Below, in pieces: positions 1 through 64,000 of a stretch of DNA of 64,000 nt. The notes below the pieces were generated by a model. That model had not been told where the DNA came from. It did not search any database and saw nothing but the letters and a program-made list of their open reading frames with translations. The position numbers and the translations under genes are program-made. This stretch comes from Rhodobacteraceae bacterium CCMM004 (lineage in GTDB: Bacteria > Pseudomonadota > Alphaproteobacteria > Rhodobacterales > Rhodobacteraceae), in assembly GCA_004005435.1 (NCBI GenBank), contig RZWH01000002.1, positions 186,001 through 250,000 on the forward strand. The letters are read 5' to 3'. Numbering within the stretch: position 1 is the first letter of the stretch; the number at the start of each line of letters is the position of its first letter.

Positions 1-757
1 CCGCATCGCCCTCAACATGGGCGGCGACGAGGATGCCGCGGTTGCCGGGGATCAGCGTCGGCGTGAACTCGATCCGCACCGGGCGTCCGGCGATGGCCGA
101 AAACTCCTGATCGAACTCGCCCAGGTGTCTGTGGGTGCCGCCCAGGGCATAACCCTGCCAGCCCTCGCTGAGCTCGGCGTGGAGCAGATGCTCCTTGAGC
201 GACCGGCCTGCGCCGCTGACCCCGGCGGTCAGGTTCACCACGATACGGTCGAGGTCGATCACCCCCGCGGCGATCACCGGGCGCAGCGCGAACTGCCCGG
301 CGGCCGCATTGCAGCCGGTGCCGGCGACCAGGCGCGCGCCCTCGATGTCCTCGCGGTAGAACTCGGTCAGGCCGTAGACGGCCTCCTTCTGCAACTCCGG
401 CGCGGCGTGCGGCTTGCCATACCAGGTCTCGTAGGCCGCAGGGTCGCGGAGACGGAAATCGGCGGACAGATCGACCACTTTGAGATCGGCGGGCAGCGCC
501 GCGATCACCTCTTGGCTGGTGGCGTGGGGCAGCGCGCAGAACGCCAGGTCGACGCGGGAAAAGTCGATCTCCTCGATCCGGCAGAGGTCGGGGAGGTCGA
601 GATGACGCAGATGCGGAAACACCTCGGACATCGGCCGCCCGGCCTTGCGATCGGCGCTCAGCGCGGCGATTTCGATGGTCGGATGAGTGGCGATCAGACG
701 CACCAGTTCGGCGCCGGTATAGCCCGACGCGCCCAAAATGGCGACGTGATGTGACAT
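1..757 (-). CDS. argC: N-acetyl-gamma-glutamyl-phosphate reductase (ArgC), 3' end cut by window edge
   Basis: This is the NADPH-dependent third step of arginine synthesis in the cytoplasm, which turns N-acetylglutamyl phosphate into the semialdehyde. Only 252 codons are present; roughly the last quarter lies beyond the left edge. Seen in the sequence are the Rossmann motif [13 protein letters not shown] (residues 9-21), LPHATSQEV, and the catalytic cysteine C149 in GTGCN. That form is used by roseobacter ArgC, where other bacteria have NPGCYP. The ATG at 757 has a GGAGG site about 6 bases upstream. murI lies 99 bases upstream on the same strand, so the two may be cotranscribed, although a small palindrome sits between them. 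The identity is secure. Confidence 0.95.
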
Positions 758-825
758 GACGGTCCTCCACCGGTCCGGCGGATCCTCTGACGAGATCCTG
801 CGGCACGGTTTTAGGCGATTGGCGT

Positions 826-840
826 TACCATGCAATGGTA
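826..840. promoter_or_regulatory. Short palindrome between murI and argC
   Basis: TACCAT-GCA-ATGGTA is a perfect 6-base inverted repeat around a 3-base centre. It sits in the 99-base gap after murI and before argC. It could be an operator for argC or a weak transcript hairpin. It has no T-run, so a classical terminator is unlikely. The function is inferred only from position. Confidence 0.3.
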
Positions 841-856
841 TACGGCGGAAATTCGG

Positions 857-1666
857 TCAGGCAGGCTGAAACTGCACCCGTCGTCGCAAGAACTGGGTGG
901 CGCGATCGGACACCCGGCCGGGGTGTCCCGTCGTGTAAAATGCCGGGCCTCCGCCGCCGGTCATCCCGGGGTGCCGGACCAGGTAATCGGCCAGGCTCTC
1001 GGCCACGAGATTGGCCTGGGAGTAGACCGCGACATCGGGCCCCAGAGCCGCCTGAAACGTCTCCTGCATCAGCGGATAGTGGGTGCAACCGAGGATCGCC
1101 GCCTCGGGATGCGGCATCTTGCGTTTCAGCGCGTCCACATGGCTGCGCACCAGCGCCTCGGCCAGGATCGTGTCGCCCTCTTCGATGGCGTCGACGACGC
1201 CGCCGCAGGACTGCGCCTCCACGTCCACGCCGATGGCGCGGAACGCCAGCTCGCGCTGAAACGCCCGGCTCGACACGGTGGCGGGGGTGGCAAAGAGCGC
1301 CACATGCTTCACCGCGACCTCGCGAGGCGGCGAGTTGTCGCCCCACTGGCGTTCGGTGAGCGCCTCGATGAGCGGGACGAAGACGCCCAGCACCCGCTTG
1401 CCCTCGGGCACCCAGGACTCCTGCATCCGCCTGAGCGCCGCCGCGCTGGCGGTGTTGCAGGCCAGGATCACCAGGTCGCAGCCGTGGTCGAAGAGGCGCG
1501 CCACCGCGGCCGTGGTCAGCTCGTAGACGTCGTCGGCGTCGCGCACCCCATAAGGCGCGTGCGCGCTGTCGGCGAAATAGGCGAAGTCCACGTCGGGCAG
1601 CCGCGACGCCACCGCGTCGAGGACCGTCAGGCCGCCGAGGCCGCTGTCGAAAATTCCCACCGCCAT
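857..1666 (-). CDS. murI: Glutamate racemase (MurI)
   Basis: It interconverts L- and D-glutamate to supply D-Glu for the peptidoglycan stem peptide, in the cytoplasm. The protein has 269 residues, the normal family length. Both catalytic cysteines are present: C70 in LACNTAS and C194 in LGCTHYPL. The N-terminal FDSGLGGL motif is also present. The frame is open further upstream, but the ATG at 1666 directly precedes the conserved [10 protein letters not shown] and is the natural start. It ends 13 bases from the acyltransferase gene stop on the same strand, so the two lie in one likely transcription unit. The identity is secure. Confidence 0.93.
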
Positions 1667-1679
1667 GGCCTCTTGGCCC

Positions 1680-2591
1680 TCACGCCCTGTAGCGATCCTC
1701 GAACTCGAAGCCGTAGCCCGGCGTGGGCTGGGGCCTCGGCGACAGGGCATAGGTGGTGGCGCGGAGAAAGTCCATCATCGCCTTGCCGTCGCCGGCGCGG
1801 GCCGCGAGTTCTGCCGCCGGGACCGGCGCGCCGACCGCCATCCGCACCGGCCCGTCGACGCGGGCGCGGAACTCGGAGATCAGGAGCGCCATGCGCAGGG
1901 TGTAGTGCAAGTGGCTGGCGAGCTGGAACAGACGGCTGTTGGCCCCGTCGAAATAGAGTGGCACGACCTGAGCCCCCGAGCGGGCGATCATCCGCGCGGT
2001 AAATGCGCGCCAAACCGGGTCGGCCGCGCGGCCGAAGGGGCGCGGCGCCGTCGACACGGTGCCGCCGGGGAACACCCCGATGGCGCCGCCCTGGCCGAGG
2101 TAGTCGAGAGCGGTGCGCCGGGTCTCCAGGTTCGTCGCCATCGCCTCGCGGGTGCCGTCGAAGCTGATGGGCAGGATAACACGGTTCAACTCTTCGGCGC
2201 GGCGGAACACGCGGTGCGCCAGGATGCGGAAATCCCCGCGCACCAGGCTCAGCACATGGCCCAGCATCAGCCCGTCCAGGATGCCGAAGGGGTGGTTGGC
2301 GACCACGATCAGAGGGCCGTCGCGCGGGATGAGATCCAGGCCGCCGCCGACGATGTCGAGGCTCAGACCGTAGCGGGCGACCATCACCTCCCAGAAATCG
2401 CGGCCCGCGCCCACCTCGGCGCCGTAGCCCCCCGCGCGGCGGATGAGGCGCAGGCGCCCGGTGGCGTTCTCCACCGCACGGATCACCGCCCGCCCCGGAC
2501 GGGTGCGGGCGGAACTGGCGTAGCTGATGTCGCGGGCGACGGAACGGTCGGTCATGGGCGCGGGCACGTCTGAGGGCTGCGACACTCTCAT
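1680..2591 (-). CDS. Lysophospholipid acyltransferase-family protein
   Basis: This is a membrane-associated glycerophospholipid or ornithine-lipid acyltransferase of the PlsC superfamily. The acceptor motif is NHPFGILD near residue 96, an HX5D spacing as in the hemolysin-like branch rather than the HX4D of PlsC. A later FPGGTVS matches the substrate-binding block. The protein is about 303 residues if the ATG at 2591 is used. A second ATG at 2555 is equally plausible, because neither has a clear ribosome site. It is followed by murI on the same strand. The exact acyl acceptor cannot be told from the sequence. A role in phospholipid remodelling or ornithine-lipid synthesis is an inference. Confidence 0.8.
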
Positions 2592-2619
2592 ACGCGCCTG
2601 CGACAGTTCCGTGACAGTC

Positions 2620-5600
2620 CTATTCGGCGGCCTGCGACACCGTGGGCCCGCCGGCGCGGATCGTCGCCAGAAGCTCCTCGCGCCGCTTGGCCGCCTTGGC
2701 CTCGTTGGCGTGCTTGACCGGGCCGAAGCCGCGGATCTGCAAGGGCAGTTCGGCCAGCGCCAACACCGCGTCGCGGGTGGCCGGGGTCAGGGCGGGCAGG
2801 ACCTCGGCCATGTCGCGCTCGTATTGCCGGATCAGCGCGCGCTCCATCCGCCGCTCGGCGGTATGGCCGAAGGGGTCCAAGGGCGTGCCGCGGAGCCACC
2901 GGAACCGCGCCAGGAGCGGGAAGGCCCGCTCGACCCACGCTCCGAACGCACGCTTTTTCGGCCGCCCGTCCGCCCCCTCGCCCGACAGCATCGGCGGCGC
3001 CAGGTGATAGGTCAGCTTCAGATCCCCCGCGAACGCCTCCCGCGCCTTCTCCCGTGTCCGCGAGAGGAGCCGCGCGACCTCGTATTCGTCCTTGTAGGTC
3101 AGAAGCTTGTGATAGCCCTTGGCCACCGCCATGCGCAGATCGGCATCCTCGATCCCGTCCAGCATCCGACGATAGCGCTTGACCAGGCGTCGGCTCTGAT
3201 ACGCCTTGAGGTGATCCTCGCGCAGCGCGATCCGGTCGGCCGGCGCCTTGGGCAGGGGGACGACGTCGGCAGTGGCGACCTTGGCCGCCGCGTCCGGCTC
3301 TGCCGCCGCCCAACGCCCGATCTCGAAGGCGCGCAGGTTGCGCTCGACCGCAGCGCCGTTGAGGCGGATCGCCTCGCAGATCGCCGCCAGCCCCACCGGG
3401 ATCGTGCCCCTCTGCCACGCCGCGCCAAAGACGATCATGTTGGAAAAGATCGTGTCGCCCATGGCCGCCTTGGCGAGGTCGGAGGCGTCGAACAGCGCCA
3501 CCCGGTCGCCCATGCGCCGGGTCAGCGCCAGCGCCAGCTCGTCCGAAGGCAGGCGGAACTCGGTGTCGCGGGTGAAGGCGCCGGTGACGATCTCGTGGCT
3601 GTTGACCACGCCCGCGGCCCGCGCCGGGTCGAGCAGGCCCAGGGTCTTGCCCCCCGCGCTCACCACCAGGTCGCCGCCGATGAGCGTATGCGCCTCGCCT
3701 GTGGCGACGCGGATCGCGCTGATGTCGGCGGGCCGCTTGGCGATGCGGCAGTGGATGTGCACCGCCCCGCCCTTCTGCGCCAGACCGGCCATCTCCATCA
3801 TCCCCGCGCCCTTGCCGTCCAGATGCGCGGCCATGGCCAGCACCGCGCCGATGGTCACGACGCCGGTGCCGCCGACGCCGGTGATCACCACGTTGTGGGT
3901 GCCGTCGATGGCGGGCAGGTCGGGTTCGGGCAGGTCGCCCACCTCGATCTCGGCCGTCGCTTCCTTGCGGATCTGGGCCCCCTCGACGGTGACGAAGGAC
4001 GGGCAGAACCCCTTGAGGCAGGAGTAATCCTTGTTGCACGAGGACTGGTCGATGGCGCGCTTGCGCCCGAACTCGGTCTCGACCGGCACGATGGAGACGC
4101 AGTTCGACTGCACCCCGCAGTCGCCGCAGCCCTCGCAGACGTCGGTGTCGATGAACACCCGCCGGTCGGGGTCGGGGAACTGCCCCTTCTTGCGGCGCCG
4201 CCGCTTTTCGGCCGCGCAGGTCTGGATGAAGATGATCGCGGAAACCCCCGGAACGGTGCGCATATCCTGCTGCACCTTGGGCAGGTCGTCACGCTCGTGC
4301 CAGGTCAGGCCCTTGGGGAACGGCTCGCGCGCGGGCTCTTCCTTGGGGTCGTAGACGACGGCGATGCGGCTGACGCCCGCGGCCTGCAACTCGCGGGCGA
4401 TGCGGTCGGGGCGGAGGCCGCCCTCGTTCGTCTGCCCGCCGGTCATCGCCACCGCGTCGTTGTAGAGGATCTTGTAGGTGATCGTTGTGCCCGCGGCCAC
4501 GGCAGCGCGGATCGCCATCAGGCCCGAGTGGTTGTAGGTGCCGTCTCCCAGGTTCTGGAACACATGGCCGGTGGTCGAGAACGGCGCCTCCCCGATCCAG
4601 TTCGCCCCCTCGCCGCCCATGTGGGTGTAGCCGCTGGTCTCGCGGTCCATCCACAGCGCCATGATGTGGCAGCCGATGCCAGCATAGGCGCGGCTGCCCT
4701 CCGGCAGCTTGGTCGACGTGTTGTGCGGGCAGCCAGAGCAGAAATAGGGCAAACGCGCGGCCAGGTCAGGGGCGTTGTCGGCGCGCTGCGCCTCGGCCAG
4801 GCGCGCCAGGCGGCCCTCGATCTCGTCGGTGCGGCGCCCCTCCTCGATCAGGATCACGCCCAGCTTCTCGGCGATCATAACCGGGTCCAGCGCCATCCGC
4901 GTCGGGAACAGCTCGTCCTGGTGCAGGCTGCCGGCCCCGCCCTTGTACCAGCCGTAGACGCGGCGGCCCTGCCGGTCGTCGAAGATCGCCTCCTTGATCT
5001 GGATCTCGATCAGCTTGCGCTTTTCCTCGACCACCACGATCAGATCGAGCCCCTCGGCCCAATCGTGGAAGCCGCGCATGTCCATCGGGAACGTCTGGCC
5101 GACCTTGTAGGTGGTCAGCCCCAGCGCCTCTGCCCGCTCGGCGTCGATGCCGAGGAGGCTGAGCGCGTGGACGAGGTCGAGCCAGTTCTTGCCCGCGGCG
5201 ACCAGGCCGATCTTGGCCCCGGGCTTGCCCCAGACCCTCTTGTCCATGCCGTTGGCGTGGCTAAAGGCCTCGGCGGCGAACCGCTTGTGGTCGATCATCC
5301 GCGCTTCCTGCGCGATCCAGTGATCGCCGAGGCGGATGTTCAGCCCGTCCTCGGGCATCGGAAAGTCCGGCGTGACGAAGGACATGCGGTCGGGCCGCCC
5401 GTCCACGACGCTCGTGACCTCGACGGTGTCCTTCATCAGTTTGAGCCCCGCCCAGACCCCGGCAAACCGGCTGAGCGCGAAGCCGTAGACGCCGAAGTCC
5501 AGGATCTCCTGCACGCCCGCGGGGCTGAGCACCGGCATATAGGCGTCGACCATGGCCCAGTCGGACTGATGGCAGGTGGTGGAGCTTTCGCCGGTGTGGT

Positions 5601-6036
5601 CGTCGCCCATCGCCATCAGGACGCCGCCGTGGCGGGATGTGCCGGCCATGTTGGCGTGCCGCATCACGTCGCCGGAGCGGTCCACCCCCGGCCCCTTGCC
5701 GTACCACAGCGAAAAGACGCCGTCGTGCGTGCCCTCGCCGCGGAGTTCGGCCTGCTGGGTGCCCCAAACCGCCGTGGCGGCCAGGTCCTCGTTCAGGCCG
5801 GGCTGGAACACGATGTCCTGGGGCCCCAGCACCTTGGCCGCGCGGGTCATCATCATGTCCACCGCGCCCAGCGGCGAGCCGCGATAGCCGGTGACGTAGC
5901 CCGCGGTGTTGAGCCCCGCGGCCCGGTCGCGCCATTTCTGCATCAGCATCAGGCGCACCAGCGCCTGGGTACCGTTGAGCAGGACCGGTGACTTCTCCAG
6001 ATCGTAGCGGTCGGATAGGCTGACGTCGTGTTTCAT
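2620..6036 (-). CDS. Indolepyruvate ferredoxin oxidoreductase, fused alpha-beta form
   Basis: It oxidatively decarboxylates aryl 2-oxo acids (indolepyruvate, phenylpyruvate) to acyl-CoA and reduces ferredoxin, in aromatic amino acid breakdown. The single 1,138-residue chain combines the archaeal IorA and IorB subunits, as is usual in alphaproteobacteria. Visible parts are CSGCPHN near residue 434, the thiamine diphosphate motif GDGTYNHSG near 497, ferredoxin-type cysteines CEGCGDC near 634 and CNKDYSCLKGFCP near 670, and the IorB-like GVGGTGVVT near 716. An ATG at 6054 is also in frame, but GGAGGGG lies 8 bases before the ATG at 6036, and the upstream ATG overlaps that ribosome site. A LysR gene diverges from it across a shared operator-like repeat. 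Confidence 0.92.
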   Translation of the reverse strand: MKHDVSLSDRYDLEKSPVLLNGTQALVRLMLMQKWRDRAAGLNTAGYVTGYRGSPLGAVDMMMTRAAKVLGPQDIVFQPGLNEDLAATAVWGTQQAELRGEGTHDGVFSLWYGKGPGVDRSGDVMRHANMAGTSRHGGVLMAMGDDHTGESSTTCHQSDWAMVDAYMPVLSPAGVQEILDFGVYGFALSRFAGVWAGLKLMKDTVEVTSVVDGRPDRMSFVTPDFPMPEDGLNIRLGDHWIAQEARMIDHKRFAAEAFSHANGMDKRVWGKPGAKIGLVAAGKNWLDLVHALSLLGIDAERAEALGLTTYKVGQTFPMDMRGFHDWAEGLDLIVVVEEKRKLIEIQIKEAIFDDRQGRRVYGWYKGGAGSLHQDELFPTRMALDPVMIAEKLGVILIEEGRRTDEIEGRLARLAEAQRADNAPDLAARLPYFCSGCPHNTSTKLPEGSRAYAGIGCHIMALWMDRETSGYTHMGGEGANWIGEAPFSTTGHVFQNLGDGTYNHSGLMAIRAAVAAGTTITYKILYNDAVAMTGGQTNEGGLRPDRIARELQAAGVSRIAVVYDPKEEPAREPFPKGLTWHERDDLPKVQQDMRTVPGVSAIIFIQTCAAEKRRRRKKGQFPDPDRRVFIDTDVCEGCGDCGVQSNCVSIVPVETEFGRKRAIDQSSCNKDYSCLKGFCPSFVTVEGAQIRKEATAEIEVGDLPEPDLPAIDGTHNVVITGVGGTGVVTIGAVLAMAAHLDGKGAGMMEMAGLAQKGGAVHIHCRIAKRPADISAIRVATGEAHTLIGGDLVVSAGGKTLGLLDPARAAGVVNSHEIVTGAFTRDTEFRLPSDELALALTRRMGDRVALFDASDLAKAAMGDTIFSNMIVFGAAWQRGTIPVGLAAICEAIRLNGAAVERNLRAFEIGRWAAAEPDAAAKVATADVVPLPKAPADRIALREDHLKAYQSRRLVKRYRRMLDGIEDADLRMAVAKGYHKLLTYKDEYEVARLLSRTREKAREAFAGDLKLTYHLAPPMLSGEGADGRPKKRAFGAWVERAFPLLARFRWLRGTPLDPFGHTAERRMERALIRQYERDMAEVLPALTPATRDAVLALAELPLQIRGFGPVKHANEAKAAKRREELLATIRAGGPTVSQAAE

Positions 6037-6081
6037 GTCCGGCGCCCCTCCCAAAGGCGTGTCATGAAGGCTATATGATTA

Positions 6082-6102
6082 TAGGTCACCGTCTCTGACC
6101 TA
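6082..6102. promoter_or_regulatory. Inverted repeat in divergent promoter region (candidate LysR operator)
   Basis: TAGGTCA-N7-TGACCTA is a perfect 7-base inverted repeat in the 167-base gap between the indolepyruvate oxidoreductase gene and the divergent LysR gene. The position fits a LysR-type operator controlling both. The surroundings are A/T-rich for this genome (TATATGATTATA just to the left), as expected for promoters. The regulatory role is inferred. Confidence 0.5.
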
Positions 6103-6203
6103 ACAAATGATAATCGCGTGTTGTCTCCGGTTTGCCCCGCCCCGCCAGCGCGGGTAATCACCGGCAAGACGTTAGCGCACCCACCGCACGAAAGGCCTCG
6201 CCG

Positions 6204-7112
6204 ATGGACTGGGACAAGCTCAGAATATTCCACGCCGTTGCCGACGCCGGCAGTCTGACGGCCGCGGGGGATACCCTGCATCTCAGCCAATCGGCGGTGT
6301 CGCGGCAGATTCGCGCTCTGGAAGAGTCGCTGGCGACCACGCTGTTCCACCGCCACGCGCGGGGACTGATTCTCACCGAGCAGGGCGAACTCCTCCACGA
6401 CGCCACGTCGGCGATGGCCCGCCGGCTGGAGGCCGCCGCCGCGCGCATCCGCGACAGCGAGGAAGAGGTCTTTGGCGAGCTGCGCGTGACCACGACCACC
6501 GGCTTCGGGACCATCTGGCTGGCGCCGCGCCTGCCCAATCTCTATGCCAAGTATCCCGACCTCCGCATCGACCTGATGCTGGAAGAGCGGGTGCTGGACC
6601 TGCCCATGCGCGAGGCCGACATCGCCATCCGCATGAAGGAGCCGAGCCAGGCCGACCTGATCCGCAAGCGGCTGATGACCGTGCGGATGCGGCTCTACGC
6701 CACCCCCGCCTATCTGGAAGAGCGCGGGGTGCCGCAGACGCTGGACGACCTCAGCCATCACCGGCTGGTGTCCCAGCACTTTACCGCCACGCAGGTCAGC
6801 GCAGGGGCGATGATGGTTCAGAACCTCCTAACCCACGACGTCGCGTCGACCTTGACGGTCAACAACTATTTCGGCGTGCTCCAGGCGGTGCGGGCGAACC
6901 TCGGCATCGGCGTCCTGCCCAACTATGTCATCGAGGATTTCCCCGAAATCCGCCGGGTTCTGCCAGAGGTGCAGTCGGCCGAGGTGCCCGTCTATCTCGC
7001 CTATCCCGAGGAACTCAGGCAGTCCAAGCGCATCGCGGCGTTCCGCGACTTCGTCCTGGAAGAGCTGGCGATCCAGCGGCGCAAACCCTCGGTCGACCCC
7101 GATGCGGTCTGA
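6204..7112 (+). CDS. LysR-family transcriptional regulator
   Basis: This is a cytoplasmic DNA-binding regulator of 302 residues. The N-terminal winged helix-turn-helix is clear (AVADAGSLTAAGDTLHLSQSAVSRQI, in part, residues 9-35). It is followed by the effector-binding domain, with LRVTTTTGFGTIWLAPRLP starting near residue 95. The ATG at 6204 is chosen because the HTH starts at once after it; the open frame reaches further upstream but adds only uncharacteristic sequence. It diverges from the indolepyruvate oxidoreductase gene, and the inverted repeat at 6082-6102 lies between them. Control of aromatic 2-oxo acid breakdown is therefore the simplest guess, not shown directly. Confidence 0.88.
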   Translation: MDWDKLRIFHAVADAGSLTAAGDTLHLSQSAVSRQIRALEESLATTLFHRHARGLILTEQGELLHDATSAMARRLEAAAARIRDSEEEVFGELRVTTTTGFGTIWLAPRLPNLYAKYPDLRIDLMLEERVLDLPMREADIAIRMKEPSQADLIRKRLMTVRMRLYATPAYLEERGVPQTLDDLSHHRLVSQHFTATQVSAGAMMVQNLLTHDVASTLTVNNYFGVLQAVRANLGIGVLPNYVIEDFPEIRRVLPEVQSAEVPVYLAYPEELRQSKRIAAFRDFVLEELAIQRRKPSVDPDAV

Positions 7113-7201
7113 CTCACCCATGCGCCCTGCGCATGGCGGGTTTGCGCCCGGGGTGCCCGTCCTTTCTTGAATATGCCCAGCGCGCAGACTATCTGCCTGT
7201 T

Positions 7202-7282
7202 CAGAAGGCGGCGACGATACGCTCTCGCCAAATTCTACCTCCCTGTTGGACTAGGCCGGGCTTCGTGCCCGGCTTTTTTTTG
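7202..7282 (+). ncRNA. Candidate small RNA upstream of thrS
   Basis: A promoter-like pair TTGAAT (7167-7172) and TATCTG (7190-7195), spaced by 17 bases, would start RNA near 7202. A strong terminator ends it at 7282. The 80-base product contains no ribosome site or open frame. It has an unpaired pyrimidine stretch (CTACCTCCC) before the terminator stem, which resembles the anti-ribosome-site loops of some alphaproteobacterial small RNAs. An alternative is the 3' end of the LysR transcript or a thrS leader. No known RNA family was recognised. Confidence 0.35.
7256..7282 (+). terminator. Rho-independent terminator
   Basis: The stem is GCCGGGC/GCCCGGC with the loop TTCGT, followed by eight T residues. 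It is the clearest intrinsic terminator in the window. It ends either the LysR gene transcript or the candidate small RNA just before it. Confidence 0.85.
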
Positions 7283-7297
7283 CTCTGCGGCGTCGCT

Positions 7298-7326
7298 TGA
7301 CATGGCAGGCGCCCGCGGCCATGACG
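7298..7326 (+). promoter_or_regulatory. Candidate thrS promoter
   Basis: A perfect -35 box TTGACA (7298-7303) is followed after 17 bases by CATGAC, a weak -10 box. It lies 15 bases after the terminator and about 60 bases before the thrS start. TTGAC-type -35 boxes dominate housekeeping promoters in this family. Confidence 0.5.
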
Positions 7327-7384
7327 CGCGCACATACCCGCAACCGGGCGCTCAGTAGGCGCCAAACCGACGAGGAGTGCCGAC

Positions 7385-9337
7385 ATGGCCCAGATCTCCC
7401 TGACATTTCCCGACGGCAGTTCCCGCGCGTTCGATCGCGGCGTGACGCCGGCCGAGGTCGCCGCCTCGATCTCCAAGTCCCTGGAGAAGAAAGCGATCAG
7501 CGCCACAGTGAACGGCGCCCATTGGGACCTGCAATGGCCCATCGAGGCGGACGCGACCATCGCGCTACACACCATGGCCGACGATGCCCAGGCGCTGGAA
7601 CTGGTGCGCCACGACCTGGCCCACATCATGGCCCGTGCGGTGCAAGAGATCTGGCCCGACGTGAAGGTCACCATCGGTCCCGTCATCCAAAACGGCTGGT
7701 ATTACGACTTCGACCGAGCCGAGCCGTTCACGCCAGAGGATCTGGGACAGATCGAGACCAAGATGCGCGAGATCATCGCCCGCCGCGACCCGGTGACGAC
7801 CGACGTGTGGGAGCGCGCGCGCGCCGTCCGCTATTACGAGGCCAACGGCGAGCCCTACAAGGTCGAGCTGATCGAGGGCATCCCCGGCGACGAACCGATC
7901 CGGATGTATTGGCACGGGCACTGGCAGGACCTGTGCCGCGGCCCGCATCTGCAACATACGGGCCAAGTTCCCGCCGACGCGTTCAAGCTGATGACCGTGG
8001 CCGGGGCTTACTGGCGCGGCGACTCGTCCCGCCCGATGCTGCAACGCATCTACGGCGTGGCGTTCAAGTCGCGGCAGGACCTCAAGGCGCACCTGACCAT
8101 GCTGGAAGAGGCCGCCAAGCGCGACCACCGCAAGCTCGGCCGCGAGATGGCGCTGTTCCACTTCCAGGAGGAAGCGCCGGGCATGGTGTTCTGGCACCCC
8201 GCCGGTTGGACCGTCTATCGCGCGCTCGAAGACTACATGCGCCGCCGCCTCACCGCGGCGGGCTATCGTGAGATTCGGACGCCCCAGGTCGTCGACCGCA
8301 AGCTGTGGGAGGCCTCGGGGCACTGGGACAAGTACCGCGAGAACATGTACATCACCGAGATCGACGAGGAGCACGCCAACGAAAAGCGTGTCAACGCGCT
8401 CAAGCCGATGAACTGTCCCTGCCACGTCCAGGTCTTCAACCAGGGGATCAAGTCCTACCGCGACCTGCCCCTGCGGATGGCCGAGTTCGGCTCCTGCCAC
8501 CGCTACGAGGCGCATGGCGCGCTGCACGGGCTGATGCGGGTGCGTGGGTTCACCCAGGACGACGCCCACATCTTCTGCACCGAGGACCAGATCGAGGCCG
8601 AGTGCGCGGCGTTCATCGACCTTCTGTCGGGGATCTACCGCGACCTGGGATTCGCCAAGTTCGACATCAAGTTCTCCACCCGCCCAGAGGTGCGCGTGGG
8701 CTCGGACGAGGTGTGGGACAAAGCCGAGGCGGCGCTGGAAAAGGCGATCCTCAGCGTCCGCAACGATTTCGAGCTGGACCCGGGCGAAGGCGCCTTCTAC
8801 GGCCCCAAGCTGGACTTCAAGCTGACCGACGCCATCGGCCGCGAGTGGCAGTGCGGGACGTTCCAGGCAGACTTCAACCTACCCGAGCGGCTGGACGCCA
8901 GCTATGTCGGCGCCGACGGCGACCGGCACCGTCCGGTGATGCTGCACCGCGCGATCCTGGGCAGCTTCGAGCGGTTCATCGGCATTCTGATCGAAAGCTA
9001 CGCGGGCAAGCTGCCCCTTTGGCTGGCGCCGACTCAGGCGGTCGTGGCGTCCATCGTCTCGGACGCGGACGACTACGTGCGCGAGGCGACGACCGCGCTG
9101 CGCGCCGCGGGGCTCAGGGCCGAGGCCGACGTGCGAAACGAAAAGATCAACTACAAGGTGCGCGAGCACAGTCTGGCCAAGGTGCCCGCGATCCTGGCCA
9201 TCGGGCAGCGCGAGGTGGAGGACCGCACGGTCACCCTGCGCCGCCTGGGCGAGAAGCAGACCCGCACCGTGGCCCTCGACGAGGCCGTGGCCGTGCTGGC
9301 CGACGAGGCGACCCCGCCCGACCTGCGCACCGCCTGA
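7385..9337 (+). CDS. thrS: Threonine-tRNA ligase (ThrS)
   Basis: It charges tRNA-Thr in the cytoplasm. The 650-residue protein has the full class II layout: an N-terminal TGS domain (residues 1-65), an editing domain with HDLAH and the later CRGPH, a catalytic core with [10 protein letters not shown] and [19 protein letters not shown] (the motif 2 region), and a C-terminal anticodon-binding domain. A GAGGAG site lies 11 bases before the ATG. A promoter-like pair lies upstream, and a palindromic repeat element follows 15 bases after the stop. The identity is secure. Confidence 0.97.
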
Positions 9338-9351
9338 CGGCGTCGCGCCCA

Positions 9352-9467
9352 GCCGGACTTCCCGCGAAGTCCGGCGGCAAATCTCGCGATTTGCCTCTCT
9401 TCCCCGACCGTGGGCGCTTGGCGCGAAATTCGCGAGAATTTCTGCCGGACTTCGCGAGAAGTCCGGC
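9352..9467. repeat. Composite palindromic element, complete copy 1
   Basis: Four palindromes follow in order. P1 (9352-9375) has arms GCCGGACTT/AAGTCCGGC. P2 (9376-9395) has arms GGCAAATC/GATTTGCC around TCGC. After a spacer of about 29 bases come P3 (9425-9442; GAAATTC/GAATTTC) and P4 (9444-9467; GCCGGACTT/AAGTCCGGC). P4 is essentially the reverse complement of P1, and P3 has the core of inverted P2. The whole is therefore two inverted halves, like a BIME. Further complete copies lie at 51368-51481 and 62493-62609. It probably folds in the thrS 3' end and may stop or protect the transcript. Confidence 0.9.
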
Positions 9468-9496
9468 CCCCGGCGAAATATCCTTACACCAGGTCA

Positions 9497-9510
9497 ACGC
9501 ACGATTGCGT
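9497..9510. promoter_or_regulatory. Small palindrome upstream of the bufferin operon
   Basis: ACGCA-CGAT-TGCGT is a 5-base inverted repeat about 120 bases before the bufA start, after the repeat element. A related CGCAATCGCAT lies nearer the gene. It may be an operator. No clear sigma-70 or ECF promoter boxes could be assigned in this gap. Confidence 0.25.
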
Positions 9511-9628
9511 GATGTTTCACTCCATGACCTCTGGGTGAAGCACGGGCCTGTGAGTGGCAATTTACCGCACCCCCCGACTAGGTCAGCCGTGTCGCAAGAC
9601 GCAATCGCATACGGAACAGGAGATTTCC

Positions 9629-9916
9629 ATGTCGACCCAAATCAAAGCCTTCGCCATCGCCGGGGCCGTCGCTGCCGCCCTGGGCGCCCATGCCACCACG
9701 GCCGAGGCGCAGGCCCAGGAGAAATGCTACGGCGTCTCGCTCGCCGGCGAGAACGACTGCGCCGCCGGTCCCGGCACCACCTGCGCCGGCACCTCGACTG
9801 TCGACTATCAGGGCAATGCCTGGACCCTGGTGGACGCCGGCACCTGCGAGGACATGGAACTGCCGGGCGAGCGCATGGGGTCGCTGGAGCCGCTGGAGCG
9901 CGACCTGCCCGCCTGA
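9629..9916 (+). CDS. bufA: Bufferin-type precursor peptide (DUF2282)
   Basis: It encodes a 95-residue exported precursor of the DUF2282 family, now known as bufferins. These are ribosomal peptides whose cysteines are turned into 5-thiooxazole groups that bind copper in the periplasm. A Sec signal peptide (about residues 1-27, ending TAEA) precedes a short Cys-rich core: C33 in [11 protein letters not shown]44 in ENDC, C52 in TTCAG and C73 in GTC. This is the family's four-cysteine signature. The ATG at 9629 follows an AGGAGA site; upstream in-frame sequence has no signal peptide. The genes for the modifying enzyme and partner follow. Copper as the metal is inferred from the family. Confidence 0.88.
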
Positions 9917-9928
9917 CGCCTGCCACGC

Positions 9929-9955
9929 GGGGGGCGGACTCACCCGCCCCCCTTT
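9929..9955 (+). terminator. Intercistronic hairpin between bufA and bufB
   Basis: GGGGGGCGG (9929-9937) pairs with CCGCCCCCC (9944-9952) around a 6-base loop, followed by TTTCTT. It lies 12 bases after the precursor stop and before the enzyme gene. As a leaky terminator it would give more precursor than enzyme message, as is common in peptide-modification operons. Confidence 0.6.
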
Positions 9956-9984
9956 CTTCCGCTCGTCCAAGAAGGCCGCCTGCA

Positions 9985-10830
9985 ATGCTCGATGCCCCCC
10001 GCCCCGGACTGCCCTGCGCCGCCGGCGTCGGTTACAAACCCCAGCACTTCGCCGCCCTGACAGCCGATCCCGGCCCCGTCGAGTGGCTGGAGATCCATGC
10101 CGAGAACTACATGGGCGACGGCGGCCGCCCGCTGGCCCAACTCCGCGCCCTGGCCGAGCGCTTTGCCATCTCGGTCCACGGCGTGGGACTCTCCATCGGC
10201 GGCGAAGGGCCGCTCGACCGCGACCATCTGGCGCGGCTGCGGCGCCTGGTCGGATGGCTCGACCCCCAGAGTTTCTCCGAGCATCTGGCCTGGTCCACCC
10301 ATGACGCCCATTTCCTGAACGACCTGCTGCCCCTGCCTTACACCGCCGCGACCCTGGCGCGGGTCTGCGCCCATATCGACGAGGTGCAGGAGACGCTGGG
10401 GCGGCGGATGCTGCTGGAGAACCCCTCGACCTACCTGGCCTTCGCCGAGAGCGAGATGGCCGAGGTCGATTTTTTGGCCGAGATCGCCCGCCGCACCGGC
10501 TGCGGCCTCCTGCTCGATGTCAACAACGTCTTCGTCTCTGCCACGAACCAGGCGACCGACCCGGTGTCCTATATCGACGCCTTCCCCCTCGACCTGGTGG
10601 GCGAGATCCATCTGGGCGGCCATGACGAGGACGCCGACGAGCACGGCGCCCCCCTGCTGATCGACAGCCACGGACGCGCGGTGGTCGATCCGGTCTGGAC
10701 CCTCTACGCCCACACGCTGGCGCGCGGCGGGCCCCGGCCCACGCTGATCGAGTGGGACACCGACGTGCCGGACTGGCCGGTCCTGGCGGCCGAGGCGGCG
10801 CGGGCCGCGACCCTCCTCGCCCCGGCCTGA
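9985..10830 (+). CDS. bufB: MNIO-family (DUF692) multinuclear iron enzyme, bufferin maturase
   Basis: It is a TIM-barrel protein of 281 residues in the DUF692/MNIO family, which uses two or three iron ions to oxidise cysteines of precursor peptides. Metal ligands expected for the fold are visible: [56 protein letters not shown] and LIEWD. The ATG at 9985 is set by the start of the conserved GVGYKPQHF region; the open frame extends far back into thrS only because of base composition. It stands between the precursor and the DUF2063 partner, so it most likely converts BufA cysteines to thiooxazoles. Confidence 0.9.
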
Positions 10831-10834
10831 GCCG

Positions 10835-11593
10835 ATGTCGCAGTCCGCCTTCACCGCTGCGCTCTTCGACCCCGCCCGAACGGTGCCCCGAGGGCTGGTC
10901 GACCCCCAGGGCCGCGCCGCGGGCAAACGCTTCGACGTCTACCGCAACAACGTGGCGCACAGCCTGATCGCGGCGCTGAAGACCGGGTTTCCCGCCCTCC
11001 GCACCATCCTGGGGGCAGAGAATTTTCGCACCCTCGCCGCTCTCTACGTGCGGCGCCACCCGCCGTCTTCGCCGCTGATGATGCACTACGGGACGCAGAT
11101 GCCGGCGATGCTGGAGGGGTTCGCCCCCCTCGCCGCGCATCCGCACCTTCCCGACCTGGCGCGGCTGGAGTTGGCGCTGCGCGAGAGCTATCACGCCGCC
11201 GACGCCGCGCCCGCCGATCCGGCGCGGCTGGCGGCGCTGACCCCCGCGCGGCTCGCCGCCGCACGGCTGCGCCTGGCGCCTGCGCTGCGGCTCGGGCGGT
11301 CGCGCTGGCCGGTGCTGAGCCTCTGGCGCAGCGCCCTCGACCCAGGCGTCCCCGCCCCCGCCGCGGCGACCGGCGAGGCCTGGGCGACCACGCGCCCCGC
11401 GTTCGATCCGATCCCGCACGCGCTGCCCCCGGGCGGCCACACCCTGATCGCCCGGCTCGCCGCCGGAGACCCCATCGGCGCCGCCCACAACGCCGCCCTG
11501 TCGGCCGCGCCCGGCTTCGACCTGGCCGCGGTGCTGGGTCTGCTGCTGTCGGGCGGCGCCATCGTCGACATTTTGGAGGAGCCCACGCCATGA
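10835..11593 (+). CDS. bufC: DUF2063-family partner protein of the MNIO enzyme
   Basis: It has 252 residues. The N-terminal DUF2063 domain contains RFDVYRNNVAHSLIAALKTGFPALRTILG (in part, residues 32-60), the conserved block of proteins that accompany DUF692 enzymes and probably bring the precursor peptide to them. The C-terminal half is alanine-rich with little recognisable content. It starts 4 bases after the bufB stop, and its TGA overlaps the next ATG (ATGA), so translation is coupled. The precise role (recognition element or enzyme subunit) is inferred from partner families. Confidence 0.85.
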   Translation: MSQSAFTAALFDPARTVPRGLVDPQGRAAGKRFDVYRNNVAHSLIAALKTGFPALRTILGAENFRTLAALYVRRHPPSSPLMMHYGTQMPAMLEGFAPLAAHPHLPDLARLELALRESYHAADAAPADPARLAALTPARLAAARLRLAPALRLGRSRWPVLSLWRSALDPGVPAPAAATGEAWATTRPAFDPIPHALPPGGHTLIARLAAGDPIGAAHNAALSAAPGFDLAAVLGLLLSGGAIVDILEEPTP

Positions 11594-12168
11594 CCGCCCT
11601 GATCCGCCTGCACGACTCCCTCTTCGACGCGGTCGAGCGTCACACCGCCTGGCTGATCCCGACACTGGCACGGCTCTGCTTTGCCGCCGTGCTGTTGTTC
11701 TACTACTGGGCCTCCGCGGCGACCAAGCTGGGGGACGGCGTGCTGGGCCTCTTCCGGTTCTCCAACGGCGCCTACATCCAGATCTTTCCCAAGACGGTGG
11801 AGGCCGCGGGCTACGACGTCTCGCAGCTGGGCATCGTCCACTGGCTGGTGGTGCTCGCGGCCACCTGGGGCGAGTTCCTCCTGCCGCTCCTCATCGTGAT
11901 CGGCCTGGCCACGCGGCTGGCCGCGCTGGGGATGATCGGCTTCGTCGTGGTGCAGAGCGTGGTCGACATCACCGGCCACGGCGCCGACGCCGCCACCATC
12001 GGAAGCTGGTTCGACCGCCTTCCCTCGGCGCTGATCCTGGACCAGAGGGCGTTCTGGATCTTTGCGCTCCTGGTCCTGGTGATCCGTGGGGCGGGGCCGA
12101 TCTCGCTCGACCGGCTGCTGGCCGACCGGGTGGGCGTGCAGCGGCAAAGCCACGCGACCGGAGGTTGA
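11590..12168 (+). CDS. DoxX-family membrane protein of the bufferin operon
   Basis: It is a 192-residue inner-membrane protein with about four hydrophobic segments: LCFAAVLLFYYW near residue 28, LLPLLIVIGLATRLAALGMIGF (in part) near 97, and two others. This matches the DoxX family in length and pattern. DoxX proteins are frequent last genes in DUF2282/DUF692 operons. They have been linked to thiol oxidation or membrane electron flow, but the role here is not known. It overlaps the DUF2063 gene by ATGA, so it belongs to the same operon. Confidence 0.82.
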   Translation: MTALIRLHDSLFDAVERHTAWLIPTLARLCFAAVLLFYYWASAATKLGDGVLGLFRFSNGAYIQIFPKTVEAAGYDVSQLGIVHWLVVLAATWGEFLLPLLIVIGLATRLAALGMIGFVVVQSVVDITGHGADAATIGSWFDRLPSALILDQRAFWIFALLVLVIRGAGPISLDRLLADRVGVQRQSHATGG

Positions 12169-12438
12169 TTCGGCCCCGCACCGGGGTCGACGCGGCCCGC
12201 GGGCGCCGTCGCCGCACCCGCGGTGCCCGCATAAGCATCGGGCCGCGCGGCGAAAACCCGCAGACGGCCGGTTTTGCCCGAGTTTCACTTGAAAACGCCG
12301 CGCCAAAACCCGACCTTTTCGGTTGTGACAACGGCCCTTCTACCACGACCGCTCCCTCTTCGGGGCAGCTGACTGAAGAAGACCCGGCTGCACCACCCCG
12401 CCGCACTCCCGCGGGCGGGTACACGATGGAGGAACGGT
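12169..12438 (+). other. Intergenic region with long leader of the cold-shock gene
   Basis: This gap holds no convincing gene. A possible -35 box TTGAAA lies at 12289-12294, but no good -10 follows. An 11-base palindrome, GTTGT-G-ACAAC, lies at 12322-12332. If transcription starts near 12320, the cold-shock message has a leader of about 120 bases, as is usual for temperature-controlled csp genes. Confidence 0.4.
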
Positions 12439-12645
12439 ATGCCCACTGGCACCGTGAAATGGTTCAACACCACCAAAGGCTATGGCTTCATCGCCCCTGA
12501 CGGCGGCGGCAAGGACATCTTCGTGCACATCTCGGCCGTCGAGCGCGCTGGCCTCACCGGCCTGGCCGACAATCAAAAGGTCAGCTACGAGCTGATCGAA
12601 GGCCGCGACGGGCGCCAGTCCGCAGGCGACCTCCAGGCGCTCTGA
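12439..12645 (+). CDS. Cold-shock protein, CspA family
   Basis: It is a 68-residue single-stranded RNA/DNA-binding protein of the OB fold. Both nucleic-acid motifs are present: KGYGFIAP (RNP1, KGFGFI type) and DIFVHISAV (RNP2, VFVHF type). It acts as an RNA chaperone in the cytoplasm. A strong GGAGGAA site lies 7 bases before the ATG. The gene stands alone with its own leader, and the hairpin at 12659-12688 follows. Whether it is cold-induced or constitutive cannot be told. Confidence 0.93.
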
Positions 12646-12658
12646 TCCCGCCCGACAC

Positions 12659-12688
12659 GGCCCCGGCGCGCCATCGCGTGCCGGGGCC
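12659..12688. terminator. Hairpin between convergent genes
   Basis: GGCCCCGGC (12659-12667) pairs perfectly with GCCGGGGCC (12680-12688) around a 12-base loop. It lies between the 3' ends of the cold-shock gene and the minus-strand secreted protein gene, so it may act in both directions. There is no T-run. Confidence 0.5.
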
Positions 12689-12696
12689 TGCGCCGA

Positions 12697-13011
12697 TCAG
12701 TCGCCCAGACCCTTGGACGTGGGAATGCGTTCGGCCACGCCCTTGTGCGGGGGGATGTATTCGGCGCGCCGCGGCACATGCACGCGGCGGACCTTGCGCG
12801 GGGCGGGATGCTGCATCATCGACTGGTAGGTGACGCCGGTGGTCGGCGTGCCGCAGCAGATGACGCCGTTGATCGTCACCGGCTGCAATCCCGCCGGGCA
12901 ATAGTTGACCGCGCTGGGATACGCATAGACGTCCGCCGCCGCGGCGCCCTGGGGCGCCATCGCCGCGAGGCCCAGGCACAGGCCCGCCCGCAGCAGTCCG
13001 ATCTTGGTCAT
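12697..13011 (-). CDS. Small secreted hypothetical protein
   Basis: It has 104 residues and is not recognised. A signal peptide is clear: residues 1-26 run through LLRAGLCLGLAAMAPQGAAA. The mature part has a Cys pair in GVICCGTPTTG and another Cys in NYCPAG. It then has a basic, proline-containing tail (APRKVRRVHVPRRAEYIPPHKG). The start at 13011 has a GAGGGGA site about 11 bases upstream. It is convergent with the cold-shock gene. Similar short secreted proteins occur in roseobacters, but no function is known to me. Confidence 0.7.
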   Translation of the reverse strand: MTKIGLLRAGLCLGLAAMAPQGAAAADVYAYPSAVNYCPAGLQPVTINGVICCGTPTTGVTYQSMMQHPAPRKVRRVHVPRRAEYIPPHKGVAERIPTSKGLGD

Positions 13012-13085
13012 CCGCCGTCCCCTCTCGCTCATGCGCCGCCGATCCGCGGCCATTTGAGCGAGCCTAACCCCGCGCCGTGCGCCGG

Positions 13086-15458
13086 TCAATTTTTGGACTG
13101 CGAAACGGTGTGTCCCGTGGCGAAGCGACCGGGCGGGCGGGCGGTCCGCAGCGGCGCGATCCGCGCGGCGGTCAACGCGTCGGTCCAGGCATAGTCCAGC
13201 GCGCCGCGTTCGGCCAGCGCCGCGCGGAACGCCGCGCCGTCGGCGAAACGGGCGAAGGGGTCGGGCTCGCGATCCTGGGGGGAGAGCGTCCGCGGCAGCG
13301 TCTCGGGCGCGGCGAGGGCGGGCCACACGTCCTTGAGCGCCGCGCTCACCGCGCGCTCCTGGGCTGTCGGCGACGCCGTGGCCCAGTCCTCGTAACGCCA
13401 GACCGGCGCCGTTTTGCCCGCCTCGGAAATCAGCCGCGCAACGGTGCGGTGCCAGGCGACCGCGCGGCGGCAATGGGCGAGGAACCGCACGAGCGACAAG
13501 GTGGGCTTGTCGGCCGTGGTGTCGCGACGGCTCCAGGCGCCGATGCGCCGCGCCTTGACCAGCGAGACGTAGGACGGAAGCAGCGCGCGGGTGACGAAGG
13601 CGCAGTGGACGTCGTCCCGGCCGATGAGCGCGGCCAGCGCCTGGACCGACATGACATGGCCGTGGAACACCTTGATCGCCACGCCGCAGCGGCCGAGGCG
13701 GTGGGCGGCCCGGGCGATCTCGTCCAGCCCGGCGCTGGGATCCTGGGCCAGGCGGCGGATCAACCGCGAGTCGCGCTGACCGCGATAGACGGTGCCGTCG
13801 GCGGCGCCGAAGTGATCCAGGAGCTGCGACCGCCGCACACCGAAGCCGAAGGCGCCCGCGGGGTTGAAGACCTCGGCCAGAACGAACAGCTCCTCGTGCC
13901 CGCGCATGATTTCGAACAGGCGGTTCGACCCGCTGCGCGGCAGGCCGAAGACCACGAGCTTGGGCAGGGCCCGCCCCTCCGCGCGCCCCTCTCCGACACC
14001 GGGCCGGACCGGCGCCGCCTCCGCACGCAGCGGAGCGAGGTTGCCCAGATCGACGTCCGGCCCGCCGAAGACGGGGCGCGCCAGGATGTCGAGGAGCGCG
14101 GGATGCGCCGGGTGCGAGGGGTTCGACACGTCACGGTCGAGGAACCCCTGCTGGGTGAATGTGCGCCAGTTGCGCAGGCGCAGGAAATGCACCCCGTCCG
14201 CGCCGATCCGCCGGGCCAGCGCCACGAACGCCTCCATCTCGCGGAAGTTGTCGCGCTGGACGACGAAGTCGAGGCGCAGCGTGCCGATCCGGCCCTCGGC
14301 CCTGAGCCGGCCGAGAAACGCTAGGTTGTCCATCAGCCGGTCGAAGTCGCCGTCGCGGCGCAGCTCGGCGTAGGTCTCGGGGCGGGCGGCATCGACCGAC
14401 ACCCAGACCGAGGCGACCCGGCCCTCAAGCTCCAGCTCGCTCCAGGCACGGGCGTCGAAGAGCACGCCGTTGGTCTGGAGCTGCAATTGCGGCCCCGCCG
14501 CCCCGGCGGTCCGTTTCAGGATTTTGCGGAAATGGCGGCTGCCGAAGGGGTCGCCGCTGCCGGTGATCTTGACCCTCTGGGCGCCGTCGACCAGCGGTCG
14601 CAGCCGCTCCTCATAAAACCGGTCGAGCGCCGCCTCCTCCTGCCGGTCGGCCAGGATCTTGCGCGTGCGGCAACTGGGGCAACTGAGGTTGCACGAGATG
14701 TCGTGGGACAACAGGACCCGCCGCGGCGCCGCGGGCACCTGCCGCCCGCCGCTGTCGATGACGGCGCGCAACGCGGGGTCGGACACCGCATCCCTCCGCG
14801 GCAGAGCGCGTTTGGCGATGTGCGGGCATGACAGGCGGCTGCAATAGCCGAAATCGCCGTCGAGGATCGACCGCCGCACCTCGCGGGCCCGGGCGCCGGT
14901 CCACACCGCCTCGGGCGGCGTCGTGCCGAGATTGCCGAAGGGCGCGGGGATCCACGCCGCGCAGCAGGGATAGAGATGGCGGTCGCCGATGGCCTCGGCC
15001 TCGGTGAAGGGCGCGGCGCAGAACCTGTCTTCGAGCCAGGCGTCGACATCGAGCCGCAGGCTGGGCGCGCGCTCGTCGGCGGCGAGGATCAGGCGTTGGG
15101 CGAAGGTCTCGTGCTGGTCGCGGGCATAGGCGTCCTCGGCATAGCGGCGCCCGGCGGCGAAGCGGCCCGAGGTGACGAGGAGGCAAGCCGCGGCCACCAG
15201 CGCAAAGCCAGACGCGCCGGGATCGGGCGCGGCGGCCTCCAGCGCCGCGACCAGTGCCTCCCGGTCGGCGCCGCCGGGGGCTGCGTGGCGGTCGAGCCAG
15301 CGGCGGACGAAGCGTTCGGCGGCGTTGATCTCCAAGGTCTCGGTGCGCCCGCGCATCCGCGTGCGGTAGGCCGCCTGCTGGGCCGCGGCGGCGCGCAGAA
15401 ACCGGGCGACCGGCTCTTCCTCCGCCGCCTCGGCCCAGGGTCTCTCCGCCTTGCCCAT
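13086..15458 (-). CDS. Radical SAM protein fused to a sulfotransferase domain
   Basis: It is a 790-residue two-enzyme fusion. Residues about 140-180 hold a SPASM-like cysteine block (DRFCAAPF, LYPCCAAW, then YCSRLSCPH). Residues about 245-440 are a radical SAM core with the CX3CX2C cluster motif CNLSCPSC near 259 and ITGSGDPFG. From about residue 500 a sulfotransferase begins, with the PAPS 5'-phosphosulfate loop LPRSGSNRL and later VTRALLPSYVSLVKARR. Such fusions imply modification of one substrate by both radical chemistry and sulfation, but the substrate is unknown. The start at 15458 is the ATG before a helical N-terminus; its ribosome site is weak. It diverges from the caspase gene, 60 bases away. 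Confidence 0.82.
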   Translation of the reverse strand: MGKAERPWAEAAEEEPVARFLRAAAAQQAAYRTRMRGRTETLEINAAERFVRRWLDRHAAPGGADREALVAALEAAAPDPGASGFALVAAACLLVTSGRFAAGRRYAEDAYARDQHETFAQRLILAADERAPSLRLDVDAWLEDRFCAAPFTEAEAIGDRHLYPCCAAWIPAPFGNLGTTPPEAVWTGARAREVRRSILDGDFGYCSRLSCPHIAKRALPRRDAVSDPALRAVIDSGGRQVPAAPRRVLLSHDISCNLSCPSCRTRKILADRQEEAALDRFYEERLRPLVDGAQRVKITGSGDPFGSRHFRKILKRTAGAAGPQLQLQTNGVLFDARAWSELELEGRVASVWVSVDAARPETYAELRRDGDFDRLMDNLAFLGRLRAEGRIGTLRLDFVVQRDNFREMEAFVALARRIGADGVHFLRLRNWRTFTQQGFLDRDVSNPSHPAHPALLDILARPVFGGPDVDLGNLAPLRAEAAPVRPGVGEGRAEGRALPKLVVFGLPRSGSNRLFEIMRGHEELFVLAEVFNPAGAFGFGVRRSQLLDHFGAADGTVYRGQRDSRLIRRLAQDPSAGLDEIARAAHRLGRCGVAIKVFHGHVMSVQALAALIGRDDVHCAFVTRALLPSYVSLVKARRIGAWSRRDTTADKPTLSLVRFLAHCRRAVAWHRTVARLISEAGKTAPVWRYEDWATASPTAQERAVSAALKDVWPALAAPETLPRTLSPQDREPDPFARFADGAAFRAALAERGALDYAWTDALTAARIAPLRTARPPGRFATGHTVSQSKN

Positions 15459-15518
15459 GTTGACCCGTCCCGCAATTCTGGCCACCCTCTGGGCGCAGTC
15501 TAAGACGGAGCCGCCGCC

Positions 15519-17657
15519 GTGCCACGCCTTTTCCGCAGCCTCGCCCGTCTCGGTGCCTGCGCGCTGGTCCTCGGGCTGGCCGCGCACGGCGCCAGCGCCC
15601 AGACCACGACCCGCCACGCCCTGGTCATCGGCAACGCCGGCTATGCCCAGGCGCCGCTCGACACGCCCATCGACGACGCCCGCCTGGTGGCGCGGGTGCT
15701 GGCCGAGCTGGGGTTCGAGGTCGACCTGAGGCTCGACGTCAGCGACGCCGACCTGCCCGACATCCGCGCCGTCATCGAGGGGCCTCTGGCCGCCGCCGAT
15801 GTGGGTCTGTTCTATTTCGCCGGGCACGGGCTGCGCTATGGCGGCGAGAACATGATGGTGACCGTGGCCACCGACCTCACCGACGGCGACGACATCCGGG
15901 ACAAGAGCATCGCCCTGTCGGCGCTGCTCGACCGGCTGACGCAGAGCGGCGGGGGGCTCAAGATCGTGGTCCTGGATTCGTGCCGCAACGAGGTGCTGCC
16001 GGGGGCGGACGCCAGCCTCTCCACCGGCTTCAGCCTCGAAGAGGCGCCCCGGGGCGAGGTGCTGGTGGCGTTTTCGACCGCCGCGGGCGACGTGGCGCTG
16101 GACTCGGTGGGCGGCCGCAACAGCCCCTATACCGCGGCGCTCGCCAACGCGCTGCAACTGGGCGGCGCCGACGTCTATGACGTGTTCCGCGCCATCCGCC
16201 GCGACGTGCGCTCCAGCACCGGGGGCCGCCAGGTGCCCTGGCTCACCGGCTCCATCGAGACCGAGTTCGTGTTCCGCGCCGCGGCCGCGGCCCCGGCAGC
16301 GCCCGACCCCGCGGCGGCCGCCCGGCCCGGCAGCTTCGTCACCCCCGCGGGCGCGCGCATCACCCTCGACGCGATCCTCTGGAGCTTTCTCGAAAACAGC
16401 CTCGACGGCCGCGACCTGCGGATGTTCGCCAGCGCCTTTCCCGAGAGCCGGCACGCCGCCCGCGCCGCCGAGCGGCTGCGCGAGATCGACCTGAGCGGCC
16501 CCGACAGCGACGCGACCGCGCGGGGCCTCGACATGGTCACGCCCGAAGAGGCCGCGGCGCAGCAGTCGCGGGTCCTGGACATGGCCGGCACCTATGTCCT
16601 GCGCGAGGCCTTCCGCATCTGGCCCGAGCGCCTGCCGGATGTGGAGAAGGGCCTGGGCCGGGTCTTCACCGCCTGCGACGCGCTGGCCGCCGACCCGGTC
16701 GATCCGCAAAAGGTGTCGCCGGGCATCTCGGCGCCGACCATGGACGCGCGCCAGGCGCTGCGCGCCTGCGGCTTCGACCTGGCGCGCGACCCCAACAACC
16801 CCCGGCTGCTCTTCCAGTTCGCGCGCGTGCTGGGCGTGCTCGGCCGGCACGATTGGTCGAACGCGATCTACGACCGCGCCGCGGCCCTGGGCTATGAGGC
16901 GGCGCTGGTCAATCGCGGCTACAACGCCCGCATCGGCCGCGGACAGGAGCGGGATCTGGAACTGGCCTTCGACCTGACGCTGCGCGCCGCCGAGATGGGC
17001 AATCCCCGGGCGCGCACCAATATCGGCGCGGCCTTCATCAACGGCCGCGGTGTGGACAAGGACCCGGGCGAGGGCATCCTGTGGGTCCGCCTGGCCGCCT
17101 CCATGGGCTGGCCCCACGCCACGAACCTCTTGGGCGACAACTATCGGCTAGGCCGCGGGGTCGCGGTGGACCTGGACGAGGCATTCTCGCTCTACCGCGC
17201 CGCCGCCAGTCAGGGACAGACCACGGCCATGGCCAATCTCGGCCTCGCCTATGTCCGCGGCGAAGGCACCGAGCCGGACGAGGCCGAGGGGATCGCCTGG
17301 CTGAACCGCGCGGCCCAGCTCGGCAACCGCTTTGCACCGCTCTATCTGGGCGACATTTATCTGGACGGGGCGGGGTCGATCGCGGCCGATCCGGTGCTGG
17401 CCCGCGCGCTCTACCGCACCGCGGCCGAGCGGGGGGCGGGGCGCGCCTATGCCCGGCTGGCCGAGGGGCATCTGGCGGGGCGGTTCGGCGCCGGGCCGGA
17501 TCCTGCCGCGGCCTATCGCAACGCGCTCTTCGCCCAGGCGGCGCGGCAACTGGGCGGCAGCGACGTGCTCGACCGCGCGGCCGCGGCGCTGAGCCCCGAG
17601 ACCCGCGCCGGTATCGAGGCCGACGTGGCGCGGTTTCTCAAGCTCAACGGGCTCTGA
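15519..17657 (+). CDS. Exported caspase-like protease with Sel1 repeats
   Basis: It has 712 residues. A signal peptide ends at ASA (residue 27). Residues 31-250 are a C14 caspase-like domain with the catalytic pair H103 (FAGHGL) and C155 (LDSCRN). Then comes an Ala-rich linker, and a helical segment near residue 300 (MFASAFPESRHAARAAERL). From about 470 to 690 there are Sel1-type repeats (GNPRARTNIGAAFINGRG and others). The start is a GTG with GGAG upstream. Bacterial caspases cut after basic residues and serve in signalling or cell death; export to the periplasm is unusual. The next gene starts one base after its stop. The active-site residues look intact. Confidence 0.88.
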   Translation: MPRLFRSLARLGACALVLGLAAHGASAQTTTRHALVIGNAGYAQAPLDTPIDDARLVARVLAELGFEVDLRLDVSDADLPDIRAVIEGPLAAADVGLFYFAGHGLRYGGENMMVTVATDLTDGDDIRDKSIALSALLDRLTQSGGGLKIVVLDSCRNEVLPGADASLSTGFSLEEAPRGEVLVAFSTAAGDVALDSVGGRNSPYTAALANALQLGGADVYDVFRAIRRDVRSSTGGRQVPWLTGSIETEFVFRAAAAAPAAPDPAAAARPGSFVTPAGARITLDAILWSFLENSLDGRDLRMFASAFPESRHAARAAERLREIDLSGPDSDATARGLDMVTPEEAAAQQSRVLDMAGTYVLREAFRIWPERLPDVEKGLGRVFTACDALAADPVDPQKVSPGISAPTMDARQALRACGFDLARDPNNPRLLFQFARVLGVLGRHDWSNAIYDRAAALGYEAALVNRGYNARIGRGQERDLELAFDLTLRAAEMGNPRARTNIGAAFINGRGVDKDPGEGILWVRLAASMGWPHATNLLGDNYRLGRGVAVDLDEAFSLYRAAASQGQTTAMANLGLAYVRGEGTEPDEAEGIAWLNRAAQLGNRFAPLYLGDIYLDGAGSIAADPVLARALYRTAAERGAGRAYARLAEGHLAGRFGAGPDPAAAYRNALFAQAARQLGGSDVLDRAAAALSPETRAGIEADVARFLKLNGL

Positions 17658-17658
17658 G

Positions 17659-18051
17659 ATGCGCCTGCCCTTCCGACCCCGCCCGGAGGCGCCTACGTCA
17701 GACCGCCCGCGCACCATCGGCTTCGTCGACCGCGCGCCGGCGGCGGGGCGGCGCGTGCTGCTCACCGCCTTCGACGACGACCCGGCGGCGGCCGAGGCGC
17801 TGCTGGTCGGGGTCGCCCGCGGCTACGTCCGGCGCGGCGACCGCCCCGTGTTGGTCGGCGTCGGCTGCGATCCGAGGTTCGTCGCCCGCCACCCCGATCC
17901 GGTGGAAATGTTGCCGCGGCGCCAGGATCTGGCGGGGTTCTCCCGCGAGGAGTTCGACACCTACATCCAGGCGAGGTGGGATAATCTCCTTGCGAAATGG
18001 CGCCCGATTCTGCAAGTTGACCTAGGGAAAGAGTTCGATCGGTTCTTTTAA
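17659..18051 (+). CDS. Hypothetical protein following the caspase gene
   Basis: It has 130 residues and is not recognised. It begins one base after the caspase stop, so it is almost certainly cotranscribed. There is no signal peptide or membrane segment. The middle alternates hydrophobic strands and Gly (VLVGVGCDPRFV). The C-terminus is rich in Asp/Trp/Phe (REEFDTYIQARWDNLLAKW), and the last 20 codons are less GC-rich than the rest. It may be an accessory or substrate of the caspase, which is only an inference from position. Confidence 0.6.
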   Translation: MRLPFRPRPEAPTSDRPRTIGFVDRAPAAGRRVLLTAFDDDPAAAEALLVGVARGYVRRGDRPVLVGVGCDPRFVARHPDPVEMLPRRQDLAGFSREEFDTYIQARWDNLLAKWRPILQVDLGKEFDRFF

Positions 18052-18110
18052 GTCGCTCCGTCCGACCGGGCCGGGAGCACCGCTGGACGGCGGGGATTTG
18101 GAGAGGTTTG

Positions 18111-18398
18111 ATGCAGCGCTTTATCATTCTGGCATCGAGCTTGATCGTCGCGGCCTGCAACACCGCCGCCCCGAACCAATGCACCCCCACCGCCGACGAG
18201 ATCCGCAGTTGGACCGAGGCACGCACCGCCGGCAGCCGCGCCGCCTATCGCGCGTTCCTGCAGCAGTATCCCGACGGCTGCTATGCCAGCCGCGCCACCC
18301 GCGCACTGGAGGGCCGGGTGTCCGAGCGTGAGGTGCGCGCCATCGGCGGAGGCGGCGGCGGCAACGGAAGCGGCCCCGGCCCCTCCACCCCCTACTGA
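18111..18398 (+). CDS. Small lipoprotein with a caspase-associated helical motif
   Basis: It is a 95-residue predicted lipoprotein. The lipobox VAAC has the lipidated cysteine at residue 16. The mature part carries AYRAFLQQYPDGCYASRATRALEGRV. That has the same pattern (hydrophobic pair, YP or FP, small residues, then A-x-x-A-L) as the FASAFPESRHAARAAERL stretch of the caspase protein 1.7 kb upstream. The tail is Gly/Ser/Pro-rich and likely disordered. GGAGAGG precedes the ATG at 18111; a TTG three bases earlier is less likely. The gene is cotranscribed with its neighbours, and envelope location beside the exported caspase suggests a partner. Confidence 0.7.
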   Translation: MQRFIILASSLIVAACNTAAPNQCTPTADEIRSWTEARTAGSRAAYRAFLQQYPDGCYASRATRALEGRVSEREVRAIGGGGGGNGSGPGPSTPY

Positions 18399-18419
18399 CG
18401 ACACCGCGCCTCCCCGCGC

Positions 18420-20675
18420 ATGGCATCCTTCGACATCGTCCATGCCGGCGACCTGCGCTATCGCGGTGGCACCTCGGCGGCCCTGCGCACCGAGTTCGCC
18501 GCCGCCGCCGCCCACGGCCTGAACGTCGCCGCCCTGCCCTTTCTCGGCGGGCGCACCCGGTTCGTGGAGGACACCGAGCCGCGGCTGGCCGCCGTCATGC
18601 GGCAGGGGCGGGTCCCGCATCTCCACCCCGAGGCGCCGGTGCGCTGCCGGGTGCTCCTGGCCCATCACCCGCAGGTGTTCCAGGAGATGCCCCACCGCGC
18701 CGTCGCGACCCGCCCCGAGGCGGTCGTCTGCGTGCTGCACCACCCGCCCTACGATGGGGCGGGACGCCCGCAATACGACATCGCACGGGTCGCGGAGGTG
18801 CTGGAGGCGACGTTTGCCGCGCCCGTCCGCTTTGCCCCGGTCAGCCCGGTGGTCCGCGCCCAGATCGCCGACGCGGGCGGTCTGGACGTCGCCCTCACCG
18901 CCCGCGACTGGCCGAACCTCGTGGACGTCGACGCCTGGCGCCCGGCGGTCGAGCGGCCCGCCCCGCGCGACACCGCGGCCATCGGCCGCCACAGCCGCGC
19001 CGATCCGTTGAAATGGCCCGACGATGCGGCGGCGTTCCGCGCCGCCTATCCCGACGACCCCCGCTTTGCCTATCGCATCCTCGGCGTGGCGGACCTCCCC
19101 CATGACCTGGAGCGCCCCGCCCGATGGCAGGTCCAGCCGTTCACCGACCGGGGGGTGGCGGCGTTCCTGCACAGCCTCGACTTCTTCGTCTACTTCCACA
19201 GCTCGGAATGGGTCGAAGCCTTCGGCATCGCGGTGGCCGAGGCCATGGCGGCGGGCGTCGTCACCGTCCTGCCCCCCTATCTGGAGGCGGTGTTCGGCGA
19301 CGGCGCCGTCTATTGCACGCCGAGCGAGGTGCGCGAGGTCCTGTCCTTCTACCTCGACCGGCCGGACGAGTACCGCCGCCAGGCCCGCGCGGGCCAGGAT
19401 CTGATCGCGGCGCGCTACGGCTATGGAGCGTTTCCGGGCCGGGTGGCGGCGCTGTTTGCCGACCTGGGTCTGGCGCCGCCCACGCTGAGCGCCCTGACGC
19501 CACAGGTCGCACCCGCAGACCCGCTGCCGCCCGCACCGACCATCGCGCCGCCACGGCCCGAGCGGGTGCTTTGCGTGTGCGGCAACGGGGTGGGGCTCGG
19601 CCACATCACCCGGCTGATGGCGGTGGCGGGACACCTGCCCGACGGGATCGAGCCGGTGTTCCTGACGCTGTCGCCCGCCACCGGCCTGATCCGCGACGCG
19701 GGCTACGCCGCCGACTACCTGCCGTCGCACACCCGCGCCGGGGTCACCGCGGAGAGCTGGAACGAAGGGTTCGCCGTCGACCTGATGGCGATGCTCCGCG
19801 CGGGCGGGTTCCGCAGTGTGATCTACGACGGCAACGACGCCTTTCCGGGGATGCGAGAGGTGATGCGGCTGCGCCCGGATCTGGGCTGGATCTGGATCCG
19901 CCGGGCCATGTGGCAGTCCCATCACCGGGTGAACCCGGAGAGCGAAGCGCTGTTCCACATGGTGCTGGAGCCGGGCGAGCTGGCCGCCGCCGTCGATCGC
20001 GGCGACACGGTCGGCAAGGTAGGGACCATCGCCCTACCCCCGGTCCTCTCGCTGGCGCCCGACGCGCGGCTCGACCGGGATGCGGCGGCGCGGGCGTTGG
20101 ACCTGGACCCGGCGCGGCCGACGGCGGTGGTGCAACTGGGCTCGCAGTCGAACTTCGACACCGCGGAGGTGGCGCAGCGGATCTCTGCCGCGCTGGCGAA
20201 GCGCGGAGTGCAGACCGTCGCTTTGTCGAACCCGCTCGGCCCGCCCGCCACCGACCTTCCGCCCGAGGTGCGCGCTTGCGTCAGCTATCCCTTCTACCGC
20301 TACAGCCGGGTGGCGGACGTGATGATTTGCCCGGCGGGCTACAACGCGTTCCATGAGAACAGCCTGGGCGGGATCCCCGCGATCTACGTGCCGAACGAGG
20401 CGCGCGAGATGGACGACCAGCTCCTGCGCGCCCGCTGGGCCGAGGTGGCGGGACTGGCCTGGGTGCTGCGCGCCGACATGGGCGCGCGGGCGGGGGCGGT
20501 GATCGACGCCGCGCTCGCCCCCGGGGCGGCCGCCGAGGTGGCGCGCCGCGCCGCCCGGCTGGACCGCCGCGACGGCGCGGCCGAGGCGGCCCAGGCGATC
20601 CTGCATTTCCTGCTGTCGGTGCGGACCAACCGGCCCCTGGCCGACACCCTGGCGCGGTGGCCCGACACGGCCTGA
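18420..20675 (+). CDS. Two-domain (tandem GT-B) glycosyltransferase
   Basis: It has 751 residues and two glycosyltransferase units in one chain. Residues about 1-350 look like GT family 4, with the EX7E motif EAFGIAVAE near 265 followed by GVVTVLPPYLEAVFG. After a Pro/Ala linker near 355-375, residues about 380-740 resemble MurG/UGT-type enzymes, with GNGVGLGHITR near the start and CPAGYNAFHENSLGGIPAIYVP for the nucleotide-sugar site. Two sugar transfers, perhaps sequential, are implied. The acceptor is unknown. It follows the lipoprotein by 21 bases and is in the same direction as the caspase gene, so a cell-surface role is plausible. Confidence 0.8.
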   Translation: MASFDIVHAGDLRYRGGTSAALRTEFAAAAAHGLNVAALPFLGGRTRFVEDTEPRLAAVMRQGRVPHLHPEAPVRCRVLLAHHPQVFQEMPHRAVATRPEAVVCVLHHPPYDGAGRPQYDIARVAEVLEATFAAPVRFAPVSPVVRAQIADAGGLDVALTARDWPNLVDVDAWRPAVERPAPRDTAAIGRHSRADPLKWPDDAAAFRAAYPDDPRFAYRILGVADLPHDLERPARWQVQPFTDRGVAAFLHSLDFFVYFHSSEWVEAFGIAVAEAMAAGVVTVLPPYLEAVFGDGAVYCTPSEVREVLSFYLDRPDEYRRQARAGQDLIAARYGYGAFPGRVAALFADLGLAPPTLSALTPQVAPADPLPPAPTIAPPRPERVLCVCGNGVGLGHITRLMAVAGHLPDGIEPVFLTLSPATGLIRDAGYAADYLPSHTRAGVTAESWNEGFAVDLMAMLRAGGFRSVIYDGNDAFPGMREVMRLRPDLGWIWIRRAMWQSHHRVNPESEALFHMVLEPGELAAAVDRGDTVGKVGTIALPPVLSLAPDARLDRDAAARALDLDPARPTAVVQLGSQSNFDTAEVAQRISAALAKRGVQTVALSNPLGPPATDLPPEVRACVSYPFYRYSRVADVMICPAGYNAFHENSLGGIPAIYVPNEAREMDDQLLRARWAEVAGLAWVLRADMGARAGAVIDAALAPGAAAEVARRAARLDRRDGAAEAAQAILHFLLSVRTNRPLADTLARWPDTA

Positions 20676-20752
20676 CGGGCGGTTTCGGCGGGACATCCGC
20701 CGGGCGGCGCGGTAGATCGGGGGCGGCCGCAGGGACCAGACAGGAGGCAGTC

Positions 20753-21625
20753 ATGCGCATCGGATTCATCGGGCTGGGCAACATGGGGGCGCCGATGGCG
20801 GCCAACCTGGCCGCGGCGGGGCATACGGTCACAGGCCATGACGTGGCCGGGACCGAAGCGGCGGGCGTGACCCCGGCCGCCACCGCCGCCGAAGCCGCCC
20901 AAGGCGCCGACGTGGTGATCACCATGCTGCCCAACGGCGCGATCCTGCGTCAGGTTGCCGAGGCGGTGGTGCCGGCGATGCAACCGGGGGCCGTCCTGCT
21001 CGATTGCTCGACCGTGGACGTCGAGACCGCCCGCGACGTGGCGGACTTGGCCCGCGCGGCGGGTCTCGGTGCGCTCGACGCGCCGGTCTCGGGCGGGGTC
21101 GGCGGCGCAGCGGGAGGCACTCTGACCTTCATGGTGGGGGGCGACGCCGAGGCGTTCGAAACGGCGCGGCCCCTGTTCGACGTTATGGGGCAGAAAGCAG
21201 TGCATTGCGGCCCCTCGGGCAACGGTCAGGCGGCCAAGATCTGCAACAACATGATCCTCGGCGTGACGATGATCGCGACGTGCGAGGCCTTTGCCCTGGC
21301 CGACAAGCTGGGTCTGTCGCGGCAGGCGATGTTCGACGTGGTGTCGACCTCGTCGGGCTATTCCTGGACGATGAACGCCTATTGCCCGGCGCCGGGGGTG
21401 GGGCCGACCTCGCCCGCCGACAACGGCTACCGCCCGGGCTTTGCCGCCGACCTGATGCTCAAGGATCTGCGCCTGAGCCAGCAGGCGGCCGAGGCGGCGG
21501 ACGCCGACACGCCCATGGGCGCGGCCGCAGCGGAACTCTACCGCCGCTTCGTGGAGGAGGAGGACGGCGCGGGGCGCGATTTCTCGGCCATGCTGCCCCG
21601 GTTCGAGGGGCGCGGACGGGGCTGA
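20753..21625 (+). CDS. mmsB: 3-hydroxyisobutyrate dehydrogenase (MmsB)
   Basis: It oxidises 3-hydroxyisobutyrate to methylmalonate semialdehyde with NAD+ in valine degradation (cytoplasm). The protein has 290 residues, the family norm. The N-terminal nucleotide motif is GFIGLGNMG (residues 4-12), the substrate-binding DAPVSGGVGGA is present, and the catalytic lysine is K162 in GQAAKICNN. The ATG at 20753 follows a GGAGG site; the open frame upstream is an extension without family similarity. It is a lone gene here, followed by a repeat with paired hairpins. Confidence 0.93.
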   Translation: MRIGFIGLGNMGAPMAANLAAAGHTVTGHDVAGTEAAGVTPAATAAEAAQGADVVITMLPNGAILRQVAEAVVPAMQPGAVLLDCSTVDVETARDVADLARAAGLGALDAPVSGGVGGAAGGTLTFMVGGDAEAFETARPLFDVMGQKAVHCGPSGNGQAAKICNNMILGVTMIATCEAFALADKLGLSRQAMFDVVSTSSGYSWTMNAYCPAPGVGPTSPADNGYRPGFAADLMLKDLRLSQQAAEAADADTPMGAAAAELYRRFVEEEDGAGRDFSAMLPRFEGRGRG

Positions 21626-21659
21626 GGCCCGGCGGGATGCCGGGGCGGCGGCGTTGTGC

Positions 21660-21720
21660 GGGGGCGCTGCCCCCGTCGCCTGCGGCGACTCCCCCGGGGT
21701 ATTTGGTCCAAGATGAAGGA
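21660..21720 (+). repeat. Double-hairpin 3'-end repeat of the Rhodobacteraceae type
   Basis: Two hairpins stand side by side, GGGGGC-GCT-GCCCCC and GTCGCC-TGC-GGCGAC. They are followed by a CCCCCGGGG stretch and the tail GTATTTGGTCCAAGATGAAG. From memory, near-identical tails are scattered after genes in many Rhodobacteraceae genomes. It lies 35 bases after mmsB and may serve as its terminator. No second copy was noticed in this window. Confidence 0.65.
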
Positions 21721-21809
21721 GGATAGCGCTGTTGGCCGTCGTCGCGGGCGGCTCGGATCGCCGCGCCGCGGGGCGTCGATGCGCGCCGGTCCGAGTGGCT
21801 TTGCCTGCC

Positions 21810-23501
21810 CTACTCCTCGCCGCGGCGGGCGGCGTCGAGGGCGTCGGCGACCTGGGCCTCGGTGAGGCCGTAGAGGCGGGCGGCGGTCTCGGGGGTGACG
21901 TAGCCGCGGATCAGGTCGCGGCGGACGGCGGCGGGGTCGCGCTCGGCCACGGGGCCGTAGCCGCCGCCGCCGGGAAAGGCCAGGTGCACGCGGCCGCCCT
22001 CCGGCACCGGCTGGCGCCCCTTGACGCGCATCTCTGTGCCGTCGTCGCGGTGCAGCCGCGTCGGCGCGCCGTCGCCGCCGCCCTGCCGCCCGCGGGCGGG
22101 GTGCGCGCCGCGGTCCAGCATCGCCGAAACGTCGAAGGCATGGCCCGGCCGCGCGCCCACCTCCATCACCTGACCGAGCCCACCGCGCTGCCGCCCCGGG
22201 CCACCCGAGTCGGGCCGCAACTCCTTGCGCCAAATGACCACCGGACCGGCATGTTCCGTGGCCTCCACCGGCATGGTCATCACCCCCGAGGGGAAGGCCG
22301 TGGCGTTCAGCCCGTCGAGCGCCGGCCGCGCCCCGGCGCCGCCCGAGTTGAAGGCCAGCACCTCGGTCCGCCGCGCGCCGGCCGGCGCCCCCGCCCCCGG
22401 CCGCGTCGAGAGCTGGAAGTTGCACAGGCACCCCGCGCCCTCGGCCGGGACCACGCCCGGCAAGAGCTGGTCGAGCGCGCCGTAGACCGCGTCCGGCACG
22501 AAATGCCCGACGATGTGGCGCAAGGCCACCGGCGCGGGATGGCGGGCGTTGACGATGGTGTTCTCCGGGGCGGTGACCCGGAAGGGTGCGAGGGAGGCGT
22601 GGTTGTTGGGGATCTCGGGCGCCACGGCGCATTTCAGCGCGTAGCAGGCGTAGGCCTTGGCATAGACTAGGGGGCAGTTGATGCCCTTGGGATCCACACC
22701 GCTGGTGCCGTCGAAGTCGCACAGGATGTGGTCCTCGGCCAGGGTCAGCGTCACCGCCAGGGTGATCGGCGCGGAGAACCCGTCGACCGTCATCGCCGAG
22801 GACGCCGTGCCGCGGGGCAGCGCGGCGATGCGTTCTAGCGTGGCGCGGCGAGAGTTTTCCAGGATGAACGCCGCGATGGCGTCGAGCGTGTCGAGGCCGA
22901 ACTCTTCCAGCATCGCCGACAGCCGCCGCTGGCCCACCTCGTTGCAGGTGGCCAGGGCATACATGTCGCCCACCACCTGGTCGGGCTCTCGCACGTTGCC
23001 GCGGACCAGGCGAATCAGCGTCTCGTCCACCGCGCCGCGGTCCGCGAATCGCATGATCGGCAGATAGAGCCCCTCTTCGTAGACGCTGTCGGCGTCGGCA
23101 CCGAAGCCGCGTCCGCCGATGTCCACCACATGGGCGGTGCAGGCCAGAAACCCCACCAGAGCGCCGCGGTGGAACGCGGGCGTGACCATGGTGATGTCAT
23201 GGAGGTGGCCCGTCCCCTCCCACGGGTCGTTGGTGACGTAGACGTCGCCCTCGGCCATGGTGTCGCGCCCGATCCGGCGGATAAAATGCGCCACCGCGTC
23301 GGCCATGGCATTGACGTGGCCGGGGGTGCCGGTGACGGCCTGGGCCAGCATCCGGCCGTGGGTGTCGTAGACGCCGGCCGACAGGTCGCCGGCCTCGCGC
23401 ACTGAGGTGGAGAACGCGGTGCGGACCAGGGCCTGGGCCTGCTCCTCGACCACCGAGATCAGGCGGGTCCACATCACCTGATGGGCGACGGCGTCGGTCA
23501 T
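21810..23501 (-). CDS. hyuB: Hydantoinase B / oxoprolinase-family protein (HyuB)
   Basis: It is a 563-residue subunit that, with HyuA, forms an ATP-dependent amidohydrolase acting on hydantoins, 5-oxoproline or similar cyclic amides, or a carboxylase of the acetone type. Family blocks seen are TNDPWEGTGHLHD near residue 92, FDGTSGVDPKGINCPLVYAK near 270, and the C-terminal FPGGGGYG. Its ATG overlaps the hyuA stop (ATGA), so the two subunits are translationally coupled. The substrate cannot be told from the sequence. A Gly-rich C-terminus and the adjacent LysR gene are normal for these loci. Confidence 0.9.
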   Translation of the reverse strand: MTDAVAHQVMWTRLISVVEEQAQALVRTAFSTSVREAGDLSAGVYDTHGRMLAQAVTGTPGHVNAMADAVAHFIRRIGRDTMAEGDVYVTNDPWEGTGHLHDITMVTPAFHRGALVGFLACTAHVVDIGGRGFGADADSVYEEGLYLPIMRFADRGAVDETLIRLVRGNVREPDQVVGDMYALATCNEVGQRRLSAMLEEFGLDTLDAIAAFILENSRRATLERIAALPRGTASSAMTVDGFSAPITLAVTLTLAEDHILCDFDGTSGVDPKGINCPLVYAKAYACYALKCAVAPEIPNNHASLAPFRVTAPENTIVNARHPAPVALRHIVGHFVPDAVYGALDQLLPGVVPAEGAGCLCNFQLSTRPGAGAPAGARRTEVLAFNSGGAGARPALDGLNATAFPSGVMTMPVEATEHAGPVVIWRKELRPDSGGPGRQRGGLGQVMEVGARPGHAFDVSAMLDRGAHPARGRQGGGDGAPTRLHRDDGTEMRVKGRQPVPEGGRVHLAFPGGGGYGPVAERDPAAVRRDLIRGYVTPETAARLYGLTEAQVADALDAARRGEE

Positions 23502-25585
23502 GGGCGGGGCTCCCCGATGCGGATGTCGATGCAGCCGTCGGGCTGGCAGAGGGCGCGGGCGCCCGCCGGGACGATCACGGTGGTTTCGGCCTCGGAGATC
23601 ACCGCGGGACCGTCGATCCAGTGGCCCGGCCGCAGATCGGCACGGGCGAGCGCGCGGGCCGCCACGCGGGCGCCGCTGACGGCGTCGATCAGGGGGCGGG
23701 TCTCGGTGCCGGGCGCCTCGGCCCCGGCCGCCACCGCCTCCACCTGCGTGACCGGGCGGGGCGGCGTCGTGGCGTTGACCGACCACAGCGTGGTCTCGAT
23801 CTCCATGCCCGCGACCGTCCGACCGAAGAGACGGGCGTAGTCCTCCTCGAACCGGGTGCGCAGGGCCTCGGCGTCGGGCGCGGCGGCCAGGTCCGCCGAC
23901 AGGGGCACGGGGATCTCCCACCCCTGCCCGGCATAGCGCATGTAGGCGCGCACCTCGGTCACGATCTCGGCGGTCGCGTCGCACGCACGAACCACGGCGG
24001 CCGCCTCGGTGCCGAGTTCGGCCAGGAGCGCGGCGACCCGGGCGCCGTCGAAGGCGCCCAGCGCCATGTAGACCGAACGGGTCGCTTCGAAGCTGAAGGG
24101 CGCCCGCAGAAACCCGATGGCCGAGCCGACCCCGGCCCCCGGCGGCACCAGCAGGCGGGCGACCCCGAGCTTTTGACCGAGCCGCCCGGCGTGGAGCGGT
24201 GCGGCGCCGCCGAAGGCGATCATGGTATAGCGGGTCAGGTCCTCGCCATTTTCGACCGCATGGACGCGGGCGGCGTTGGCCATGGTCTCGTCCACCACCT
24301 CGGCCACGCCGCGGGCGGCCTCGGCGGCGTCGAGACCCAAGGGGGCGCCCACATCGGCGGCCAGCGCCGCCTCCGCCCGATCGGGATGGAGCGCGATGGC
24401 GCCCCCGGCAAAGGCCGCCGGGTCGAGCTTGCCCAACACCAGATCGGCATCGGTGACGGCGGGACGCGTGCCGCCGCGGCCGTAGGAGGCGGGGCCCGGC
24501 TCGGACCCCGCGCTCTCGGGGCCGACGCGGATGCGGCGCATGTCGTCGACATCGGCCAGGCTGCCGCCCCCTGCCCCGATCTCGACCATGTCGATGACCG
24601 GAATCGAGATCGGCATCCCCGAGCCCTTCTTGAACCGGTAGGTGCGGGCGACCTCGAACACCCGCGCGGTCTTGGGCGTGCGGTCGCGGATCAGGCAGAT
24701 CTTGGCGGTCGTGCCGCCCATGTCGAAGCTCAGAACCCGGTCGAGCCCGTGCCGGGCGGCGATGTCGGCGGCAAAGACGGCCCCCCCCGCAGGACCGGAT
24801 TCGACCAGGCGCACGGGCATCTCGGCGGCGTCCTCCAGCGACAGGATCCCTCCGCCCGAATGCATCAGGAACACCGGGCAGTCCGCCCCGGCGGCGCTCA
24901 GCCGCGCCTTCAGCCGGCGCAGATAGCTGGCCATCAACGGCTTGATATAGGCGTTCGCGCACACGGTGTTGAAGCGTTCGTATTCCCGCATCTGCGGCGA
25001 GACGTCGGAGGAAAGCGACACCTGCACCCCCGGCAGCCGCTCGGCCAGGACGGCGCGGACGGCGCGTTCGTGGGCAGGGTCGAGGTAGCTGTGAATCAGG
25101 CCCACCGCTACGCTCTCAGCGCCCGTCTCGGCGATCCGGCCCGCCACCTCGGCGACCTCGGCGGGGTCGAGCGGCACCAGCGTGGCGCCGGTGGCGTCCA
25201 CCCGTTCACGCACCGTGAACCGCATCTGCCGCGGCAAGAGCGGCTGAGGCAGGGTGAGGTTAAGGTCGTACTGCTCGAACCGGCTCTCGGTGCGCATCTC
25301 GATGACGTCGCGAAAGCCTTCGGTGGTGATCAGCGCCGTCTTGGCCCCCCGCCGCTCGATCAGTGCGTTGGTGGCCAGCGTGGTGCCGTGGATGATCTGG
25401 GTGACCTCGGCGGGGGCGATTCCAGCCAGGGCGCAGACCTGGCCCAGGCCGTCGACGATGGCCTCTTCGGGCGCGGCATAGGTGGTCAGCACTTTGGTCG
25501 AGTGCAGCCGCCCCCCCGCCTCCAGCACCACGTCGGTGAAGGTGCCGCCGATGTCGACGCCCAGACGGATCGGGGGGGATGTCAT
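23498..25585 (-). CDS. hyuA: Hydantoinase A / oxoprolinase-family protein (HyuA)
   Basis: It is a 695-residue ATPase-like subunit partnering HyuB. The N-terminal actin-fold phosphate loop is GVDIGGTFTDVVLE (residues 9-22). Further blocks are QIIHGTTLATNALIERRGAKT, the catalytic-core VESGPAGG, and FDMGGTTAKICL. The ATG at 25585 is chosen because the phosphate loop begins at once; the open frame extends upstream only by composition. It is the first gene of the hyuAB pair. A LysR gene lies 79 bases upstream on the same strand and likely regulates it. Substrate unknown. Confidence 0.9.
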   Translation of the reverse strand: MTSPPIRLGVDIGGTFTDVVLEAGGRLHSTKVLTTYAAPEEAIVDGLGQVCALAGIAPAEVTQIIHGTTLATNALIERRGAKTALITTEGFRDVIEMRTESRFEQYDLNLTLPQPLLPRQMRFTVRERVDATGATLVPLDPAEVAEVAGRIAETGAESVAVGLIHSYLDPAHERAVRAVLAERLPGVQVSLSSDVSPQMREYERFNTVCANAYIKPLMASYLRRLKARLSAAGADCPVFLMHSGGGILSLEDAAEMPVRLVESGPAGGAVFAADIAARHGLDRVLSFDMGGTTAKICLIRDRTPKTARVFEVARTYRFKKGSGMPISIPVIDMVEIGAGGGSLADVDDMRRIRVGPESAGSEPGPASYGRGGTRPAVTDADLVLGKLDPAAFAGGAIALHPDRAEAALAADVGAPLGLDAAEAARGVAEVVDETMANAARVHAVENGEDLTRYTMIAFGGAAPLHAGRLGQKLGVARLLVPPGAGVGSAIGFLRAPFSFEATRSVYMALGAFDGARVAALLAELGTEAAAVVRACDATAEIVTEVRAYMRYAGQGWEIPVPLSADLAAAPDAEALRTRFEEDYARLFGRTVAGMEIETTLWSVNATTPPRPVTQVEAVAAGAEAPGTETRPLIDAVSGARVAARALARADLRPGHWIDGPAVISEAETTVIVPAGARALCQPDGCIDIRIGEPRP

Positions 25586-25664
25586 GCGCGCGGCTCCTTG
25601 CCCTGTCAGGCGACTGTTCCAGGCGCCGCGCCGGTTGGCAAATCGGTTGTTCGGTGCCGGGCGA

Positions 25665-26570
25665 TCAAAATCCGTGATCGCCCCTGGAGAGGGAGGCGGC
25701 GCAGTCCGCGGCGGCCCGGACGTGACGGGCGGCGCGCCCGACGTCGAACGCCGCGACGAAGTCCAGCGGCCCGGGGAGCCACGTGCAGGGGACCGCCACC
25801 AACTGCCCCGCCGCCTCCGCGGCGCGCGTGAGGGCGGTGGGCAGGAGCGCCGCGCCCATGCCGTCGACCGCCATCTGCCGGGCCGCGGCCAGGCTGCTGC
25901 AATGAACCACCCCGGCGGTGGAGAGGCCGGCCCGCGCTGCCGCGCGGGCCAGGTCGCGCGCCGCGGCCGACCGTCGGGCATGGGCGATGACCGGTCCGCG
26001 CAGGAGCGCGGCCAGACCCGCGCCCGCAATCCCCGCCGCCACCTCCGGTGCGGCCGTCCAGCCGTAGGGGCTGCTCCCCAACGGCACCGTGCCGGGGCCC
26101 GCCTCTGCGCCCGCCGCGTTCATCAACGCAAGGTCGATCTCACCCGCCGTGCGGGCCGCGTCGATCTCGGCGGCGAGGTCGACCCGCAGTTCCACCGACA
26201 CCGCCGGATAGACTTCTCGAAACGCCCGCAGAAACGGGTGGAGCCAGGTGCAGGCGATGAGTTCGGTGACCCCGAGGCGCAGCCGCTCGTCGATCAGATC
26301 GGTGCGGCCCGCGGTTTCCAACAGCGCCTCGGCCGCCCACAACACCTGCCGCGCCGCCGGCAGCAGCGCCGCCCCCCGCTCGGTCGGCCGCACCCCGGCC
26401 TGGTCGCGGTGCAACAGGCGCAGGCCCAGCGTCTCTTCTAGCGCCGCGATCCGGGCCGACACGTTCGGCTGGGTGGTGCCGAGGACCGCGGCCGCGCGCC
26501 GGAACGAGCCCATGTCGACGACGCAGACCAGCGCCTCCACCTGCTTGAGATTGTATCGGTTTCGGATCAT
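25665..26570 (-). CDS. LysR-family regulator of the hyu locus
   Basis: It has 301 residues. The HTH is clear at the N-terminus (LVCVVDMGSFRRAAAVLGTT, then QPNVSARIAALEETLGLRLLHR). The rest is an effector-binding domain with LRLGVTELIACTWLHPFL near residue 95. The frame stays open for 160 more codons upstream, but the HTH begins at residue 8 from the ATG at 26570, which is therefore preferred. A 10-base perfect inverted repeat overlaps that start codon (26565-26588), which suggests autorepression. hyuA lies 79 bases downstream in the same direction. Sensing of a hydantoin-like compound is inferred from the neighbours. Confidence 0.87.
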   Translation of the reverse strand: MIRNRYNLKQVEALVCVVDMGSFRRAAAVLGTTQPNVSARIAALEETLGLRLLHRDQAGVRPTERGAALLPAARQVLWAAEALLETAGRTDLIDERLRLGVTELIACTWLHPFLRAFREVYPAVSVELRVDLAAEIDAARTAGEIDLALMNAAGAEAGPGTVPLGSSPYGWTAAPEVAAGIAGAGLAALLRGPVIAHARRSAAARDLARAAARAGLSTAGVVHCSSLAAARQMAVDGMGAALLPTALTRAAEAAGQLVAVPCTWLPGPLDFVAAFDVGRAARHVRAAADCAASLSRGDHGF

Positions 26571-26588
26571 CTCAGGATTGAGATGATC
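26565..26588. promoter_or_regulatory. Perfect inverted repeat over the LysR start codon
   Basis: GATCATCTCA-GGAT-TGAGATGATC has two perfect 10-base arms around a 4-base centre. The left arm covers the LysR ATG (complement of 26568-26570). The setting is A/T-rich relative to the rest. It is a strong candidate for an autoregulatory operator, or for a hairpin that hides the start in the message. Confidence 0.6.
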
Positions 26589-27400
26589 ATGAATTACAAT
26601 CGTGATGCAACCCGGTCCCGGCTCGCCGGCCGCGGCCTCCGGCATGTCGGCAACGCCCATACGGATGATGCGGATCGGCGGACCTTCGGCCCCGGGCCCT
26701 CGTCGACGCTCGGTCCCTCGTGGGCGGCCAGGCGCGGGGCATCGCGGCGGCCGGGGTTGGCGATCACCGTCTGCGGCCCGTCGACCCGTGCCGTCTGGAG
26801 GGTGAAGACCGCACCGAGGCGGTCCAGCGGGTGGGCGCGGTGCCGCGGCGCCCGCCCGCCGATCCGCCCTCCAGCGCGTCGGGTCGGTGCGCGGCCCCGT
26901 TGCGGACCAGTCGGCTGTCCGCTTGGGTGGGAGGACGGCGGTGGACCAGGTGGCGTTGCGGACGCTCTCGCCGGCCGTCGCCGCTGTCCCTCGGGCCGCC
27001 GGGGCGCAGCACCAGGTCGAGCGTCCGGCCATGGTCTCGGTCTCCTGGAGGGGCGAGGTCATCCGCGCACGGCGAAGGTCGAGGCTCGATGCACCGTGCC
27101 GTCGGAGACGCGGACGCGGCCGTCGCGGAGTCGCTCCCGGCGCCCGCCCTGGACCCTGTCGATCGAGCAGGTGTTGCGATCGTGGTCCATGTCGGAGTCC
27201 GGCCCCGGGGCAGCGCGACCCGAAATTGTCCCTCGGCGCGGTCCGACCGGACGAAAACCCCGCCATTGTTGCCGATTCACGGGCCAAACGGGGCGGTTTT
27301 CGACGACGCCTTTGACAGACCCCCCGAAAACATCACATGAGAGGGCGTGGTGGGCATTACGTGGGACGGGGTGGCGATGGAGCGGCCCCGGTGATCGGCG
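26589..27400. other. 800-base region without a convincing gene
   Basis: Both strands stay open in several frames, but the products are Arg/Pro/Gly-rich and lack any domain I recognise. The most gene-like piece is a 43-codon minus-strand frame at 27059-27190. Its TGA overlaps an ATG at 27062, and the frame from there runs on into the LysR gene. A stretch near 26790 (minus, another frame) reads RLGAVFTLQTARVDGPQTVI and looks like a fragment of true coding sequence. A decayed gene is the simplest reading. Confidence 0.4.
27312..27340 (+). promoter_or_regulatory. Candidate promoter of the NRPS-PPTase operon
   Basis: TTGACA (27312-27317) is followed after 17 bases by ACATGA, an imperfect -10 box. 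It lies about 60 bases before the C-PCP-TE gene, in an otherwise empty stretch. The strong -35 box supports it, and the -10 is weak. Confidence 0.45.
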
Positions 27401-29890
27401 ATGACCATGAGCTTTACTCCGGCGCCAAGCGTGTCGGCGGGCGCGACCGCAGTGGAGGTCTTCCCCTGCACCCCCGAGCAGACGCGCTTTCTGTTTCTGG
27501 AGCGGCTGTTTCCCGGCACCGTGGCCAACAACCTCGAAGTGCGCTGGACGTTGGACGGCCAGGTCGGTCACGACGACATTCAACACGCCTTCGACCAGGT
27601 GATCGACCGGCACGAGGCGCTGCGCACCCGCTTTGCCCTGCGTGAGGGGGTCCCGACGCAGGAGGTGCTGCCCTCCGCCGAGATGCGCGTGGGGCTGGTG
27701 GACGCCATGAGGCTCGACCCCGCCGCAGCCGACGCCCGGGTGGAGGAGGCGGCCGCCGCGATCTCCAGACAGCCTTTCGACCTGAACCGGCCGTGCCAGA
27801 TGCGCGCCACGCTCGTGCGCCTGGCCCCCGACCGGGCGATCCTGATCATCGCCGCGCACCACGCCGTGTTCGACGGGTTCTCGATCCGGGTTCTGGGCCG
27901 CGAGATCGGCGCCTTCGCCGAGGCCCATGCCACGGGCGGCACGGCCGACGTCGCGCCGCTTCCGCTGCAATACGGCGACTACGCGCTCTGGCGCGCGGAT
28001 TGCCTGGCCAGCGCCCACGCCGGGGCCGCCGCCGCCTATTGGACGGAACGCCTGGCCGACGCGCCCTATACGGAGCTGACCGCCGACCGCTCCCGCGCAC
28101 CTCTGGGCCGACGCCGCGGCGCCCGGATCAACCTCGACGCTGCGCCCGACCTGGGCGCGCGGCTGGAGCGGGCCGCACGCACCCGCGGCGTGTCGGTCTT
28201 TGCCCTGGGGGTCGCCGCCCTGGCCGTCGCGCTGGCGCGCACCGAGGGCACCGACGACATCAGCTTCGGCACCCCCCTGGCGAACCGCAGCGACTCCGAT
28301 CTGGAGGCGCTGATCGGGGTCTTCATCAACCTGGCGGTGCTGCGCCTGCGCATCGCCCCGGACGCCACGCTCGCCGACGTGGTCGCGGCGGCGCAAGAGA
28401 CCGTGACCGGCGCGCTGACCCATGGCGACCATCCCTTCGACGACGTGGTGCGCAGCCTCGGCCGCCCCCGCGACGCCCGGCGCACGCCGCTCGTCTCGGT
28501 GATGTTCTCGCTCGCCCATGTGTTCCTGGAAGAGCGCAGCTATGGCCGGTTCGCGCTGCGCTCGCTGCCGTCCGAGGCGCCAGCGATCACCCACGACCTG
28601 AACCTCCAGCTCTTGGGGCGCAAGGCGGGCTGGCGGCTGATGATGGACTACGACACCGACCGCTTCGACGGCGCGCGGATCGCGGCGCTGGGGCGGCGGC
28701 TGTTGTCGGTCCTTGAGACAGTTCTCGACGCCCCCGACACCGCCGTCGCGGCGTTGGACGACGACGGCTCGGCGATGGCCGAGGCCCCCCGCCCCGCGGC
28801 GCCGTCCCTGCCCGCCACGCCTGCCCCGGCGGCGGACGGCCCCGCGGTGTCCGACGAGCTGACCGCGATCTGGGCCGACGTCCTGGGCATCCCGGCCGAC
28901 CGCATCGGGCCGCAGTCCGACTTCTTCGACCTCGGCGGGCACTCGATCCTGGCGCTGCGGCTCCTCGCGGCGGTGGAGACGCGGCTCGGCTGGCGCTGCG
29001 AGGTGGCGGCGTTCCTGGCGGCACCCACCCCCGCCGGCATGGCCGCGGCGCGCCCCGCCCCGGCAGAGGCCGCCCCGGCCAAGCTCGATCCCTGGCGCCA
29101 CATGGTGCTGCGCGAGGGGACCGCCCAGGGTCCGCTGATCGTCACCGTCAATCAGCCGTTCCTCTACCATGGCCTGGCGCGCAGCCTGTCCTGCCCGGAC
29201 ATCCGCGTGGTCAACCTGTCGCTCGAAGACCCCGCGCTGATCGCGGATGCCGCCGCCGTCCGCCGCCTGGCCGAGGCCGCCGCTCAGCGCATCGCCGCCG
29301 AGGCCGGGCGCCGTCCCGTGGCACTGGCCGGTCTATGCGTCGACGGCCAGATGGCGCATCTCGTCGCCCAGGCGCTCGACGGGCGCGACGGGCCGGTCCT
29401 CCTGGCGATGATCGACGCCTGGGCGCCGCCCGCGGTGTCGGCCCCGACCATGCGCCGCCGCGTGAACCGGCTGGCGGGCAAGCTGCGCCGCGCCGCGCGC
29501 TATGCCGCGGCCAAGGTCCGGGGCGAGATCGGGTGGACCGACTGGATCGCCTCCATCGGCCCGGGACAGAGGCTGCTGGTCGCCACCGGACGGCGCGCGC
29601 CCGCCACCCCGGCCGAGCGGGCCGCACTTGCGGTGAACCGCCGGATGGTCGCCGTCCTGGGCGCCGAGCGGCCCCAGACCCCTTATGCGGGCGAGACGCT
29701 CCTGTTCTTCACCGACAGCCAGCGCTGCACCGACCTGGCGGGCCAGTTCGGCTGGACCGGGCTCCTGCCCGCCGACACCGGGCTGCACCGCCTGGCCGGC
29801 TGGCATGAGGGCGCGCTGACCTCCGGCGGGATCGCCGGGCTCGCCGAGACGCTGGAGACCCGCCTGGCGCGGACCGCCGCCGGAGGGTGA
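27401..29890 (+). CDS. Nonribosomal peptide synthetase, C-PCP-TE
   Basis: It is an 829-residue terminal synthetase with no adenylation domain. The condensation domain (about 15-450) has the active motif HHAVFDG near 155. The carrier domain has DFFDLGGHSILALRLL with the phosphopantetheine serine near 515. The thioesterase (about 565-820) has LAGLCVDG near 645, so the nucleophile position holds cysteine instead of serine. It should accept a chain from the large hybrid synthase encoded convergently at 30779-38965 and release it. What loads its carrier is unclear: in trans, or nothing. The start is the first ATG at 27401, with another at 27407; no strong ribosome site is seen. The PPTase gene overlaps its stop. 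Confidence 0.9.
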   Translation: MTMSFTPAPSVSAGATAVEVFPCTPEQTRFLFLERLFPGTVANNLEVRWTLDGQVGHDDIQHAFDQVIDRHEALRTRFALREGVPTQEVLPSAEMRVGLVDAMRLDPAAADARVEEAAAAISRQPFDLNRPCQMRATLVRLAPDRAILIIAAHHAVFDGFSIRVLGREIGAFAEAHATGGTADVAPLPLQYGDYALWRADCLASAHAGAAAAYWTERLADAPYTELTADRSRAPLGRRRGARINLDAAPDLGARLERAARTRGVSVFALGVAALAVALARTEGTDDISFGTPLANRSDSDLEALIGVFINLAVLRLRIAPDATLADVVAAAQETVTGALTHGDHPFDDVVRSLGRPRDARRTPLVSVMFSLAHVFLEERSYGRFALRSLPSEAPAITHDLNLQLLGRKAGWRLMMDYDTDRFDGARIAALGRRLLSVLETVLDAPDTAVAALDDDGSAMAEAPRPAAPSLPATPAPAADGPAVSDELTAIWADVLGIPADRIGPQSDFFDLGGHSILALRLLAAVETRLGWRCEVAAFLAAPTPAGMAAARPAPAEAAPAKLDPWRHMVLREGTAQGPLIVTVNQPFLYHGLARSLSCPDIRVVNLSLEDPALIADAAAVRRLAEAAAQRIAAEAGRRPVALAGLCVDGQMAHLVAQALDGRDGPVLLAMIDAWAPPAVSAPTMRRRVNRLAGKLRRAARYAAAKVRGEIGWTDWIASIGPGQRLLVATGRRAPATPAERAALAVNRRMVAVLGAERPQTPYAGETLLFFTDSQRCTDLAGQFGWTGLLPADTGLHRLAGWHEGALTSGGIAGLAETLETRLARTAAGG

Positions 29891-30579
29891 GCGCCGCACC
29901 GGCGTCCGCGGTCGATCTGTGGGTCTGGCCGATCGGCGCCCCGGCGGACGCCGACCGTGCACTGTTGAGCGCCGATGAGAGCGCCCGCGCCGACCGCTTC
30001 GTCTTCGACCGCGACCGCGACCGCTTCGTCGCCGCGCGGGCGGGTCTGCGGCGCGCCCTGGCGGCGGTCACGGGCACCGCGGCGGACGCCCTCGCCTTCG
30101 CCTACGAACAGAACGGCAAGCCGCGGATCGACGGCGGCCCGGTCTTCAACCTCAGCCACAGCGGCGATCTCGCCGCGCTTGCGGTGGCTGCGGGCGGGGT
30201 CGACCCGATCCTCGGCCTCGACATCGAGGCCCCGCGCGCGGTCGAGCGGGATCTGCCCGAGCGCGTGTTCTCGGCCGCCGAGCGGGCCGAGTTGGCCGCC
30301 CTGCCCGACGCGGCTTGGGAGGCGGGGTTCTTTGCCGGATGGACCCGCAAGGAAGCGGTGATCAAGGCGCTGGGCGACGGGCTGTCGATGCCGCTCGACA
30401 GCTTCGACGTGACGCTCGGCCCCGACGCCCCGGCGCGGGTGCTGCGGATGCCCCCCGGACGGCCGCCGCCCGAAGCGTGGACGCTGGTGCCGTTCCGCCC
30501 CCAAGGCGCCGTCGTGGGGGCCGTGGCCTGGGCAGGCGGCGGCGGCTCCCTGCGCCTGCTGCCCCGCGGCGCCCCCTGA
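29887..30579 (+). CDS. 4'-phosphopantetheinyl transferase, Sfp type
   Basis: It transfers the phosphopantetheine arm of CoA to carrier-domain serines and so activates the synthases on both sides. It has 230 residues, the Sfp/EntD length. Motifs are GKPRIDGG, FNLSHSGDLAALAV, LGLDIE, and WTRKEAVIKALGDGLSMPLD, with the metal-binding Asp and Glu in place. It begins with GTG overlapping the NRPS stop (GTGA) behind a GGAGG site, so it is translationally coupled. A dedicated PPTase beside a C-PCP-TE gene supports a functional biosynthetic locus. Confidence 0.92.
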   Translation: MSAAPASAVDLWVWPIGAPADADRALLSADESARADRFVFDRDRDRFVAARAGLRRALAAVTGTAADALAFAYEQNGKPRIDGGPVFNLSHSGDLAALAVAAGGVDPILGLDIEAPRAVERDLPERVFSAAERAELAALPDAAWEAGFFAGWTRKEAVIKALGDGLSMPLDSFDVTLGPDAPARVLRMPPGRPPPEAWTLVPFRPQGAVVGAVAWAGGGGSLRLLPRGAP

Positions 30580-30605
30580 CGGGGCGTCCTCAGCCCAAGC
30601 GCCCC

Positions 30606-30626
30606 GCCCGGCGGGCACCGCCGGGC
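30606..30626. terminator. Hairpin between the convergent synthase operons
   Basis: GCCCGGCGG pairs perfectly with CCGCCGGGC around GCA. It lies in the 199-base gap after the PPTase gene and before the 3' end of the large synthase gene on the other strand. A bidirectional terminator is plausible, although no T-run follows on either side. Confidence 0.45.
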
Positions 30627-30778
30627 AGCGCCGTCCCGTTTCCCCCCATGGGCGGCGGATGTGGCGGAGGTGGCTCAGCCGCCGCGGCGTCGATGCTTTT
30701 TGGGACCGGCGCGCGCCGACTGACCGCGCCGCGGCGGGACGGCGCTGCCCTTCGCGCGGCCGATGCGTCCCTCTGGGC

Positions 30779-33700
30779 CTAGCCCGCCCGCCGGGCGCCG
30801 CCGCGGTAGAGCTTCAGCGACGGGCGACGGGGCGCGGCCGGGGCGGCCTCGGCGGCCGCGACGTGGGCGGCGAGCGCCCGCACCGAGGGATGCGCCAGGA
30901 GGTCGCGCGCCTCCACCGGCAGGCCCGCGTCCATCAGCCGTGCCGCCATGCGGAAGATCGTCAGGCTGTCCGCCCCGAGTGTGTGCAGCGACGCCGTGGC
31001 GGACACCTGGGAGAGGCCCAGGACCTCGCGCCAGATCCCCGCGATGCGCTCTTCGGTGGGGCCCGAGGGCGCGTCCGCGGCGGCCGTTTCCGCCGGGGCC
31101 CCCGCTTCCCGCGGATCGGGCAACGCCTTGCGGTCGAGCTTGCCGTTCGCCGTCTGCGGCAGCGCGTCGAGCGTCATCCACCCGCCCGGCACCATGTAGG
31201 ACGGCAGGACCGCCGACAGCCGCCGCGCCGCTTCGCCCGGGTCCAATGCGCCGACCTCGCGCAGCACCAGATAACCGACCAGGCGGTCGTCGCCCATCGG
31301 CCCTTTTCGCAGCGCGACGGCGGCGGCGGCAACCTCGTCCATTTCCCGCAGGCGGCTCTCGATCTCGCCGATCTCGATGCGGTAGCCCCTGAGCTTGATC
31401 TGCCCGTCGCGGCGGCCGAGCAGATCGAGCGTGCCGTCGGCGCGGCGGATCGCCAGATCGCCGGTGCGGTAGAGCCGCCGCGGCCGCCCCGCCAAGGTCA
31501 CCTCGCGGAATGCCGCCTCGGTCAGGTCTGGCCGGCCGTAATAGCCGTTGGCCAGCCCAGCGCCGCCAATGTTCAACTCGCCCGGCTGACCCGGCAGGCA
31601 CAGCCCGCCATGGTCGTCGAGCACGCAGAGCGCCGTGTTGGCGATGGGGGCGCCGATGCGGATCGGCGCGCCGGGGCGGACCCGTTCGAGCGACGACCAG
31701 ATCGTCGTCTCGGTGGGTCCGTAGAGGTTCCACAACTCGGCCCCGCCCGCGGTCAGGGTCTGCGCCAGGTCGTAGGGCAAGGGCTCGCCCCCCGCGAGCA
31801 TCCGCAGATCGGTGCGCGGCGCAAACCCGGCCTCCAATAGCATCCCCCAGAGCGTCGGCGTGCCCTGCATCACGGTGATGTCGCCGCGGCCCAGGCGGTC
31901 GGCCAGGGCAAAGCCGTTGCGCACCATCGCGCGGTCGGCGACCTCGACCGTGGCGCCCACGGTCAGGGGCAGGAACAGCTCCAGGATCGCGATGTCGAAC
32001 ATCACCGTCGTGACCGCGAGCAGACGGTCGCCGACGGTGAGCCCCGGCGCCTCGGCCATGCTGCGCAGGAAGTTGACCAGCGCGCGCTGGGGCACCTCGA
32101 CCCCCTTGGGCGTGCCGGTGGAGCCGGAGGTGAAGATGATGTAGGCCGCCCGCGCCGGATCGGCCCCCACCGCGCGCGGAGCGGCGCCGGGGGTGACGTC
32201 GGCGGGGTCGACCCGGCGCACGCCGGTCTCCTCAGCCAGGGCGGCGAAATCGTCATGCGCCAGGAGCGCGCGCGCCTCGGCCGTCTCGACCACCTGGCGC
32301 AGGCGGGCGATGGGCTGTTCTGGATCGAGCGGCACAAAGGTGTGCCCGGCCCGCATCACCGCCAGCAGAGCCACCGGCAGATCGGCGTCGCGGGGCAGCG
32401 CCACGGCCACGCGCGCGCCCGCCTCGCCGGGCATCTCCGCCTGCAACCGGGCCGCCAGCGCGTCGATGCGGGCGTCGAGATCGGCATAGCTCAGGCCGGT
32501 GCGCCCGTCGGTCACGGCGGTCGCGCCGGGGCTGGCCGCCGCCTGCGCAGCGACCATCGCCGAGACGGTGTCGCCCGGATCGAGCGCCAGGCACGGTCCC
32601 TGTCCCGACGCCAGCAGCGCCTCGGCCGCCGCAGCATCCATCAGCGGCAGGTCCGCCACGGGACGCGCGGTATCCTCGGCCACCGCATCGAGCACCGCAC
32701 CGAAGGCGTCGATCCAGCGCGCCATGGTCTCGGCGTCGAAGAGATCGGCGTTGTAGGTGACCTCGATCCGCAGCCCGTCCTCTCCCTCGACCATGTTGAA
32801 GATCAGGTCGCAGGTGGTCGCCATTTTGGCGTTGCCGTCTGTCCGGGCGGTGGCGGCGCCGAGGGCCACGGGTGCGGCCTGGCGTTCGAGGTTGAACTGC
32901 ACCTCGGTCAGCGGTTGCCGGGAGAGACCCCGCGGCACGTCGAGATCGCGCACCAGCGTCCCGAGCGTATAGTCGCCGTGGTCGAAGGCGGCCATCACCG
33001 CCTCGGCGACGGCGGCCAGGTGCGCGGCCGCGGGCGCTTCGGGATCGAAGGCGGCGCGGATCGGCAGGAAGTTCACCAGATGCCCGACGAGGCGCGGATC
33101 GTCCAATCCCTGCTGGCCGGCCGAGGGCACGGCGAGCACCACGTCCGAGGCGCCGGAGATCCGCCCCAGCGTCATCTGCAACGTCGCGAACAGGGTAGAG
33201 AAAAGCGTGCAGCCCGCCTTGGCCCCCGCCTTGCGCGCCGCCGTGAGCCGGTCGGCGCCGATCCGGCCCGCGACCGTCGCGCCGGCATAGCTGCGGACCT
33301 CGGGGCGCGGCCGGTCGGTGGGCAGATCGGGCGCCGTAGGGATGTCGCGATAGACCTCGGCCCAGTAGGCGCGGGTCTCGGGGCGCGGGGCGACCGCAGC
33401 GGCCGCCGCGGCATAGGCGGCGAAGGAGGGCGCGGGGGCGAGGTCCGCCGCGCCGCCGTCCAGGCGGGCGCGGTAGAGCGCGGCCAGATCCTCCATCAGC
33501 GTGCCGAAGGACCAGCCGTCGCAGACGATGTGATGCGCCGTCAGCAGGAGCGCGTGACGGTCCTCGCCCAGCCGCAGGAGCGCCTGCCGCCAGGGCCCGC
33601 CGGCGACCAGGTCGAAGGGCCGCGCGGCATCCTCCAGCACCGCCGCCTCCAGGGCGGCCTCGGGGTCGTCGGCCGCCGACAGATCGGCGACCGGCAGCGG

Positions 33701-36700
33701 CAGGGCCTCCGGCGCGGCGACCGAGAAGCTCTCGCCGCTGCGTGCGAAGCGCAGCCGCAGCGCGTCGTGGCGGGCGCGCAGGTCGTCAAGCGCGCCGCCG
33801 AGAGCGTCGACATCCAGGGGGCCGTCGAGCCGGAGGGTGTAGCCTTCGTTGAAGCTGGCGGCGGCCCGGTCGCCCATCTGGTGGCCGAGCCAAATCTCGC
33901 GCTGCGCCTCGGTAAGGGGGACCGCGGCGGCGGCGGCCGGGCGCTCGACCGCGGGCCGCCCCGCCTCGGGCGCCAGGATGCCCACGGACTGGAGCGCGTC
34001 GAGCGCCGTTTCGAACGCCGCGACCACCCGGTCGCCCTCTTCGGCCCCATGGGCGGTGGTGAAGTAGGCGGGGAAACCGTCCAAAATATGCACGCCTTCG
34101 AGCCGCATCAGTGGATAGAGCAGGCTGGCGCGCGGATCGTGCCGCGACACGTTGGGGACGAGCCAGCTGGAGTAGGTCTGCACCAGGGGCGGCACGCCCC
34201 GCGCCTCCAGCGCGGCGTTCATCCGCGCCGCGACTCCGGCGGCCAACTCGGCCGCGCCAGACCAGAGCCGGTCGCCCTCGGCCTCCATATGCGCCAGCGT
34301 CGCGTCAACCGCGGCGAGGGTCAGCGGATGCCGCACGAAGGTCCCGGCAAAGAAGGTCGGCGCCGTCTCGGGCACGCTGTCGTCGCCGTAGCGCCAGGCG
34401 CCGCCGTCGAGCGCGTCCATGAACCGCGCCTTGCCCGCCAGGGCGCCCACGGGTATCCCGCCGCCCACGACCTTGCCATAAGTGGCCATGTCGGCGTCGA
34501 TTTCCCACACGCCCTGCATCCCGCGGGGATGAGTGCGGAACCCCGTCACCACCTCGTCGAAGATCAGCGCGGCGCCCGCCCCGGCCGTGATCTCGCGCAG
34601 GCTGCGGCAGAACGCGGCGGGGCGCAGTTCGGGATGCCGGCTCTGCACCGGCTCCACCAGGACGGCGGCCAGATCGCCGGCTTGGGCGCGGATCCAGTCC
34701 AGGCTCTCGTCGGTCCCATAGGGCAGGACGACCATGTTCTGCACCGCCGCGCGCGGCACGCCGGGCGCCGAGGGCAGCCCCGAGCGGTCGTCGCCGCGCG
34801 CGCGGCCCTTGACCAGGACCTCGTCGAACTGGCCGTGATAATCGTCGCGGAACACCACGATGCGGTCGCGCCCGGTGACGGCGCGGGCCAGGCGCATGGC
34901 GGCCATCACCGCCTCGGACCCGGTGTTGCAGAACGTCACCCGCTCGTGCCCGACCATGGCGGCGAAACGGCGGGCGACCGGCCCGGCGGTGTCGGTCTGC
35001 GGCCCCACGGGATAGCCCCGCTCGATCTGCGCGGCGACGGCGCGGGACACGAAGTCGGGCGCGTGGCCAAAGGCCGACTGGCCGAAGCCGCTGACCACGT
35101 CGATCAGGCGGTTCCCGTCCACGTCCTCGATATGGGCGCCATGGGCCCGGGCGGCGACGATGGGAAAGACCAGCTCCTTCCACTCGGGGCGGAACCCGGC
35201 GACGGTCCGCGGATCGGCGTGGACGTCGCGATGGGCCTCGGTATGGGCCTTCGAGCCGGAATATCGGGCGGCGTAGCGGCGGGCGAGATCCTCGGCAAAG
35301 CCGCGCTGCTCGGGCGTCAGATCGGCGCCGGACAGATCCGGCCCGCGGCCGAAGCGAAAGCTCTTTGCGGCCGGGGGGCCCCCGGGCTCGGGGGAGACCT
35401 CGGGGACCGAGGCTACCGCGGGAACTGCCGACGACGCCGAGGCGGCCGGGACCGCAGCAGGGGTGGGCGCGGGCGCGGGCGCCACAGCGGCCGGAGCGCC
35501 TCCCAGGCTCTGCAGCTGTTGGGCAAAGACGGCCTGCATGGTCTGCATCTGCGCCGTCAGGATCGCCGCCAGGTCCGACCCGCCCTGCGCGACCGGCACC
35601 GCCGGGACAGCCGGGGCGGCGGGTGGCGGGGCAGCGGGCCGCGGCGCCGCTGAGGCGGGTGCGGGCGCGGCCACGGGCGCCGGATCGGGCGGCATCTGCG
35701 CGTCGAGATGGCGCGCCAGGGCGGCGATGCTGGGGTGCTCCGACAACAGGGTGCGGAACGCGACGGTCACGCCGAACTCGCGGGCGATCCCCTGCGCCAC
35801 CTGCCCCATCAGGAGGCTGTCGAAGCCGAGCTCCAGGAACGGCACGTCGGTTTCGGCCGCGCCCAGGGTCTCGCCTGAGATCTCGGAAAGGAGCGTGGTG
35901 AGGGCCTCGGTGAGGCGCGGCAGGCGGTCGGGAGGGGTCTGGGTCATGTCTGGGGTGTCCTCGGAAACGGTCGGGGCGCCCTCGGGCGCATCATGGAGCG
36001 AAGCGTCGGCGCCGGTCGGTGGGTCGATCCAGTGGCGGCGGCGGTCAAAGCGGGTGGGCGGCAGCGCCACCTTGCGGCGGCCGCGGGGGCCTGCGCGCGA
36101 CCAGTCGACCGCGACCCCCGCGGTCCAGAGCCCGCCGAAGGCGGCCGCCATCGCCTCGACGTCGTCGCGGTCGCGGCGGGGTCCGGGCAGCGAGGTCAGG
36201 ATCGCCGCCGCCGCCCCGCGGGTCAACGTCTGCGCGGCGAAGGTCGCCAGGGTGTCGCCTGCGCCGACCTCCAACAGCACCGGCGTCGCCCCCTCGGCGG
36301 CACGCGCCAGCGCGTCGGCAAAGACGACGGGTGCCCGCGCCTGTCCGGCCCAATAGCCCGGATCGGTCGCGCTGGCGGCGTCGAGAGGCGCGCCGGTGAC
36401 AGTGGAGATCATCGCGATTTCGGGCGGCGCCAGCGCGGCCTCGGCGGCGAGCGCCCGGATCGGCGCCGTGACGGGCTCCATCATCGCCGAATGGAAGGCG
36501 TGGGAGGTGTGGAGGCGCCGACAGGGCAGGCCCGCCGCCTCTAGCGCCTCCTCCTGTGCCGCGATCTCGTCCTCGGGCCCGGCGAGCACCTGGAGCGCAG
36601 GCGCATTGCGGGCGGCCACGTCCACGCCGGAGCGGATATGGGGCGCCAGCCGCTCCATCGGCGCGCGCACCGACAGCATCACGCCCGGCGGCTGGGCCTG

Positions 36701-38965
36701 CATCGCGGCGCCGCGGGCGGCGACGATCGCCAGCGCCGTCTCGAACGTCATCACACCGGCGAGGGCGGCGGCGGCGAACTCGCCCACCGAATGCCCGATC
36801 AGCGCCGTGGGCGTCACCCCCCGCGCCAGCCACACCCGGGCGCAGGCGTACTGGGTCAGGAACAGCGCGGGCTGGGTCAGCCGCGTCTCGCGCAACAGCG
36901 CGTCGGCCCCCTCGCCCGCGGTGCCCGACAGCAGCGCCCGGAGATCGGCGTCGAGCTCGCCCGACAGCAGATCGGCCCCGCGGTCGATCCAGCGGGCGTA
37001 TTCAGGCTCGGCAGCGTAGAGCCCCGCGCCCATACCCGCATATTGCGCGCCCTGGCCGGGGAACATGAAGATCAGCGGCGGCGCTTCGGCGGCCTGACGG
37101 AGCGCGGGCGTCGCCCGCAGCGCCCGGGCGGCGGCCGCCGCGTCGGTGGCGGCGACGGCCAGGCGATGGGGATGCACGCTCCGCCCCTCTTGCAGCGTAT
37201 GGGCCGCGTCGGCCAGGGCGGGGGCGTTGGGCGCCTCCAGCCGCTGGGCCAGATCCTCGGCCATCTGCCGAAGGGCGCCGGGCGACTTGGCCGACAGGGG
37301 CAGGATCTGCGGCCCCTCCACCGGCTCTTCCGGCTCCGCCTCCGCGGTGGCCACAGGGGCCGCCTCCAAGACGAGGTGCACGTTGGTGCCGCCGACACCG
37401 AAGCCGCTGACCCCCGCCCGCCGCGGCCCGTCGCCGGGCCAGGCCATGGTGCCCGCGGGGACGAAAAACCGCCCGTCGCCAAAGTCGATGCGGGGGTTCG
37501 GCGCAGTGAAATGCGCCACCGGCGGGATCACCCCCTCGCGCAAAACCCGCGTGGTCTTGAGCACGCCCGCCACGCCCGCGCCCGCATCGAGATGGCCGAT
37601 ATTGCCTTTGACCGAGCCCAGCGCGCAGCGCACCGCGCCGTCGCCGAACGCCAGGCGCAGCCCCCGCACTTCGATCGGGTCGCCGAGGGGCGTGGCAGTG
37701 CCGTGGCATTCCACATAGCCGACCGTCTCGGGCGCGATCCCGGCATCGCGATGGGCGGCCCGGATCGCCGCCGCCTGGCCCTCGGCCGACGGCGCGGTAA
37801 AGGCGATCTTGTCGGCGCCGTCGTTGTTGAGGCCGACGCCCCGGATCACGGCGGCGATGCGGTCGCCAGCGGCCAGGGCATCCTCCAACCGCTTGAGCAC
37901 CACCACCCCGCCGCCGTGGCCGAAGACGGTGCCGCCGGCCTGGGCGTCGAAGGGGCGGCAGCGGCCATCGGCGGCGGACATCCCGCCCTCCTGGGTCCGA
38001 TAGCCGCGCTTTTGCGGGACCGTGATCGAAATACCCCCGGCGAGGGCCGCGTCGCACTGGCCCGCCCTGAGCGCCGCCACCGCCTGGGCGATGGCGGTCA
38101 GCGAGGTGGAACAGGTGGTCGCAACGGTGATCGCCGGCCCGGTGAGCCCCAGCTTGAACGCCGCGCGGGTGGCCAGCGCGTCGGGGATGTTGCCGGTCAT
38201 CGCGGCGTAGTTGCCGATCTGGAACTCGGAGGTGAAACGCCTGAGCGCCGCCCGGTCGGTCAGCACGTTGTTGAGCATGTAGGTGCTCATGGTCGCGCCG
38301 GCATAGACGCCCACCGCCCCCGGCGGACGGCGCGGGTCCAGCCCGGCGTCGTCCAGTGCCTCGACGCACATCTCCAGAAACAGCCGCGCCTGGGGGTCCA
38401 TCAGCGCCGCCTCGCGCGGCAAGACGCCGAAGAAGCGGGCGTCGAACATGTCGATGCCGTCGAGCACCGGGCGGGCGGCGACATAGGAGGGATCCGCCCG
38501 CTCCTGGGGCGATAGGGCGTCCTCCATCTCGTCGCGGTCGAACTGCGAGATCAGGTCGCGCCCGGCCAGGAGGTGGGACCAGAAGTCGTCCAGATCCGCA
38601 CTCCCGGGCAGGCGCGCGGCCTCGCCGACGATGGCCACGGCGCCCCTGGGCAGCGGTGCGGCGACCGAGCGACGGTGGGCGGGATCGCGCCGCGGCACCC
38701 GCATCTGCCCGGCCAGCGCGTCGGCGAAGTCGCCCAGGCGCGCACGTTCGAAGAACAGCATCGGATCCACGTCCGTCCCGAGGCTCGCCCGCAGCCTCTT
38801 TTGCGCCTCGACCAGCAGGAGCGACGTGCCCCCGGCGTCGAAGAAGGTGCGGTCGTCGCTCAACGGGCCGCAGCCCAGCATCTCGTCCCAGACGCGCCAG
38901 ACCACCTCGCGCACCCGCCGCGCCTCGGCCGCTCCGGCCGCCATGGAACCGTCGATAGAGCTCAT
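30779..38965 (-). CDS. Hybrid PKS-NRPS, ACP-KS-AT-ACP-AMT-C-A-PCP
   Basis: It is a 2,728-residue assembly-line enzyme. In order: ACP (FFDAGGTSLL, Ser48), ketosynthase (about 105-530; Cys near 282 in TTCSTSL, then CHGTATPLGDP and KGNIGHLDAG), acyltransferase (about 610-900; GHSVGEF near 722 and HAFHS, the malonyl type), ACP (GFDSLLMG near 1047), an Ala/Pro linker, a PLP aminotransferase (about 1240-1660; YGKVVGGG near 1496), condensation (HHIVCDG near 1813), adenylation (TSGSTGTPKG near 2280; code residues suggest Gly), and a final PCP (GADS near 2663). No reductase is present, so the beta-keto group should become a beta-amine, as in iturin and mycosubtilin synthases. AGGA lies 10 bases before the ATG. 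The methyltransferase gene and a bridging frame lie upstream. Confidence 0.95.
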   Translation of the reverse strand: MSSIDGSMAAGAAEARRVREVVWRVWDEMLGCGPLSDDRTFFDAGGTSLLLVEAQKRLRASLGTDVDPMLFFERARLGDFADALAGQMRVPRRDPAHRRSVAAPLPRGAVAIVGEAARLPGSADLDDFWSHLLAGRDLISQFDRDEMEDALSPQERADPSYVAARPVLDGIDMFDARFFGVLPREAALMDPQARLFLEMCVEALDDAGLDPRRPPGAVGVYAGATMSTYMLNNVLTDRAALRRFTSEFQIGNYAAMTGNIPDALATRAAFKLGLTGPAITVATTCSTSLTAIAQAVAALRAGQCDAALAGGISITVPQKRGYRTQEGGMSAADGRCRPFDAQAGGTVFGHGGGVVVLKRLEDALAAGDRIAAVIRGVGLNNDGADKIAFTAPSAEGQAAAIRAAHRDAGIAPETVGYVECHGTATPLGDPIEVRGLRLAFGDGAVRCALGSVKGNIGHLDAGAGVAGVLKTTRVLREGVIPPVAHFTAPNPRIDFGDGRFFVPAGTMAWPGDGPRRAGVSGFGVGGTNVHLVLEAAPVATAEAEPEEPVEGPQILPLSAKSPGALRQMAEDLAQRLEAPNAPALADAAHTLQEGRSVHPHRLAVAATDAAAAARALRATPALRQAAEAPPLIFMFPGQGAQYAGMGAGLYAAEPEYARWIDRGADLLSGELDADLRALLSGTAGEGADALLRETRLTQPALFLTQYACARVWLARGVTPTALIGHSVGEFAAAALAGVMTFETALAIVAARGAAMQAQPPGVMLSVRAPMERLAPHIRSGVDVAARNAPALQVLAGPEDEIAAQEEALEAAGLPCRRLHTSHAFHSAMMEPVTAPIRALAAEAALAPPEIAMISTVTGAPLDAASATDPGYWAGQARAPVVFADALARAAEGATPVLLEVGAGDTLATFAAQTLTRGAAAAILTSLPGPRRDRDDVEAMAAAFGGLWTAGVAVDWSRAGPRGRRKVALPPTRFDRRRHWIDPPTGADASLHDAPEGAPTVSEDTPDMTQTPPDRLPRLTEALTTLLSEISGETLGAAETDVPFLELGFDSLLMGQVAQGIAREFGVTVAFRTLLSEHPSIAALARHLDAQMPPDPAPVAAPAPASAAPRPAAPPPAAPAVPAVPVAQGGSDLAAILTAQMQTMQAVFAQQLQSLGGAPAAVAPAPAPTPAAVPAASASSAVPAVASVPEVSPEPGGPPAAKSFRFGRGPDLSGADLTPEQRGFAEDLARRYAARYSGSKAHTEAHRDVHADPRTVAGFRPEWKELVFPIVAARAHGAHIEDVDGNRLIDVVSGFGQSAFGHAPDFVSRAVAAQIERGYPVGPQTDTAGPVARRFAAMVGHERVTFCNTGSEAVMAAMRLARAVTGRDRIVVFRDDYHGQFDEVLVKGRARGDDRSGLPSAPGVPRAAVQNMVVLPYGTDESLDWIRAQAGDLAAVLVEPVQSRHPELRPAAFCRSLREITAGAGAALIFDEVVTGFRTHPRGMQGVWEIDADMATYGKVVGGGIPVGALAGKARFMDALDGGAWRYGDDSVPETAPTFFAGTFVRHPLTLAAVDATLAHMEAEGDRLWSGAAELAAGVAARMNAALEARGVPPLVQTYSSWLVPNVSRHDPRASLLYPLMRLEGVHILDGFPAYFTTAHGAEEGDRVVAAFETALDALQSVGILAPEAGRPAVERPAAAAAVPLTEAQREIWLGHQMGDRAAASFNEGYTLRLDGPLDVDALGGALDDLRARHDALRLRFARSGESFSVAAPEALPLPVADLSAADDPEAALEAAVLEDAARPFDLVAGGPWRQALLRLGEDRHALLLTAHHIVCDGWSFGTLMEDLAALYRARLDGGAADLAPAPSFAAYAAAAAAVAPRPETRAYWAEVYRDIPTAPDLPTDRPRPEVRSYAGATVAGRIGADRLTAARKAGAKAGCTLFSTLFATLQMTLGRISGASDVVLAVPSAGQQGLDDPRLVGHLVNFLPIRAAFDPEAPAAAHLAAVAEAVMAAFDHGDYTLGTLVRDLDVPRGLSRQPLTEVQFNLERQAAPVALGAATARTDGNAKMATTCDLIFNMVEGEDGLRIEVTYNADLFDAETMARWIDAFGAVLDAVAEDTARPVADLPLMDAAAAEALLASGQGPCLALDPGDTVSAMVAAQAAASPGATAVTDGRTGLSYADLDARIDALAARLQAEMPGEAGARVAVALPRDADLPVALLAVMRAGHTFVPLDPEQPIARLRQVVETAEARALLAHDDFAALAEETGVRRVDPADVTPGAAPRAVGADPARAAYIIFTSGSTGTPKGVEVPQRALVNFLRSMAEAPGLTVGDRLLAVTTVMFDIAILELFLPLTVGATVEVADRAMVRNGFALADRLGRGDITVMQGTPTLWGMLLEAGFAPRTDLRMLAGGEPLPYDLAQTLTAGGAELWNLYGPTETTIWSSLERVRPGAPIRIGAPIANTALCVLDDHGGLCLPGQPGELNIGGAGLANGYYGRPDLTEAAFREVTLAGRPRRLYRTGDLAIRRADGTLDLLGRRDGQIKLRGYRIEIGEIESRLREMDEVAAAAVALRKGPMGDDRLVGYLVLREVGALDPGEAARRLSAVLPSYMVPGGWMTLDALPQTANGKLDRKALPDPREAGAPAETAAADAPSGPTEERIAGIWREVLGLSQVSATASLHTLGADSLTIFRMAARLMDAGLPVEARDLLAHPSVRALAAHVAAAEAAPAAPRRPSLKLYRGGARRAG

Positions 38966-39225
38966 GGTCGTTCGTCCTTTGTCGTCCGGTCCGTGCGGAG
39001 GTGGGGGCGCGGCGTCCGCAGGCGGCGTCCCGGGCCCCTGGGACGGGCGCCTGCCGAGAGTGGCGGCCCCGCCGCCCGGTCCAGCGGGCGGCAGTCTAGC
39101 TCATCCCCGCCATCCGCGTGACTCGCGGCGGCCGGACCCGGCCGATTGTCCACGCCAACGGCGCCCAAGGTGGCCCGAGACCCGTCTCTGTCGCCGGGAC
39201 GGGAACGGTGCGCCACGCCGCTCAT
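38962..39225 (-). CDS. Bridging small open frame (87 codons), doubtful gene
   Basis: The ATG at 39225 overlaps the methyltransferase stop (ATGA), and its own TGA overlaps the synthase ATG (ATGA). Translation could therefore pass from the methyltransferase through this frame to the synthase. The product is rich in Arg, Asp, Gly and Pro, with no recognisable domain or membrane segment. It may be only a chance open frame in GC-rich spacer. The two perfect overlaps are the reason to list it. Confidence 0.3.
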   Translation of the reverse strand: MSGVAHRSRPGDRDGSRATLGAVGVDNRPGPAAASHADGGDELDCRPLDRAAGPPLSAGARPRGPGRRLRTPRPHLRTDRTTKDERP

Positions 39226-40004
39226 CGCCGCTCCAGCACGTATCCGTGGCTGTCGCAGGGCGGCAGCCAGGGGTGGGTGTCGATGCGGTTCTGCAAGCCG
39301 GGCAGCCGCCAGCGGTCGGCGATGGCGTAGCCCATGGCCGCGATCTCGGCCTCGAAGCGGGCGCGGTCGCGCATGCGGTAGGGCACGCGGGACGGGCCGA
39401 TGGTCTCCAGCGTCACCCGCTCGTCCCCCTCCAGGGTCGCCACCTTGTTGAGCACGATGGCGGGCGGCGGCGCCGCCATCTGGGCCACCAGATCGGCCAG
39501 CGGGCGGTCGAGATATTGCAAAAGGCCCGAGCAGAGCAGGACGTCCACCGCCCCCGCCTCGGCCGGGGTGTCGGCGAACCGCACCTCGGCCGGGATCTCT
39601 CCGGCCTCCTGCGCGGCGCGGGCGGCGGTCAAGATCGCTGGGAGGTCGTGGATCCACCAGGCGGTGCGCGCCACGTCCAACTCGGTGGCAAAGGCGATGT
39701 ATTTCGTCGCCAAATGGCCGCCAGCGTCCAGCACGCTCAGCCCGCCTTGGGCGGCCAGCATCCGCTGGAGATGGTCGGCCACGGGCCGATCCCAGTCCGA
39801 CAGCCGCGTCATGGCGGTGCGCGAGACCTGGGCGATGCCGTCGACGTCGTAGCCCGCTGCGGCCCGTGGCGGCACCGCGGCCAGCGCGGCGGCACGGTCG
39901 GGATAAACCCCGCAGAACCGCGGCCGCCGTCCCAGCGCCAGGCGCAGCCGGGCGCGCAGCGCCGTGGCCAGCAGACCCGGCCAGCGTTGTGGGACTTCGC
40001 TCAT
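39222..40004 (-). CDS. TIGR04325-type SAM-dependent methyltransferase
   Basis: It has 260 residues. The N-terminal block FCGVYPDRAAALAAVP...GYDVDGI matches the TIGR04325 family of putative methyltransferases. SVLDAGGHLATKYIAF near residue 110 is the degenerate motif I. WWIHDLPAI and DVLLCSGLLQYLDRPL follow as motifs II-III. The ATG at 40004 has GGAGGAT 5 bases upstream. It is upstream of the hybrid synthase in the same direction and separated by one small overlapping frame, so methylation of the product is plausible. The family is also found in surface-polysaccharide loci. Confidence 0.78.
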   Translation of the reverse strand: MSEVPQRWPGLLATALRARLRLALGRRPRFCGVYPDRAAALAAVPPRAAAGYDVDGIAQVSRTAMTRLSDWDRPVADHLQRMLAAQGGLSVLDAGGHLATKYIAFATELDVARTAWWIHDLPAILTAARAAQEAGEIPAEVRFADTPAEAGAVDVLLCSGLLQYLDRPLADLVAQMAAPPPAIVLNKVATLEGDERVTLETIGPSRVPYRMRDRARFEAEIAAMGYAIADRWRLPGLQNRIDTHPWLPPCDSHGYVLERR

Positions 40005-40065
40005 CCCCGCATCCTCCGCTCTCCGGGGCCGGGACCTACCGGGGGAATGCGGCGATATTATGGGG

Positions 40066-41523
40066 TCAGCCGGCACCCAGCGCGGCATTCACGGGCCGCG
40101 CCGCCGCATAGAGGTCGCGAAAGAGCCCGTAGCGGCGGTCGGCCAGGGCCGCCGCGTGGGGATCGGGGTCGAAGCGGCGGTCGGCCCGGACCAGCGTGCG
40201 CGCCGCCGCCGCCAGGTCGGGAACCAGCCCGACCCCGGCCCCGGCCATCACCGCCGCCCCCACCGCGCCTGCATCGGGGGCGTGCTGCCGCTGCCAGGGG
40301 CGGCCGAGGACGTCGGCGCGGATCTGGCACCAGGCGTCCGACGCCGCGCCGCCGCCGCCGCCCAAAAGCGTCTCGGCCCGGCGCCCGCCCGACGCCTCGA
40401 CCGCCTCCAGCGCCATCCGCGCGGCAAAGGCGGTGCCCTCCATCACCGATCGCGCCAGGTCGGCTGGGCCGTGGCGGGCGGCGAGCCCGGCAAAGGTGCC
40501 GCGGCTCTCGGCGTCCCACAGGGGCGCCCGCTCGCCCTCCAGATGCGGCAGGAACAGGGGGCTGTCGGCGGCGACGGCGCCACCCGCCGCGAGGGCCGCG
40601 GCCCCCGCCGGGTCGGTGCCCAGGAGCCGCGCCGCCCAGGCCAGCGCTGCCCCCCCCGACTGCGTCGGCCCGGCATGGAGCGCGATCCCCCGCCAGGTGG
40701 GAAAGGCGACGACCCCCGGCGCTCCGGTCCGCGTGGCCGAGATCAGGCCGAGCACGTCGGAGGTGCCGCAGAGATGCATCGCCGCGCCCTCTTCGGCCAC
40801 GCCGACCCCGAACATCGACGCCCAGGCGTCCATCGTCCCGCGCACCACCGGCACCCCGGCAAAGGCGCCCTCGCCGACGGCTCCGGCGACCTCCAGCGGA
40901 TCGGCCAGGGGCGGCAGCCGCGCCGCCGCTCCCGGCATCAGGCCGACCACCGCCCCGGCATACGCGAAATCCGGTCCGGCCAGCCCGATGGCCGCGATGG
41001 GATCGCCCCCCGCCGCGCCGGTGAGCCGCGCGATGGCCAGATCCTTGGGCAGGAGCACCGCCGCGGTGGCGTCCCAGACCTCGGGATGCGTCTCGGCCAT
41101 CCAGGCCATGCGCGCCAGGGCGTGGCTGGCGTCGAGGGGGATCGGCGCGCCCAGGGCCGCGATCTTCTCGGCCTCGGTCAGCCGGGCGTCGAGCGCCGCG
41201 CCCTGAGCCGCCGCGCGGGTGTCGGCCCAGGTGATCGCCGGGTGCAGCACCGTCCCCCCACCGTCGCAGAAGACGTGGGTGTTCACCTGGCCGGTGATGC
41301 CGATGGCGGCGACCGGCGGCCCCTCAGACGCGGCGAAGCGGGCGAGCGCCGCCGTCACCGCCGCCATCCAGTCCTCCGGATCCTGCTCGGCCCGGCCGGG
41401 CGCCGGACGGGCGGTGGCGTGGGCCGCGGCGTGCTCGGCCAGCCGCCGCCCGGCCCCGTCGAGCAGGACGGCCTTGGTCGCCGTGGTGCCGATGTCGATG
41501 CCGACGAGCGCGTGATCGGCCAT
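40066..41523 (-). CDS. FGGY-family carbohydrate kinase
   Basis: It phosphorylates a sugar or polyol after uptake, in the cytoplasm. The 485-residue protein has the actin-like ATP site at the N-terminus (GIDIGTTATKAVL, residues 8-20). It also has GITGQVNTHVFCD, LPHLEGERAPLWD, and the C-terminal LGGGGGAASDAWCQIRADVLG adenosine motif, closest to xylulokinases. The ATG at 41523 follows a GGAGGA site. It diverges from a ribose-type ABC transporter operon 86 bases away, so the two likely act on the same substrate. The exact sugar cannot be read from the sequence. Confidence 0.88.
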   Translation of the reverse strand: MADHALVGIDIGTTATKAVLLDGAGRRLAEHAAAHATARPAPGRAEQDPEDWMAAVTAALARFAASEGPPVAAIGITGQVNTHVFCDGGGTVLHPAITWADTRAAAQGAALDARLTEAEKIAALGAPIPLDASHALARMAWMAETHPEVWDATAAVLLPKDLAIARLTGAAGGDPIAAIGLAGPDFAYAGAVVGLMPGAAARLPPLADPLEVAGAVGEGAFAGVPVVRGTMDAWASMFGVGVAEEGAAMHLCGTSDVLGLISATRTGAPGVVAFPTWRGIALHAGPTQSGGAALAWAARLLGTDPAGAAALAAGGAVAADSPLFLPHLEGERAPLWDAESRGTFAGLAARHGPADLARSVMEGTAFAARMALEAVEASGGRRAETLLGGGGGAASDAWCQIRADVLGRPWQRQHAPDAGAVGAAVMAGAGVGLVPDLAAAARTLVRADRRFDPDPHAAALADRRYGLFRDLYAAARPVNAALGAG

Positions 41524-41609
41524 GGCCGCAGTCCTCCGGGCTGGACGGGCCGCGGAGGGCCTGCCAATGTCGCCCCGATCCTAATGGACGAACCCGGGGG
41601 GAGGACAAG

Positions 41610-42530
41610 GTGCAGACGATAACCCAGATGGTGGCCGGCGCGGCGCTGGCGGCGGGCCTGGCCGGTGCGGCCGCGGCCGAGACGGTCGCAGTGATCACGC
41701 CCTACCTGGCGCAACCCGGCACCCAGTTCTACGTCGACGGCTTCGAGGCGCGCGCGGCAGAACTGGGATGGGACGTGAACGTGATCGACACCGCCGGCGA
41801 CGTCGGCGCGGTGATCAGCCGGATCGAGGACGTGACGACCCAGGGCGTCGACGCCATCGTGCTCAACGCCGATCCGGCGCAGGTGGGCGCAGGGCTCCAG
41901 ACCGCCGCCGACGCCGGGATCCCAGTCGTCGGCATGGACGCGGGGAGCCACCCGCTGGTCGCGGCCAACGTCACCTCAAACGGCTACGCCATGGCCGCCG
42001 AGACCGCCGTCTACGTCGCCAACCGGATCGGCGGCGAGGGCGGTGTCGTGATGTTCGTCTTCGACCCATTCCCGCCGGTGCAGGTGCGGGGCGTGATCGC
42101 CGACGCGGTCTTCGCCAACCATCCCGACATCGAGGTGATCGACCGCATCACGCCCGACGTCAGCGACGGCGGCATCGCCGACAGCCGTGCGCAGATGGAG
42201 GCGGTGCTGGCCGCCAATCCCGACCCGGGCGCCATCGCCGCGGTCTGGGCGGCCTGGGATCAGCCCGCGCTGGGCGCGCTCCAGGCGATCGAGGCGGCGG
42301 GCCGCGGCGACGAGGGCATCGTCATCACCGGCATCGACGCCAACCCCCAGGCCCGCGACGCCATCGCCCAGGGCGGCAGCTTCGAGGCGTCGGTGGCCCA
42401 GGATTTCGCCGGGATCGGCGCCGCCGCCGCCGACACCGTGGCGCGCCTCCTGGCGGGCGAGGAGCTGCGGCAGAAGGTGATCTACGTGCCGACCGAGCTG
42501 GTGACCGCCGCCAACGCCGGCGCCGAGTGA
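41610..42530 (+). CDS. Sugar ABC transporter, periplasmic binding protein
   Basis: It has 306 residues. The Sec signal peptide covers residues 1-23 (AGAALAAGLAGAAAA). The mature protein is a ribose/xylose-type periplasmic binding protein of family 4 with VAVITPYLAQPGTQFYVDGF, AIVLNADPAQVGAGLQTAADAGIPVVGMD and VITGIDANPQARDAI. The start is GTG with GGAGG about 7 bases upstream. It is the first gene of a three-gene transporter operon and divergent from an FGGY kinase. Substrate unknown: a pentose or polyol is likely. Confidence 0.88.
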   Translation: MQTITQMVAGAALAAGLAGAAAAETVAVITPYLAQPGTQFYVDGFEARAAELGWDVNVIDTAGDVGAVISRIEDVTTQGVDAIVLNADPAQVGAGLQTAADAGIPVVGMDAGSHPLVAANVTSNGYAMAAETAVYVANRIGGEGGVVMFVFDPFPPVQVRGVIADAVFANHPDIEVIDRITPDVSDGGIADSRAQMEAVLAANPDPGAIAAVWAAWDQPALGALQAIEAAGRGDEGIVITGIDANPQARDAIAQGGSFEASVAQDFAGIGAAAADTVARLLAGEELRQKVIYVPTELVTAANAGAE

Positions 42531-42549
42531 GCGGCCCCGCCGCCCGACC

Positions 42550-44058
42550 ATGCGCCGCCTGTCGCTCGACGGTCTGAGCCGCCGGTTCGGCGCGGTCCAG
42601 GCGCTCGACGCCGTGTCCTTCGGCGTCGAGGCGGGGACGGTTCATGCCCTGATGGGCGAGAACGGGGCGGGCAAGTCGACGCTGATCCGCATCCTGTCGG
42701 GGCTCGACCGTCCGGGTGCGGGGACCGTCGCGGTGGACGGCGCGCCGCTGCCTCCTGGCGACCCCGCGGCGGTGCAGTCTGCCGGGATCCGGGTGCTGCA
42801 TCAGGAGCTGCACGTGGTCCCTGCCCTGTCGGTGGCCGAGAACATGCACCTCGCCCTGCCGGTGCCGCGCCGCCTGGGCCTCGTGGACTGGCGGCGGCTG
42901 AACGCCGCCGCGGCCGCCGCGCTGGAGCGGCTGGGGCTGTCGCGGATCGCGCCTGCGGCCCCGATGGGCGACCTCGGCCCCGGCGACCAGATGCTGGTGC
43001 GGATCGCCGCCACGCTGATCCGCCCCGAGGGCGCCGCTGCCCCCTGGCTCTATGTCCTCGACGAGCCCACTGCGGCGCTGACCGGCGCCGAGGCCGAGCG
43101 CCTGTTCGCCGTTCTGGACGAGCTGACCGGGGCCGGCGCGGGTGTCCTCTATGTCTCCCACCGGATGGACGAGGTGATGCGGCTGGCCTCCCGCGTGACC
43201 GTCCTGCGTGACGGCGCCCATGTCTCGACGCGGCCCATGGCCGACACGTCGGACGCGCGGATCATCGAAGAGATGACGGGGCGCGCCCTGTCGGACCTGT
43301 TTCCGCCGCGGGCCGGGGCGGCGCCCGGCCCAGTCGCGCTGTCCTGCGCGGGGCTCTCGGCCGGGCCGCTCAGGGACGCGGCGCTGGAGGTGCGGGCGGG
43401 GGAGATCCTGGGGCTCGCCGGGCTGGCGGGATCGGGGCGCGGCGCGCTCCTGCGCGCGCTCATGGGCGCGCTGCCGCGGCAGGCCGGGACGGTGCGGGTC
43501 GGCGGCCGCGCGCTGGGCCCCGGCACCGCGGCGGCTTGGGCCGCGGGCCTGGCCTATGTCCCGCGCGAGCGGCGCAGCGAGGGGCTGATGATGCGCCGTC
43601 CCGTGGCCGAGAACGTGGCGCTGCCGCACCTGACCGCGCTGGCGCGGGGGCGCGTGTTTCTGGACCATGCCCGCCAGCGGCGACTGGCGGAGTCCCAGGG
43701 CCGCGACGTGGCGCTGAAGGCCGCGTCGGTGGCCCAGGCGGTGGGCGACCTGTCGGGCGGCAACCAGCAGAAGACGCTGTTCGCCCGGGCGCTGGCAGGG
43801 GCGCCGCGGGTTCTGTTGCTGGACGAACCGACGCGCGGGGTGGACGTGGGCGCCAAGTTCGACCTCTACCGCCTGATCCGGCGGTTGGCGGGCGGCGGGA
43901 CGGCGGTGATCCTCGCCTCCTCGGACCTGCCCGAGGTGCTGGGCCTGGCCGACCGCATCTGCGTCCTGCGCGCCGGCCGCCTGGCCCAGACGGTGGAGAA
44001 CGACGGGCTGAGCGAGGCCGACCTCCTGACCCTCTGCTACGGGCGCGACGCGGCATGA
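42550..44058 (+). CDS. Sugar ABC transporter, double-domain ATP-binding protein
   Basis: It has 502 residues and two ATPase domains in tandem, as in RbsA/XylG. Domain 1 has GENGAGKST near residue 37 and DEPTAALTG. Domain 2 has the altered phosphate loop GLAGSGRG near 296, the signature LSGGNQQK and DEPTRGVDVG. The weakened second phosphate loop is normal for this family. It starts 19 bases after the binding protein gene and overlaps the permease start by ATGA. Confidence 0.92.
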   Translation: MRRLSLDGLSRRFGAVQALDAVSFGVEAGTVHALMGENGAGKSTLIRILSGLDRPGAGTVAVDGAPLPPGDPAAVQSAGIRVLHQELHVVPALSVAENMHLALPVPRRLGLVDWRRLNAAAAAALERLGLSRIAPAAPMGDLGPGDQMLVRIAATLIRPEGAAAPWLYVLDEPTAALTGAEAERLFAVLDELTGAGAGVLYVSHRMDEVMRLASRVTVLRDGAHVSTRPMADTSDARIIEEMTGRALSDLFPPRAGAAPGPVALSCAGLSAGPLRDAALEVRAGEILGLAGLAGSGRGALLRALMGALPRQAGTVRVGGRALGPGTAAAWAAGLAYVPRERRSEGLMMRRPVAENVALPHLTALARGRVFLDHARQRRLAESQGRDVALKAASVAQAVGDLSGGNQQKTLFARALAGAPRVLLLDEPTRGVDVGAKFDLYRLIRRLAGGGTAVILASSDLPEVLGLADRICVLRAGRLAQTVENDGLSEADLLTLCYGRDAA

Positions 44059-45029
44059 GCGGCATCGTGCGCCGCTTCGGCAGCCTGATCGGCATGGCGG
44101 CGATCGTGCTGTTCTTTGCCGTCAGCCTGCCCGACACCTTCCTGACTGCGCGCAACTGGCTGAACATCAGCCAGCAGATCTCGATGCTGACCGTCGTGGC
44201 GGCGACCATGACGGTTGTGATGGTGATGGGCGATTTCGACCTGTCGGTCGGGGCGATGGCGTCGCTCGCCGGGGTGATCGCCGCGGCGCTCTTCGTCGCC
44301 GGATGGCCGGTGCCCGTGGCCCTGGCCTCGGCGGTGGCCGTGGGGCTCTTGGGCGGGATCTTCAACGGGGTGCTGGTGAGCGTCGTGGGCATCCTGCCCT
44401 TCGTCGCCACGCTCGCCACGCTGACGGTGTTCTCGGGCCTGGCCTTCGTCGTCAGCGACGGGCGGACGGTGTTCGGCCGCGACATCCCCGAGGGCTTTGC
44501 CGCCTTGGCCCGCGGCGGCCTGCCTCTGGGCAGCGCGGACGGACGGCCCCTGGTCCTGCCGAACCTCACGCTGATCGCCGCCGCGGTGGTGGCCGCGGTC
44601 TGGGTCGTTCTGGAGCAGACGAGCTATGGCCGCCGCCTCGCCGCCATCGGCGGCAATGCCGAAGCGGCGCGCCTGGCCGGGCTGCCGGTCACCTGGCTGC
44701 GGCTGTCGGCCTTCGCCTTCACCGGCGCGGGGGCGGCGGTGGCGGGATTGATGTATGCCAGCCGCGTCGCCTCGGCCAACCCGACCCAAGGGGACGGCCT
44801 GATGCTGACCGCCATCGCCGCGGTGTTCCTGGGCATGACGCTGACCCGGGGCGGGCAGCCGCGGGTCCTGGCCACGCTGGCGGGGGTCGTGGTGCTGGGC
44901 GTCCTCGACAACGGCCTGACCCAGATGCGCGTCGACAGCTACGTCCGCGAGGTGCTGGTGGGCGCAATCATTCTCTTGGCAGTGGGCGCAAGCGCGCTCG
45001 GCCGCCGCAGCTGGCGCCGCCAGGGGTGA
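44055..45029 (+). CDS. Sugar ABC transporter, permease
   Basis: It is a 324-residue integral membrane protein of the RbsC type with 8-10 hydrophobic segments. The family blocks are GDFDLSVGAMASLAGVIAA near residue 58, GILPFVATLATLTVFSGLAF and the coupling-helix region IGGNAEAARLAGLPV. Translation is coupled to the ATPase gene by an ATGA overlap. It is the last gene of the operon. A cluster of palindromic half-elements follows 9 bases after the stop. Confidence 0.9.
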   Translation: MSGIVRRFGSLIGMAAIVLFFAVSLPDTFLTARNWLNISQQISMLTVVAATMTVVMVMGDFDLSVGAMASLAGVIAAALFVAGWPVPVALASAVAVGLLGGIFNGVLVSVVGILPFVATLATLTVFSGLAFVVSDGRTVFGRDIPEGFAALARGGLPLGSADGRPLVLPNLTLIAAAVVAAVWVVLEQTSYGRRLAAIGGNAEAARLAGLPVTWLRLSAFAFTGAGAAVAGLMYASRVASANPTQGDGLMLTAIAAVFLGMTLTRGGQPRVLATLAGVVVLGVLDNGLTQMRVDSYVREVLVGAIILLAVGASALGRRSWRRQG

Positions 45030-45038
45030 TCGTGGAGG

Positions 45039-45330
45039 GCCGGACTTCTCGCGAAGTCCGGCGGGAAATCTCGCGATTTCCCGCGAGGGGCGGCGGTGCC
45101 GTTGGGGTTTCACCTGCGGACGACGCGCGGAGGAAGACCGGACGTCTCACGAAGCCCGGCCGGAAATCTCGCGATGTCCGAGGGAGTTGGGACGTGTTGG
45201 AATAAGCTCAGGACGCCCTGCTGCAGATCGGACCTTACCGGAGGCGCCTTACGCACGAACAGCGCGACCGTTGGCCCGCGCGCGACCGGACTTCGCGTGA
45301 AGTCCGGCCGGAAATCGCGCGATTTCCGGC
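45039..45330. repeat. Three tandem half-copies of the palindromic element
   Basis: The P1-P2 half of the 115-base element occurs three times in the same orientation, at 45039-45084, 45137-45180 and 45285-45330. The first is intact (P1 arms GCCGGACTT/AAGTCCGGC; P2 GCGGGAAATC/GATTTCCCGC). The second is mutated in both palindromes (ACCGGACGT, GATGTCC). The third is nearly intact with an altered core (GCGC for TCGC). The flanks between them are unrelated. The region separates the transporter operon from the convergent DUF2312 gene and contains no gene. Confidence 0.85.
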
Positions 45331-45344
45331 CCGCCCCGGCGGCC

Positions 45345-45602
45345 TCAGCGCATACCGAGGGCGCTCATGTACAGGTCGACCACCGCCTCCTGCTCGGCCA
45401 CATCGTCGGGATCCTGCTTGCGGCGGCGCAGGATGGTGCGGATCGCCTTGGTGTCGAAGCCCTCGCCCTTCAACTCGGCGAACACCTCCTTGATCTGCTC
45501 GGCCACCTCGGCCTTTTCCTCCTCCAACCGCTCGATCCGCTCGACGAAGGCGCGCAGCCGCTCGCCCGTGACCTTCTGCGCCTCAGAGATGTCGTCTGCC
45601 AT
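45345..45602 (-). CDS. DUF2312 (UPF0335) small protein
   Basis: It is an 85-residue acidic, mostly helical protein of the alphaproteobacterial DUF2312 family. It has ERLRAFVERIERLEEEKAEV near residue 14, a coiled coil, then FDTKAIRTILRRRKQDPDD and a short C-terminal helix. The function is unknown; the family is conserved across the class and predicted to be cytoplasmic. A GGAGG lies 12 bases before the ATG, slightly far. It stands alone, convergent with the sugar transporter. Confidence 0.92.
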   Translation of the reverse strand: MADDISEAQKVTGERLRAFVERIERLEEEKAEVAEQIKEVFAELKGEGFDTKAIRTILRRRKQDPDDVAEQEAVVDLYMSALGMR

Positions 45603-45774
45603 CGGTATGCCCCGCCTCCGTTCGCCGTTGCCGCGGGCCGCGAGGAGGCGCGGCCCGGAATGGCTCTCCTAGTCCGCGCCCGACCGACCCGCAAGTCCCC
45701 GCGGGCACCCGATTGCCCTGGGGCCCGCAATGGCCTATGGCCCGGACCCGGACGGCACGGGGAACGGCGGCACC

Positions 45775-45990
45775 ATGGCGGCACTCATCTGGATCGGGAC
45801 GGCGGTGTCCCTGGCGGGGCTCGCGGGTCTCGTCGGCTGCATCCTGGCGGCGCTCAAGGCGCGCCGCGCGGGCCTCGACGACGCCGCGATGCGGGCGCGG
45901 CTGCAACGGCTCGTGGCCTGGAACATGGGCGCGTTGGGGCTTTCGGTTCTGGGCCTGATGCTGGTCGTGGTCGGGCTGTTTCTGGGCTAG
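45775..45990 (+). CDS. Small two-helix membrane protein, hypothetical
   Basis: It has about 71 residues from the ATG at 45775. An ATG at 45730 would add 15 hydrophilic residues and has no better ribosome site. Two transmembrane segments are clear, IWIGTAVSLAGLAGLVGCI and GALGLSVLGLMLVVVGLFLG, joined by a charged loop (RRAGLDDAAMRARLQRL). Not recognised. It is divergent from DUF2312 and convergent with the FadB-like gene. Confidence 0.6.
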   Translation: MAALIWIGTAVSLAGLAGLVGCILAALKARRAGLDDAAMRARLQRLVAWNMGALGLSVLGLMLVVVGLFLG

Positions 45991-46016
45991 GCCCCCGCCT
46001 CCGCCGCCCTCGGGGA

Positions 46017-48089
46017 TCAGAGATCGCCGAAATGCTGGCCGTTCTTGATCAACTCGGCAAAGAGCGGTGCGGGGGCAAAGACCTCTCCCTCCTCCGCATA
46101 GCGGCGCAGGTCGTTCTGCACCCGCAGGAGGCCGCGCAGATCCGCCGCCACCATCGGTCCGCCCCGCCAGCGGGGAAAGCCAAGGCCGGCATGGGCGCAG
46201 ACGTCCACCGCGCCGGGGCGCGGGGCGGTGCCGGCCTCGACCGCGCGGGCCCCGGCATTGGCTAGGGCGGCGGTCCAACGGCGCACGATCCCGGGCTCGG
46301 AGATCCGCCGCTCCGCCACCCCCGACATCTCGGCCAGCGCCGCGACGAGGGCGACCGCCTCGTCCGAGACGGCACCCTCGGGGGTATAGAACCCGCCCGC
46401 CCGGCGGCCGACCCGGCCCGCCTCGACCAGCACGTCGAGCACCGTGGCACGGCCCCGGGCGGCCCCCAGAGCCCGCCGCTGCGCCTGGCGGCGGTCGAGT
46501 CCCTCGACGTCCAGCGCGCGGCACGGCCCCTCGTCCAGCCCCCACGCCACCAGCGCGGCGTCAAGACGGTCGGGCGGCACGCCCTGGAGCAACATCGCCT
46601 CGACCGCCTGGAGCCCTGCCTCGCGCAGGGGTCCCAGGATCAGACCGGGCGCCGCGCCCGCGGCCACCGCCGTCATGCCCACACGCGAGGTCAGCGACAG
46701 GGCCGTGGCCAGCGCGGAGGGGTCCGTATCGGCGGTCGCGGCGACCTCGCAGAGCCGCCCGGCCCGCTCGGGCGTGTGCATCGCCACCACTGCGCCCGGC
46801 CGCCCCGACGCTGCGGCGAGGGCGTCGAGGTCGGACAGCGCGGCGGTGGTCGCCAGCACCGCCTCCGGGCGGGTCAGGAGGCCCAACGCCCCCATCCCCT
46901 CGCGTTGCAGCGTCAGGTCGTCGGACAAAGCCAAGAGCGCCAGATCCACGGGCTCCAACGCCTCGAACCGCTCGGCGGGGACAAGGCGCGACAGACGCAG
47001 GTCGGCCGCGGCGCGGTCCAGACGCCCCGCCTCGACCGCCCGGTCGAAGGCGGCGAGGATCCGCTCGGTCACCTGCGCCAGCCCGGGGGCGTCGGTGGCG
47101 ACGAGCACCGTCTCGATCCCCGCCTCCAGCGCCGCGATCGCCCAGGCGGCGCCCCGCGGCGTCGCCCCGACGATGCCGAGGCGTGCGACCTCGGCCGCCG
47201 CGGCGCCGGGGGGCGGCAGAGCGGCCTCGGCCTCCGCCCGGGTCAGGTGGATCAATGCCTGGGCCTCGGGTGTCGCGCGGCAGTCGCGCCAATGCGCGCG
47301 CTCCATCTCCAGCCCCGCCGCGAAGGGCAGCAGCAGCGCCGCCTCGACGCAATCGGGCAGCGCCCGGGCGGCGGGGATCGGGCCGGGCGCCCGCCGCGCG
47401 GCGGCGCAGGCGGCCATGAAGCCACGAGGATCGGCCAGCCCCTCACGCCGGGCCGAGGTAGGGACAGCCGGCGCCGCGGCGAGGCGGCGGGCCAGTGCCG
47501 CGGCGTCGACCGCCGGATCGCCCTCCGCCACAGCGTCGATCAGGCCCGCGGGCGCCGCCTCAGCCCGAACGGCACGGCCACCCGACAGCATCCTGAGCGC
47601 AGCTTCGGCGCCCACCAGGCGCGGCAGCCGCTGGGTCGCCCCCGCCCCCGGCGGCAGGCCCAGCGCGATCTGCGGGAAGGACAGGGCGACGCCCCGCGCC
47701 GCCGTCCGCCCGTGGCAGGCGAGCGCCAGTTCCAGGCCCGGCCCCGCGGCCGCACCGTTCAGCGCCGCGACCACCGGCTTGGGCGCCGCCTCGATCTCCG
47801 CTGCCAGCCTAGCGACGGCGTCGAGCACGGTCTCGGCCTCTGGCCCGGTGGCCCCCGCGCCGGTGCTGAACACCCGCCCCTGCCCCACCAGCACCGCCGC
47901 ACCCACCTCGGGATCGGCAATGGCGCGGTCGAGTTGGGCACCGATCCCGGCGGCCAGAGCGGCGCTCATCGCCGTGCCCGGGACCGCGGTGAAGGCGATG
48001 ATGGCCACCCCCTGGGCGACGTCGTAGTCGGGCAGGCGCATCGTCGCGTCTCCAGGTCCGGGGGTCGACGGGGGGACGGCGCGCGTCAT
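46017..48089 (-). CDS. FadB-like multifunctional protein with altered active sites
   Basis: It has 690 residues in the two-enzyme layout of FadB/FadJ: enoyl-CoA hydratase (about 20-200), 3-hydroxyacyl-CoA dehydrogenase (about 310-690). One catalytic Glu is kept (GPGLELAL), but the second is Gln (Q140 in FPQIALGLPPG). The NAD-binding loop GxGxxG is replaced by GATPRG, while the dehydrogenase His is retained in AMHTP. The protein is either very divergent or partly inactive. The ATG at 48089 overlaps the stop of the preceding frame (ATGA); an ATG at 48041 with GGAG upstream is the alternative. It probably acts after the phosphotransferase and acyl-CoA dehydrogenase encoded nearby. Confidence 0.8.
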   Translation of the reverse strand: MTRAVPPSTPGPGDATMRLPDYDVAQGVAIIAFTAVPGTAMSAALAAGIGAQLDRAIADPEVGAAVLVGQGRVFSTGAGATGPEAETVLDAVARLAAEIEAAPKPVVAALNGAAAGPGLELALACHGRTAARGVALSFPQIALGLPPGAGATQRLPRLVGAEAALRMLSGGRAVRAEAAPAGLIDAVAEGDPAVDAAALARRLAAAPAVPTSARREGLADPRGFMAACAAARRAPGPIPAARALPDCVEAALLLPFAAGLEMERAHWRDCRATPEAQALIHLTRAEAEAALPPPGAAAAEVARLGIVGATPRGAAWAIAALEAGIETVLVATDAPGLAQVTERILAAFDRAVEAGRLDRAAADLRLSRLVPAERFEALEPVDLALLALSDDLTLQREGMGALGLLTRPEAVLATTAALSDLDALAAASGRPGAVVAMHTPERAGRLCEVAATADTDPSALATALSLTSRVGMTAVAAGAAPGLILGPLREAGLQAVEAMLLQGVPPDRLDAALVAWGLDEGPCRALDVEGLDRRQAQRRALGAARGRATVLDVLVEAGRVGRRAGGFYTPEGAVSDEAVALVAALAEMSGVAERRISEPGIVRRWTAALANAGARAVEAGTAPRPGAVDVCAHAGLGFPRWRGGPMVAADLRGLLRVQNDLRRYAEEGEVFAPAPLFAELIKNGQHFGDL

Positions 48090-48319
48090 ACCCGCGGCTC
48101 CGGGGCAGTCACGCGGCCAAGGGGGGCAGGGATAGAACGCCGCAGCTCCGCGCGGGTCCCGGCATGGTCATGTCGGGGGACGATCGCGGTGATTAGGCCG
48201 GCGCTCTTGGCCGAATCATCGCCGGGTGTGGCGGGGACGCTACCGGCAAAGCCGTCGTCGGGTCGGCTCAGGGGCTCATTTGCTGGTCGAGCGGTCGGGG
48301 AGTCAGCGAAGGGGGTCAT
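48086..48319 (-). pseudogene. Truncated duplicate of the FadB-like gene start, copy nearest the gene (77 codons)
   Basis: The ATG overlaps the previous frame's TGA, and its own TGA overlaps the FadB-like ATG (both ATGA). The middle (RPDDGFAGSVPATPGDDSA) lines up with LPDYDVAQGVAIIAFTAVPG of the intact gene, the weakest match of the three. The end reads APEPRV, matching SPEPRA at the end of the 145-codon frame. No function is suggested beyond keeping ribosomes moving to the next start. Confidence 0.5.
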
Positions 48320-48558
48320 CCAAAAGCCTCCCCTGGGGCACCGCGTCCCATGGGAACGGGCATCGCTCCTGCCGCCCTCGCATCGGGCACCGCGGGACCC
48401 CGGTGAACGCCGATCCCGCCAGTGGGGGCGACGTTCGTGACCATGCCGGCGAAAGCGCTCAAAGCCAGCCCGGCCAAACCCTCGGGACCGTCGTTGCCGG
48501 GCAGGCGCATGGGGGCATCTCCGAGTGCGGTGGGCGAGCGGGGGGCGACGCGGATCAT
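48316..48558 (-). pseudogene. Truncated duplicate of the FadB-like gene start, middle copy (80 codons)
   Basis: It starts at an ATG overlapping the upstream frame's TGA and ends with a TGA overlapping the next ATG. Residues 17-23, MRLPGND, match MRLPDYD of the intact gene, with the same 16-residue lead. At DNA level ATGCGCCTGCCCG is identical, and GGGATCGG recurs later at the same distance. After about 50 codons the similarity ends. Confidence 0.6.
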
Positions 48559-48992
48559 GCCCGTGGCTCCGGGGAAGTGCCGCGTATCCCGTAGCTCGGC
48601 ACCGTCGCCGGGACTTGTGCGCCGGCCAGCGCACCGCACCGCCCGACGATCCTGGCTGCCGGGGCACCGCGCCGCATCGTCCCGGCCGTGGGTGCTGAGG
48701 CGATGTCTGAGGGCGGGTGCATAGGGCGATCGCCGGGTCCGGCGGTGCGCTGGCCGGGCGCGCGGCGGTGGCCACCGGCCGCACCGCGGCCCACGGCCAC
48801 CGGCCCTGTGCGCCACGACCGAGCATGGATCCCTGGGCTACCGCGCTGAGCGCAGACCCCGGCGGTTGGACGGGGCTCCCTCATCGCCGTGTCGGGTGCG
48901 GCGGTGAGTGCGACGACGGCCACGCCCTCGGCGTGCGGGTTCTTCGGCACGTGTCCGGCGCCGGTGGGCGGGGAGCTGGCGGCGCGGGTCAT
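48555..48992 (-). pseudogene. Truncated duplicate of the FadB-like gene start, distal copy (145 codons)
   Basis: It begins MTRAASSPP, as the intact gene begins MTRAVPPST. Residues 22-37 (EGVAVVALTAAPDTAM) match QGVAIIAFTAVPGTAM. Its ATG overlaps the phosphotransferase TGA, so this copy sits where the original gene start would be expected. After about 40 codons the sequence drifts into Arg/Pro/Gly-rich text. It may contain a further decayed copy near 48720 (MHPPSDIASAPTAGTMRRG). It ends SPEPRA at the next overlap. Confidence 0.6.
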
Positions 48993-50044
48993 GCGGCCGC
49001 CTCGGCGGCGATGCCGCGGCCCAGGTGCACGAGCACCGGGATCGCCTGCGCATAGCGCCGCGCGCTCTCGGGGTTCGATGCGTTGCCCGCCGCCGCCCGG
49101 CCCACCACGCCATGGAGGATCGCCGCCAGGCGGAAGAACGAGAACGCCAGGTAGAAGGGCCAGTGGTCCAGGCCGCCGAGCCCCCGCCGCCGGCAGTAGG
49201 CGGCGACATAGGCCTCCTCGTCAGGCAGACCCAGCGCGGCGCGGTCGCGTCCGCCCAGCCCCCGCATCCCCGCGTCGTGGGGCAGCCGCCACTGCATACA
49301 CTGATAGGCCAGGTCGGCCAGCGGATGGCCAAGGGTGCTGAGCTCCCAATCGATGAGCCCGCGCACGGCCGCCACCTCGGCGTCGAAGACCATGTTGTCG
49401 AGGCGGTAGTCGCCGTGGACCAGCGCCACCTGTCCGTCGTCGGCGGGCACGGCCCGCTCCAGCCAGGCGATCAGGGCCGCCATTTCTGGGTCGCGGTCCG
49501 CGCCGCCCGCGCGGACCTGGCGGCTCCACCGGTCGAGCTGGCGGGCGAAATACGCGCCGCGGGGGCCGAAATCGCCCAGTCCGACGGCGTCGACGTCCAC
49601 CTCGTGCAGCGCCGCCAGCACGGCGTTCATCGCGTCGTAGAGCGCCGGGCGCGCGTCCTGGGCCACCTCGGGCAGCGCCGGATCCCAGAAGATCCGCCCC
49701 TCCAGATACTCCATGACGAAGAACGCCCGCCCCAGGGGGGACTGCGCGTCCGGCGCCAGCGCCAGCACCCTCGGCACCGGGACCGGGGTGCGCGCCAGTG
49801 CGGCCATGGCCCGGAACTCGCGCTCGACCTGATGGGCGGACGTCACCAAATCGCCCGGCGGTTTGGCCCGCAGCACCAGCCGCGCCCCGGCGCAGTCCAG
49901 GCGATAGGTGGGGTTCGACTGTCCCTGGCCGAACTTCTCGACCGCGATGAGCGGACCGGCCTCGGGCAGATGGCGCGCCAGCCAGTCGGCGAGCGTGCGC
50001 GCGGGGATGTCAAGACCCGGAACCATGCCCCGATTAGTAGGCAT
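48989..50044 (-). CDS. Phosphotransferase (APH family), ACAD10/11-type kinase
   Basis: It has about 351 residues. This is the aminoglycoside-phosphotransferase fold that in mammals is fused to ACAD10/11, and in bacteria stands beside acyl-CoA dehydrogenases. Seen are FGQGQSNPTYRLD (nucleotide loop, residues 38-50), RAKPPG, the catalytic HGDYRLDNMVFD near 210 and the metal-binding LIDWELSTLGHP near 231. The expected role is phosphorylation of 4-hydroxyacyl-CoA in hydroxy-acid breakdown. The ATG at 50044 is used; an ATG at 50026 is possible. It diverges from the dehydrogenase gene, and its stop overlaps the next frame (ATGA). Confidence 0.85.
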   Translation of the reverse strand: MPTNRGMVPGLDIPARTLADWLARHLPEAGPLIAVEKFGQGQSNPTYRLDCAGARLVLRAKPPGDLVTSAHQVEREFRAMAALARTPVPVPRVLALAPDAQSPLGRAFFVMEYLEGRIFWDPALPEVAQDARPALYDAMNAVLAALHEVDVDAVGLGDFGPRGAYFARQLDRWSRQVRAGGADRDPEMAALIAWLERAVPADDGQVALVHGDYRLDNMVFDAEVAAVRGLIDWELSTLGHPLADLAYQCMQWRLPHDAGMRGLGGRDRAALGLPDEEAYVAAYCRRRGLGGLDHWPFYLAFSFFRLAAILHGVVGRAAAGNASNPESARRYAQAIPVLVHLGRGIAAEAAA

Positions 50045-50132
50045 GGGCGTCCCCGGCGCAATGGGCCGATTGACTTCCCCACCGGGCGTTGCATCCTCGG
50101 CCGCTCACGCAAGGCCGAGGGAGGACGACGCG

Positions 50133-51362
50133 ATGGATCTGGGACTGAGCGACCGGGCGGCGCCCCTGCACACGGCGGTGCGGGCGATGATCGCCGACGA
50201 GATCGCCCCATTGGACGCGGAGTTCCTGGCCGAGGTCGACGTGGGCGACCGGTGGCAGTTCACGCCGCGCCAGACCGAGATCCTGGAGGGGCTGAAGGCC
50301 GCCGCGCGGGACCGGGGCCTGTGGAACCTCTGGCGCACCGATGGCGCGGGCGGGGCGGGGTTGAGCACCGTCGACTACGCCTACATGGCCGAGGAGATGG
50401 GCAAGAGCCACCTGGCCGCCGAGGTCTTCAACTGCAATGCACCCGACACCGGCAATATGGAGGTCTTCGCCCGCTACGGCACCGAAGCGCTCCAGGAGCG
50501 GTGGCTTGCGCCGCTGCTGGCCGGCGAGATCCGGTCGGCCTATCTGATGACCGAGCCGGAGGTGGCGAGCTCCGACGCCACCAACATTGCCATGTCCTGC
50601 GTCCGCGACGGCGACGCCTACGTGCTGAACGGCGAGAAATGGTGGGCCACCGGCGCCGGCGATCCGCGCTGCGCCGTCTACATCGTGCTGGTGCGCACCG
50701 GCGACGACGCGGCGCCCAAGCACGCCCGCCATTCGATGATCGTGGTGGACGCCGCGACCGCGGGGATCGAGAGGCTGCGGGCGATGCAGGTGTACGGCCA
50801 CGACGACGCGCCGCATGGGCACATGCACCTGCGGTTCACCGACGTGCGGGTGCCGGTCGAGAACCTTCTGGTGGGCGAGGGCCGCGGATTCGAGATCGCA
50901 CAGGGGCGGCTCGGACCGGGGCGGATCCACCACTGTATGCGGGCCCTGGGCCAGGCGGAAAAGGCGCTGGAATGGATGTGCCGCCGCAGCCTGGCGCGCA
51001 AGGCGTTCGGCCGACCCCTGGCACATCTCGGCGCGACCTACGACATCATCGCCGAGGCGCGGATGGGGATCGAGCAGGCCCGGCTCCTCTGTCTCAAGGC
51101 GGCGTGGATGATGGACCGCGGCGATGCCCGGGCCGCCGCCCCTTGGATCAGCCAGGTCAAGGTGGTGGCGCCGCAGGTCGCGCTTCGGGTCACGGACGCG
51201 GCGGCGCAGATGCACGGCGCGGCGGGTCTCAGCCAGGACACCCCGCTCGCCCGGCAATGGACTCATCTGCGGACGCTTCGACTGGCCGACGGACCCGACG
51301 CGGTGCACCGCCGCCAGGTGGCCCGCGCCGAGCTGCGCCGCTATTCCGCGCCGGCGGCCTAG
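50133..51362 (+). CDS. Acyl-CoA dehydrogenase, ACAD10/11-like
   Basis: It is a 409-residue FAD enzyme. The FAD/substrate motif is YLMTEPEVASSDATNI, and the second FAD motif is NGEKWWATGAGDP. The C-terminal catalytic region is LRLADGPDAVHRRQVAR. Where ordinary members have the base in YEGT, this reads ADGP, as in ACAD11, which fits a non-classical reaction on phosphorylated 4-hydroxyacyl-CoA. GGAGG precedes the ATG at 50133. It is divergent from the matching kinase gene. A complete palindromic element follows the stop by 5 bases. Confidence 0.9.
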   Translation: MDLGLSDRAAPLHTAVRAMIADEIAPLDAEFLAEVDVGDRWQFTPRQTEILEGLKAAARDRGLWNLWRTDGAGGAGLSTVDYAYMAEEMGKSHLAAEVFNCNAPDTGNMEVFARYGTEALQERWLAPLLAGEIRSAYLMTEPEVASSDATNIAMSCVRDGDAYVLNGEKWWATGAGDPRCAVYIVLVRTGDDAAPKHARHSMIVVDAATAGIERLRAMQVYGHDDAPHGHMHLRFTDVRVPVENLLVGEGRGFEIAQGRLGPGRIHHCMRALGQAEKALEWMCRRSLARKAFGRPLAHLGATYDIIAEARMGIEQARLLCLKAAWMMDRGDARAAAPWISQVKVVAPQVALRVTDAAAQMHGAAGLSQDTPLARQWTHLRTLRLADGPDAVHRRQVARAELRRYSAPAA

Positions 51363-51367
51363 CCGGG

Positions 51368-51481
51368 GCGGACTTCTCGCGAAGTCCGGCGGCAAATCCC
51401 TCGATTTGCCTTCCCGGCCCAACGGTGCGGACGGCGCCGAAACTCGCGAGAATTTCTGCCGGACTTCGCGAGAAGTCCGGC
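51368..51481. repeat. Composite palindromic element, complete copy 2
   Basis: P1 (51368-51390) lacks one C of the left arm. P2 (51391-51410) is GGCAAATC/GATTTGCC with the core CCTC changed to CCCT-like. P3 (51439-51456) has arms GAAACTC/GAATTTC with one mismatch, and P4 (51458-51481) is perfect. The order and the spacer of about 28 bases are as in the copy at 9352. It separates the convergent acyl-CoA dehydrogenase and the 70-codon gene, where a bidirectional terminator would be useful. Confidence 0.88.
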
Positions 51482-51486
51482 TTGGG

Positions 51487-51699
51487 TCAGGGATCGGGGG
51501 CCGGCGGCCAGAGATCGTCGGCCTCGGGCCGTTCCAGCGCCTGCTCGAGGCGCAGGATGTCCTCGGGCACCGGCTGTCCCGTGGCGCGGAGCGCCGCGAT
51601 TTCCTCACGCAGCCGCTCTTGCAGCACGTGGCGGTCGGTGGGGCGAGCTGCGATCTCGTCGAGGGTCATCGCCACCTGAGCTTTGAGCGCTTCGAACAT
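51487..51699 (-). CDS. Small acidic helical protein, hypothetical
   Basis: It has 70 residues and is not recognised. From the ATG at 51699 it reads as a helical, charged protein (MTLDEIAARPTDRHVLQERLREEIAALRA, in part) with an acidic Trp/Pro tail. There is no signal peptide or Cys. It starts 4 bases after the stop of the DksA-like gene on the same strand, so it is in the same operon. Confidence 0.65.
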   Translation of the reverse strand: MFEALKAQVAMTLDEIAARPTDRHVLQERLREEIAALRATGQPVPEDILRLEQALERPEADDLWPPAPDP

Positions 51700-51703
51700 C
51701 GGA

Positions 51704-52030
51704 TCAGCCGACCTTGGCGGCGCAGTCGACGCAGAGCGCCGCGGACGGCACCGCGTCCAGCCGCGCCGGCGCGATGTCGTCGCCGCAGCGCTGGCACACC
51801 CCGTAGTCGCCCGACTCGAGCCGACCCAGCGCGGCGCGGATCCGTTCGATCTCGGCCAGCCCCTCGGCACCCATCCGTTCCAGGACCTCGTCGTCCTCCA
51901 TCTCGGTGGCGCGGTCTTCCCAATCCCGGCTGTGGGGTTCTTCGAGGGTGTGCTCGATGGTGTCCAGACGCTGGGTCAGTTCCGCCAGGCGCGCCTCCAA
52001 TGCCGCGCGGCGATCCGAATGCTCTTGCAT
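51704..52030 (-). CDS. TraR/DksA-family zinc-finger protein
   Basis: It is a 108-residue protein with an N-terminal coiled coil (residues 5-35) and a C-terminal C4 zinc finger, CQRCGDDI...LCVDCA (near residues 79 and 99). It is shorter than DksA but keeps the acidic tip region (EMEDDEVLERM). Members bind RNA polymerase in the secondary channel and adjust transcription in stress. Whether this one does is inferred. GGAG precedes the ATG. It is followed 4 bases later by the small helical protein gene. Confidence 0.88.
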   Translation of the reverse strand: MQEHSDRRAALEARLAELTQRLDTIEHTLEEPHSRDWEDRATEMEDDEVLERMGAEGLAEIERIRAALGRLESGDYGVCQRCGDDIAPARLDAVPSAALCVDCAAKVG

Positions 52031-52136
52031 CGCGGTCTCCTCTCAGGCCCCGGCCCGACCGGCGGGGGATCCCCGAGACGCTAGGGCGCGGTCCCAGCCC
52101 GCGCCTTGATGCAAGTCAAGAGGGCGGCGTCCGGGC

Positions 52137-52319
52137 TCAGACCGGGACGTTGTCCCACATGTCCTCGTCCTCGGCCCAGGCGGGGGCGCGCTCGGCCGCC
52201 GGACGGCGGAGCATGAGCGTGGCGCGCAGCGTCAGCTTGGCCGCCTCGGCGCGCGAAGGGTCGCGGACCACACCGTCGATCAGCCGGTCGATCTCGTCGC
52301 GGGGAAGGACATCCGTCAT
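52137..52319 (-). CDS. Small hypothetical protein
   Basis: It has 60 residues and is not recognised. The sequence is hydrophilic with an N-terminal helix (LPRDEIDRLIDGVVRDPSRAE) and an acidic end (EDEDMWDNVPV). A GGGAGA ribosome site lies 6 bases before the ATG, and third-position GC is high, so it is likely a true gene. The neighbours are a DksA-like gene downstream and a divergent phosphatase-like gene. Confidence 0.6.
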   Translation of the reverse strand: MTDVLPRDEIDRLIDGVVRDPSRAEAAKLTLRATLMLRRPAAERAPAWAEDEDMWDNVPV

Positions 52320-52532
52320 CGCAGGTCTCCCTTGGCCGGGGCGCCTCTCCCAACGGACGCCCTCTGTCCGACCCTACCACGCCCGGCGGTGCCCTCCCAC
52401 CGCGCAGGTCGCCGCGGGCGGCCCGCGGTCCGCGCAGTGCCCATAATTCCGGCACCCATCGCCGGGGTTGCGCCCCAGGCGGCGCGCTCTGTATCACCGG
52501 GCGCACCGTTCGCCGCCGCAGAAGGAGCCGCC

Positions 52533-52958
52533 ATGGACATCCGCCCCCTCACCGACCGCTATGCCGTCGCACCGCAGATCGCGCCTGAGGACCTGGCCGA
52601 TCTGCGCGCCGCGGGGTTCACCGACGTGATCTGCAACCGCCCCGACGGCGAGGTGCCGCCGGACCTGGCCGCGACGCGGATGCGCGCGGCGGCCGAGGCG
52701 GCGGGCCTGACGTTCCACGACAACCCGGTGGTGGGCGGCGGGATGACCGCCCAGGCGGTGGCCGCCCAGCGCGCGGCGGTCGAGGGCGCGGCCGGGCCGG
52801 TGCTGGCCTATTGCCGCTCGGGCACCCGTTCGACCGTCGTGTGGGCACTGGCGATGGCGGGGACCCACGATGCCGACGCGTTGATCGCGGCCGCCGCCCG
52901 CGGCGGCTACGACATTGCCGGGCTCAGGCCGCAGATCGCGGCGGCCGGGGCGCTCTGA
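52533..52958 (+). CDS. TIGR01244-type sulfurtransferase/phosphatase-like protein
   Basis: It has 141 residues in the family often fused to beta-lactamase-like sulfur dioxygenases (BLH). The CX5R active-site loop is YCRSGTRS near residue 93, and the N-terminal ITDRYAVAPQI-type block reads LTDRYAVAPQIAPEDL. A role in sulfide or persulfide handling, or as a small dual-specificity phosphatase, is inferred from the family. AAGGAG precedes the ATG at 52533. It is convergent with the histidine kinase gene, with only one base between the stops. Confidence 0.85.
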   Translation: MDIRPLTDRYAVAPQIAPEDLADLRAAGFTDVICNRPDGEVPPDLAATRMRAAAEAAGLTFHDNPVVGGGMTAQAVAAQRAAVEGAAGPVLAYCRSGTRSTVVWALAMAGTHDADALIAAAARGGYDIAGLRPQIAAAGAL

Positions 52959-52959
52959 G

Positions 52960-55653
52960 CTATTCCGCCGCCTGGGCCAGGACGTCGCCCAGCGTCACCC
53001 GGAACGCCGCGCCCCCCTGCCCCGGCAGATACGCGATCGCACCGCCCAGGCGGCCCATGATCTCGCGGCAGATGGCCAGGCCCAGCCCCGCGCCGCCCGC
53101 GGCGCGGGTGTCGCTGAGGCGCGAGAACTTCTCGAAGATCACCGTTTGCTGCGCCTCGGGGATCCCCGCGCCGTTGTCGATGAAATCGACCACCGCGCCC
53201 TGCGCCTCGCGCCGCACGGCGATGGTCAGGACCGGGTCGGCGGCGGTGCAGTATTTCTCGGCGTTGGAGATCAGGTTGATGAAGACCTGCGCCAGGCGGT
53301 CGGGGTCGGTGTCGACGGCGATGCGCTCGCGCACCGGGTCGCGCCGGACGCTCAGCCGCGGGCGCCGCGCCTGGGTGGCATCGAGCGCGCGGTCGATCAC
53401 CGCCTCCAGCGTGGTCACCTGGCGGTTCAGCGTCACCTGACCGTTCTCCAGCACGCTGAGGTCCAAGAGGTCGTCGAGCAGCCGGGTCAGACGCTGGCTC
53501 TCGTCGTGGATGACGTTCAGGAACCGCCGCCGCTCGGCCTCGGGCAGGTCGGCGTCGTCGCGCAGGATCTCGGAAAACGCCCGGATCGACGTCATCGGGG
53601 TGCGCAGCTCGTGGCTGATCTGGCTGAGGAAGGCGTCTTTTTGGATCGACAGGGCGGTGAGTTGCTCGTTGGCCTGCCGCAGCTTGCGCGCGGTGCGGCC
53701 CAGTTCGGCCGACTTGGCCTCCAATTGGCTGGAATACTCCATGATCTGCGCGGTCTCGTCGGCCACGCGCATGAGGTCTTCGACCGACACCGCCGCACCG
53801 CCGCCGATCTGCGCCAGCATTGCGTGGGCCGTGGCCGCGCCGACCGAGCCCGACAGTTCGCGCTCCAACCGCTCCAGGAACTCGCGGGTCGGATCGGGCA
53901 GATAGCCGACCTTGCCCTGGGCGCGGGCCTGGGCCTGGAACAGGCGCTGCGCCTCGGCGGGACCCAGGATGCGCTGGGCCATCATCAGGAGATCCTCGGT
54001 CTCGACCATCGCCGGCACCCAGCCGCGCGCCCCCGAGGAGTAGCGGAAGATGTTGACGAACTCGGCGCCTTGCAGCCGCTCCATCGGGCCGGGAAAGCTC
54101 GCCAGCGAGCCCAGGACGAAGCCCAGCGCATTCAGGATCATCGACCACAGGACGGCGTGCAGCATCGGGTCCATGCCCTCGATCCCGAAGAGCGCCCGCG
54201 GCCGCAGCCAGCCGATGCCGAAGGGGCCGTTCTCGAACACCGCGGCGGGGATCACCGCGCCCTCGCCGAAGGACGGCAGGAACAGCGTCCACATCCACAC
54301 CGCAAAGCCCAGACTGACGCCCAGCCCCGCGCCGACCCGCGTGGCCCCGCGCCAGAACACCCCGCCCAACAGCGCCGGGAGCGCCTGGGCCACCCCGGCA
54401 AAGGCGATGAGGCCGATGGCGGCCAGGGCCGTGCCCCCGCCCGACAGGCGGTAATAGACGTAGCCCAGGCACAGAACCCCGGCGATGGACAGCCGCCGCG
54501 ACAGCAGCACCACGTCGCGCACGTCGCCCGACACGGTGGCCCCGCCCTGCATCACCCTGAGCCAGATTGGCATGACGATGTGGTTCGACACCATGGTCGA
54601 CACGGCGATGGCTGCGACGATGACCATCGACGTGGCCGAGGAGAACCCGCCGAGAAAGCTGAGCATGGCCAGCCCGTCCTGCCCCGCCGCCAGAGGCACG
54701 GTCAGCACGAAGAGGTCGGGGTTCGACCCCTCCGGCAGCATCGACAGACCGATCACCGCGATCGGCACGACGAAGAGGCTCATGGCGCAGAGATAGAGGG
54801 GAAAGGCCCAAGCGGCGGTCGCCAGGTGGCGCTCGTCGGAGTTCTCGACCACCAGGACGTGGAACATCCGCGGCAGGCAGACGAACGCCGCCGCAGAGAG
54901 AAAGGTCAGCCCGACCCAGCGGCCGCCGTGCATCTCCCAGGTGGCGATGGGCGACGCTTCGATGGCGTCGAACATCGCCCGGGGGCCGCCGCCCAAGCCC
55001 CAGACCACGAAGACGCCCACGGCCAGGAGAGCGAAGAGCTTGACCACCGCCTCGACGGCGATGGCGCTGACCACGCCGTGGTGGCGCTCGTTCACGTCGA
55101 GGTTGCGGGTGCCGAAGACCACGGTGAAGACGGCGAGCCCCGCCGCCACCCATAGGGCCGTGGCCTGGAGCCGGGCGGGATCGGGCGGTCCCTCGGCGCC
55201 CGCGCCGGGGGCGAAGACGGCGAAGGACAAGGTCACCGATTGCAGTTGCAACGCGATGTAGGGCGTCGTGCCGACCAGGGCCAACACCGTGACGAGGCCG
55301 CCCAAAAACGTCGACTTGCCATAGCGCGACGAGATCAGGTCGGCGACCGAGGTGATCCGCTGGGTCCGGCCGATCCGCACGAGTTTTCGCAAGAGCGCCC
55401 ACCAGCCGATCATCACCAGCGTCGGACCGAGGTAGATCGTCACGAACTCCAGCCCCGACCGCGCTGCGTTGCCCACCGCCCCGTAGAAGGTCCAGGCGGT
55501 GCAGTAGATCGACAGCGACAGGGTGTAGACCCAGGGGCTGCGCAGCCAGCCCAGATGCCCCGCCTGGGCCCGTCGCTCGGCCCACCACGCCACGACGAAG
55601 AGCGCCGCCACATAGGCCAGGCACACCGCCACCAACACGTTGAAGGACAGCAT
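52960..55653 (-). CDS. SSS transporter-histidine kinase fusion (CbrA/CrbS type)
   Basis: It is an 897-residue sensor kinase. Residues about 1-500 are a sodium/solute symporter domain with about 13 hydrophobic segments (LSIYCTAWTFYGAVGNAA, GFSSATSMVIVAAIAVSTMVS). After a cytoplasmic linker the kinase begins with the phospho-acceptor H-box SHELRTPM near residue 683, then NLISNAEKY near 800 and the nucleotide loop GAGLGLAICREIMG near 860. This layout is that of CbrA/CrbS, which control acetyl-CoA synthetase and carbon use. A one-base overlap (TGATG) links it to the small membrane gene before it. acs itself lies 8 kb away. Confidence 0.93.
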   Translation of the reverse strand: MLSFNVLVAVCLAYVAALFVVAWWAERRAQAGHLGWLRSPWVYTLSLSIYCTAWTFYGAVGNAARSGLEFVTIYLGPTLVMIGWWALLRKLVRIGRTQRITSVADLISSRYGKSTFLGGLVTVLALVGTTPYIALQLQSVTLSFAVFAPGAGAEGPPDPARLQATALWVAAGLAVFTVVFGTRNLDVNERHHGVVSAIAVEAVVKLFALLAVGVFVVWGLGGGPRAMFDAIEASPIATWEMHGGRWVGLTFLSAAAFVCLPRMFHVLVVENSDERHLATAAWAFPLYLCAMSLFVVPIAVIGLSMLPEGSNPDLFVLTVPLAAGQDGLAMLSFLGGFSSATSMVIVAAIAVSTMVSNHIVMPIWLRVMQGGATVSGDVRDVVLLSRRLSIAGVLCLGYVYYRLSGGGTALAAIGLIAFAGVAQALPALLGGVFWRGATRVGAGLGVSLGFAVWMWTLFLPSFGEGAVIPAAVFENGPFGIGWLRPRALFGIEGMDPMLHAVLWSMILNALGFVLGSLASFPGPMERLQGAEFVNIFRYSSGARGWVPAMVETEDLLMMAQRILGPAEAQRLFQAQARAQGKVGYLPDPTREFLERLERELSGSVGAATAHAMLAQIGGGAAVSVEDLMRVADETAQIMEYSSQLEAKSAELGRTARKLRQANEQLTALSIQKDAFLSQISHELRTPMTSIRAFSEILRDDADLPEAERRRFLNVIHDESQRLTRLLDDLLDLSVLENGQVTLNRQVTTLEAVIDRALDATQARRPRLSVRRDPVRERIAVDTDPDRLAQVFINLISNAEKYCTAADPVLTIAVRREAQGAVVDFIDNGAGIPEAQQTVIFEKFSRLSDTRAAGGAGLGLAICREIMGRLGGAIAYLPGQGGAAFRVTLGDVLAQAAE

Positions 55654-55925
55654 CAGCCGCGGTCGGGCGGCGGCGGCGGCGCGCCCGGCTCCCGACGGCT
55701 GAGCCGATGGCTCAGCGCAGCGGCGACGACGATCAACAGGATCCAGACGGCCAGGAGGTAGAGACCGCCGCGCGCGGTGGAGGCGCCGCCCTCGCCGCTG
55801 GCCCAGAGTTCGGGGAGGAGGAACAGGACCGCCCCCACCACCGGCAGGATCCGCGCGGCGTCCATCAACCGGCGCCGCCGATAGGTCTGGCGGGCCAGGA
55901 ACAGGGGCTCGGACCCCCCGCTCAT
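55653..55925 (-). CDS. Small membrane protein of the sensor-kinase operon
   Basis: It has 90 residues and two transmembrane segments (ARILPVVGAVLFLLPELW and GGLYLLAVWILLIVVAAALS) between basic ends. The C-terminal tail is Pro-rich. Its TGA shares one base with the kinase ATG, so expression is coupled to the kinase. It may be an accessory subunit of the transporter-like sensor. The function is unknown. Confidence 0.82.
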   Translation of the reverse strand: MSGGSEPLFLARQTYRRRRLMDAARILPVVGAVLFLLPELWASGEGGASTARGGLYLLAVWILLIVVAAALSHRLSRREPGAPPPPPDRG

Positions 55926-55947
55926 GCCCCGCTCCGCAGGGGCCCGG

Positions 55948-56349
55948 TCATTGCGCCGCGCGCCCCGCCGCCGGCGGCACCTCGGCCTCGGCGAGCATCC
56001 GCACGGCCTCCAGCACCTCGGAGTTGGAGAACGGCTTGGTCATGAACCGGCTCGCGCCGATCCGTGCGGCCAGTTCGCGGTCCTGCTTCTGCCCGCGGGC
56101 GGTGAGCATCAGCACCGGCAACCCGGCGAACTCGGGCATCGCGCGCAGATCGGTCAGGATATCGTATCCCGACCGGTCCGGCAGCATCACGTCGAGGACC
56201 AGAACGTCGGGCTTGCGCCGGGTCACGGCATCCACCGCCGTGGCGCCGTTCGAGTGGGTGTGAACCGTCCAGCCATCGCGCGACAGGATATACCGCACCG
56301 CCTCGATGATGTTCGGTTCGTCCTCGATCAGCAGGACCTGCTTGGTCAT
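55948..56349 (-). CDS. Single-domain response regulator
   Basis: It has 133 residues and consists of a receiver domain only. The acidic pocket is EDEP near residue 10, the phosphorylation site D53 in VLVLDVMLP, and the conserved Lys is K106 in MTKPF. No DNA-binding or other output domain follows, in contrast to CbrB or CrbR partners. It is the first gene of the operon with the small membrane protein and the transporter-kinase, so it is the likely phosphate acceptor. The output could be protein-protein contact or a phosphorelay. Confidence 0.9.
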   Translation of the reverse strand: MTKQVLLIEDEPNIIEAVRYILSRDGWTVHTHSNGATAVDAVTRRKPDVLVLDVMLPDRSGYDILTDLRAMPEFAGLPVLMLTARGQKQDRELAARIGASRFMTKPFSNSEVLEAVRMLAEAEVPPAAGRAAQ

Positions 56350-56447
56350 GCGCCGATCCCCTCCCTATCCCGGACCGTTTTCGGCCTTCGGTGGATCGTT
56401 TATGCCGTGCGGGCAGGGACCTGTCAAAACTCGCGCGCCGGGCGCGG

Positions 56448-57746
56448 TCATTCCGGCGACAGGATCGTCGGCTCGCGCCGGGCGGCACAGTCCGGCCGCG
56501 GGCAGATGCGGCAACTGCTGCCGACGCGCCAGACGGGCCCGACATCGGCCCCGCTGGCCTCGGGGATCAGCGCCATGGTCGCCTCGACCTGCAACGGCGC
56601 GTCGAAGGATCCGCCGCCCCGGACCTCGGCCACGGCATAGGCGGTGAAGCGGCGGCGCAGCCGCCCGGCCAGTTCCAACCGCTGGCGGATCGGCACCATG
56701 GGTTTCAAAAGCGCCTGATAGAGCGGCCAGAGCGGGCACGCGGAGGAGAAGCGCGGCAGCGCGAAGTCGGCCAGCGGCTTGCGAAAGGTCAGCGTGCCCG
56801 AGCCGTCGCAGATCACCAGGCCCACGGGCTGACCGTTCAGGCCCTCGCGGCGCACGGCCAGCCGGCGCAGGACCAGCGGGAGGGGCGCCTGCGTCGCATC
56901 GGCCAGCGCCAGGGGATCGTGGCCGCGGGCAGAGATCGCAGCGGCGAGCCGCGGCTCGGGCAGCGCGAGGGCATCGGCGCGGTAGCGCGACAGCCACTGC
57001 GCCGCCAGGACGCGCGCCGCCGGGCGCAGCTCCTGCGCGGCGTCGAGCACCGCCTCGGGGGTGCCGTCGGCCGCCTCCAGCTCCTGCACGCGGTAGCTGC
57101 GGGCGGCCATCCACGCCTCCACCTCCTCCTGCGGCGTGGTGGCGCTCTGGTCGGCGTCGGCGGCCGCGTCGAGATAGCCCACCAGGGTCTGGCTGCTCTC
57201 GGCCAGGCGGCGGCTGTCCTCGTGCAGGTTGCGATGGAACCGCGCGCGCCACTCGGGGATCAGGTCGGGGTCGTCCACCAGGATGGCGCTGGTCGAGCGG
57301 ATGGCGGTGACCGTGGACAGGACCTCGTGCACCGACGCCGACAGGAACGGGTCGTGGGTCAGACGGTCGTTCAGCACCTCCACCGCCCGCTCCAGTGCCG
57401 AGATGCGGCGGGTCTGGGCGGCCAGGAGCCCGGCCCAGCCCGGCAGACGGCCGGCGAACTCCTCGACCCGGTCGATCTCGGCGCCCGCCCCGTCCGGCCC
57501 GGCGGCGGCGGCGCGCAGCGCCTCGATCAGCCCCGCCTCGGCGCCTTCGGTGAGGCTCGCCACATCGGTGTCGAGCGCGCGCGCCACGTCCGCCAAAAGC
57601 TTGCCGCCGATTCTGCGCCGATTGTGCTCGATCAAGTTGAGGTAGGACGACGAAATCCCCAGCGTCTGCGCCAGAGCGGACTGCCGGATCCCGCGATCCA
57701 GCCGCTGCGCCCGGATGCGGCTGCCGGTCAATCCCGGTTTCGGCAT
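56448..57746 (-). CDS. Short-chain fatty acyl-CoA regulator (ScfR/RamB type), XRE family
   Basis: It has 432 residues. The N-terminal HTH (residues 9-64; QSALAQTLGISSSYLNLIEHNRR, in part) is followed by the DUF2083-like C-terminal region. The end, GSSCRICPRPDC near residue 415, is a Cys cluster seen in this family. Members control acetate and propionate metabolism genes by sensing short-chain acyl-CoA. It diverges from the branched-chain-type ABC operon and, beyond it, acs, which fits. The shared 223-base gap contains repeated TTTACAG motifs. Confidence 0.87.
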   Translation of the reverse strand: MPKPGLTGSRIRAQRLDRGIRQSALAQTLGISSSYLNLIEHNRRRIGGKLLADVARALDTDVASLTEGAEAGLIEALRAAAAGPDGAGAEIDRVEEFAGRLPGWAGLLAAQTRRISALERAVEVLNDRLTHDPFLSASVHEVLSTVTAIRSTSAILVDDPDLIPEWRARFHRNLHEDSRRLAESSQTLVGYLDAAADADQSATTPQEEVEAWMAARSYRVQELEAADGTPEAVLDAAQELRPAARVLAAQWLSRYRADALALPEPRLAAAISARGHDPLALADATQAPLPLVLRRLAVRREGLNGQPVGLVICDGSGTLTFRKPLADFALPRFSSACPLWPLYQALLKPMVPIRQRLELAGRLRRRFTAYAVAEVRGGGSFDAPLQVEATMALIPEASGADVGPVWRVGSSCRICPRPDCAARREPTILSPE

Positions 57747-57796
57747 CGGCGAAAATCCTTTCCGATCAGCCCGTTTCTGCGCCTGCGGGAGAATTA

Positions 57797-57908
57797 GTTT
57801 ACAGCTATTCTGCCCTGCGTGTTTATTTGTTTACAGAAAAATCCTTTCGGTGTGGGCACTTGTTGCGCAATTTTCGACCGTTCCGCATTCTTGCCACAGT
57901 CCTGTAAA
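57797..57908. promoter_or_regulatory. Repeated GTTTACAG motifs in the scfR-ABC divergent region
   Basis: GTTTACAG occurs at 57797-57804 and 57829-57836 as a direct repeat 32 bases apart. The inverted form CTGTAAA lies at 57902-57908. The gap is A/T-rich for this genome and holds the promoters of the ScfR-like regulator (minus) and the ABC operon (plus). It is a candidate operator set for ScfR, not tested. Confidence 0.5.
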
Positions 57909-57969
57909 GGACAGGCGCGCACGTGGCGGGACTGTCGCGGCGCACCGCTCATCTCATGGGAGGACATAG

Positions 57970-59346
57970 ATGACGAGATCCAGCTTTACCCGCAGAGGCC
58001 TGTTGAAGACCGGCGCCGGTGTCGGCGCTGGCCTGGCGCTGCCGACGATCTTTACCGGCGCGTCCTGGGCGCAGACGTCGGGCTTCACCAACGCGCCAGA
58101 GGGCGACACCGTCACCCTGGGCTTCAACGTTCCGCAGTCCGGCCCCTATGCCGACGAGGGTGCCGACGAGTTGCGCGCCTACATGCTAGCGGTCGAGCAC
58201 CTCAACGGCGAGGGCGACGGCGGCATGATCGACACCTTCACCTCTAAGACGCTGGATGGCACCGGCATCATGGGCAAGAAGGTCGAATACGTCACCGGCG
58301 ATACCCAGACCAAGTCGGACGCCGCCCGCGCCTCGGCCCGCTCGATGATCGAGAAGGACGGCGCGATCATGATCACCGGCGGCTCGTCCTCGGGCGTCGC
58401 CGTCGCCGTGCAGGCCCTGTGCCAGGAGGCCGGCGTCATCTTCATGGCCGGTCTGACGCATTCCAACGACACCACCGGCAAGGACCGCAAGGCCAACGGC
58501 TTCCGCCACTTCTTCAACTCCTACATGTCCGGCGCTGCGCTGGCGCCGATCCTGGCCAACGAGTACGGCACCGACCGGCGGGCCTATCACCTGACGGCCG
58601 ACTACAACTGGGGCTACACCACCGAAGAGGCGATCCGCACCTCGACCGAGGCGATGGGTTGGGAGACGGTGAACGCGGTCAAGACGCCGCTGACGCAGAC
58701 CGACTTTTCCTCCTACATCGCGCCGGTGCTCCAGTCCGGGGCCGACGTTCTGGTCCTGAACCACTACGGCGGCAACATGGTCAACTCTCTGACCAACGCG
58801 GTGCAGTTCGGCCTGCGCGAGGCCGAGGCCAACGGCAAGCAGTTCCAGATCGTCGTGCCGCTCTACTCCGAGCTGATGGCGCTGGGCGCGGGCGAGAACA
58901 TCGCCGGCATCATCGGCTCGCAGAACTGGGACTGGAAGCTGGAGAACCAGCTGGGCAGCCGCTACGTCGGCACCAACGCCTTCACCCAGTCGTTCGGCAA
59001 GAAGTACGGCTTTCCGCCGTCCCAGGCGGCGCACACCTGCTACGTGCAGACGCTGCTCTATGCCGACGCGGTGAACCGCGCGGGCAGCTTCGCGCCCTGC
59101 GCGGTGGTCGAGGCGCTGGAAGGGTTCGAGTTCGACGGGCTGGGCAACGGTCCGACGCTCTATCGCGCCGAGGACCACCAGTGCTTCAAGGATGTGGTCG
59201 TGGTGCGCGGCGCGGCGAACCCCGACGCCCAGACCCGCGAGCTGGTGGACATCATCGAGGCGACCCCGGTCGAGCAGGTGACCTATCCGCACGACCACCC
59301 GCAGTTCGCCGGCGGCGAGCTGGGCTCCTGCAACAACGGCGCCTGA
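57970..59346 (+). CDS. ABC transporter substrate-binding protein (Tat-exported, LivK/UrtA-like)
   Basis: It is a 458-residue periplasmic binding protein of the leucine/urea type. A twin-arginine signal is present (TRRGLLKTGAG near residues 7-17), with likely cleavage after the WAQ region. The body has TLGFNVPQSGPYADEGADELRAY (in part), MITGGSSSGVAVAVQAL and ADYNWGYTTEE. It is longer than typical LivK and closer to short-chain amide/urea binders. GGGAGGA precedes the ATG. It is the first gene of a five-gene ABC operon that ends just before acs, so a carboxylate or amide substrate is possible. The ligand is not readable. Confidence 0.87.
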   Translation: MTRSSFTRRGLLKTGAGVGAGLALPTIFTGASWAQTSGFTNAPEGDTVTLGFNVPQSGPYADEGADELRAYMLAVEHLNGEGDGGMIDTFTSKTLDGTGIMGKKVEYVTGDTQTKSDAARASARSMIEKDGAIMITGGSSSGVAVAVQALCQEAGVIFMAGLTHSNDTTGKDRKANGFRHFFNSYMSGAALAPILANEYGTDRRAYHLTADYNWGYTTEEAIRTSTEAMGWETVNAVKTPLTQTDFSSYIAPVLQSGADVLVLNHYGGNMVNSLTNAVQFGLREAEANGKQFQIVVPLYSELMALGAGENIAGIIGSQNWDWKLENQLGSRYVGTNAFTQSFGKKYGFPPSQAAHTCYVQTLLYADAVNRAGSFAPCAVVEALEGFEFDGLGNGPTLYRAEDHQCFKDVVVVRGAANPDAQTRELVDIIEATPVEQVTYPHDHPQFAGGELGSCNNGA

Positions 59347-59359
59347 GCGTCTGACAGGG

Positions 59360-59378
59360 GGCGGGCCGCGGGCCCGCC
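59360..59378 (+). promoter_or_regulatory. Intercistronic hairpin after the binding-protein gene
   Basis: GGCGGGCC pairs with GGCCCGCC around GCG, 13 bases after the stop. Such hairpins protect the 5' part of the message, so that the binding protein is made in excess over the membrane subunits. There is no T-run. Confidence 0.55.
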
Positions 59379-59462
59379 TCCGACCGGCGCGGACGGCCCG
59401 CCCCCGATCACGGGGCGGCGGCGTCCGCCCACTCATATCGACAACCGCACGGGGACGGGTCC

Positions 59463-60494
59463 ATGGACGCCATCATCCTTCAGATTCTGAATGGCCTCGA
59501 CAAGGGCTCGGCCTATGCGCTGATCGCTCTCGGGCTGACGCTGATCTTCGGCACGCTGGGGGTGGTGAACTTCGCCCACGGTGCGCTGTTCATGATCGGC
59601 GCCTTCTGCGCCGTCACGCTCAGCCGCATCCTGACCCTCAGCCATACGGTCGTGGACGACAGCCGCACCGATTTCCTTGGCAATCCGCTGAAGGTCGAGG
59701 TTCCTTACGTCTACGACTGGTTCGGGCAGGCCGCGGGCGACACGATCATCGACTGGGCGGTGCCGCTGTCGATCCTCTTTGCCATCCCGATCATGGCGCT
59801 GGTGGGTCTCGCCATGGAGCGCGGGCTGATCAAGCATTTCTACAAGCGCCCCCATGCCGACCAGATCCTCGTGACCTTCGGCCTGGCGATCGTGCTGCAA
59901 GAGATCATCAAGTATTTCTACGGCGCCAACCCGATCCCGACGCCCGCACCCGACGCCTTCCGCGGCTCGTTCGACTTTGGCGTGCTGCTGGGCTTTGACC
60001 CGAACACGATCATCTATCCGTTCTGGCGACTGGTCTACTTCGCCTTCGCCATGGTGATCATCGCCGCGGTCTTTGCCTTCCTCCAGTTCACCACCTTCGG
60101 AATGGTGGTCCGCGCCGGCATGGCCGACCGCGAGACGGTGGGCCTGCTCGGGATCAACATCGACCGCCGCTTCACCGTGATGTTCGCCATCGCCGCGGTG
60201 GTCGCGGGACTGGCGGGGGTGATGTACACACCGATCAACAGTCCGAACTACCACATGGGCATGGACTTTCTCGTCCTGAGCTTCGTCGTGGTGGTCGTCG
60301 GCGGCATGGGGTCGCTGCCGGGTGCGGTGCTGGCGGGGTTCCTGCTGGGCATCCTCGAAAGCTTCGCCTCCATGGCGGCCGTCATCGACCTGATCCCGGG
60401 CATCAACCAGGTGATCATCTACCTCGTCGCCATCGTCATTCTGCTTACCCGTCCTCGTGGCCTGATGGGCCGCAAGGGCGTGATGGAGGACTGA
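59463..60494 (+). CDS. livH: Branched-chain-type ABC transporter permease (LivH)
   Basis: It is a 343-residue membrane protein with 8-9 hydrophobic segments. The family blocks are GLDKGSAYALIALGLTLIFG (N-terminus), VNFAHGALFM, and VVVVVGGMGSLPGAVLAGFL near the C-terminus. It is slightly longer than E. coli LivH because of a periplasmic loop near residues 60-90. It follows the binding protein by 116 bases, and livM starts 3 bases after its stop. Confidence 0.92.
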   Translation: MDAIILQILNGLDKGSAYALIALGLTLIFGTLGVVNFAHGALFMIGAFCAVTLSRILTLSHTVVDDSRTDFLGNPLKVEVPYVYDWFGQAAGDTIIDWAVPLSILFAIPIMALVGLAMERGLIKHFYKRPHADQILVTFGLAIVLQEIIKYFYGANPIPTPAPDAFRGSFDFGVLLGFDPNTIIYPFWRLVYFAFAMVIIAAVFAFLQFTTFGMVVRAGMADRETVGLLGINIDRRFTVMFAIAAVVAGLAGVMYTPINSPNYHMGMDFLVLSFVVVVVGGMGSLPGAVLAGFLLGILESFASMAAVIDLIPGINQVIIYLVAIVILLTRPRGLMGRKGVMED

Positions 60495-60497
60495 GCC

Positions 60498-61718
60498 ATG
60501 CTCGGACTGAACCGCAAGGACGCCATGCTGCTGATGGTCGTGGTGCTCCTCACCCTCTTCGCCCCGTTCCTCCTCAACCCCTTCCCCGAAGGGTCGAGCC
60601 TGGCGCAGTTCAACGCGGGCTATCCCGACCTGATGCAGCGTTTCGTGATCTTCGGGATCTTCGCCATCGGCTTCAACATCCTGTTCGGGCTGACCGGATA
60701 CCTCAGCTTCGGCCATGCCGCGTTCCTCGGGGCGGGCAGCTATGCCGGGGTCTGGATGATGAAGCTGCTGACGATGAACGTGATCCCGGCTATCATCGTC
60801 TCGGTGGTGGTGGCGGGCCTGTTCTCGCTTCTGATCGGGTTCATCTCGCTCAGGCGGTCCGGCATCTACTTTTCGATCCTGACGCTGGCCTTTGCGCAGA
60901 TGTCCTTTGCCCTGGCCTATTCGGTGCTGACGCCGATCACCGGCGGCGAGACCGGCCTGCAACTGAGCCTCAACGACCCCCGCATCCTGGGGGTCTCGTC
61001 CACCGGGGACGGGTCGATCCCCGTGACCAACCTCTTCGGACTGGAGATGCGCGACAGCTTCGAGTGGGAGGTGGGCGCGTGGCTGTTCACCTTCAACGCC
61101 GGCTACTACGTCTGCGCCGCGGTGATGCTGGTGGCCTTCTACGTCGCCATCCGTATCTTCCGCTCGCCCTTCGGGATGATGCTGCGCGCGGTCAAGTCGA
61201 ACCAGCAGCGGATGAACTACACCGGCCTGAACCCCAAGCCCTACACCCTGGCGGCCTTCGTCATCTCGGGGATGTATGCGGGGCTGGCCGGGGGGCTGAT
61301 GGTGTCGATGGACCCGCTGGCGGGCGCCGAGCGCATGTTCTGGACCGCCAGCGGAGAGGTCGTGCTGATGACCATCCTCGGCGGCGCGGGCACGCTGATC
61401 GGTCCGGTGCTGGGTGCGGGCCTGATCAAGTACATGGAAAACATCGTCTCCAAGATCAACTCGACCATCCTGCACGAATGGTTCGCCTTCATGCCCGACG
61501 GAATCGAGGATCTGCTGGTCACGCTGGTCTATCCCTTCATCGGCAAGGGGTGGCATCTGACGCTGGGCATCATGTTCATGCTCGTCGTGATCTTCCTGCC
61601 CGGCGGCCTCGTCGAGGGCGGTCAGCGGATCGGGCGCCTGTTCCGCCGCCGCGACCGCAAGGGCACGGGCGTCGAGGCGCCCGCCGCCGAGCAGCGCCGC
61701 AAGACCCCCGCGGAATAA
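60498..61718 (+). CDS. livM: Branched-chain-type ABC transporter permease (LivM)
   Basis: It is a 406-residue membrane protein with about 10 hydrophobic segments. It has the family motifs [20 protein letters not shown] near residue 60, [20 protein letters not shown] and [18 protein letters not shown] near 295. A 30-residue charged tail follows (RRRDRKGTG). It starts 3 bases after livH, and the ATPase gene follows after 11 bases. Confidence 0.92.
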
Positions 61719-61729
61719 GGAGACGGACC

Positions 61730-62488
61730 ATGGGTATTCTCGAAGTCAAAAACGTCTCCAAGCGCTTCGGCGGGCTCCAGGCGCTGGGCGACGTGAACCT
61801 CAGCGTGGCCGAGAACACCGTGCACGCGATCATCGGGCCGAACGGCGCGGGCAAGTCGACGCTGCTGAACTGCCTCATCGGCAAGCTGATCCCGGACACC
61901 GGGTCGGTGATGTTCGACGGCAACTCCGTCCTCGGGCGCAAGCCCTACGAGATCAACCAGATGGGCATCTCCCGGGTGTTCCAGACGCCCGAGATCTTCG
62001 CCGACCTGACCGTGTTCGAGAACGTGATGATCCCCTGCTTCGCGACTCGCGACGGGGCGTTCCGGATGCACGCGCTGGAAAGCGTGGCCAACGAGCCCGA
62101 CATCGTCGAACAGGCCGAGACGATGCTGGCCGACGTCAACATGCTGGACAAGCGCAACGTCCACGCCGGCAGCCTCAGCCGCGGCGACAAGCGGCGGCTG
62201 GAGATGGCCATGTGCCTCAGCCAGCAGCCCAAGCTCCTGCTGCTGGACGAGCCGACCGCGGGCATGGCGCGGGCCGACACCAACAACACCATCGACCTGC
62301 TCAAGGAGATCAAGGACAAGCGCGACATCACCATGTGCATCATCGAGCACGACATGCATGTGGTGTTCAGCCTAGCCGAGCGCATCACCGTCCTGGCCCA
62401 GGGCACGCCTCTGGTCGAGGAGACGCCGGAGAACATCAAGGGCCACCCCAAGGTGCGCGAAGCCTATCTGGGCGAGGCGCAGGTCTAA
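61730..62488 (+). CDS. livG: Branched-chain-type ABC transporter ATPase (LivG)
   Basis: It is a 252-residue ATPase with GPNGAGKSTLLN (Walker A, near residue 35). The signature is LSRGDKRRLEMA instead of LSGGQ, as in many LivG proteins. Walker B is LLLLDEPTAGMA, followed by IIEHDMHVVFSL. AAGGAG lies 9 bases before the ATG at 61730. A complete palindromic element separates it from livF. Confidence 0.92.
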   Translation: MGILEVKNVSKRFGGLQALGDVNLSVAENTVHAIIGPNGAGKSTLLNCLIGKLIPDTGSVMFDGNSVLGRKPYEINQMGISRVFQTPEIFADLTVFENVMIPCFATRDGAFRMHALESVANEPDIVEQAETMLADVNMLDKRNVHAGSLSRGDKRRLEMAMCLSQQPKLLLLDEPTAGMARADTNNTIDLLKEIKDKRDITMCIIEHDMHVVFSLAERITVLAQGTPLVEETPENIKGHPKVREAYLGEAQV

Positions 62489-62492
62489 GATG

Positions 62493-62609
62493 GCCGGACT
62501 TCGCGCGAAGTCCGGCCGCAAATCTCGCGATTTGCCGCCCCCGCCCCGCGGTTCGAGCCCCGTCCCGGAATTCGCGAGAATTCCTGCCGGATATCGCGAG
62601 ATATCCGGC
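62493..62609. repeat. Composite palindromic element, complete copy 3
   Basis: P1 (62493-62516) has arms GCCGGACTT/AAGTCCGGC around CGCGCG. P2 (62518-62535) has arms GCAAATC/GATTTGC around TCGC. P3 (62567-62584) is GGAATTC/GAATTCC, and P4 (62586-62609) is GCCGGATAT/ATATCCGGC. P4 here is paired by compensating changes (ATAT for ACTT and AAGT). The spacer is 31 bases. It lies inside the operon between livG and livF, so it cannot be a full terminator. Confidence 0.9.
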
Positions 62610-62626
62610 CGCCGAAAGGAAACGCC

Positions 62627-63382
62627 ATGAACGCCCCCGCTCCCTTCAACAAACACGCCAACAACGCCGCCACAGCGCCGGCCTTTCTCAGCATCTGGAA
62701 CATCGAGAGCTATTACGGCGAAAGCTACATCGTCCAGGACGTGACCTTCAACGTCCACGAGGGCGAGATCCTGGCGCTTCTGGGCCGCAACGGGGCGGGT
62801 AAGACCTCGACGCTGCGCTCCATCGCCCGGCTCGACAGCCCGGAGGTGCGCTATGGCGAGATCTGGCTCGACCACAAGCCGCTGCACGAGATGAAGTCCT
62901 ACCAGGCTGCGGCCGAAGGCATCGCGCTGGTGCCCGAGGACCGCCGGATCATCCCCGGCCTGACGGTGGAGGAGAACCTGCAACTGGCGCAGATCGCGCC
63001 GCCCAAGGGCTGGTCGCTCGAGCGCGTCTACGACCTCTTTCCCCGCCTGGGCGAGCGGCGCAAGCAGGAGGGCGTGACCCTTTCGGGCGGCGAGCAGCAG
63101 ATGCTGTCCATCGCCCGCGCCCTCTGCCGCGACATCAAGGTGCTGTTGCTCGACGAACCCTACGAGGGCCTCGCCCCCGTGATCGTCCAGGAGATCGCCA
63201 AGACCCTGGGCGTCATCCGCGACCAGGGCATCACCACGATCATCGTGGAGCAGAACGCGGTCGCCGCGCTGACGCTCGCGGACCGCGCCGTAATCCTCGA
63301 CACCGGCTCGGTGGTGTTCGACGGCTCGGCCAAGGAAGTGCTGGACGACGAGGCGCTGCGCGCGGAATATCTGGCCATCTGA
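62627..63382 (+). CDS. livF: Branched-chain-type ABC transporter ATPase (LivF)
   Basis: It is a 251-residue ATPase, second of the pair. It has an N-terminal extension of about 25 residues (MNAPAPFNKHANNAATAP), then GRNGAGKTSTLR (Walker A) near residue 52, LSGGEQQMLSIARAL, LLLDEPYEGLAP, and the His-switch region replaced by VEQNAVAAL. AAGGAAA lies 7 bases before the ATG. The palindromic element is 17 bases upstream. It is the last transporter gene before acs. Confidence 0.93.
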   Translation: MNAPAPFNKHANNAATAPAFLSIWNIESYYGESYIVQDVTFNVHEGEILALLGRNGAGKTSTLRSIARLDSPEVRYGEIWLDHKPLHEMKSYQAAAEGIALVPEDRRIIPGLTVEENLQLAQIAPPKGWSLERVYDLFPRLGERRKQEGVTLSGGEQQMLSIARALCRDIKVLLLDEPYEGLAPVIVQEIAKTLGVIRDQGITTIIVEQNAVAALTLADRAVILDTGSVVFDGSAKEVLDDEALRAEYLAI

Positions 63383-63406
63383 CCTGCCGACGAGACGGCC
63401 CTTGCC

Positions 63407-63430
63407 GGACCGCCCACCCCCGGGCGGTCC
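63407..63430 (+). promoter_or_regulatory. Hairpin between livF and acs
   Basis: GGACCGCCC pairs with GGGCGGTCC around a 6-base loop in the 90-base gap. There is no T-run, so it may be a weak terminator or transcript-protecting stem that sets acs expression apart from the transporter genes. Confidence 0.5.
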
Positions 63431-63472
63431 GTTCCGACACGGCCGCGACGGCACCCGAAGGAGGAGACCGCC

Positions 63473-64000
63473 ATGGCCGACGAGGCCCCCCGCACCTATC
63501 CGCCCAGCGACGACTTCGTGACGCAGGCCCATGTGGACAAGGCCCGCTATGAGGAGATGTATGCCGCCTCGGTGACCGACCCCGAGGCGTTCTGGGGCGA
63601 GCACGGCCGCCGCATCGACTGGATGACGCCCTATTCCAAGGTGAAGAACGTCAGCTTCGCGTATGGCGACGTGTCGATCAAATGGTTCGAGGACGGCACG
63701 CTGAACGTCTCGGCCAACTGCATCGACCGGCACCTCAAGGACCGCGGCGACCAGACCGCCATCATCTGGGAGCCCGACGAGGCCGACGACGAAGCCCTAC
63801 ACATCACCTACCGGCAACTGCACGCCCACGTCTGCAAGTTCGCCAACGTTCTGAAAGAGCTGGGCGTCGAAAAGGGCGACCGCGTGGTGATCTACCTGCC
63901 GATGATCCCCGAGGCAGCCTATGCCATGCTGGCCTGCGCCCGGATCGGCGCGGTGCACTCCATCGTCTTCGCCGGATTCTCGCCCGACGCGCTGGCCAAC
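63473..64000 (+). CDS. acs: Acetyl-CoA synthetase (Acs), 5' part only
   Basis: It activates acetate to acetyl-CoA through acetyl-AMP in the cytoplasm. The first 176 codons are present; about 470 more lie beyond the right edge. The start is [13 protein letters not shown], with the family blocks [18 protein letters not shown] near residue 41, NCIDRHL, and [21 protein letters not shown], then [11 protein letters not shown] at the edge. AAGGAGGAG lies about 8 bases before the ATG. It follows the ABC operon and lies near the ScfR-like regulator and the CrbS-type kinase, both of which control acs in other bacteria. Confidence 0.93.

Follow-up and report, generated by a model that had tools for sequence, protein, structure and literature searches.

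Between a gene for an APH-family phosphotransferase (PT) and a gene for a FadB-like protein, a window of 64,000 nt from Rhodobacteraceae bacterium CCMM004 carries three small open reading frames that are strung together by stop/start overlaps. How did such a chain arise, and does anything maintain it? A preliminary description of the sequence regarded the frames as a serial duplication of the 5′ end of a gene and offered, as explanations, selection to keep an unbroken ribosome path or recent decay. Our analyses point instead to a tandem partial duplication of the operon junction between the two genes, followed by decay. We consider this reading likely, and it describes an event of a known kind, new in its detail.

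Layout of the locus

The coordinates (Table 1) bear out the three ATGA-linked frames, here ORF1 to ORF3, that had been placed between the phosphotransferase and the FadB-like gene. Four ATGA overlaps on the minus strand connect PT to ORF1, ORF1 to ORF2, ORF2 to ORF3 and ORF3 to the FadB-like gene. The Pfam matches of the FadB-like protein correspond to an enoyl-CoA hydratase and the NAD domain of a 3-hydroxyacyl-CoA dehydrogenase.

Table 1. Coordinates of genes, small frames and predicted repeat units in the window
Feature	Position	Strand	Description
APH-family phosphotransferase (PT) gene	48989..50044	-	351 aa; Pfam APH, E 1e-47
FadB-like gene	46017..48089	-	690 aa; Pfam ECH_1, E 3e-24; 3HCDH_N, E 9e-20
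ORF1	48555..48992	-	145 codons; spans units A1 and A2
ORF2	48316..48558	-	80 codons; unit B (239 nt), best preserved copy
ORF3	48086..48319	-	77 codons; unit C (230 nt)
Unit A1 (first half of ORF1)	48771..48992	-	starts at PT stop/ATGA; 12-nt deletion; 222 nt to next unit
Unit A2 (second half of ORF1), degraded	48559..48770	-	212 nt; ATGA changed to CACC; inner ATG at 48722 kept
GGAG and inner ATG of FadB-like gene	48039..48053	-	GGAG 8 nt before ATG at codon 17 (48041); from sequence reading and the junctions of relatives
Acyl-CoA dehydrogenase-like gene	about 50133-51362	+	divergent from PT

Similarity of the small frames to the flanking genes

The beginnings of the three frames repeat that of the FadB-like gene, as the preliminary description had noticed. 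When the start of each frame was aligned locally, as DNA, with that of the FadB-like gene, none of 500 dinucleotide shuffles and none of 600 real GC-rich segments of the same window scored as well; the alignment thus stands above all shuffled sequence of like composition, a check named in that description. Scores for the heads alone against FadB were 323 for ORF2 (null mean 92), 272 for ORF1 (104) and 185 for ORF3 (85). The clearest direct repeat covers 54 nt at 80% identity with a spacing of 915, close to the pair of about 80% over 46 bases first picked out by eye. By BLASTN, ORF2 matched the FadB head at 70% identity over 175 nt (E 6e-16 in the window, 2e-16 in the genome), and the search of the whole genome (4.4 Mb) returned no other strong match. 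The similarity is star-shaped with the FadB head at its center, and units B and C show no more than a marginal likeness to each other (22 of 600 nulls as good). Such a star fits independent decay of copies around a source that changed more slowly.

The similarity also extends upstream, starting approximately 50 nt ahead of each ATGA in a stretch that resembles the true end of the PT gene. Single comparisons of these tails are weak and the signal is strong only as a joint, register-fixed test, in which the sequences upstream of the four ATGA junctions shared 102 of 180 identities over 30 nt and 154 of 300 over 50 nt, values that none of 20000 random sets equaled. When the true PT end was compared with the copies, we counted 52 of 90 identities over 30 nt (28 ± 6 expected, p 1.7e-4) and 79 of 150 over 50 nt (0 of 6000 as good), and no other in-frame position of PT matched the copy tails as well. 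The protein ends show the same trend: LGRGIAAEAAA in PT, LGRVTAPEPRV in ORF3, MGRGAPGEAFG in ORF2 and GIRGTSPEPRA in ORF1. The shared S/APEPR ending reported earlier for two of the frames was found in ORF1 (SPEPRA) and ORF3 (APEPRV). Because the PT end matches the tails of the copies, each small frame has a FadB-like head and a PT-like tail. The repeated unit is the PT/FadB junction itself: the last 50 nt or so of PT, the ATGA and about 175–190 nt of the FadB 5′ end. The earlier proposal of a serial duplication therefore holds as to duplication and fails as to the unit, which is not a gene 5′ end alone.

Anatomy of the array

We distinguish four tandem copies (A1, A2, B and C) followed by the working FadB head (F), with spacings of 222, 212, 239 and 230 nt. 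Three frames are present, as first described, yet they would hold four copies rather than three, since ORF1, almost double the length of either of the others, contains two units, the second beginning at 48770. Unit A1 scored 272 against the head of F (null 104 ± 19, 0 of 600 as good), with 82 of 141 ungapped identities where chance gives a mean of 43, and unit C scored 259 against F (null 113 ± 19, 0 of 600). Unit A2 is the weakest part of this anatomy and is proposed on one register signal and one local alignment. The first came from an ungapped scan of the 64-kb minus strand with 141 nt around the ORF2 start, whose top places were FadB (97 identities), ORF3 (73), ORF1 (71) and position 48770 (68/141, rank fraction 5e-5). 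Other queries scored at exactly the same position (F 2.6e-4, C 1e-3, A1 2e-3) and neighboring registers did not. The region around the inner ATG of A2 reads GDRPMHPPSD, compared with GDAPMRLPGND and GDATMRLPDYD. In the local alignment of A2 with the ORF2 head, 1 of 500 nulls was as good; in a window-wide tile scan this alignment did about as well as the best tile arising by chance, and a four-unit profile missed A2.

The source of the array is intact on both flanks, as PT tail and FadB head, and the copies stand head to tail with homology above chance, the arrangement expected of a tandem partial duplication. Tandem Repeats Finder gave nothing useful on copies this diverged, and BLASTN self-comparison detected no second array of similar kind in the window.

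Age and coding state of the copies

Recent decay, one of the explanations offered at first, is not supported. The copies are only about 46–70% identical to the FadB head, which argues against a recent origin, and ORF1 to ORF3 lack the codon-position GC signature of genes (0.76/0.65/0.75 in ORF2; 0.79/0.51/0.90 in PT and 0.83/0.60/0.90 in the FadB-like gene, or about 0.8/0.5–0.6/0.9 for genes here). The first 60 codons of ORF1 retain a trace of the bias (0.72/0.70/0.83). Further, the C-G strand skew flips sign, from -0.04 and -0.06 in the genes to +0.08 in the small frames. Differences to FadB were flat or reversed across codon positions in A1 and C and rose mildly toward the third position in B. 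Searches of Pfam and NCBIfam gave no match for any of the three frames, and scans of the array turned up neither a promoter- or terminator-like site nor an Rfam family that passed its threshold. In other genomes, short hits to the interior of ORF1 lie in unrelated frames and are compositional. The copies are thus old and free of any sign of protein constraint, and the peptides of the small frames are most likely non-functional.

The junction in related genomes

A scan of genome contigs with the PT protein identified 80 relatives in other genomes, from Rhodobacteraceae (Palleronia, Aliiroseovarius, Litoreibacter and Kandeliimicrobium among them) and Rhizobiales; a scan with the FadB-like protein found none. 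A FadB-like gene lies directly behind PT in 22 of the 80, in most cases across an ATGA or similarly tight junction. The array was absent from all 22 of these junctions, in genomes that all belong to other genera. In two relatives with a long gap between PT and FadB (L053 and L073), unrelated genes occupy the gap (an SDR-type and a TetR-type frame by translation motifs). Since the adjacent, mostly tight pair occurs without the array in 22 related genomes, a single ATGA junction is probably the ancestral state, and the overlap would have been copied with each unit. The comparison with related genomes suggested in the preliminary description supports this much at the scale of genera; the nearest genomes compared, likewise of other genera, include no intermediate array stage.

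The relatives also bear on where the FadB-like gene begins. Its inner ATG at codon 17 (48041) aligns approximately with the start codon of related FadB-like genes and may be the true start. Because the relatives' start corresponds to about codon 17, the 16 residues that follow the ATGA appear to be a lineage-specific addition, and, given a similar stretch in unit A1, the addition would predate the duplications.

Origin of the chain and alternative explanations

We propose that, in the lineage of this genome, several rounds of tandem duplication of approximately 230 bp, from the 3′ end of PT across the ATGA to the FadB-like 5′ end, produced additional copies that subsequently decayed. That the copies lie in tandem is evident from the sequence; replication slippage or unequal recombination would be the cause. 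As the ATGA lies inside the unit, each duplication would have created a new small frame, from FadB head to PT-like tail, that ends in the next ATGA. The outermost junctions would still serve real genes: PT would end at A1, and FadB would begin at F, using the ATGA or else the inner ATG, which has a ribosome site to itself. On this view, the linked small frames are mostly a by-product of how the array originated.

The best-surviving alternative is that, after duplication, selection acted on the ribosome path alone, keeping open frames and ATGA links or in-frame fusions and leaving sequence and length free. It could have done so if ribosomes arriving from PT are the only ones to reach the FadB-like gene, or if, as we infer, 0.9 kb of C-rich leader left untranslated could favor Rho termination. 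The path from PT to FadB in the real array is indeed unbroken, in two hops, and overlap coupling is strongly distance-dependent, with about 20 nt nearly abolishing it (PMC10666635). The ATGA is kept at two of three free junctions even though the units have diverged to 55–66% in alignment, and A2, whose ATGA is gone, is still read in its own frame. Judged from the repeat spacings (903, 915 and 912), the gaps between A1 and F measure 12 and 3 nt, both divisible by three. Retention of both the ATGA and the open frame in B and C occurred in 0.3–3% of runs of a substitution-only simulation. Our decay models took the present FadB head plus the ORF3 tail as the ancestral unit and used composition-only substitution. 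In a neutral version, however, in which the copies of a four-unit array carried all or half of the divergence and each unit took zero or one indel, the path, counted as reaching and running through, stayed unbroken in about 6–11% of arrays, and the simulated percentages do not establish selection for a case that was picked for its ATGA chain. One of three free junctions did lose its ATGA, open frames come cheap here (the other frames of both strands have only 3–7 stops per 300 codons), and the inner ATG, with a GGAG of its own, may serve as the FadB start. The repeated ATGA is explained without selection, because the overlap sits inside the repeat unit. Selection for an unbroken path, raised in the preliminary description, strikes us as improbable, if still worth weighing.

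Much less credible is that the small frames are real small genes with functional peptides. They are open and have start codons, and ORF2 has a GGAG before its inner ATG, but they lack codon-position GC bias and protein family matches, they are absent from all 22 related junctions, and the differences of A1 and C to FadB are not concentrated at third codon positions. That the similarity is an effect of chance or composition in DNA of 70–78% GC can be dismissed almost outright: random GC-rich segments do align with positive scores, and some short hits in other genomes are of that sort, but no real GC-rich segment taken from the window scored as high as the FadB-head comparisons, an exact-register ungapped scan with unit B ranks the units first in the 64-kb minus strand, and chance is refuted for A1, B and C, with A2 the weakest case.

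Comparison with known systems

A decayed tandem duplication of the junction shares with pseudogene arrays formed by tandem partial gene duplication the regular head-to-tail copies beside an intact source, their divergence and their lack of a coding signature. Unlike in those arrays, the unit here would straddle two genes and a stop/start overlap, and it yields linked small frames rather than plain truncated pseudogenes. Each junction has the same 4-nt overlap as gene pairs translated by ATGA termination-reinitiation (PMC6728339, PMC10666635), and the overlap is common between PT and the FadB-like gene in related genomes. It differs from those pairs in having been, as we read the sequence, multiplied by duplication, so that it links frames that are not genes. 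A literature search for decayed junction duplications returned nothing on point.

The source genes recall the 4-hydroxyacyl-CoA pathway of lva and ACAD10-ACAD11 (PMC12440821), in which an APH-type kinase gene also lies beside an acyl-CoA dehydrogenase-like gene. This likeness covers the context of the source genes only and would rest on the APH Pfam match and the neighborhood (48989-51362).

Several motifs of the FadB-like protein are altered. PQI stands in place of the hydratase motif PE(I/V) and GATPRG in place of the NAD motif GxGxxG, and the HFFxPA stretch has shrunk to MHTPER, so the protein looks catalytically degenerate. Similar motif losses were seen in FadB-like neighbors of the same PT gene in Palleronia and Oceaniglobus (relatives L075, L076, L151 and L084). 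In a tree, the Palleronia and Oceaniglobus copies cluster with that of the window, and many other PT-linked copies retain the motifs. This pattern suggests a clade of FadB-like pseudoenzymes linked to the kinase gene.

As a separate feature of the window, an interspersed palindromic repeat of 50–120 nt occurs at 9352-9472, 45034-45084, 45132-45180, 45284-45338, 51366-51481 and 62489-62614. Its copies are about 80–93% identical, fold far better than shuffles (z -7.7) and have 22 matches in the genome, many of them both-strand pairs of one place. The repeat looks like a REP/BIME-type element.

Significance

Duplicating an overlapping gene junction is enough by itself to produce a series of coupled small frames with the look of design, and annotation pipelines may call such frames genes. 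Should selection on the ribosome path nonetheless prove true, the locus would serve as a natural experiment that asks whether operons are selected for unbroken translation, its product aside.
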